Positions 1 to 24,307 of a stretch of DNA of 24,307 bases are shown in pieces (the first letter of the stretch is position 1; every line of letters starts with the position of its first letter). The stretch is from a virus, in IMG/VR virus record IMGVR_UViG_3300025098_000276, positions 1 through 24,307 of that record, one strand, 5' to 3'. Under the pieces are notes generated by a model that made no database searches, was not told the origin of the DNA, and saw only the letters and a list, made by a program, of their open reading frames with translations. The position numbers and the translations under genes are program-made.

Positions 1-48
1 TCGAAGCAGATAACCTTGATATTCTTTCAGACTTTAAGCTATAAACTG

Positions 49-77
49 TGTACATCAGTACCGATATGGTGTATAAT
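49..77 (+). promoter_or_regulatory. Early-type sigma70-like promoter for glutaredoxin
   Basis: TGTACA at 49-54, a 17-nt spacer, and a perfect TATAAT at 72-77. It is the first of eight promoters in the window with the same TGTACA-17-TATAAT-like design. An AAGGAGAG ribosome binding site and the ATG at 105 follow it. Sequence directly seen; activity inferred. Confidence 0.75.
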
Positions 78-104
78 AAAATTATAATATAGCAAGGAGA
101 GAAA

Positions 105-326
105 ATGTATCGAATCTATTCAAAGGTCAATTGTAAGTTTTGTACGATGTCTAAACAGTTACTCGAACAGAAGGGTATCTTATACGAGGAACTGAAGTAC
201 GAGACTGACTTTACCCGTGACGAACTGTTTGAACGGTTCCCACAAGCCAAAACATTTCCACAGATTGAAACCACTGATGGGGTATACGTAGGAGGATTTG
301 ACCAACTAAAGGAACTTATCGGGTAA
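105..326 (+). CDS. Glutaredoxin
   Basis: A 73-residue glutaredoxin, a small cytoplasmic thiol-disulfide oxidoreductase. The redox-active CxxC is Cys10-Lys-Phe-Cys13 after the first beta strand (YRIYSKVNC). The conserved TFPQI, with its cis-proline, lies near residues 50-54, and a VGGFDQL segment typical of glutathione-binding glutaredoxins follows. Length fits phage glutaredoxins. T4 NrdC is the functional analogue and supplies reducing power to ribonucleotide reductase, but no nrd genes are visible here. An AAGGAGAG Shine-Dalgarno lies 7-8 nt before the ATG, and an early-type promoter lies directly upstream, so early expression is likely. Family assignment is firm; the specific electron acceptor is inferred. 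Confidence 0.93.
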   Translation: MYRIYSKVNCKFCTMSKQLLEQKGILYEELKYETDFTRDELFERFPQAKTFPQIETTDGVYVGGFDQLKELIG

Positions 327-328
327 CA

Positions 329-336
329 TATAAATA
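329..336 (+). promoter_or_regulatory. T4-type late promoter (TATAAATA)
   Basis: Exact TATAAATA octamer just after the glutaredoxin stop codon and only 5 nt before the ATG of the next gene. T4 late transcription starts a few bases downstream of this box, so the transcript would have almost no leader. Confidence 0.65.
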
Positions 337-341
337 GTCAC

Positions 342-752
342 ATGACGTGGCTATACCAAGATAACGAATTCAATGAGACACCTGACAAGAAAGACTATGT
401 TGGGTTTGTCTATCTAATTACCGAGCTTGCTACTAACAAGAAGTATGTGGGGAAAAAACTGTTCCATAAGCCAGCGTACCGTATGGTCAAGCTGAAGAAT
501 GGTACGAAGAAACGAAAGAGGGTATATGTAGACTCTGACTGGCGTGACTATCATGGATCGTCAGTCTCGCTAAAGGAAGCTGTTGAAAGCAATGGCTCTG
601 AAAAGTACAAGCGTGAGATACTTCGCTTATGTGCTAAGAAAGGTGAGATGAGTTACTACGAACTCAAAGAACAAGTAGACCGTGAGGTCTTATTCTCTGA
701 CGAATACTATAACGAATTTATTTCGGCTAAGATCCATTCCAAACATCTTTAA
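342..752 (+). CDS. GIY-YIG-like endonuclease domain protein
   Basis: 136 residues. The N-terminal part has the GIY-YIG core pattern in degenerate form: GFVY at residues 21-24 and YVG at 35-37, separated by a typical short hairpin (LITELATNKK). The rest is a basic segment followed by a WRDYHGSS motif and a C-terminal helical part with SYYELKEQVDREVLFSDEYYN. This arrangement is a recurrent stand-alone protein in T4-like marine phages, usually annotated as a putative endonuclease. It could act in host DNA breakdown or as a homing-type nuclease; the substrate is unknown. No alternative Met lies before the core, so the ATG at 342 is retained even though a late promoter ends at 336. A decayed copy of its 3' part follows at 794-836. 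Confidence 0.75.
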   Translation: MTWLYQDNEFNETPDKKDYVGFVYLITELATNKKYVGKKLFHKPAYRMVKLKNGTKKRKRVYVDSDWRDYHGSSVSLKEAVESNGSEKYKREILRLCAKKGEMSYYELKEQVDREVLFSDEYYNEFISAKIHSKHL

Positions 753-776
753 GTGATATGTCAGAATACGTAAGCG

Positions 777-784
777 TATAAATA
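777..784 (+). promoter_or_regulatory. T4-type late promoter (TATAAATA)
   Basis: Exact TATAAATA in the gap between the GIY-YIG gene and the WYL_2 gene starting at 844. It probably starts late transcription of the fibre block. Confidence 0.7.
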
Positions 785-793
785 TAACTAAAT

Positions 794-836
794 GAACTAA
801 AAGAGCAATAGACCGTATGGTCTGATTCTCAGACGA
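794..836 (+). pseudogene. Decayed partial duplicate of the GIY-YIG gene 3' region
   Basis: This untranslated stretch aligns with 660-703 inside the upstream nuclease gene at 37 of 44 positions by hand count, with a one-base deletion. The source encodes ELKEQVDREVLFSDE. The deletion and substitutions break the frame here. It lies between the late promoter at 777 and the ATG at 844, so it forms the leader of the next gene. Confidence 0.6.
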
Positions 837-843
837 GGCCATT

Positions 844-1362
844 ATGATTATCGAATTAATTGAACACAACACCAGGACTCCGCTCCATCTTATCATGGAG
901 GTAAACAAGTCACTTGATGACTTTCATCGTGACCTCCGTGGAGTTGTTATTATAAACTTTATTAAAAAGACCAATGGCCGACAGCGCCACATGGTCTGTA
1001 CTCGTAACCCTGAAATAATTGAGAAGGTCGCCGGTGCTGCAGCTCTCGCCGCTGGTAACGAGTATAAAGGTCCACCAACAGTTATACCGGTCTTCGATCT
1101 AGTCAAGAAAGCTTGGCGTTCTTTTGACGTTAAGACCGTGCGTGACGTATCATCCCGCGAACTTGCTTCCCTTGCTTCACTGTCACGTAAAGACCGATAC
1201 CGCGACGATAAAAAATTTGGTGTACTTCAACGGCTGAATCCGTTTAACCGTGATAAAGTTCAATTCAAAGATCACTATGTTCCGAGGTCTCAGACGCTTG
1301 TTGAGCATACCGCGATGGAAATACAATCTACCGAGATTTCCAGATTTAAGGATATATTGTAA
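844..1362 (+). CDS. WYL_2/DUF2693-like SH3-fold domain protein with basic C-terminal extension
   Basis: 172 residues. Residues about 30-103 match the small Sm/SH3-like WYL_2 (DUF2693) domain common in T4-like phages: a beta-rich segment, an MVCTRNPEII signature, and VFDLVKKAWRSFDVKTVRDV. The separate 83-residue protein at 18090-18341 carries the same signatures (MRCTQNPDL, VYDLEASGWRSFNLPTVKSV). The remaining 70 residues are basic and unrecognised. The gene lies behind a late promoter, and its TAA overlaps the next ATG (TAATG at 1360), so translation is probably coupled to the two genes that follow. A role at the head of the fibre operon, perhaps structural, is inferred from position only. 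Confidence 0.6.
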   Translation: MIIELIEHNTRTPLHLIMEVNKSLDDFHRDLRGVVIINFIKKTNGRQRHMVCTRNPEIIEKVAGAAALAAGNEYKGPPTVIPVFDLVKKAWRSFDVKTVRDVSSRELASLASLSRKDRYRDDKKFGVLQRLNPFNRDKVQFKDHYVPRSQTLVEHTAMEIQSTEISRFKDIL

Positions 1363-1874
1363 TGGCAACCATATTTAGAAAAGACTCACCACTTTCGGTA
1401 TACCGACCAGTGAGTAAGAATTGTTCAAACACACTTCGTGAGTACGCACGCAAATGTGGTATCACGGATTGTTATGAGCAATTCTATCTTCCGATTAAGT
1501 CAACCGAAGGCCCGTGTGACTGGCACCAGTATCGTCCAAATAAAGAAACCTTAAGTGTCTCTACAACCGGACTGGTACAAACTGAATACGGTATTGGTCT
1601 TCAACTAAAAGAATATAAATTTCTCAACGAATGTACCGATGCCTATAGTATGGATGGTACCGAATTCGATTCTATTATATACCTCACCTCGTCGATTAAT
1701 GTAGAAGACATTAATATGTCAAAGGTATTTGAGGAAAAGATTATTGTCAGAGGAGAGGTTCATAGCGAGTCGTTTCCGATACACGAAGAAACCAAAATTG
1801 AGGAAGTAATACCTGAAGGAATTGATCCTGAGCTTTGGCAGTTCTTAACGCCAGCTCAAAAGAGACTCTGGTAA
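1362..1874 (+). CDS. Hypothetical protein between WYL_2 protein and collagen-like fibre
   Basis: 170 residues, family not recognised. It has a mixed sequence with several Cys in the N-terminal half (NCSNTL, KCGITDCYEQF, GPCDWHQY) and an acidic C-terminal tail (EETKIEEVIPEGIDPELWQFLTP) that resembles a short docking peptide. It overlaps both neighbours by one base at TAATG junctions (1360-1364 and 1872-1876), which indicates translational coupling. Its place immediately before the fibres suggests a baseplate, fibre-attachment or neck component. That is inference; no domain supports it. Confidence 0.7.
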   Translation: MATIFRKDSPLSVYRPVSKNCSNTLREYARKCGITDCYEQFYLPIKSTEGPCDWHQYRPNKETLSVSTTGLVQTEYGIGLQLKEYKFLNECTDAYSMDGTEFDSIIYLTSSINVEDINMSKVFEEKIIVRGEVHSESFPIHEETKIEEVIPEGIDPELWQFLTPAQKRLW

Positions 1875-3163
1875 TGAAAAAGATTGATCTATCCGAGGCA
1901 AGACGCATTGCGCTTGAGGATGCCAGGGAACGCCAGAAACAGGCAGCACTCCTTGAGGCTTCTGAAGCACGCAATGAGTTTATTCGTGAACAGGTTCAAG
2001 TCCTAAACAAAACGAGCAATACGTACCTCCGTGGCATTGATCCGGTTCAAGGTGAGATGCTACCTGAAGGTACTATGTTTTTTGGTAACGACCTCAAGTG
2101 GTATCTCGTTGAGTCAGATGGTATAACCGATATTACTCGCGAGGGGCTTCAAGGACCGCAAGGTGAACAGGGTCCTCCCGGTCTTATCGGTGAGCAGGGT
2201 ATCCAAGGCCTACCGGGTGAACCAGGTCTTATAGGTGAACAAGGACCACAGGGCAATCCCGGTCCAGAAGGACCTCGTGGCCAACGCGGGCAACGCGGTA
2301 AAGCGGGTCTTATTGGTGAGCAGGGTATCCAGGGTGAGACAGGTCCAATTGGTCCGATGGGACCTCAAGGACCTGCAGGTCAGGATGGTAAAGACGGTAA
2401 GGATGGTGAAACACCGAACGTTGATCCACTCATCGAAAAAATACGCGAAGAGCTCGAAGCCAAATTACTTAAGGACTATGAGACTCAGCGAGCTAATATA
2501 GAAGCGGCACTAAGAAACGTAAGAGCTCCAGGAAGCGGCATGTCTTCGTCCGGTGGCTCGGTACGTATTATGGACAATGATGATGTTCAGCGTAAACGAC
2601 TCAGTGACATTGATGACGACTCGCTTCTGGTATTTGATACTGATGCTAAAAAGTACCAGACCGAAACGTTTCAAAGTCTACTTGACCGTCATGATATTAC
2701 CGGCGGTGGTAGTACCGGCGGTGGTAGTACCAGTGTTACTGGTGGTCTTATTCAGACATCTGAGTTCTCACTGTCCGGAACAGCGTATGCCGCAAATCCT
2801 GTTACAGATCAATTTTCGTACGTATCACACTATGTGGTCAACGATACTACTAATGAAGTAGTTTCAATACCTCTTACTATTACGAGTACAGGTGTTGACC
2901 TTACTTCAAATATTGACCTAACTGGTCACACACTACGTTTGTTATATTCAACCGCGGCTCCTACTAATACGTTTGCTCTTTCAGGTACAGTGTTGACGGT
3001 TAACTTCTCGGTTGAGGGTATTGGTAATTACGTAAATCATTACATAAGCGACGATACCACTGGTGATATTGTTGAGATTGGTGCACAGATAAATAGTACT
3101 GATCTTGTAATAACTTCAAATATTGACATGACAGGAAAGACCCTGCATGTCATCCACTATTAA
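1874..3163 (+). CDS. Collagen-like tail fibre protein
   Basis: 429 residues from the ATG at 1874, chosen because it forms a TAATG overlap with the previous stop; an in-frame ATG at 1835 would add 13 residues. Residues 1-50 are a charged helix. Residues 91-180 are 30 uninterrupted Gly-X-Y triplets (GPQ, GEQ, GPP, GLI and so on), a collagen triple helix. Residues about 183-215 look like a short coiled coil. Two GGGST linkers follow (277-286, coded by a direct repeat), then two tandem beta domains of about 65 residues starting near 298 and 366. Each beta domain carries a [SN]HY[VI] motif and ends in TSNID[LM]TG. The fold is a trimeric virion fibre. The C-terminal beta domains resemble the cap of the next fibre protein. 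Confidence 0.85.
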   Translation: MKKIDLSEARRIALEDARERQKQAALLEASEARNEFIREQVQVLNKTSNTYLRGIDPVQGEMLPEGTMFFGNDLKWYLVESDGITDITREGLQGPQGEQGPPGLIGEQGIQGLPGEPGLIGEQGPQGNPGPEGPRGQRGQRGKAGLIGEQGIQGETGPIGPMGPQGPAGQDGKDGKDGETPNVDPLIEKIREELEAKLLKDYETQRANIEAALRNVRAPGSGMSSSGGSVRIMDNDDVQRKRLSDIDDDSLLVFDTDAKKYQTETFQSLLDRHDITGGGSTGGGSTSVTGGLIQTSEFSLSGTAYAANPVTDQFSYVSHYVVNDTTNEVVSIPLTITSTGVDLTSNIDLTGHTLRLLYSTAAPTNTFALSGTVLTVNFSVEGIGNYVNHYISDDTTGDIVEIGAQINSTDLVITSNIDMTGKTLHVIHY

Positions 3164-3200
3164 TCTATGTACAGCTTAACAACACCAAGAGGAAAACTAA

Positions 3201-4718
3201 ATGGCTGAAAAACAATTCTATCATGACATAGATCTTGTTAAAGTTGGTCAGCTCGTCGATGCACGCTTTAAGAACGTCACTAACGCAGAGAGATCTACGC
3301 TAGCTGGCAGCCTTGGGACTGGCAACAAGGGCTTGGTCATCTATGACACTGACGATTCGGAGATGTATCTCTGGGACGGAAGTTCTTTTAATAGGGTCTC
3401 TGCGGACGTAACTGGAGATCTTATCTTCAAAGGCGTCATTAACCCCACTAACGACAATACCGCCGCAGTTGAAGCTGTACAAGGTTATCAATATGTGGTG
3501 GATACTGCTGGTACGCTGAGTAAAACCGGTGTTACTTTCACACCTAGTGCAGTTGTTGAAGTCGGAGACATGGTTCTCTTTACTTCAACCACAGAAGCTA
3601 CGGTTATTCAACGTAACATTGAAGATGCTACGACCTCTAAGAAAGGTCAAGTAGAACTGGCGACCACTGCTGAAACCAACGCCGGTTCAGCCACAGCTCT
3701 CGCAGTAACACCAGCATCTTTGACCGATGTTCTTACTGACATTTCAACTAACACGTCAAACATCTCTACCAATGCCGGTAACATCTCAACTAATGCAAGT
3801 GATATTACTTCACTTGAGACATTTACAGGTACCGGGACATCACTTGATACAACCGCAACTGATCTTGCTGCTGGTATCAATGAACTGCATGGTGAGATTG
3901 GAACAAACGCGTCGAATATCTCTACCAATGCAGGTAATATCAGTACTAACACGTCAAATATCTCGACGAATGCTGGTAACATCAGTACTAACACATCAAA
4001 CATCTCTACCAATGCAAGTGACATTACCGCGCTCGAGACGTTTACGGACGTTGGTACAGGTCTTGATACCACAGCTACTTCACTGGCTGATGCGGTTAAC
4101 GAACTACACGGTGAGATTAACACTAACGCATCAAACATCTCGACAAACACGGGTAACATTTCAACTAACGCAAGTGATATCTCGACTGCTCAGTCAAACA
4201 TCTCGACGAACGCGAGTGACATTACATCACTGGAAACCTTTACCGGTTCTGGTACTTCACTTAATACGACAGCAACTGATCTTGCGGCTGGTGTTAATGA
4301 ACTTCACGGTGAGATAAATACCAATACGTCGAATATCTCGACAAACACTGGTAACATTTCGACGAACACCGGTAACATTTCAACTAACACATCTGACATT
4401 ACTTCACTTGAAACGTTTACAGGTACCGGCACTTCACTTGACACGACTGCGACAACTCTCGCGGGTGCTGTCAACGAATTGCATAGTCGTACAGAAGCGA
4501 AGATCTATACTAACTCCTCATTTAGCGTAACTGCTAATGTTGCTGCTACGATCACGCACAACCTTGCTCTTACTGACAAGGACTTCTTTACGATCCGCGT
4601 ATGTGACTCAAGTGGTTCTTCGGTCAGTGTTGATGTTGACTCGGTCAATACCAACTCACTCACAATCACCTCACTCGTTTCCCTTACGGGTCTCAAGTGC
4701 ATAATCATGGGTACGTAA
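3201..4718 (+). CDS. Tail fibre stalk protein with IxxNTxx-type heptads
   Basis: 505 residues. The N-terminal 145 residues form an attachment region, followed by KKGQVELATTAETN (about 147-160), the conserved joint of many phage fibres. Residues about 178-430 consist of heptads of the form ISTN(A/T)(S/G)N, interrupted by four similar modules of about 32 residues (DITSLETFTG...TATDLAAGINELH). Ile at a and Asn at d with Thr following is the IxxNTxx (N@d) trimeric coiled-coil pattern known from autotransporter adhesins. Residues 431-505 are a beta-rich cap related to the end of the collagen-like fibre. AGAGGAAAAC lies before the ATG. The 21-nt coding repeats make the locus prone to length change. 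Confidence 0.85.
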   Translation: MAEKQFYHDIDLVKVGQLVDARFKNVTNAERSTLAGSLGTGNKGLVIYDTDDSEMYLWDGSSFNRVSADVTGDLIFKGVINPTNDNTAAVEAVQGYQYVVDTAGTLSKTGVTFTPSAVVEVGDMVLFTSTTEATVIQRNIEDATTSKKGQVELATTAETNAGSATALAVTPASLTDVLTDISTNTSNISTNAGNISTNASDITSLETFTGTGTSLDTTATDLAAGINELHGEIGTNASNISTNAGNISTNTSNISTNAGNISTNTSNISTNASDITALETFTDVGTGLDTTATSLADAVNELHGEINTNASNISTNTGNISTNASDISTAQSNISTNASDITSLETFTGSGTSLNTTATDLAAGVNELHGEINTNTSNISTNTGNISTNTGNISTNTSDITSLETFTGTGTSLDTTATTLAGAVNELHSRTEAKIYTNSSFSVTANVAATITHNLALTDKDFFTIRVCDSSGSSVSVDVDSVNTNSLTITSLVSLTGLKCIIMGT

Positions 4719-4724
4719 TAACAC

Positions 4725-7589
4725 ATGTCATTTGATAGGTTTGCCTCTGGACTCCAGCTCCCTAATGTGGGATCTGGGGTCAATCCACGAGCTTCTGATA
4801 GTTCAGACTTTCTTCGCCTTTACTTTAAGACCGACCAGCTTTATCATACTGATGAGGCCGGTACTGAAGTACAGCTAACAGGCAATAACCTATTATTGGC
4901 AGGTGGTACTCTGTCAGGTGACGTGACTTTCGTTGATAGCGCGAACTTGTACCTCGGCACTGGCAATGACTTCTCGATGCGATATATCGGCGGAACGATA
5001 TTTAACGCTATAGCGGGTGATGTATACTTTCAAGATAATGGTACAACCGTTATGCGTCAGGCGGGTTCCAACATGCGGATGTACGACAGTCGGAACCTTC
5101 AGTTCGGAACTGGTGGTGACTGGGCGTTCCAATACAACGGCACCGACGCTTATATGGATTTGGATTCTGGTGCTTGGCGCTGGCGAGACGGTGCAAATGG
5201 CAACGCTGATAGAATCCGATGGACACCAAGTGATGGTCTTGAGTTTCAGGATGGACACCAACTTCAACTTGGAACCAGTAACGACCTGCGAATGTACCAT
5301 TCAAGCGATACCAACTACTTTGATCTGGTTAACGGGGACCTGAAGGTCCGCGACGTCAGCGGAACAGCTGAAGACCGGTTTGTGTTCACCCAAGCCGGAA
5401 GACTGGGTATCGGTACAGACTCTCCGGATGTTGATCTCCACGTTGCATCCGGCAATCCTGTCATTCGACTTGAAGACACGAACGCGGCCAGTGATGCGAA
5501 GCAGTGGAACATCTCAGCCGGTGGCACAAACCTACTAAGGTTTCAGGCTCTTACTGACTCAGGTACCGGCGGTGGCCACTTGTTTGAGTTTGAGAGAGTA
5601 GGAAGCAATATACATCAATTCGCTGGAATGAAGGGCGGCGTCCGTTGGTTTACGATCCACAACGACGATCAAAAAGTCGGTATCGGGTCCTCATCACCAG
5701 AGACATTGCTTCACGTTCAGGGCCCGGGTCTTGGTGGCACGGCCGGCGATGCTGAAGACTTGGTGATTATACGGGATCAATCAAATACAACATCGGGTAA
5801 CGCTGATCGTATCGTCTTTAGCCACGAGCGTCTATCGACTGGTACTAACTGGGAAACCGCAGGAATGCGTATCGGTCGGCGTGTCGATTCGAGCGAGATG
5901 GGATATATTCAATTTGGCCATAGCAGCGATACGGATGGTGACCTTATTACCTTTGGTGATGACGCGGCCGAACTAATGCGATTGACCCCACAGGGTAAAC
6001 TCGGGGTTGGCACAACGACACCGGATGTTGATCTTCATGTCGCAGGTGGATTGCGTGTCGAAACTAGTTCTGACTTTGATAGCGGCATTGACGCAAACAA
6101 AACTGCGTCGATTATGTTACCAGATACTGGCGAAATCGCCTTTGATACTGGCGACTATATTCGCACACTTATTTCTAAGGACTCAAGTGGTTATATTAAC
6201 GTTGGTCAAAACGGAACAGGTATTATTAGCCGGGTTAACCTTCTTCCTGGTACGTCAGGTGTAGTAATTGTCCAATCAGATAATAACAATGCGCTGGTGA
6301 TCAATAATAACGGTAGCGGTAATGCGCGGATGCAATATCAGATTGCCGGTTCAAACAAGTACAATGTCGGTGTTAATGCGGGCGATAGTAGCTATACAAT
6401 ATACGATGTGGTAAATGCTACTACGCCATTTAAGATTGAGCCAGGTTCCGGAAACAACGCTGCGGTCGTGATTAAGGGTGATGGCGATGTTGGCATCGGC
6501 ACAGACTCTCCGGGATCACCGTTAACCGTCGCTGGGGTGATTGAATCCACCTCGGGCGGTGTCAAGTTTCCCGACGGCACTACGCAAACAACAGCCGGTA
6601 GTGGCGGTACCGTCGCATTTGACGACCTTACCGATAAGACCAGCGGTACGGGAACATATGCCACTACAGGGCATTTTACTGCCGGCCTTGGCAGTGGCGG
6701 TGTATCAATTACTAATAATGACGGTGGTGGTAATGCGAACGTAACGTTTAACCACAGGTCGATGACGCCCGAACAGACCGGTAACGCTGGCCGCATTCAC
6801 GTTAATACAGATCTTACTACTGGCGTATCTATGCAGTTTCAAGTCGGGTCTGGCCTGACAAGCGGTGTTTCGGCCGGAATAACCACCTATTTCAAGATAG
6901 AAGAGAACCTGCTTACGTCAAACGCCGCCTTTAACATGCCAGATACTAAGGTCCTTCAGTTTGGTACTGGAGCCGACTGGAAGTGGCAGTTTGACAGTAC
7001 AGACGCTTATATGACTTTGGACTCTGGCACTTGGCGTTGGCGGGATGGCGCAGCCAGTAACGCTGTAAGAATCCAATGGACGCCAAGCGCTGGCCTTGAG
7101 TTTCAGGATGGACACCAACTTCAACTTGGAACCAGTAACGACCTGCGGATGTACCATGCAAGTAACATTAACTACTTTGATCTGGTCAACGGTGATCTAA
7201 AAATCCGCGACGTTAGTGGTACAGCTACAGACCGTTTCGTGTTCACGCAAGCCGGAAGACTAGGCATCGGAACTTCTTCGCCCAACAGTACTTTGTCTAT
7301 CAATGGATCAATTAATGAGAAGGTCTATAACTTAACCGGAACTGCAATTGATCCAGACAATGGAACAATCCAATACAAGACACTGACAGGAAATACGACC
7401 TTTACTGAAAACCTTGTAGACGGTGAGTATGTCACCCTTATGATTGACGATGGCTCAGCATACACTGTTACATGGCCAACGATGTATTGGCCAGGTGGAG
7501 TAGCCCCTACACTTGCAACATCTGGATACAATGTATTTCAACTATGGAAGGTAGGCTCCAATCTATATGGGAGTTACGTAAGTGCTTAA
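4725..7589 (+). CDS. Large modular tail fibre protein
   Basis: 954 residues. The N-terminus (FLRLYFKTDQLYHTDEAGTEVQLTG) is typical of marine phage fibre subunits. The body repeats two kinds of module. One is a Trp-rich beta module with LQ[FL]GT..D, TDAYM.LDSG.WRWRDG and FQDGHQLQLGTSNDLRMYH, twice in near-identical form (about 5100-5420 and 6958-7280). The other is five copies of a [LV]G[IV]G[TS]xxPxxxLxVxG motif starting near residues 225, 316, 423, 586 and 842. The last 85 residues (TLMIDDGSAYTVTWPTMYW, ending LWKVGSNLYGSYVSA) form a conserved fibre C-terminus. No S74 peptidase chaperone is visible. Host binding is the likely role. Its TAA overlaps the GTG start of the next gene. Confidence 0.85.
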   Translation: MSFDRFASGLQLPNVGSGVNPRASDSSDFLRLYFKTDQLYHTDEAGTEVQLTGNNLLLAGGTLSGDVTFVDSANLYLGTGNDFSMRYIGGTIFNAIAGDVYFQDNGTTVMRQAGSNMRMYDSRNLQFGTGGDWAFQYNGTDAYMDLDSGAWRWRDGANGNADRIRWTPSDGLEFQDGHQLQLGTSNDLRMYHSSDTNYFDLVNGDLKVRDVSGTAEDRFVFTQAGRLGIGTDSPDVDLHVASGNPVIRLEDTNAASDAKQWNISAGGTNLLRFQALTDSGTGGGHLFEFERVGSNIHQFAGMKGGVRWFTIHNDDQKVGIGSSSPETLLHVQGPGLGGTAGDAEDLVIIRDQSNTTSGNADRIVFSHERLSTGTNWETAGMRIGRRVDSSEMGYIQFGHSSDTDGDLITFGDDAAELMRLTPQGKLGVGTTTPDVDLHVAGGLRVETSSDFDSGIDANKTASIMLPDTGEIAFDTGDYIRTLISKDSSGYINVGQNGTGIISRVNLLPGTSGVVIVQSDNNNALVINNNGSGNARMQYQIAGSNKYNVGVNAGDSSYTIYDVVNATTPFKIEPGSGNNAAVVIKGDGDVGIGTDSPGSPLTVAGVIESTSGGVKFPDGTTQTTAGSGGTVAFDDLTDKTSGTGTYATTGHFTAGLGSGGVSITNNDGGGNANVTFNHRSMTPEQTGNAGRIHVNTDLTTGVSMQFQVGSGLTSGVSAGITTYFKIEENLLTSNAAFNMPDTKVLQFGTGADWKWQFDSTDAYMTLDSGTWRWRDGAASNAVRIQWTPSAGLEFQDGHQLQLGTSNDLRMYHASNINYFDLVNGDLKIRDVSGTATDRFVFTQAGRLGIGTSSPNSTLSINGSINEKVYNLTGTAIDPDNGTIQYKTLTGNTTFTENLVDGEYVTLMIDDGSAYTVTWPTMYWPGGVAPTLATSGYNVFQLWKVGSNLYGSYVSA

Positions 7590-8880
7590 TCAACATATAC
7601 AAACGCTTCTCCGCCAAAATTTTGTTATCCCTAACGACTACGAAGCTAACTACGGTACGCCAGATTATACTATAACTAGCTTCCCTTCCACAGGGACAGG
7701 CGTTGATAATTCGGTTGATGTGCTTATTGCTATAGATGCTAACATTTCCAGCACAGATACAGGTATCATATTAGATCTCGGTGGTGATGCTGTTGGGCTT
7801 GCAGTAGGGGTAGATTCCGGAACATTACGAGTTAGAGCATATCAAGGATATCCAGCTTTTCCAGGTGACTCTAATGGTGCTGGTGTTGAGGCTAACATTT
7901 CTTCCTACACTGGTTCTGACGCTACGTATTATTTTACAGTCGATCACTCTGCTCGAACCCTAACAGCTTATGTTCAACCAGGCGGCCAAGGGTCCAGTAA
8001 TTCACTTGTCAATTTAGGCTCAGACACCGCGACCACCGTATCTACCTTTGGTGATTATTCATACAGATCAAATTCGAAGGGTTATGGGCAAGTATCCTCT
8101 ACTGTCGCGGCCTTAGGGTATACTACTAGTTTTAGTGGAACGATTGATGAAATTAGATACTGGGCAGAATCAACATCTCTTGATATATCTTCGTTTGGCT
8201 CTTCGGGTCCGACCCAAGCAGCGGGGTTTGCAATAGGCATTGCTGTTACTTCACCGAGTTTCGTTGGGTCGGTGTCTGGTGGTGCCGTAAGTACCGTTAG
8301 TCTTTCCAGTATTACAGGACTAACTCAAGATGATGTAGTACTAGTCTTATCTACAGACGACAATGATGGCCATAGTATTAGTTCATCTGGTTGGACTTAT
8401 CTCGGGACCGTTGGTAGTGGTGGTGTCGTCGATAGGCATTATGCAAAAACAATGGGTGCTACACCAGATACTGGTGTTTCTTTGAACAGGGTCGTTGACT
8501 CTCTCTCTGCTTGTGCTTTTCGTGGTGTAGAATATGAAAGTGCGTCCTCTGGGACATCCACAAGTGGATCAACAATAACGCCGCAAAGTATTACGGTGAC
8601 AACTGACAATTCGATCGTAGTAGTTTTTGCCATGATTGATGATGACCCTACTTCTACAATTTCAACAGCTCCTACAGGGTACACAACTGCCTTAGTACAA
8701 GGTGGTACGGGAAATAGGCAGGGGTCTGCACAGGCTGTATTCTACAAAACGGGCGTTTCTGCTGGAACAGAATCTCCATCGGCCATAACATGGTCTACAA
8801 GTGATTCTCTAAGTGTCCGAACCTTCTTATTCAAACCTACTGGACCCGTTCAACCGGCCGCTGCAGGCTTTACATTATAG
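7582..8880 (+). CDS. LamG/concanavalin-like adhesin or fibre-tip protein
   Basis: 432 residues from a GTG start at 7582, which overlaps the end of the previous gene by 8 nt. Residues about 45-200 have the pattern of a LamG/concanavalin-type jelly roll: DTGIILDLGGDAVGLAVGVDSG, TYYFTVDHSARTLTAYVQPGG, and the closing FSGTIDEIRYWAE. Residues about 215-425 are a second Ser/Thr/Gly-rich beta domain (LSSITGLTQDDVVLVLSTDDNDG, WTYLG, AFRGV, SVRTFLFKPTG). Such domains bind carbohydrate in other proteins, so receptor recognition is inferred. It sits between the large fibre and the fibre-assembly protein, as expected for a distal adhesin. Confidence 0.7.
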   Translation: MLNQHIQTLLRQNFVIPNDYEANYGTPDYTITSFPSTGTGVDNSVDVLIAIDANISSTDTGIILDLGGDAVGLAVGVDSGTLRVRAYQGYPAFPGDSNGAGVEANISSYTGSDATYYFTVDHSARTLTAYVQPGGQGSSNSLVNLGSDTATTVSTFGDYSYRSNSKGYGQVSSTVAALGYTTSFSGTIDEIRYWAESTSLDISSFGSSGPTQAAGFAIGIAVTSPSFVGSVSGGAVSTVSLSSITGLTQDDVVLVLSTDDNDGHSISSSGWTYLGTVGSGGVVDRHYAKTMGATPDTGVSLNRVVDSLSACAFRGVEYESASSGTSTSGSTITPQSITVTTDNSIVVVFAMIDDDPTSTISTAPTGYTTALVQGGTGNRQGSAQAVFYKTGVSAGTESPSAITWSTSDSLSVRTFLFKPTGPVQPAAAGFTL

Positions 8881-8888
8881 AGGATAAA

Positions 8889-9518
8889 ATGGAATATATC
8901 AAACTAAACGAAAACAACGAACCTGAAAACTATTCTATTAGTAGGTTACGAACTGATAACCCCAACGTATCTTTTCCTCAGAATGTATCAGAGGAAATAT
9001 GCGCAGAATACGGTGTATATAAAGTTTATAAAACTGCACTACCAGCTTATAATAATCTAACTCAACGATTAATGGATAGCGTTGTCAATGTTGATGGTAC
9101 GTGGACTCAAGTTTGGACAGCTATTGATCTGCCTACTGAGGTGTCTACGCTCAATATGATTGACAGTATCGCTTCAGATCGCTATGATAAAGAAACTAGT
9201 GGTATCAATTGGGCAGATTCAGATAATGTTGTATGGCATATTGCAACTGATTTGGATAGTCAGCAGCGTTTGAATTCTACTGTTTCTGCTATCAATAATA
9301 ACATTAGGACGACATCTGGGTACTGGAAATGCCAGAAGTTAGTAGCTGGTGAGTCGACAACAGCTTATCGAATGACTACGAACGATGAAATTATTGGATG
9401 GGCGAGATTAGTACATGAGCATGTGCAGAAGTGCTTTGATGCAGAGACAAACGCCGTATCAAAAGTAATGGCAAATGACTTTAATACTTCCTTTCAAGCA
9501 GAGTATGATCTTATATAA
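8889..9518 (+). CDS. DUF4376-type tail fibre assembly protein
   Basis: 209 residues. The C-terminal half, from about DRYDKETSGINWADSDNVVWHIATD to the end, matches the DUF4376 layout: a short beta strand, a TDLDSQQRLNSTV helix, a WKC....ESTTAYRMT strand, and a helix carrying EHVQKCFDAETNAV. This family is found with phage tail fibre genes, usually as a fibre assembly or chaperone factor. The N-terminal part (YIKLNENNEPENYSISRLRTDNP) resembles fibre-assembly N-termini. GAGGATAAA precedes the ATG by about 6 nt. Its place right after the adhesin supports a role in folding or attaching it. Confidence 0.75.
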   Translation: MEYIKLNENNEPENYSISRLRTDNPNVSFPQNVSEEICAEYGVYKVYKTALPAYNNLTQRLMDSVVNVDGTWTQVWTAIDLPTEVSTLNMIDSIASDRYDKETSGINWADSDNVVWHIATDLDSQQRLNSTVSAINNNIRTTSGYWKCQKLVAGESTTAYRMTTNDEIIGWARLVHEHVQKCFDAETNAVSKVMANDFNTSFQAEYDLI

Positions 9519-9520
9519 TA

Positions 9521-9528
9521 TATAAATA
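9521..9528 (+). promoter_or_regulatory. T4-type late promoter (TATAAATA)
   Basis: Exact TATAAATA immediately after the DUF4376 gene, 47 nt before the GTG start at 9576. The leader contains an AAAGGAGA ribosome binding site at about 9560-9567. Confidence 0.75.
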
Positions 9529-9575
9529 AAGATAAAGGCATAGCATGAAAGTGATACAACAAAAGGAGACGGTCC

Positions 9576-10154
9576 GTGCCCTTACAGAGTAGCGGAGCTA
9601 TCACGCTCGCCCAGATACAAACAGAGTTTGGTGGATCTAACCCCATCAATTTGTCTGAGTACTATCGGGGCGGAGGCCTTGTGCCAGATACGGCCACGAA
9701 CTCGGGAGTGCCAACCTCCGGGGCGATCAGCTTAGACGATTTCTACGGTGCAGCTGCGGGTTCAACCCTGAAAACAGTGACTATCGGGACCGATGGTGGT
9801 ACTAATGATGGATACGTGTCGGGTAGTTACGGCAGCATCGACGACGATGATTTGGACGGTGACACCATTCACTCTGTGTTTGTCACGATCGTGACCGGCA
9901 AGGTTAGCACCTGGTCTGTGAAGATACGTTTTACCGGGGACACTACTTCAAGTCACCCGTTCACATCCGTGGACATTGAGACGTCTGGAACTGAAACGCT
10001 TAACAGATCTGCGGCGGGGGCAAACTACATCAGTGGTGGTAACTACACTGAATATGCTTGGACCACGAACTCTGCCTCCGGCTATATCTATAACGTCGCA
10101 ACCCATTGGAGCTCTAATGTCGGCGCCGATAGAGAAGTGGACTTCACGGTTTAA
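9576..10154 (+). CDS. Small virion-type structural protein (MPLQSSGAI family)
   Basis: 192 residues from a GTG start. AAAGGAGA lies about 8 nt upstream, which supports GTG over a short out-of-frame ATG at 9545. The N-terminus MPLQSSGAITLAQIQTEFGG, followed by NPINLSEYYRGGG and GAISLDDFYGA, is a frequent opening of structural proteins in tailed marine phages. The rest is beta-rich, with Ser/Thr/Gly runs and acidic loops (TIGTDGG, GSIDDDDLDGD). A tail-tip or baseplate-associated role is likely but not provable here. It has its own late promoter and is followed after 9 nt by the next gene. Confidence 0.7.
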   Translation: MPLQSSGAITLAQIQTEFGGSNPINLSEYYRGGGLVPDTATNSGVPTSGAISLDDFYGAAAGSTLKTVTIGTDGGTNDGYVSGSYGSIDDDDLDGDTIHSVFVTIVTGKVSTWSVKIRFTGDTTSSHPFTSVDIETSGTETLNRSAAGANYISGGNYTEYAWTTNSASGYIYNVATHWSSNVGADREVDFTV

Positions 10155-10163
10155 GGATGGCTC

Positions 10164-10730
10164 ATGGCACTGCAGTTTAACATTGAAAGAATTGAGGTAG
10201 ACAGCGTCCCCCAAGACCAGTTCACCAAACTTGTCTTAGACTCATACGAGAAGACCGGGGATCAATACCCGTGGCCTGAGAGTCACAACACGCCGGAAGA
10301 AGCAGCGGCTTGGTACTATACGTATATGCACGAAACTGCTTCTAACGAAGTGTTTGCTCCAGCCGTTACAAGCAGATTATTTATCTGGCGGATACCGGAA
10401 ACAGTATCGAGCGAGCAGCCGTATGGTTTCATACTCGCAGCGTTCCGCGTAATTATTGATGGCCCTCGCCTTCTTTTAACTGACGGCGTCATTGGCAAAG
10501 ACCCTAACGATTCCAGGGCTTGGGTTTATGACCCGGATTTCAAACAAGCAGACATGAAATGGAGGCGGGACAACGGGATTACCGAGGTATCCTTTGTCAC
10601 GTACCACGAGCTGACAAAGCTAGACAACTTCATCAATTCTCATTGGTCACAGAACGAAGGCCTTACTGGAGAAACCGAGGAAGACAGCGGCCTTGTTTAT
10701 AAAAAAACTTACGGCGTTGTTGGCCAATAA
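10164..10730 (+). CDS. Hypothetical protein, possibly GNAT-like
   Basis: 188 residues, not firmly recognised. AAGGATGG lies just before the ATG, and the gene follows the structural protein at 9576 with a 9-nt gap, so the two are probably co-transcribed. The middle (TSRLFIWRIPETVSSEQPYGFILAAFRVII, then LLLTDGVIGKDPNDSRAWVYDPDF, then ITEVSFVTYHELTKLDNFI) alternates strands and helices in a way that loosely recalls the GNAT acyltransferase fold. However, no clear acetyl-CoA-binding Q/RxxGxG/A loop is visible. It could equally be a structural accessory protein. Treat the fold guess as weak. Confidence 0.6.
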   Translation: MALQFNIERIEVDSVPQDQFTKLVLDSYEKTGDQYPWPESHNTPEEAAAWYYTYMHETASNEVFAPAVTSRLFIWRIPETVSSEQPYGFILAAFRVIIDGPRLLLTDGVIGKDPNDSRAWVYDPDFKQADMKWRRDNGITEVSFVTYHELTKLDNFINSHWSQNEGLTGETEEDSGLVYKKTYGVVGQ

Positions 10731-10732
10731 CT

Positions 10733-10954
10733 TTGAGGGTTTGTACAAATGAAAACTCAGATACAACAGAACAAGCTCTACAGCGGATAGTGGCCCACGA
10801 AGCAATGTGCGAAGAACGGTCTAAGACAATATTCAATCGGCTCGATCGTATTGACGCCACGCTCGACAACCGTGGTTTGGACGACATCGGACACACTCAG
10901 TACCCGAACTTTCCTGCTGAAGCCATTGGGCGGCACCGGAGGGCTTTAGTATAG
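10733..10954 (+). CDS. Small hypothetical protein with unclear start
   Basis: 73 residues if read from the TTG at 10733, 3 nt after the previous stop. The body (ALQRIVAHEAMCEERSKTIFNRLDRIDATLD) is a convincing charged helix of the kind found in small phage proteins near lysis or tail genes. The start is a problem. No ATG or GTG opens this frame early, while a well-placed ATG at 10749, with GAGGG 9-10 nt upstream, belongs to another frame that stops after 13 codons. Options are non-canonical TTG initiation by coupling, a programmed frameshift, or a recent indel. Function unknown. Confidence 0.5.
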   Translation: MRVCTNENSDTTEQALQRIVAHEAMCEERSKTIFNRLDRIDATLDNRGLDDIGHTQYPNFPAEAIGRHRRALV

Positions 10955-10970
10955 CCTAAAACCCAAATAG

Positions 10971-10978
10971 TATAAATA
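10971..10978 (+). promoter_or_regulatory. T4-type late promoter (TATAAATA)
   Basis: Exact TATAAATA 35 nt before the ATG at 11014, with TTGAGGAATAATA as the ribosome binding region between them. Confidence 0.75.
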
Positions 10979-11013
10979 GTCATTGAGATTCACTACAACC
11001 TTGAGGAATAATA

Positions 11014-11250
11014 ATGGCCTTTAACAACAAAGCGCACCGAGTTGCCAATAGCCGAGAAACTGGTTTTGGTGTCGGTCCCCATGATTATGTAGCCTATACT
11101 TACGGAACTGGCGGTGGTACTTCAGCCAGCAATCTAACTGATGTTCACTACTATCGTGGCGGTGAACAAGCTTCCGGTACTCTTATCGCTCATGTGACAT
11201 ACACGTATGACTCTAATGACAACGTAATAACCGCAGAGCGTGTTGCGTAA
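11014..11250 (+). CDS. Small late virion-type protein
   Basis: 78 residues, no named family. The sequence MAFNNKAHRVANSRETGFGVGPHDYVAYTYGTGGG, followed by a regular beta pattern (LTDVHYYRGGEQASGTLIAHVTYTYDSNDNVITAERVA), is typical of small structural proteins in marine tailed phages. It has its own late promoter and a GAGG ribosome binding site, so it is expressed with virion genes. Reading past its TAA, the same frame stays open for 35 more codons (to 11355). Homologues I can recall end at about this position, so the stop is probably genuine. Confidence 0.65.
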   Translation: MAFNNKAHRVANSRETGFGVGPHDYVAYTYGTGGGTSASNLTDVHYYRGGEQASGTLIAHVTYTYDSNDNVITAERVA

Positions 11251-11381
11251 CCATGTCGAAATCAAGTTTATGCTGCAACTCAAAACCAAACGCCGCTGAA
11301 CATGATATCGATGGTATCGAATGACATTCAGACGGTGAACATCTCTGGTCTGACGTAAGTCAAACTATATCAAAATAAAAG
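11251..11381 (+). other. Non-coding gap with open-frame remnants
   Basis: About 130 nt between the small late protein and the composite terminator-promoter. No gene is convincing. Two frames look gene-like: the continuation of the upstream frame past its TAA (ending at 11355), and a frame starting with an ATG at 11253 that stops after 23 codons and then continues open. No ribosome binding site or late promoter is visible. It may be a remnant of a deleted small gene. Confidence 0.4.
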
Positions 11382-11411
11382 AGGCCGGGGTGTGTACATC
11401 TCGGCCTTTTT
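11382..11411 (+). terminator. Hairpin terminator with early -35 box in its apex
   Basis: AGGCCGGGGTG (11382-11392) pairs with CATCTCGGCCT (11397-11407), with some G-U pairs, around the 4-base loop TGTA. A TTTTT run follows (11407-11411). It ends late transcription of the fibre block. The TGTACA -35 box of the next promoter spans the end of the loop and the start of the 3' arm. Confidence 0.7.
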
Positions 11412-11421
11412 AGTATATAAT
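11393..11421 (+). promoter_or_regulatory. Early-type promoter for RNase H unit, nested in the terminator
   Basis: TGTACA at 11393-11398, a 17-nt spacer holding the 3' terminator arm and the T run, and TATAAT at 11416-11421. AAGGAAACACT and the ATG at 11451 follow. Same spacing as the other seven early-type promoters. Confidence 0.75.
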
Positions 11422-11450
11422 GGTATTATAAGTGAAAACAAGGAAACACT

Positions 11451-12296
11451 ATGATACTAGTAGACTTTAGCGCAATATCAATTGGGACGGTCGTCGCAAG
11501 CCGCCAGGGCGTCGATGAGAACCTTCTTCGCCATATGATCCTCAATAGTCTGAGGACTCATAATAAAAAGTACCGTGACAAGTACGGTGAGATGGTTCTG
11601 TGCATGGACCACTCTTCTTGGCGTAGAGATGCATTCGAATACTATAAAGCTGCACGTAAGAAGAAACGTCAAGAGAGCAGTATGGATTGGGGCACGATCT
11701 TTGAAACTCTCAATGTCATTACAGATGAGATCAAGAACTTCATGCCATACCGGGTCCTTCACCTTGAAGGTGCAGAGGGTGATGATTGTATTGCTACGAT
11801 GGCGATGCGTACCCAGGAGTTCGGTAAGCATGAGCCGGTCATGATCATCGCAGCCGATAAAGACTATATCCAGCTACAACGCTACCCGAACGTTAAGCAA
11901 TGGTCGACCATTACTAAGAAGGCCGTCAAAGGTAACCCTGAAGAATGGTTACATGAGGCCATCGTACGTGGTCAGGCAAAAGATGGTATTCCAAATGTCA
12001 AGAGTCCTTCTGACTTCTTTATGACCGAAGGTGGACGTCAGAAGTCTATCACGGCTAAGTTTATCGAAGAGTCAGTCGCTACCGAGACCCTTGACGATGA
12101 GACCCTACGCAGATACGAAGAAAATCGTATGTTGATCGACTTCCGTGAAATCCCTAGCGATCTTCGAGGCCGTATAAATAATCAGTATGAGAGCTACGAA
12201 GTCCCTTCAATGGGAGGTGTTCTCAATTACCTTATCAAAAGTCGGTGTGCTAACCTAACGCAGCACCTAGAAGATTTCAAACCTATGAGCCTATAA
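11451..12296 (+). CDS. rnh: RNase H, 5'-3' exonuclease of the T4 Rnh/FEN-1 family
   Basis: 281 residues, close to T4 RNase H in size and layout. In T4 this enzyme removes RNA primers and adjacent DNA from lagging-strand fragments. Visible metal-site residues are Asp5 (VDFS), Asp53 (CMDHSSWRR), Glu109/Asp111/Asp112 (EGAEGDD) and Asp136/Asp138 (ADKDY). The helix-hairpin-helix-like region has KDGIPN at 177-182, where Gln175 replaces the first Asp of the usual GDxxD. The C-terminal half (SDFFMTEGG, RRYEENRMLIDF, IPSDLRGRINNQYESYEVP) aligns with the T4 protein. It is the first gene of an early unit and is followed after 1 nt by the DUF6433-type gene. A TATAAATA at 12173 lies inside the coding region and is probably incidental. 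Confidence 0.92.
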   Translation: MILVDFSAISIGTVVASRQGVDENLLRHMILNSLRTHNKKYRDKYGEMVLCMDHSSWRRDAFEYYKAARKKKRQESSMDWGTIFETLNVITDEIKNFMPYRVLHLEGAEGDDCIATMAMRTQEFGKHEPVMIIAADKDYIQLQRYPNVKQWSTITKKAVKGNPEEWLHEAIVRGQAKDGIPNVKSPSDFFMTEGGRQKSITAKFIEESVATETLDDETLRRYEENRMLIDFREIPSDLRGRINNQYESYEVPSMGGVLNYLIKSRCANLTQHLEDFKPMSL

Positions 12297-12297
12297 A

Positions 12298-12759
12298 ATG
12301 AGAAGACTACACGAGATACTAAAAGAAATCCACCAGATGGAAAGCCGTGAGGAACGCATTGAAGCGTTACAGAATATCGGCGGAAAAGAGCAGGCCATGG
12401 TCAACGACCTATTGGCGTGCCAGTTCAACAAATGGATTCAAGATTCCATGGCCTTACCGGATGGTGAGCTACCAGAGGGTATGGCTAAGTTCTTTGAGGG
12501 TGACAAACCACCAGCCGAACTGGTTCGTCTCCACGGTAAGTTTGCCAATTTTATCCGTCTACCCGGAAACCGCAACCTACCACAAGCAAAACGTGAGCAC
12601 GAGTTCTTTAACATGCTTAAGACTATTCACCCAAAAGATGCTGAGCTCGTGATGAAGGTCTTTACGAAACAAAAGTGGCCATACAATCGTACTATTGCTG
12701 GTAAGGTTGTATCAGATGCTTTCCCTAAGCTAGTTGAAAAACCTACTTGGGCAAAATAA
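12298..12759 (+). CDS. DUF6433-type phage protein
   Basis: 153 residues. The layout fits the DUF6433 family of T4-like phages: an N-terminal helical region (LHEILKEIHQMESREERIEALQNI), a middle segment with DSMALPDGELPEGMAKF, and a conserved end (NMLKTIHPKDAELVMKVFTKQKWPYNRTIAGKVVSDAFPKLV). The biochemical role is unknown. It starts directly after the RNase H stop, so it is co-transcribed and probably coupled to a replication gene, which hints at DNA metabolism. The reading ends before a hairpin that overlaps the next promoter. Confidence 0.7.
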   Translation: MRRLHEILKEIHQMESREERIEALQNIGGKEQAMVNDLLACQFNKWIQDSMALPDGELPEGMAKFFEGDKPPAELVRLHGKFANFIRLPGNRNLPQAKREHEFFNMLKTIHPKDAELVMKVFTKQKWPYNRTIAGKVVSDAFPKLVEKPTWAK

Positions 12760-12780
12760 ACATTACGAAAAGTTAATGAA

Positions 12781-12825
12781 AAACGTGGCCTTGTACGCAA
12801 ATTAACTGTGTACAAGGCTGCGTTT
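12781..12825 (+). terminator. Hairpin overlapping the next early promoter
   Basis: AAACG-TG-GCCTTGTAC (12781-12796) can pair with GTACAAGGC-TG-CGTTT (12810-12825): nine perfect inner base pairs, an internal TG/TG bulge and five more outer pairs around a 13-nt loop. The T run after it is weak, so termination is uncertain. Five of the six bases of the -35 box TGTACA (12809-12814) lie in the 3' arm. Confidence 0.45.
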
Positions 12826-12842
12826 CCGTAGTATACTGTATA
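12797..12842 (+). promoter_or_regulatory. Early-type promoter with upstream GCAAATTAACTG box
   Basis: GCAAATTAACTG runs into TGTACA at 12809-12814, followed by a 17-nt spacer and TATACT at 12832-12837, then a GTATATA-rich start region. The same upstream box and downstream TGTATATA recur at 16590, 17426, 17813 and 20304. It drives the SprT-like gene. Confidence 0.8.
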
Positions 12843-12866
12843 TACAGAATGATTATGGAGATTGAC

Positions 12867-13481
12867 ATGACACGTATTGAAGGTAGCATATCAGATCTTG
12901 AGTATAACACATACTGCTTGAATTTTGCATCGAAGCAAAACAAGGGTAGCCGTACACGTGATTCTGAGAAGGCCAAAGTCTATCTGGCTGAGCACCATGC
13001 TGAGAATCAGTTCACCTCTAACTATCGTATGCACTCAATCGAAGACGTCCAAGCCCTGGTAGATCGTATCCAGAAGAGTGAGGTCTTTGCAGGCCATAGG
13101 CCAAAGATTGGTTCACAATATTTCAACCGTCCTATTAAGGTCATCCCTACACGGTCTAACCGGTATGCAGGTGAGGCGTTCTACTATGACCGTGAGCTGA
13201 AGATTTCTACTACTGAGCTGGCTGGTGCTATGATGCTCTATACAGTCATCCATGAGATGGCACACATGGCTGGTAACCTGCACCATGGACGTACGTTCCG
13301 TAACTGCCTCCTTGATCTTGTCAAAGAGTTCATGAGTGACGAGGACCATGATATACTACTGAATGAGTTCAAGAAGTCTAAGCTACAGATTGGTCCTGCC
13401 AATAAGCCCAAGACCTATGAGCAATGGAAAGCAAATCGTGTACGTATGGAAAAGGTACGTGCTGCAAAGGGAGTAAAGTAA
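12867..13481 (+). CDS. SprT-like zinc metalloprotease
   Basis: 204 residues. The catalytic signature is HEMAH at 129-133, followed by HHGRTF at 139-144, matching the SprT-like HExxH...HGxxF layout in which two His and a third downstream His bind zinc and the Glu is catalytic. The preceding strand (FYYDRELKISTTELAG) fits the fold. SprT/Spartan proteins cleave DNA-bound proteins; the phage substrate is unknown. In-frame ATGs lie at 12849 and 12855, but ATGGAG is the ribosome binding site of this promoter cassette, so the ATG at 12867 is the best start. The C-terminus is basic (KPKTYEQWKANRVRMEKVRAA), perhaps nucleic-acid binding. The TAA overlaps the next ATG. Confidence 0.82.
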   Translation: MTRIEGSISDLEYNTYCLNFASKQNKGSRTRDSEKAKVYLAEHHAENQFTSNYRMHSIEDVQALVDRIQKSEVFAGHRPKIGSQYFNRPIKVIPTRSNRYAGEAFYYDRELKISTTELAGAMMLYTVIHEMAHMAGNLHHGRTFRNCLLDLVKEFMSDEDHDILLNEFKKSKLQIGPANKPKTYEQWKANRVRMEKVRAAKGVK

Positions 13482-13771
13482 TGATTAGATCAAGATACGC
13501 CACCCGAGCCCGTTGGCGCAAGCGCAATGAGGACATCAATCTCTCAAGGGTTATGAGACTCAACAACTATCGTGAGTTACGTACCCTACGTAATGGCCCA
13601 TTCGCAACCCATGAGTTCATGTCCATGGCAGGTGTCTTATGTCGTACGGACCTCAATCCGTATCATGAGCGTCTGGCATATCTCATACGCAGGTGGTGTT
13701 CAGATCCATCCATTAAGCCAAGTCCGATTAGTGCAAAACAGATGATGTCACTGCATGAAAGAAGAGCTTGA
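13481..13771 (+). CDS. Small basic hypothetical protein
   Basis: 96 residues from the ATG at 13481, which overlaps the SprT-like stop as TAATG; longer upstream starts in this frame would read through the SprT-like gene. The N-terminus is very basic (MIRSRYATRARWRKRNED), followed by helices (RVMRLNNYRELRTL, HERLAYLIRRWC) and a C-terminal KQMMSLHERRA. No family is recognised. Coupling to the metalloprotease and its basic charge suggest a DNA- or RNA-associated partner; this is inference. Confidence 0.7.
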   Translation: MIRSRYATRARWRKRNEDINLSRVMRLNNYRELRTLRNGPFATHEFMSMAGVLCRTDLNPYHERLAYLIRRWCSDPSIKPSPISAKQMMSLHERRA

Positions 13772-13783
13772 GATTCTATTACG

Positions 13784-13791
13784 TATAAATA
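13784..13791 (+). promoter_or_regulatory. T4-type late promoter for the tandem internal-protein-like genes
   Basis: Exact TATAAATA 29 nt before the ATG at 13820. The leader contains AGGATATTACA as ribosome binding region. All four tandem genes behind it are spaced by 9-12 nt, so one late transcript is expected. Confidence 0.75.
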
Positions 13792-13808
13792 CATCCATAG
13801 ATACATAT

Positions 13809-13860
13809 AGGATATTACAATGCTAAGTAACAAACAGAAGATGGATCTCCTCATGGAGTC
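13809..13860 (+). repeat. 5' cassette repeat, copy 1
   Basis: 52 nt running from the AGGATATTACA leader through the first 13 codons. It is identical to 14881-14932, differs at four positions from 14121-14172, and is more diverged in the leader at about 14489-14541. The four copies head the four tandem genes and are likely recombination points. Confidence 0.85.
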
Positions 13861-14122
13861 ACTCGAGTCTGTCGATGAGATGCGCCGCGGCGCAGACGGC
13901 AGATTGCGTGGCCAACTGTTTTCATTTGACAAAGATCTCCAGAAGTATGCAGAAAGATTTAAGGCCGCTGTATATTCGCTCTTGAATTCTGGCGAACAGG
14001 TCAATCAGGAGTTCAAAAGCGTTGGCATTGATCTTGACAAAATAAGTCGCCAGCTACAGAATATACCGGCTGCTGGTCTTGAGTCATCGTATCAACCAAC
14101 AGACACAGACACAGACACATAG
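13820..14122 (+). CDS. Tandem late protein 1 with prohead-tag-like N-terminus
   Basis: 100 residues. It starts with MLSNKQKMDLLMESLE, shared with three downstream genes. LME (11-13) and SLE (14-16) resemble gp21-type prohead protease sites ([LI]-x-E). The body is helical and charged; FKSVGIDLDKISRQLQNI near the end is related to FKRYGIDLEKLQSQ in proteins 2 and 3. The tail TDTDTDT is coded by a short GACACA-type microsatellite. AGGATATTACA precedes the ATG. A capsid-packaged internal protein is inferred from the tag, the late promoter and the tandem layout; no enzymatic motif is visible. Confidence 0.8.
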   Translation: MLSNKQKMDLLMESLESVDEMRRGADGRLRGQLFSFDKDLQKYAERFKAAVYSLLNSGEQVNQEFKSVGIDLDKISRQLQNIPAAGLESSYQPTDTDTDT

Positions 14123-14131
14123 GATATTGCA

Positions 14132-14488
14132 ATGTTAAGTAACAAACAAAAGATGGATCTCCTTATGGAGTCCCTCGAGGCCGTTGAGAGTGATAGCAAA
14201 AGCCTTAACGAAGATTTGAAAAAGCATAACACGACTGTTTATTTTACCAACGATTTATCAAACGACGATCGTATTGCGCTTGGAATAAAGAGATTGTCGA
14301 TGGCCATCTTTCAACTCACGCGGGACGATCTTGATGATGGACCTGCTAAAAGAAAGTTCATACTGGACAAGTTCAAACGGTACGGAATTGACCTTGAAAA
14401 GCTGCAATCACAGGCTTTCAAGATCAAGAGAGGCGATTTTAACTATCCGCCAGAAAAGAAGCCAGACCGTGGCCCGTTCGGCGTATAA
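14132..14488 (+). CDS. Tandem late protein 2 with prohead-tag-like N-terminus
   Basis: 118 residues, paralogous to protein 3 at both ends. The tag MLSNKQKMDLLMESLEAVES leads to a possible second site LNE at 25-27. The middle (NTTVYFTNDLSNDDRIALGIKRLSMAIFQL) corresponds to a diverged middle in protein 3. The 3' part is nearly identical to protein 3: KFILDKFKRYGIDL, then GDFNYPP and PDRGPFGV, with 43 identical bases (14353-14395 and 14743-14785). The mature product would be a small, highly charged protein of about 90 residues. Late expression from 13784 is expected. Function unknown; an internal head protein is inferred. Confidence 0.8.
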   Translation: MLSNKQKMDLLMESLEAVESDSKSLNEDLKKHNTTVYFTNDLSNDDRIALGIKRLSMAIFQLTRDDLDDGPAKRKFILDKFKRYGIDLEKLQSQAFKIKRGDFNYPPEKKPDRGPFGV

Positions 14489-14500
14489 GGAAATAACGTA

Positions 14501-14881
14501 ATGCTAAGTAACAAACAGAAGATGGATCTACTTATGGAGTCTCTTGAGGCCGTTGAGAGTGATAGCGAAAATATTAACGAAGCCCGCGGGCCTTTGCAAA
14601 ACAAGATGACGCCTGTTTATTTTGACGACTCGTTGTCAAACGACCCTAATGTTGCGTTTGCGATAGAGGCATTTATAAGTTCCATCAGACATCTCTTGTA
14701 TATCGGCGATGTTGGAGCCGCGGGAGGTGGATCTGCTAAAGAAAAGTTCATACTGGACAAGTTCAAACGGTACGGAATTGACCTTAAAAAGCTGAAATCA
14801 CAGTTATACAGCATCAAGACAGGCGATTTTAACTATCCGCCAAAAGAAGAGAAGCCAGACCGTGGCCCGTTCGGGGTATAA
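14501..14881 (+). CDS. Tandem late protein 3 with prohead-tag-like N-terminus
   Basis: 126 residues. The tag is the same as in protein 2, with a clear second [LI]-x-E site INE at 25-27 followed by Ala-Arg, much like the E-A cut in T4 internal proteins. The middle differs from protein 2 (TPVYFDDSLSNDPNVAFAIEAF) and carries a Gly-rich insert (GDVGAAGGGS). The end is shared (FILDKFKRYGIDL, GDFNYPP, PDRGPFGV). The leader AGGAAATAACGTA differs slightly from the other copies. Genes 2 and 3 are a tandem duplication in which the middle diverged fastest. Function unknown; an internal head protein is inferred. Confidence 0.8.
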   Translation: MLSNKQKMDLLMESLEAVESDSENINEARGPLQNKMTPVYFDDSLSNDPNVAFAIEAFISSIRHLLYIGDVGAAGGGSAKEKFILDKFKRYGIDLKKLKSQLYSIKTGDFNYPPKEEKPDRGPFGV

Positions 14882-14932
14882 GGATATTACAATGCTAAGT
14901 AACAAACAGAAGATGGATCTCCTCATGGAGTC
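14881..14932 (+). repeat. 5' cassette repeat, copy 4
   Basis: 52 nt identical to 13809-13860, although the bodies of the two genes are unrelated beyond it. This suggests recent recombination or gene conversion confined to the leader and tag. Confidence 0.85.
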
Positions 14933-15344
14933 TGTACGTAGCGTACAAGAACCTGAGATGATTACCGAGGGGATTGTCGATCGAATTAGAGACTTTGTAG
15001 GTGACGCTCGTGATGCACTGAGTGACGTAGGTGATAGAATCGTTGACTTCTTTGATGAGTTCGACCTTAGCGAATTCGCTGCGTCAATTAAACAGTTCTT
15101 TAGTAACCTGAGTAGCGGTGGCAACGACCCAATTCAAGGGCATCTTAATCGACTATACAACCTGTACCTTGAAAAAATGGATGACGATGAAGATGGTATA
15201 GACTATCGTCTCATGGGAACCTTCCTTGATAAAGACGTGGAAGACTATGCACGTGCAAATGATGTGCCAGACGTCAAATTCCTTCAAGGTCTGGTATTGG
15301 CCGCCATTATTGGCCGTGGTCAAATCGGCGACTATAAAGTATAA
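14892..15344 (+). CDS. Tandem late protein 4 with prohead-tag-like N-terminus and distinct body
   Basis: 150 residues from the ATG at 14892, chosen by identity with the other three starts; an in-frame ATG at 14862 lies inside gene 3. After MLSNKQKMDLLMES the sequence departs from the others and carries a second candidate site ITE at 24-26 before Gly. Residues about 28-75 form an amphipathic helical region (IVDRIRDFVGDARDALSDVGDRIVDFFDEF), then a Gly/Asn linker and a C-terminal domain (LNRLYNLYLEKMDDDEDGIDYRLMG, YARANDVPDVKFLQGLVLAAIIGRG). No family is recognised. A different cargo attached to the same tag is the simplest reading. Confidence 0.8.
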   Translation: MLSNKQKMDLLMESVRSVQEPEMITEGIVDRIRDFVGDARDALSDVGDRIVDFFDEFDLSEFAASIKQFFSNLSSGGNDPIQGHLNRLYNLYLEKMDDDEDGIDYRLMGTFLDKDVEDYARANDVPDVKFLQGLVLAAIIGRGQIGDYKV

Positions 15345-15367
15345 AAATAAATTGAAAAAAAATGCGA

Positions 15368-15394
15368 AGGGGCTATGTACAACATGGCCCCTTT
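15368..15394 (+). terminator. Hairpin terminator with early -35 box at its apex
   Basis: AGGGGCTATG (15368-15377) pairs with CATGGCCCCT (15383-15392), ten base pairs around the loop TACAA, followed by TTT. It ends the tandem late operon. TGTACA (15376-15381) covers the top of the 5' arm and the loop. The same hairpin, with loop TCAT, recurs at 20001-20024. Confidence 0.75.
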
Positions 15395-15404
15395 GTGCTA
15401 TAAT
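15376..15404 (+). promoter_or_regulatory. Early-type promoter nested in the terminator
   Basis: TGTACA at 15376-15381, a 17-nt spacer made of the 3' terminator arm, and TATAAT at 15399-15404. It drives the small genes from 15435 on. Confidence 0.75.
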
Positions 15405-15434
15405 GGACTTATATAATGATGAAGGATATACATT

Positions 15435-15647
15435 ATGGGACTATACAAGATCGAAAAGAACGGCGAGGTCGAACAGGTCGCAGCTGGTAAGGTAGACTAT
15501 AAAGATATGGTCACTGCGCTTATGGAGATCAGTGAGGCAGACAAAGACATCTACGCCGAAGTCATCTCCTATTATGAGGATAACACCGCATGTATGGACG
15601 TTACTACGTCTGACGGAAGCTTCTATAAAGGATATGTCTACCTATGA
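15435..15647 (+). CDS. Small acidic early protein
   Basis: 70 residues, unrecognised. It has a short beta start (MGLYKIEKNGEVEQVA), one helix (DYKDMVTALMEISEADKDIYAEVISYY) and a closing strand pair (ACMDVTTSDGSFYKGYVYL). AAGGA lies 9 nt before the ATG. Its TGA overlaps the next ATG (ATGATG at 15644), so the two are coupled. The early promoter and small acidic fold are typical of phage host-takeover proteins, but nothing specific is visible. Confidence 0.75.
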   Translation: MGLYKIEKNGEVEQVAAGKVDYKDMVTALMEISEADKDIYAEVISYYEDNTACMDVTTSDGSFYKGYVYL

Positions 15648-15889
15648 TGAAATTTAGATTGAGGTTTATTATACGCGATGACAATCTTGGTGCTCAGGAT
15701 TTGTTTGACATGTTGAATCGGTACAAGCTTAAGCTAGAACTGATAGAACCAAATGGACCAGGTACGTTTGGTCTAAACCCCGAAGTGATCGTCACCGGCA
15801 ACGCACATGACGTAATAGCATTTAAGAATGCGTTTGATGATGGAACGTTCGACTTTTATCATATGGCAGTGATGGGAAAGGATGAGTAA
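15644..15889 (+). CDS. Small alpha/beta early protein
   Basis: 81 residues, unrecognised. The pattern is beta-alpha-beta-beta-alpha (FRLRFIIRD, AQDLFDMLNRYKLK, LELIEPNG, PEVIVTGNAHDVIAFKNAF), as in small ferredoxin-like or ACT-like folds. The 71-residue protein at 17873 has a similar layout (CEVVVNG, ISKRQLTDMAVSAGLEIEHID, RFSAIIKGTIEDMMKFRNE), so the two may be remote relatives. Translation is coupled to the previous gene. An ATG at 15647 is an equally good start. Confidence 0.7.
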   Translation: MMKFRLRFIIRDDNLGAQDLFDMLNRYKLKLELIEPNGPGTFGLNPEVIVTGNAHDVIAFKNAFDDGTFDFYHMAVMGKDE

Positions 15890-16307
15890 TACGATGAGTA
15901 ACGAAGAAATCAAAGCGTTAAGTGAAGAAACGTTAGACTATACTTTAGACTATGACCAAGATGGTCTGTGGTTATTACAAGGTGATAAGCAAGTAAGCCT
16001 GATTCCTCAACAAATGTTTGATGACCGTATCCGTCAAATTATAAGACAATCAAAGTCACTCGATCGACTAGCTCAGTATGATCAAGAAGATGAAAAGGAA
16101 ACACCACTGTATCGAACCGAAACAATTTCAACAGATGAACTCACATTAAGAAGGCTAAAATATTCCCTTCAAAACTGTAAAGAAAATCGATATGAAATGG
16201 ATAAAAAAAGAGATATGAAGGGATGGACAGCACTTAATCAACAAGATTGGAATGAGTTGATAGAAGATATTCATGCCTTAGAACGCGTAATTGATTTTTT
16301 GGAGTAA
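15882..16307 (+). CDS. Hypothetical acidic early protein (MSNEE N-terminus)
   Basis: 141 residues from 15882, or 137 if the in-frame ATG at 15894 is used. The latter gives MSNEEIKALSEE, which parallels MSNEEMNSWMRD in the next gene. The protein has beta strands early (LDYDQDGLWLLQGDKQVSLIP), then long helices (DRIRQIIRQSKSLDRLAQ, TLRRLKYSLQNCKENRYEMDKKRDMKGW) and ends LIEDIHALERVIDFLE. It is probably a helical or coiled-coil protein. No family recognised. Overlaps the previous gene by 8 nt at the 15882 start. Confidence 0.65.
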   Translation: MSNTMSNEEIKALSEETLDYTLDYDQDGLWLLQGDKQVSLIPQQMFDDRIRQIIRQSKSLDRLAQYDQEDEKETPLYRTETISTDELTLRRLKYSLQNCKENRYEMDKKRDMKGWTALNQQDWNELIEDIHALERVIDFLE

Positions 16308-16311
16308 TATG

Positions 16312-16575
16312 ATGAGCAACGAAGAAATGAATAGCTGGATGCGTGACCTCCGTGAAGGAGATGATGATGATGATGATGATGATGTCGATTCTACGATAAC
16401 AAATGGAAGCTTCGTACGGTTCCATGGTCCTGATGAGGGAAGTCTGTTCCTCGTCAGTGGGATTGATTACCCTAAAGGGTCTACAAGAGCTGACCTCAAA
16501 GTAATCAACATGGATACTGATCAACCTTGTACGATCACTATCGACCGTAAGCTGATATTTAAAACATTCTCGTAA
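16312..16575 (+). CDS. Small protein with poly-Asp run
   Basis: 87 residues from the ATG at 16312. GGAG at 16301 supports either the ATG at 16309 or that at 16312, and 16312 gives the MSNEE start seen in the previous gene. An eight-residue Asp run, coded by a GAT microsatellite at about 16359-16382, separates a short N-terminal helix from a beta domain (TNGSFVRFHGPDEGSLFLVSGIDYPKG, DLKVINMDTDQPCTITIDRKLIF) that looks like a small SH3-like barrel. Function unknown. It ends just before an early promoter cassette. Confidence 0.7.
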   Translation: MSNEEMNSWMRDLREGDDDDDDDDVDSTITNGSFVRFHGPDEGSLFLVSGIDYPKGSTRADLKVINMDTDQPCTITIDRKLIFKTFS

Positions 16576-16577
16576 CC

Positions 16578-16622
16578 GCAAATTAACTGTGTACAAGGCC
16601 GTTGTTTTATGGTATACTGTAT
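16578..16622 (+). promoter_or_regulatory. Early-type promoter with GCAAATTAACTG box
   Basis: GCAAATTAACTG, TGTACA at 16590-16595, a 17-nt spacer, TATACT at 16613-16618, then GTATATAC. The leader GATTATGGAGATG is shared with the cassettes at 12809 and 17813. Confidence 0.8.
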
Positions 16623-16647
16623 ATACAATATGATTATGGAGATGAGT

Positions 16648-17400
16648 ATGTCAAAACAAAAAGGTCACTGTCAAGCATGTCTACGGGTTCAGGCCGTCAA
16701 TGATAAGACAGGTCGTATGTCCCTCCATGGGTATCAGGTTGCTGGGTTTGGTTACTTCTCTGGTACGTGTAACGGTTCGAAGGAACTGCCCCTTGAGAAA
16801 GATACAACGATCCTTGATCAAGAGGTTGTGAACCTTCGTAAAGAAGCCAAGAAGCTGATGAATGCCACTCCTGCTGCTGTATACCAGGTTCCGGTCACTG
16901 TGAATCGTAAGACAGTCCTTATGAACCGTGAGGACTATGCACGTTATCATGAAGAGCGTGGTATCTATGGTGAAGCTGATGAGGCCTTTGACTTCATGGC
17001 ACAGAAGACCCTCAAGGCTATGAAGGCCGAGGGTGAGTATATGCTGAAGTTTGCGACTAACCTTGTAGAGAACCGTGATAAGATCCATGGCCGTGACCTG
17101 ATTGATGTAGAAGTCGTCACGAAGCCTGAGTATGAAACCAAGGTGAAACGGTTTACGTTCGAGCCATCTTCCTTTACCACACATGCACTGCTTGATGATC
17201 CCGGCCGTAAGCGTGCGTTCAGTGCTGCACAAGAGTTTATTCGTAGCCTATACAATGATGAGACTGTTAAGACAAAGGGCGTACGCCATGACACTGGTCA
17301 CTTGCAGATCAAAGGCCCAATGAAACTGAAACGTTATGGATCGGACGAGTGGGATGGCAAAACACTCTCATACAAAGTCACATATCAAAAGCTAAAATAA
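16648..17400 (+). CDS. Hypothetical protein with N-terminal Cys/His zinc-finger-like motif
   Basis: 250 residues from the ATG at 16648; the longer in-frame start at 16609 lies inside the promoter. Residues 8-45 have Cys8-x2-Cys11, His27 and Cys41 in the pattern CQACLRV...MSLHGYQVAGFGYFSGTCNGS, a small zinc-binding module found in phage and bacterial proteins. The rest is helical and charged (LDQEVVNLRKEAKKLMN, YARYHEERGIYGEADEAFDFMAQKTLKAM) with a C-terminal HLQIKGPMKLKRYGSDEW region. The role is unknown; nucleic-acid or protein binding by the zinc module is inferred. It has its own early promoter. Confidence 0.75.
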   Translation: MSKQKGHCQACLRVQAVNDKTGRMSLHGYQVAGFGYFSGTCNGSKELPLEKDTTILDQEVVNLRKEAKKLMNATPAAVYQVPVTVNRKTVLMNREDYARYHEERGIYGEADEAFDFMAQKTLKAMKAEGEYMLKFATNLVENRDKIHGRDLIDVEVVTKPEYETKVKRFTFEPSSFTTHALLDDPGRKRAFSAAQEFIRSLYNDETVKTKGVRHDTGHLQIKGPMKLKRYGSDEWDGKTLSYKVTYQKLK

Positions 17401-17459
17401 TTTGCACAAATGCGCAAATTAACTGTGTACAATAAAGCCAAAGCGTGATACACTGTATA
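17398..17459 (+). promoter_or_regulatory. Early-type promoter with inverted repeat upstream
   Basis: TGTACA at 17426-17431, a 17-nt spacer and TACACT at 17449-17454. Just upstream AATTTGC and GCAAATT form an inverted repeat with an 8-nt spacer, built from the conserved GCAAATTA box. It could be a weak terminator or a protein site. Confidence 0.75.
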
Positions 17460-17488
17460 TATAGAATGATTGATGAGGAGATTATATT

Positions 17489-17788
17489 ATGGAATTCAAC
17501 AAAGGCCCATTCACCGCTGAAGTTTACAGAACAACTAACAGCGACATCATTGATACCTTGACTGCCAGTGCAAGCAATTGGGTGCCAGAGTTCATGAGTG
17601 ACGGTGAGTATGAGCATGCCTACCTTGAACAGCCTCAAGCCGGTGATGTGGTTATCGTAATAGACAACCGTTCGCAGAGTGGTAATCCACTGGCTGGTAT
17701 CGTTGGTCGGTTTGTGTGTGGTGGTAATGATGAGGTCTTGCCATTGACTCAAGTCGGGTACACTGACGATTGGGTAATTGCAAAATAA
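17489..17788 (+). CDS. Small early hypothetical protein
   Basis: 99 residues, unrecognised. GAGGAGA lies 8-9 nt before the ATG. It has beta-rich segments (FTAEVYRTTNSDIIDTL, AGDVVIVIDNRSQSGNPLAGIVGRFVCGGNDEVLPL) and a closing DDWVIAK, compatible with a small barrel. It is a single-gene unit between two early promoters. The isolated expression cassette suggests a dedicated early function, but there is no evidence of which. Confidence 0.7.
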   Translation: MEFNKGPFTAEVYRTTNSDIIDTLTASASNWVPEFMSDGEYEHAYLEQPQAGDVVIVIDNRSQSGNPLAGIVGRFVCGGNDEVLPLTQVGYTDDWVIAK

Positions 17789-17846
17789 TTTGCGCAAAGT
17801 GCAAATTAGCTGTGTACAAACGAACCAAAGCGTGGTACACTGTATA
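17788..17846 (+). promoter_or_regulatory. Early-type promoter with inverted repeat upstream
   Basis: TGTACA at 17813-17818, a 17-nt spacer and TACACT at 17836-17841. AATTTGC/GCAAATT inverted repeat lies at 17788-17807. From 17811 to 17848 it is identical to 20302-20339. Confidence 0.75.
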
Positions 17847-17872
17847 TACAATATGATTATGGAGATGTTAAA

Positions 17873-18088
17873 ATGCTAAAGTGTGAAGTTGTTGTGAATG
17901 GTTGGAATGAGATCAGTAAGAGACAGTTGACAGATATGGCAGTGAGTGCTGGTCTTGAGATTGAGCATATTGATTCGCCAAGTATTCTACGTTTCTCGGC
18001 TATCATCAAAGGTACTATAGAAGATATGATGAAGTTCCGTAATGAGAACTGGGGTCCTTTGGCATTTGGTCCTGAGAGAGGTTGCTAA
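17873..18088 (+). CDS. Small alpha/beta early protein
   Basis: 71 residues starting at 17873, where the cassette ribosome binding site TATGGAGATG precedes the ATG. It has a beta-alpha-beta-beta-alpha pattern (KCEVVVNGW, KRQLTDMAVSAGLEIEHI, RFSAIIKGTIEDMMKFRNE) similar in layout to the protein at 15644. No family recognised. An ATG just upstream (17866) is out of frame and stops after four codons. First gene of a unit that probably continues through 19305. Confidence 0.7.
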   Translation: MLKCEVVVNGWNEISKRQLTDMAVSAGLEIEHIDSPSILRFSAIIKGTIEDMMKFRNENWGPLAFGPERGC

Positions 18089-18089
18089 T

Positions 18090-18341
18090 ATGATTACGGA
18101 TATATTCACGCGAGAAGAACTAAACGAAGCACTGCAGGGTGAGGTAATAGTAACCTTTACCAAAGCTGATGGTACTGAACGTGTGATGCGGTGTACCCAA
18201 AACCCTGACTTGATGGATACTCCACCCACAGTAAGTGAAGTGGTCCGGCCACCAAGTGACAACGTACGGGTCTATGACCTTGAAGCATCAGGCTGGCGTT
18301 CGTTTAACCTGCCTACTGTGAAGAGTGTGGAGGTTCTGTGA
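18090..18341 (+). CDS. WYL_2/DUF2693-like SH3-fold protein
   Basis: 83 residues from the ATG at 18090, one base after the previous stop; a longer in-frame start at 18042 lies inside the previous gene. It is essentially a stand-alone domain: LQGEVIVTFTKADGTERVMRCTQNPDLM, then VRVYDLEASGWRSFNLPTVKSVEVL. This is the WYL_2 (DUF2693) Sm/SH3-like barrel widespread in T4-like phages, of unknown function, probably binding nucleic acid or peptides. The domain also occurs in the late protein at 844, so the phage has an early and a late version. Confidence 0.75.
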   Translation: MITDIFTREELNEALQGEVIVTFTKADGTERVMRCTQNPDLMDTPPTVSEVVRPPSDNVRVYDLEASGWRSFNLPTVKSVEVL

Positions 18342-18342
18342 T

Positions 18343-18405
18343 ATGACTGCACTGACGATTACACTGATGGCTGCGGCTACCTACTTGATGATGGAGATAG
18401 TATAA
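18343..18405 (+). CDS. 20-residue hydrophobic microprotein
   Basis: A 20-codon frame (MTALTITLMAAATYL and five more residues) starting just after the WYL_2 gene, with its TAA overlapping the next ATG as TAATG. It is almost entirely hydrophobic and could form one membrane helix. Evidence is the chain of overlapping starts and stops and the composition; it may be only a translational coupling leader. Confidence 0.45.
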   Translation: MTALTITLMAAATYLMMEIV

Positions 18406-18488
18406 TGGATTTATTGATCGTACTCGTTGGGCTCTCGGGTGTTGCGTTTGCACTAAGCGTGTGGCAATATCATAGCGAGGGGCAATAA
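18405..18488 (+). CDS. 27-residue single-span membrane microprotein
   Basis: MDLLIVLVGLSGVAFAL followed by a short polar tail ending HSEGQ. One transmembrane helix fits residues 3-19. ATGGAGATAG before the start may serve as ribosome binding site. It overlaps the preceding stop and is 2 nt from the next ATG. Function unknown. Confidence 0.55.
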   Translation: MDLLIVLVGLSGVAFALSVWQYHSEGQ

Positions 18489-18490
18489 CA

Positions 18491-18637
18491 ATGATTGAAC
18501 TTATGATCATCATAGCACTCATATGTGTCTTTACTGGTTGTAGCATATCCGATGCTATCGGAGCTGTTATTAGTTTAGGATTGGTCCTTCTGGTCGGAGG
18601 AGTTCTTTTGTTCTTCGTTATTGCGTTACTGGCATGA
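18491..18637 (+). CDS. 48-residue membrane microprotein with lipobox-like Cys
   Basis: It begins MIELMIIIALICVFTGCSIS, so Cys17 follows a hydrophobic run as FTGC, a weak lipobox-like pattern. A second hydrophobic span (about residues 23-47, AVISLGLVLLVGGVLLFFVIALL) ends at the stop. Either two membrane helices or a lipoprotein signal plus an anchor. Its TGA overlaps the next ATG (ATGA at 18634), which supports real translation. Confidence 0.6.
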   Translation: MIELMIIIALICVFTGCSISDAIGAVISLGLVLLVGGVLLFFVIALLA

Positions 18638-19305
18638 GGTATAACACACTTGCGGTCAATCACGTAATTAACACGATACACCTTATGGGAAGGCAGATAG
18701 ATACGTACTTTCCAGATAGAAACCTTACGAAGGTATCTAGTTCGATTATCGAGTTTGCTGAACGTCACACTGCCGACCTTCATGTGATAGATCGACCAAA
18801 TAGGTATATCCAGCTTTTAATCGGTTCAGCCATGTCTACGATGTTAGCTCTTGTGATGTACTGGATGTACGAGTTGTTTATTCATAACGATGGATCAGGT
18901 ATGATCTTTGAGTTACAAGACCTTGATGCGTTTATCAACATTCTCATATTTGGCTCAGCCGCTACATGGTTTCTCTTGAACTGGCAAGCCAAGTCAAAGC
19001 GTAGCTTTATTATACATCGCATCAATGAGCTGCGATCCTTTGCACACGTCATCGATATGCATCAACTCACAAAGGATCCGTTCTTTGATGACGAGATGGA
19101 TATGAGTGATGATGATCTGATACGGTACCTCGATTATTGTGGAGACCTACTCTCGTGCTGTTCAAAACTCGCAGCAACGTACCTTGAACACACCGATGAT
19201 GAGATGGTGGTACAATGCGTAAATGAATTCGAGTCATTGACTGGTCGGTTCAACCGGAAGATTTGGCAGAAAATCACCATACTCGATAGGAAGAAGCAAT
19301 GTTAA
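18634..19305 (+). CDS. Two-helix membrane protein with helical cytoplasmic domains
   Basis: 223 residues. Residues 1-55 form a soluble helical region (VNHVINTIHLMGRQIDTYF, SIIEFAERHTADLHVI). Two membrane spans follow, about 59-83 (LLIGSAMSTMLALVMYWMYE) and 98-117 (FINILIFGSAATWFLLNW), with an acidic loop. The C-terminal 100 residues are helical, with an acidic stretch FFDDEMDMSDDDLIRYLDYCGDLL and several Cys. The positive-inside rule (WQAKSKR after span 2) puts both termini in the cytoplasm. No family recognised. It is coupled to membrane microproteins on both sides, so an envelope complex affecting host membrane, lysis timing or superinfection is plausible but unproven. Confidence 0.7.
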   Translation: MRYNTLAVNHVINTIHLMGRQIDTYFPDRNLTKVSSSIIEFAERHTADLHVIDRPNRYIQLLIGSAMSTMLALVMYWMYELFIHNDGSGMIFELQDLDAFINILIFGSAATWFLLNWQAKSKRSFIIHRINELRSFAHVIDMHQLTKDPFFDDEMDMSDDDLIRYLDYCGDLLSCCSKLAATYLEHTDDEMVVQCVNEFESLTGRFNRKIWQKITILDRKKQC

Positions 19306-19502
19306 GACTTGTGTTAATCGTCTTTTTGATATGGACATGTCCTGTGTGGCTCCCGTTTCTATTCGGAATCATGATGTGGATTCTACTTATAGGGTTTGCT
19401 CTCTGGAGTTGGGCTATAGATACTATGAACATTCCCACCGATCCACCTGAAAATCCGGGGGTCATATGCGAGATAGACGAGTACGGGAATAACCCCTGTT
19501 GA
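19299..19502 (+). CDS. 67-residue two-span membrane protein
   Basis: Its ATG overlaps the end of the previous gene by 7 nt. Residues 1-42 are very hydrophobic with a Pro-containing turn (LVLIVFLIWTCPVWLPFLFG, MMWILLIGFALWSWAI), giving two short spans or a re-entrant hairpin. A polar tail (NIPTDPPENPGVICEIDEYGNNPC) with two Cys follows. Holin-like in shape, but no holin family is recognised and no endolysin is nearby. Function unknown. Confidence 0.65.
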   Translation: MLRLVLIVFLIWTCPVWLPFLFGIMMWILLIGFALWSWAIDTMNIPTDPPENPGVICEIDEYGNNPC

Positions 19503-19505
19503 GTG

Positions 19506-19513
19506 TATAAATA
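19506..19513 (+). promoter_or_regulatory. T4-type late promoter (TATAAATA)
   Basis: Exact TATAAATA 33 nt before the ATG at 19546, with AAAGGAAAG between. It starts late transcription of the 44-residue membrane protein. Confidence 0.75.
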
Positions 19514-19545
19514 GTATTACATATTATAGATGAAAGGAAAGTTAT

Positions 19546-19680
19546 ATGTTAGAAGCTATCGTAGTAATTGCAGGACTGGCTATTCTAGTAGTTGCTGTAA
19601 TGCGCCGACGTAAGGCAGCCGCTGACGAAACCACATATCGTGGTGTTGGCCGTACAAAGGATGACCAAGAGGTCCGATAG
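19546..19680 (+). CDS. 44-residue late single-span membrane protein
   Basis: One clear transmembrane helix (MLEAIVVIAGLAILVVAVM) followed by MRRRK, which fixes the C-terminus inside by the positive-inside rule, and a short polar tail (RGVGRTKDDQEVR). AAAGGAAAG lies about 8 nt before the ATG, and a late promoter lies upstream. The shape resembles small phage spanin or lysis accessory peptides but also many unrelated ones. Function unknown. Confidence 0.7.
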   Translation: MLEAIVVIAGLAILVVAVMRRRKAAADETTYRGVGRTKDDQEVR

Positions 19681-19693
19681 AGTACGAGAATAA

Positions 19694-19701
19694 TATAAAT
19701 A
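19694..19701 (+). promoter_or_regulatory. T4-type late promoter-like TATAAATA
   Basis: Exact octamer 14 nt after the stop of the 44-residue gene. What follows before the terminator at 19750 is too short and structured for a clear gene, so it may drive a small RNA. Confidence 0.55.
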
Positions 19702-19704
19702 TAT

Positions 19705-19782
19705 GTATGAGAATTGACGATCATATAATCTCTCATACTAACCTTCCGCGAGTGTTAGGCATACGCCTGACACTCTTTTTTT
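19705..19782 (+). ncRNA. Candidate small late RNA
   Basis: Downstream of the TATAAATA at 19694 are two hairpins: GTATGAGA (19705-19712) with TCTCATAC (19731-19738), then the strong terminator at 19750-19782. The expected transcript is about 75 nt. A 46-codon frame from 19707 has no ribosome binding site and reads through the terminator, so a non-coding RNA is the better reading. No known RNA family is recognised. Confidence 0.35.
19750..19782 (+). terminator. Strong intrinsic terminator
   Basis: GAGTGTTAGGC (19750-19760) pairs with GCCTGACACTC (19765-19775) over 11 positions with one G-U pair and a 4-base loop, followed by seven T (19776-19782). Confidence 0.9.
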
Positions 19783-19801
19783 ATACCTCATGGAGTGTAC
19801 C

Positions 19802-19981
19802 ATGCAATTATTACCTGCACAGATTAACAGATTGGAACGAGATATGAATGAACTGACATACAAGATTCGCCGCTGTGAGAAACAAAATAATATTGTAAGA
19901 GCTGAGCGACTTAAACACAAACTCTCTTATATGCAGGATGCTATGGCAGAACTTAATGAGTATTACCTTATGACCGCCTAA
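19802..19981 (+). CDS. 59-residue coiled-coil protein
   Basis: Start at 19802, with GGAG at 19793 about 6 nt upstream; an in-frame ATG at 19790 overlaps that site. The sequence is almost entirely helical with heptad-like spacing (LPAQINRLERDMNELTYKIRRCEKQNNIVRAERLKHKLSYMQDAM, split by no proline after residue 5). A short oligomeric coiled coil is likely. Family and function not recognised. No promoter is obvious between the terminator at 19782 and the start, so low read-through or a missed promoter must supply transcription. Confidence 0.65.
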   Translation: MQLLPAQINRLERDMNELTYKIRRCEKQNNIVRAERLKHKLSYMQDAMAELNEYYLMTA

Positions 19982-20000
19982 GACAATAAACAAAATGCGA

Positions 20001-20026
20001 AGGGGCTATGTCATCATGGCCCCTTT
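20001..20026 (+). terminator. Hairpin terminator, second copy without the -35 box
   Basis: AGGGGCTATG (20001-20010) pairs with CATGGCCCCT (20015-20024), ten base pairs, followed by TTT. Flanks and stem match the hairpin at 15368-15392, but the loop is TCAT, which destroys TGTACA. Confidence 0.75.
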
Positions 20027-20033
20027 GTTGTAT

Positions 20034-20041
20034 TATAAATA
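20034..20041 (+). promoter_or_regulatory. T4-type late promoter (TATAAATA)
   Basis: Exact TATAAATA only 7 nt after the terminator T run. At the position where the sister copy at 15399 has TATAAT, this copy has TATTATAAATA. Confidence 0.7.
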
Positions 20042-20079
20042 GTAATGCCCGCTTTGGGTCTAGCACAGAAGGAGATCGT

Positions 20080-20238
20080 ATGCCAGAAAGCATCGCAACC
20101 CTTTGTTATTGGGCTATGGGTGTTTGTAACTCTGTGTGGAGAGCTTATCGTAAGAATGAGCGCAGAGTGCATCAACTCGTACGCAACTTGGTACTTTGGC
20201 CATTGATTGTATATGAGAGCATCGTTAATAAAACATAG
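20080..20238 (+). CDS. 52-residue late protein
   Basis: Start at 20080, with AAGGAGA about 6 nt upstream; an in-frame ATG at 20008 lies inside the terminator. The protein has a hydrophobic or amphipathic start (MPESIATLCYWAMGVCNSVWRAY), a basic middle (RKNERRVHQLVRN) and a second hydrophobic stretch (LVLWPLIVYESIV). It could be a peripheral or two-helix membrane peptide. Unrecognised. Late promoter upstream and strong terminator downstream make it a single-gene unit. Confidence 0.65.
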   Translation: MPESIATLCYWAMGVCNSVWRAYRKNERRVHQLVRNLVLWPLIVYESIVNKT

Positions 20239-20251
20239 TAAGTGACTCTCG

Positions 20252-20282
20252 CCCCGGCCTCTATGGCCGGGGTATTTTGTTT
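20252..20282 (+). terminator. Strong intrinsic terminator
   Basis: CCCCGGCC (20252-20259) pairs with GGCCGGGG (20265-20272) around TCTAT, followed by TATTTTGTTT. Confidence 0.85.
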
Positions 20283-20290
20283 ACCATTAC

Positions 20291-20339
20291 CGCAAATTAA
20301 CTGTGTACAAACGAACCAAAGCGTGGTACACTGTATATA
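20291..20339 (+). promoter_or_regulatory. Early-type promoter with GCAAATTAACTG box
   Basis: TGTACA at 20304-20309, a 17-nt spacer and TACACT at 20327-20332. The region 20302-20339 is identical to 17811-17848, so the cassette was copied recently or is under strong constraint. Confidence 0.8.
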
Positions 20340-20362
20340 TGATAAGCAAAGAGGATAACGAT

Positions 20363-20749
20363 ATGACAGTTGACGAAGCTATTGAAACTATTGCAGAGGC
20401 TAGTGAGGCTGAATTCGCCGAGGCTATTGAGATGCTAGAGGTTCAACTCTATGAAGAGCGTGTGGATACGTTCAATGAGTTGATGGATGACTGGCGTGAA
20501 TCTCAGCTTGAACTCGAAACACGTCGGATGATAGATGACGTGGCACCTGCAACTTCAAAGAGAATGCCAACACTCTACCTCGGTGAGTACGGTCAGGACA
20601 TCGTCATGACTGAATACAACGCTCATTACACCCGAGCAGAGGCACGACCAAGAAGTCACAACGGTGTTTATGGACTTGCGTATTGCAGTCAGTATGACTC
20701 AGACCTATTCATAGTCGTGACGAAGCAAGACACGTACATGGAAATATAG
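20363..20749 (+). CDS. Acidic early hypothetical protein
   Basis: 128 residues from the ATG at 20363, with GAGG about 8 nt upstream; longer in-frame starts overlap the promoter. The N-terminal 60 residues are strongly acidic and helical (VDEAIETIAEASEAEFAEAIEMLEVQLYEERVDTFNELMDDW). The C-terminal half is beta-rich (MPTLYLGEYGQDIVMTEYN, YGLAYCSQYDSDLFIVVTKQD). Acidic early phage proteins often mimic DNA or bind host enzymes; here that is only a possibility. It is followed after 1 nt by the conserved gene at 20751. Confidence 0.7.
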   Translation: MTVDEAIETIAEASEAEFAEAIEMLEVQLYEERVDTFNELMDDWRESQLELETRRMIDDVAPATSKRMPTLYLGEYGQDIVMTEYNAHYTRAEARPRSHNGVYGLAYCSQYDSDLFIVVTKQDTYMEI

Positions 20750-20750
20750 T

Positions 20751-21308
20751 ATGAACCTATTCGTCCTCGATAAGTGTCCCATCAAGTCTGCTGAGCTGCA
20801 GTGCGACAAGCACGTAGTCAAGATGATCGTAGAGTCTGCACAAATGCTCTCGACTGTCCATCGCATGCTTGATGGGACAGAGTCACGTATACGTTCTAAG
20901 TCCGGTAAGACTATGGTCAAACATTGGGAAATGCCAGACCCTACCGACGATAAGCTACTCTACAAGGCAGTTCACATGAACCATCCTTGTACGGTGTGGT
21001 CTCGTGAGACACATCTAAACTATCTGTGGCATTACATACACTTCTGTGCGCTCTGCGATGAGTACACGTACCGCTATGGTAAGATCCATGCCTCAGACAT
21101 TTTATTACGTAGCCGATTACGTAAGTTGCCTGTAAACATTCCTCACGGACCGAAGACCCCTCAACCTCTCGCGATGGGCTCAAACCCCGAATGTATGGAC
21201 CACAGTGACATCGTTGGTTCGTATCGTAAGTTCTATCAGACCAAACAGGAACGGTTTAGTATGGACTGGACCAAAAGATCTGTACCCGAATGGTTCACGT
21301 ACGTATAA
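20751..21308 (+). CDS. Conserved phage protein with QCDKHVVKM motif
   Basis: 185 residues. The N-terminus MNLFVLDKCPIKSAELQCDKHVVKMIVESAQMLSTVHR is a signature of a conserved phage family, sometimes annotated as pyrimidine-dimer glycosylase-like (Pyr_excise-type). Further conserved-looking pieces are HPCTVWSRET, NYLWHYIHFCALCDEYTYRYGK, and the end SYRKFYQTKQERFSMDWTKRSVPEWF. It is not T4 DenV, and the repair function is unproven. Cys and His residues are frequent, so metal binding is possible. It is coupled to the acidic early protein, and its stop overlaps the late promoter at 21304. Confidence 0.65.
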   Translation: MNLFVLDKCPIKSAELQCDKHVVKMIVESAQMLSTVHRMLDGTESRIRSKSGKTMVKHWEMPDPTDDKLLYKAVHMNHPCTVWSRETHLNYLWHYIHFCALCDEYTYRYGKIHASDILLRSRLRKLPVNIPHGPKTPQPLAMGSNPECMDHSDIVGSYRKFYQTKQERFSMDWTKRSVPEWFTYV

Positions 21309-21311
21309 ATA
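21304..21311 (+). promoter_or_regulatory. T4-type late promoter (TATAAATA)
   Basis: Exact octamer that includes the TAA stop of the preceding gene. It precedes the small gene at 21357 and PhoH. Confidence 0.75.
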
Positions 21312-21356
21312 GGTTTGACATACACTATTAACACTAACTTGGATGACTATTGAATA

Positions 21357-21617
21357 ATGGCAATATACACCTTCGAGAATGCTGACACCGAAGAGCAGGT
21401 CACCATCCACTGTAAAATGGATGAGTATGATACTGTCAAAGAGGAGATGGCAGCAGAAAACTTTCACCGAGTATTCGTACCCCTTATGCTGGTCGACGGC
21501 GCAATGGGTGACATTTATTCCAAGTCCGATAGCGGATGGAAGTCAATGTTGAAACGTATCAAAGGGTCTTCGGGCCGTGGAAATACAGTTCCGAACATCG
21601 GTGTAGGTGAAGTATGA
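21357..21617 (+). CDS. Small conserved late protein upstream of PhoH
   Basis: 86 residues. MAIYTFENADTEEQVTIHCKMDEYDTVKEEM resembles the small phage proteins often called FmdB-like, but the zinc-ribbon Cys pairs are missing; only one Cys is present. The end (SDSGWKSMLKRIKGSSGRGNTVPNIG) is typical of this small late family in T4-like marine phages, where it tends to sit beside phoH. Its TGA overlaps the next ATG (ATGA at 21614), so it is coupled to PhoH. Role unknown. Confidence 0.7.
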   Translation: MAIYTFENADTEEQVTIHCKMDEYDTVKEEMAAENFHRVFVPLMLVDGAMGDIYSKSDSGWKSMLKRIKGSSGRGNTVPNIGVGEV

Positions 21618-22327
21618 CCGGTAAACTGACAAAGCTTAAGTTCGACGATCTACTTGCTATTCAGTCACTGACATCAAGGCAGCAAGATGCTATTCAGGCC
21701 TGGGACTCAGGTGAGAATCTAGTACTCAATGGTTCGGCCGGTACTGGTAAGACGTACCTTGGTTGTTCACTCGGGATGCACTGTGTCTTGTCTCCTGACT
21801 TTCCTGAGATCAAAAAGCTGGTTATCATCCGTTCGGTGGTTCCTACTCGTGACATTGGTTTCCTACCCGGTGACGAAGGTGAAAAGACTGAGGTCTATAC
21901 GACACCTTATGTACAGATCTTTGAGAAGTTGTTCCAAGGTAACAAGAGGGATAGCTACAAGAGAGCTGAGGCCAATGACCAGGTTGAGTTCGAGATCACC
22001 TCGTTCCTTCGTGGTAAGACTATCGATAACGCCGTGGTCCTCATTGATGAGATGCAGAATTGTAATGGCCGTGAGTTAAATACAATCATGACTCGAATGG
22101 GTAATGACTGTCGTGTCATCTTTGCTGGTGACTATTATCAGTCTGACTTCTTCCGTAACGAAGAGAAACGTTCGATCAACTCATTCCTCAAGATCCTCGA
22201 GAACATGACCAACTTTACCGAGGTCCAGTTCAAATGGGCAGATATCGTACGTAGTTCCGTGGTACGTGATTTCATTATGACGAAGGAACGAATGATCAAA
22301 GACGGTGATATTGATCCAGAGTGGTGA
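21614..22327 (+). CDS. phoH: PhoH-like P-loop ATPase
   Basis: 237 residues. Walker A is GSAGTGKT at 40-47, preceded by the adenine-region motif TSRQQDAIQAW with its Gln. Walker B is VVLIDEMQN near 140-148. Sensor-like FAGDYYQSDF follows, then the C-terminal RSSVVRDFI region. These fix it as a PhoH/RecD-like helicase-related ATPase of the type common in marine T4-like phages. PhoH is linked to phosphate stress in bacteria and has RNA-unwinding activity in PhoH2-type proteins, but its phage role is unsettled. No pho box is visible. It is coupled to the small upstream gene under a late promoter. Confidence 0.92.
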   Translation: MTGKLTKLKFDDLLAIQSLTSRQQDAIQAWDSGENLVLNGSAGTGKTYLGCSLGMHCVLSPDFPEIKKLVIIRSVVPTRDIGFLPGDEGEKTEVYTTPYVQIFEKLFQGNKRDSYKRAEANDQVEFEITSFLRGKTIDNAVVLIDEMQNCNGRELNTIMTRMGNDCRVIFAGDYYQSDFFRNEEKRSINSFLKILENMTNFTEVQFKWADIVRSSVVRDFIMTKERMIKDGDIDPEW

Positions 22328-22337
22328 TCACTGGTTG

Positions 22338-22345
22338 TATAAATA
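22338..22345 (+). promoter_or_regulatory. T4-type late promoter (TATAAATA)
   Basis: Exact octamer 22 nt before the ATG at 22368; GGAG at 22357 serves as ribosome binding site in the short leader. Confidence 0.75.
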
Positions 22346-22367
22346 AGGTATACGCCGGAGACCGAAC

Positions 22368-22649
22368 ATGAAATCATTTATAGAGTATCTTAACGAAGCC
22401 GAATACCAGGGTAAGAAGGTATCACTTGATAAGCCTCGACCAAACACCGGTAAGGGTGGACAGTGGGAAGTGTTCGTAATGGACGGCGACAAGGTTAAGC
22501 GGGTCACGTTCGGACAGGCTGGAAAGGGTAATCGTATCGGTAAGAGTAACAAGGACCGTAAGAAGTCTTTCTGTGCACGACACAACTGTGATGATCCAGG
22601 CCCAAAGACGAAGGCTCGTTACTGGGCATGTAAAGATTGGGAGTGTTAA
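22368..22649 (+). CDS. Small conserved late protein with prohead-tag-like N-terminus
   Basis: 93 residues. It starts MKSFIEYLNEAEYQGKK, close in pattern to T4 internal-protein capsid-targeting sequences (MKTYQEFIAEA), with LNE at 8-10 followed by Ala as a possible prohead protease site. The C-terminus RKKSFCARHNCDDPGPKTKARYWACKDW is strongly conserved in a widespread phage family; Cys69, His72, Cys74, Cys88 and Cys93 could bind metal. Late promoter and short leader upstream. A capsid-associated basic protein is the inferred role. Confidence 0.75.
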   Translation: MKSFIEYLNEAEYQGKKVSLDKPRPNTGKGGQWEVFVMDGDKVKRVTFGQAGKGNRIGKSNKDRKKSFCARHNCDDPGPKTKARYWACKDWEC

Positions 22650-22652
22650 TCG

Positions 22653-23444
22653 ATGGCACAATATAGCGTCGGTCGTGGTACACACTACGGTTCAACAAAC
22701 AATGACATTCATGAAGTGATAATGCTTGCTGACCAAGCTGGTAATATTATCAACTCATTTGGTTCCGCATCAAACATTCCTATTGCAGCTGGTGACGTCG
22801 AGGGTTACAGCCACATCAATAAGTTTGGTGCGACCGATGGTGATGTAACGGCAGGAAGTATATGGGATGGAAACGACGGAACTGCGGTTTATCCATATCC
22901 CGCAAACGGGGTTATCTCGGTAACCTCTACTGCGAACTCAGGTGCTGATGTATACGTCGAAGGTCTTGATGCCGACTATAATCTACAGAACGAGACAGTT
23001 GCTATTGGTTCCTCAGGATCGTTGACCTTCTCTCGTATCTTCCGTGCCTATATGGTCGATACTAATAACGACGCAGATGTGACCATCAACCAAGACGGTG
23101 GTATTGCTGCAAAGATCATAGAAGACAACGGCCAGACTCTTATGTCTGTATACACTGTCCCGGCCGGGAAGACTGCATACCTAATGAAGCTTCAACTTGG
23201 TTCAGACAAAGCATCGACTAATTCGGCAATGAAGTATAGCCTAATGGCGAAAGAAATCTTGGATGGTGGTGTATTCCGTATTAAAGGACAGTTCCACTCA
23301 GCCGGCGGCCAGAATATTATTACTGAGTATCCGGTCCCATTACGATTCCCAGAGAAAACCGATATTCGTATCGACGTAATAGCTGCACAACAGTCAACGT
23401 GTTCAGCTACGTTTGATATTATTCTAGTAGATAATCCTCAATAA
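22653..23444 (+). CDS. Virion structural protein
   Basis: 263 residues starting 3 nt after the previous stop. The opening MAQYSVGRGTHYGSTNNDIHEVIMLADQAGN and the phrases GTAVYPYPANGVISVTST, DVYVEGLDADYN and LMSVYTVPAGKTAYLMKLQLGSD are typical of a structural protein common in marine T4-like phages. Beta-rich throughout, no signal peptide. The ending (EYPVPLRFPEKTDIRIDVIAAQQSTCSATFDIILVDN) looks complete. It is co-transcribed with the tagged gene before it, so it may be a head decoration or accessory protein. The precise location in the virion is not known. Confidence 0.75.
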   Translation: MAQYSVGRGTHYGSTNNDIHEVIMLADQAGNIINSFGSASNIPIAAGDVEGYSHINKFGATDGDVTAGSIWDGNDGTAVYPYPANGVISVTSTANSGADVYVEGLDADYNLQNETVAIGSSGSLTFSRIFRAYMVDTNNDADVTINQDGGIAAKIIEDNGQTLMSVYTVPAGKTAYLMKLQLGSDKASTNSAMKYSLMAKEILDGGVFRIKGQFHSAGGQNIITEYPVPLRFPEKTDIRIDVIAAQQSTCSATFDIILVDNPQ

Positions 23445-23453
23445 GAGATAAAG

Positions 23454-24307
23454 ATGAAAACGTTTAAGCAATTCGCGCAAAGTATGTTTGAAGACGCATA
23501 CAAGAGACTCACTCATAGTGATGTGACAAAGCGTGGCGGTGCACGGATAGGCATATTCTTAGACAAAATCAAAGATGGTAAAAAGTTCATGTCTGTTAAG
23601 GGGGATGTTATTATAGATCCTTCTGAGTTCGAGGCATTTGAGCAAGGGTTTCAAACTCGTGGCTTCTCTAAAGACGTGAAGGTTAGATCGCTCAATGGCC
23701 AGGAAATGACTATTAGATATCCTCGTGATTTCTTTAAAGACCCTGATCTTGGTGGCGAAGACAAGCTAAATCGTATAAAGGCAGAGAATGCGGCACTTAA
23801 TGACTTCAATAATAAGCTTGAGCAGGTTCTTGGTAAAGAGGGAAGTCCAACCATTAAGGTAAAGATTGCCGGTCGCGTCGTTGAATGTGCCGCAATGATT
23901 TCAGTTCCATCAACTCCAAAAGCTGACTTTGCGATTATTGATATGAACCAAAACCCTGTAGCATTCATATCACATAAGGACGGTAGTAAGCCATCGCACT
24001 TTCAACAGTATGGTGGACTTTCGCATATAGCATTTGCTAACAATCCAGAAGTTAAGAAGTTTATGGAAGACCTTAAGGAGGAATACCCAGAAGGTTTCCA
24101 GCCAAGGCAGTCATCAGTGTTTAGAGACGTTAAGGATAAGAATGTAGACCTTATGTCTATATTTGGAGTCGACTATGGTTCTGCTCCGGGCGTTAATAAT
24201 TGCGATGAGTTCCATCAAGGACCAATGTCATTGAAGCCCGCGGGCAAAGGCGTATACACTATTGAGTCAACACATAAGGGCTCGAACGGAGACGTTCCTT
24301 CGGCCGG
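23454..24307 (+). CDS. Tagged late protein with PD-(D/E)XK-like pattern, 3' truncated by window
   Basis: At least 284 residues; no stop is reached. It begins MKTFKQFAQSMFEDAYKR, again like a T4 capsid-targeting sequence, with MFE at 11-13 as a weak protease site. Residues 20-145 are mixed alpha/beta. At 156-188 is KADFAIIDMNQN, then VAFISHKDG and FQQYGGLS. The order Asp158 or Asp163, strand, then SHK175 resembles the D...xxK half of a PD-(D/E)XK nuclease core. This is a pattern match by eye and may be wrong. AAAGATG precedes the start. If both readings hold, this is a nuclease-like protein packaged in the head. Confidence 0.7.
   Translation, partial: MKTFKQFAQSMFEDAYKRLTHSDVTKRGGARIGIFLDKIKDGKKFMSVKGDVIIDPSEFEAFEQGFQTRGFSKDVKVRSLNGQEMTIRYPRDFFKDPDLGGEDKLNRIKAENAALNDFNNKLEQVLGKEGSPTIKVKIAGRVVECAAMISVPSTPKADFAIIDMNQNPVAFISHKDGSKPSHFQQYGGLSHIAFANNPEVKKFMEDLKEEYPEGFQPRQSSVFRDVKDKNVDLMSIFGVDYGSAPGVNNCDEFHQGPMSLKPAGKGVYTIESTHKGSNGDVPSA

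Follow-up and report, generated by a model that had tools for sequence, protein, structure and literature searches.

A marine T4-like phage carries, in one operon with a single late promoter, four small genes whose products start with the same tag of 14 residues and continue into bodies that are not all related. We think that the four genes probably form a late operon for internal head proteins, a mobile cassette array whose tag would be a capsid-targeting sequence, much as in the internal proteins IPI, IPII and IPIII of T4, which are described as having such a sequence (Mullaney and Black; Repoila et al., 1994; both as cited in PMC9026906 and PMC12373910). From the sequence we infer that the four array proteins are packaged, cleaved and injected.

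The DNA analysed, hereafter the window, is the complete IMG/VR record IMGVR_UViG_3300025098_000276, of 24,307 bases. Its gene content is that of a marine T4-like phage: it has RNase H, PhoH, a segE-type endonuclease and T4-type late promoters. No named relative was found at the DNA level, and the nearest match of its RNase H is that of Methylophilales phage Melnitz (Kyanoviridae; 45% identity), with Synechococcus phages coming next. No capsid or prohead protease gene was recognised in the 24,307-base window, which counts against reading the array as one of head proteins.

A late operon of four tagged genes

An earlier note on this DNA had described four consecutive late genes with a common leader and tag. 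Indeed, the open reading frames, the shared N-terminus (MLSNKQKMDLLMES) and a late promoter (TATAAATA) are all present, the genes following one another on the + strand:

13784..13791, + strand: T4-type late promoter TATAAATA of the array, a motif match
13809..13860, + strand: leader and tag of copy 1, the same 52 nt as at 14881-14932
13820..14122, + strand: tagged gene 1, 100 aa, with an acidic body distantly related to 2 and 3
14132..14488, + strand: tagged gene 2, 118 aa, pI 9.6 for the body after E27
14501..14881, + strand: tagged gene 3, 126 aa, pI 9.2 for the body after E27
14881..14932, + strand: leader and tag of copy 4, identical to those of copy 1
14892..15344, + strand: tagged gene 4, 150 aa, acidic body unrelated to the others, predicted all-helical
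15364..15396, + strand: strong terminator-like hairpin at the end of the array, 15 bp, -24.4 kcal/mol, z -5.9

From the first base of the motif at 13784 to the ATG of gene 1 there are 36 bases. This is the single late promoter of the array, none being found directly before copies 2-4. Over the whole window the motif occurs 11 times forward and never in reverse, with 2 occurrences for the backward control. The same motif TATAAATA is reported in T4 and KVP40, and NATAAATA in S-PM2 (PMC2984593). Such a consensus match supports the view that the array would be expressed late, from a T4-type promoter. At the other end, contig L017, from a relative, keeps the hairpin 3' of gene 4. In the window, promoter, genes and hairpin thus have the appearance of a single unit, of which at least the part running from gene 3 to the hairpin is common to both contigs.

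Two observations concern the surroundings. A hairpin of the type GGGGCTATGT...CATGGCCCC is found twice in the window, at 15364-15396 and at about 19993-20026, and a promoter-like site comes after each: one of the early type at 15376-15404, which overlaps the array-end hairpin, and TATAAATA at 20034. Just 5' of the array, 12849-13481 encodes a 210-aa protein with a HEMAH motif of the zinc-metallopeptidase type and weak SprT/YgjP-like matches.

The tag and its candidate cleavage sites

All four proteins start with MLSNKQKMDLLMES, and copies 1-3 have 16 residues in common. The identity claimed for copies 1 and 4 is exact: it extends over 52 nt, 11 nt of leader included, 13809-13860 being the same as 14881-14932. 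Against 831 ORF N-termini the tag scores 62, while the best unrelated start scores 18; by this comparison, the sharing is far beyond chance. The pattern that defines the tag is M-x-S-N-K-Q-K-x3-L-M-E-[SA]. The tag and its variant (see below) were found only in the window and in three IMG/VR contigs of close relatives, a narrow distribution that counts against our interpretation. No isolate with the tag came to light, and Melnitz is without it.

The prohead protease of T4, gp21, cuts after L/I-X-E, and the T4 internal proteins lose propeptides of 10-19 residues, with targeting information in the first ten (PMC9026906). In the array, an [LI]xE motif (LME) ends at E13 in 4/4 proteins, and this site is kept in all tag variants. 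The earlier note had placed a further motif near residue 26 of proteins 2-4, and candidate second sites are found there (the slash marks the presumed cut):

14204..14212, + strand: LNE/D of protein 2, at E27
14573..14581, + strand: INE/A of protein 3, at E27
14961..14969, + strand: ITE/G of protein 4, at E26, conserved in the orthologue of contig L008

Protein 1 has no second [LI]xE site, which counts against cleavage. Furthermore, [LI]xE falls within residues 22-28 in about 6% of 390 phage ORFs and within residues 9-16 in about 8%, and proteins 2 and 3 cannot be counted as two independent cases, so that cut sites alone make modest evidence. Nor do the bodies avoid [LI]xE to a significant degree, as might be expected of proteins that are cut (1 occurrence against 2.6 expected, p 0.24). 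Cleavage at E27 would give proteins 2 and 3 a pI of 9.6 and 9.2; the values for 1 and 4 are 4.7 and 4.2. Melnitz has gp21, and its gp23 reads FLSE/AAPTN where the T4 site falls. This suggests that the specificity of gp21 is probably conserved in the family.

A variant of the tag and its indirect link to the prohead

A scan of IMG/VR with a looser pattern brought up a variant, MKSNKQKFVALMEA, at the head of a 290-aa protein in two contigs of nearly the same phage (L017:8460 and L037:4175), with TATAAATA 62 nt upstream of the gene. This start scores 34 against the tag, the best unrelated one among the 831 ORF starts reaching 18. Nothing in the window corresponds to the 290-aa body. That the tag is a detachable prefix, to be sought on other bodies, had been suggested beforehand; its occurrence on the family of bodies 1-2-3, on body 4 and, as a variant, on this third and unrelated body supports the idea at the level of sequence. 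A match of contig L036 to a wider tag pattern was rejected as due to chance, being out of frame with a gene. In the 312-kb record L038 (IMGVR_UViG_3300037502_003770, 310912), MNTNKQKLSQLIESV / MNTNKQKLSQLIESVVKEE stands at the start of an ORF and is a possible far relative of the tag, about one chance match being estimated for the pattern.

An EF-hand-like motif (KPDFVDLDNDGDTEE / KPDFVDLDNDGDTEEPMKKA) occurs in the 290-aa protein, with a match to phrog_24078 (1.2e-6). Seventeen contigs encode this motif or the 290-aa protein. In three contigs of marine T4-like phages, the genes for motif proteins lie between those of the portal (phrog_213) and of the head maturation protease (phrog_207):

L052:2923-3294: protein with EF-hand-like motif KPDFLDLDNDGDTEE
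L055:2953-3567: protein with the same motif
L060:2857-3522: protein with the same motif

These prohead-region proteins (phrog_24078) have KPDFLDLDNDGDTEE in common with the 290-aa protein that bears the tag variant, whereas the four window proteins are devoid of it. Several of those encoded in the prohead region start with MKSF...[LI]xE (MKSFLKQIEES, MKSFLKEIES), and others start otherwise. As gp67 and gp68 are said to be absent from cyanophages (PMC2984593), the KPDFLDLDNDGDTEE proteins of the portal-protease region may be their analogues. Through the variant, which heads a protein bearing a motif of the prohead region, the tag family is linked to the prohead independently of the cut motif; this link, read from sequence, is indirect and concerns the variant in a relative, not the four genes of the window.

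It is here that the most resilient of the alternatives has to be weighed, namely that the tag, never cut off and no head signal, is a helix by which the proteins dock onto something else: the tail or baseplate, host RNA polymerase, a membrane, or one another. We hold this to be unlikely, yet deserving of attention. A short helical tag under selection would fit any docking role, and residues 4-18 of protein 4 are modelled as a helix, of low confidence; packaging and cutting of the array proteins are, after all, our own deductions. In Melnitz, too, a 460-aa protein encoded just after a putative tail-fibre gene begins with a charged stretch that looks helical (MASKSKIIAELFEAD). Docking would nevertheless leave aside that [LI]xE is present at E13 in all variants and again in proteins 2-4, that the tag variant sits on a protein with a prohead-region motif, and that late promoters precede both the array and the 290-aa gene.

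The bodies behind the tag

The bodies had been described as swapped. This stands for the family formed by 1, 2 and 3 as opposed to 4, and does not for four unrelated bodies. Bodies 2 and 3 are full-length paralogues (56% identity, 2e-32), and bodies 1 and 3 share the C-terminal motif FKxxGIDLxKL.SQ, a likeness reached by 0/2000 shuffles. For body 4, the shuffle p of its similarity is 0.98 with body 2, 0.74 with body 3 and a marginal 0.03 with body 1. On these comparisons bodies 1-3 are one family, with 1 a distant member, and body 4 is unrelated to them. Ordinary tandem duplication of one family, with the common start as the core of a fold and body 4 as a far-diverged copy, would account for bodies 1-3. 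As an explanation of the whole array it is improbable, in view of the shuffle values of body 4, of the third, 290-aa body with a tag variant in L017, and of the model of protein 4, in which confidence is lowest over the tag.

Searches with the bodies returned little. No known family of PHROGs, Pfam or NCBIfam matched them, profiles of internal head proteins included, and no PDB entry matched the array proteins by sequence. Proteins 1, 3 and 4 and the tag had no convincing homologue by tblastn in 50,697 phage records, and bacterial and archaeal genome contigs contained neither the tag pattern nor body 4. The model of protein 4 retrieved only middling helical folds, designed helical proteins coming first with a Z of 6.6, and a viral structure library gave none, an absence that proves nothing, while that of protein 3 (pLDDT 52) was too poor for a fold search. 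These searches lend no support to the anti-host role proposed earlier for the bodies, without refuting it; such a role, anti-restriction included, would be an extension, by analogy, from the internal proteins of T4.

Selection, exchange and probable mobility

Over codons 1-14, the five distinct copies of the tag (four in the window, one in L017) differ at 7 sites, and 7/7 are synonymous. About 83% of random changes in the tag would alter the protein (76% with transition bias), and the chance of all-synonymous variation is about 4e-6 to 4e-5 if the sites are independent, which they are not fully because the copies exchange sequence. Seven variable sites that are synonymous only point to a tag selected as a protein; the direction of this effect, as seen in the codons, is clear. 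Hence it is very improbable that the identity matters at the level of DNA or RNA – as ribosome site, translation enhancer or recombination site, spread by gene conversion, the peptide having no role – for even though the 52 nt common to copies 1 and 4 take in 11 nt of leader and copy exchange is real, tag DNA varies, silently every time, leaders differ between copies and an Rfam search of the leader for a regulatory RNA gave no family match.

The exchange itself can be followed. Gene 4 and its L017 orthologue are separated by four synonymous differences in the tag and by differences in the leader, and match at 36/36 nt across codons 15-26; genes 4 and 1 of the window match through leader and tag, with complete divergence afterwards. 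The simplest reading of these alignments is that leader and tag moved between copies of the array as a conversion tract. The array also appears to have moved as a whole. In the relative L017/L018 (21,006 bases) the glutaredoxin, segE and WYL genes follow about 12 kb downstream of the end of the array; the window has the array downstream of RNase H, about 13.7 kb past glutaredoxin. DNA identity between the two is 82-86% in the array and 68% in RNase H. Contig L019 is 99.8% identical to the window over 14423-16374 (1.95 kb), and then departs abruptly inside a gene; a mosaic junction thus adjoins the array near 16374. That the array sits at a different place in a relative supports its being a mobile cassette, with the proviso that L017/L018 and L019 both begin inside the array, where assembly errors at repeats are possible. 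The cassette locus proposed at the outset is, accordingly, supported by two signs of mobility, position in a relative and exchange of the tag among copies.

Comparison with the internal proteins of T4

Like the internal proteins of T4, those of the array are several small late proteins with a common N-terminal prefix ending in [LI]xE and with differing bodies; they are polymorphic between relatives, and two of the bodies would be basic if cut. The array differs from T4 in its tag, which contains SNKQK, is three residues longer before the LxE core and has no aromatics, and in its layout, four genes in one operon with a tag homogenised by exchange. The acidity of bodies 1 and 4 counts against the parallel, the internal proteins of T4 being basic. 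The likeness is drawn from the genes.

In the capsid-targeting pattern of T4, residues 4 and 7 serve for targeting and residues 8 and 10 for processing (PMC9026906). The array tags do not fit this pattern at T4 spacing, although their core D-L-L-M-E-S aligns with E-F-I-A-E-A of T4; the statement that the tag does not resemble that of T4 is therefore right about the spacing and wrong about the core. The profile phrog_2667 ('internal head protein') matches a MKTFAEYLTES protein of another phage and not the array proteins. Since neither the targeting pattern of T4 nor the family profiles recognised it, the array is not filed as a member of the T4 internal proteins. A T4-style tag does exist elsewhere in the window:

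22338..22345, + strand: late promoter TATAAATA
22368..22649, + strand: gene with T4-style tag MKSFIEYLNEA

The product of the latter, a basic protein of 93 aa (phrog_7595, unknown function), fits the capsid-targeting pattern of T4 and is, by its sequence, a candidate internal head protein. A second case, L018:1527-1994 (IMGVR_UViG_3300010149_000237, 13027), is an ADP-ribosyltransferase-like protein starting with MKSFKELINEQ, whose match to ART-PolyVal (1.6e-6) is just below the cut-off of Pfam; by analogy, it is a candidate for an injected enzyme in the manner of Alt of T4. Both tags of this phage group resemble those of the array in having an [LI]NE motif and differing bodies, and the window gene at 22368 is likewise preceded by a late promoter. 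They differ in their MKSF start with E10, as in the T4 start, MKTYQEFIAE, whereas the array tags lack aromatic residues. The MKSF pattern at exact spacing was found in none of Melnitz, S-PM2 and HTVC008M, so that not all members of the family have this tag. We tentatively put forward, as a possibility, that the array represents a second tag family (M-x-S-N-K-Q-K-x3-L-M-E) beside the MKSF tag, on a mobile operon, with recombination through the tag exchanging and homogenising interchangeable cassettes for head loading.

How the array may work, and what it would mean

If the array is an operon of internal head proteins, the tag, as a short helix, would bring each protein into the core of the prohead. 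A protease of the gp21 type would then cut after Glu13 and, in proteins 2-4, also after Glu26/27; the mature bodies would remain with the DNA and be injected with it. Only the tag being needed for loading, the bodies would be free to differ. Copies 1-3 would have arisen by tandem duplication, while gene 4 would have placed a different body behind the same tag, and exchange through leader and tag would keep the tags alike and could move bodies.

Were this true, loading of the head by means of a tag would be modular, would recur beyond T4 and would make use of more than one tag, and the second tag might become a tool to load chosen proteins into phage heads. The tag would also provide a simple sequence handle to find the proteins that marine T4-like phages inject; of the hosts and counter-defences of these phages, few are known. 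Because the three internal proteins of T4 each block a different GmrSD restriction enzyme (PMC12373910), arrays of this kind would be good places to seek anti-defence proteins.
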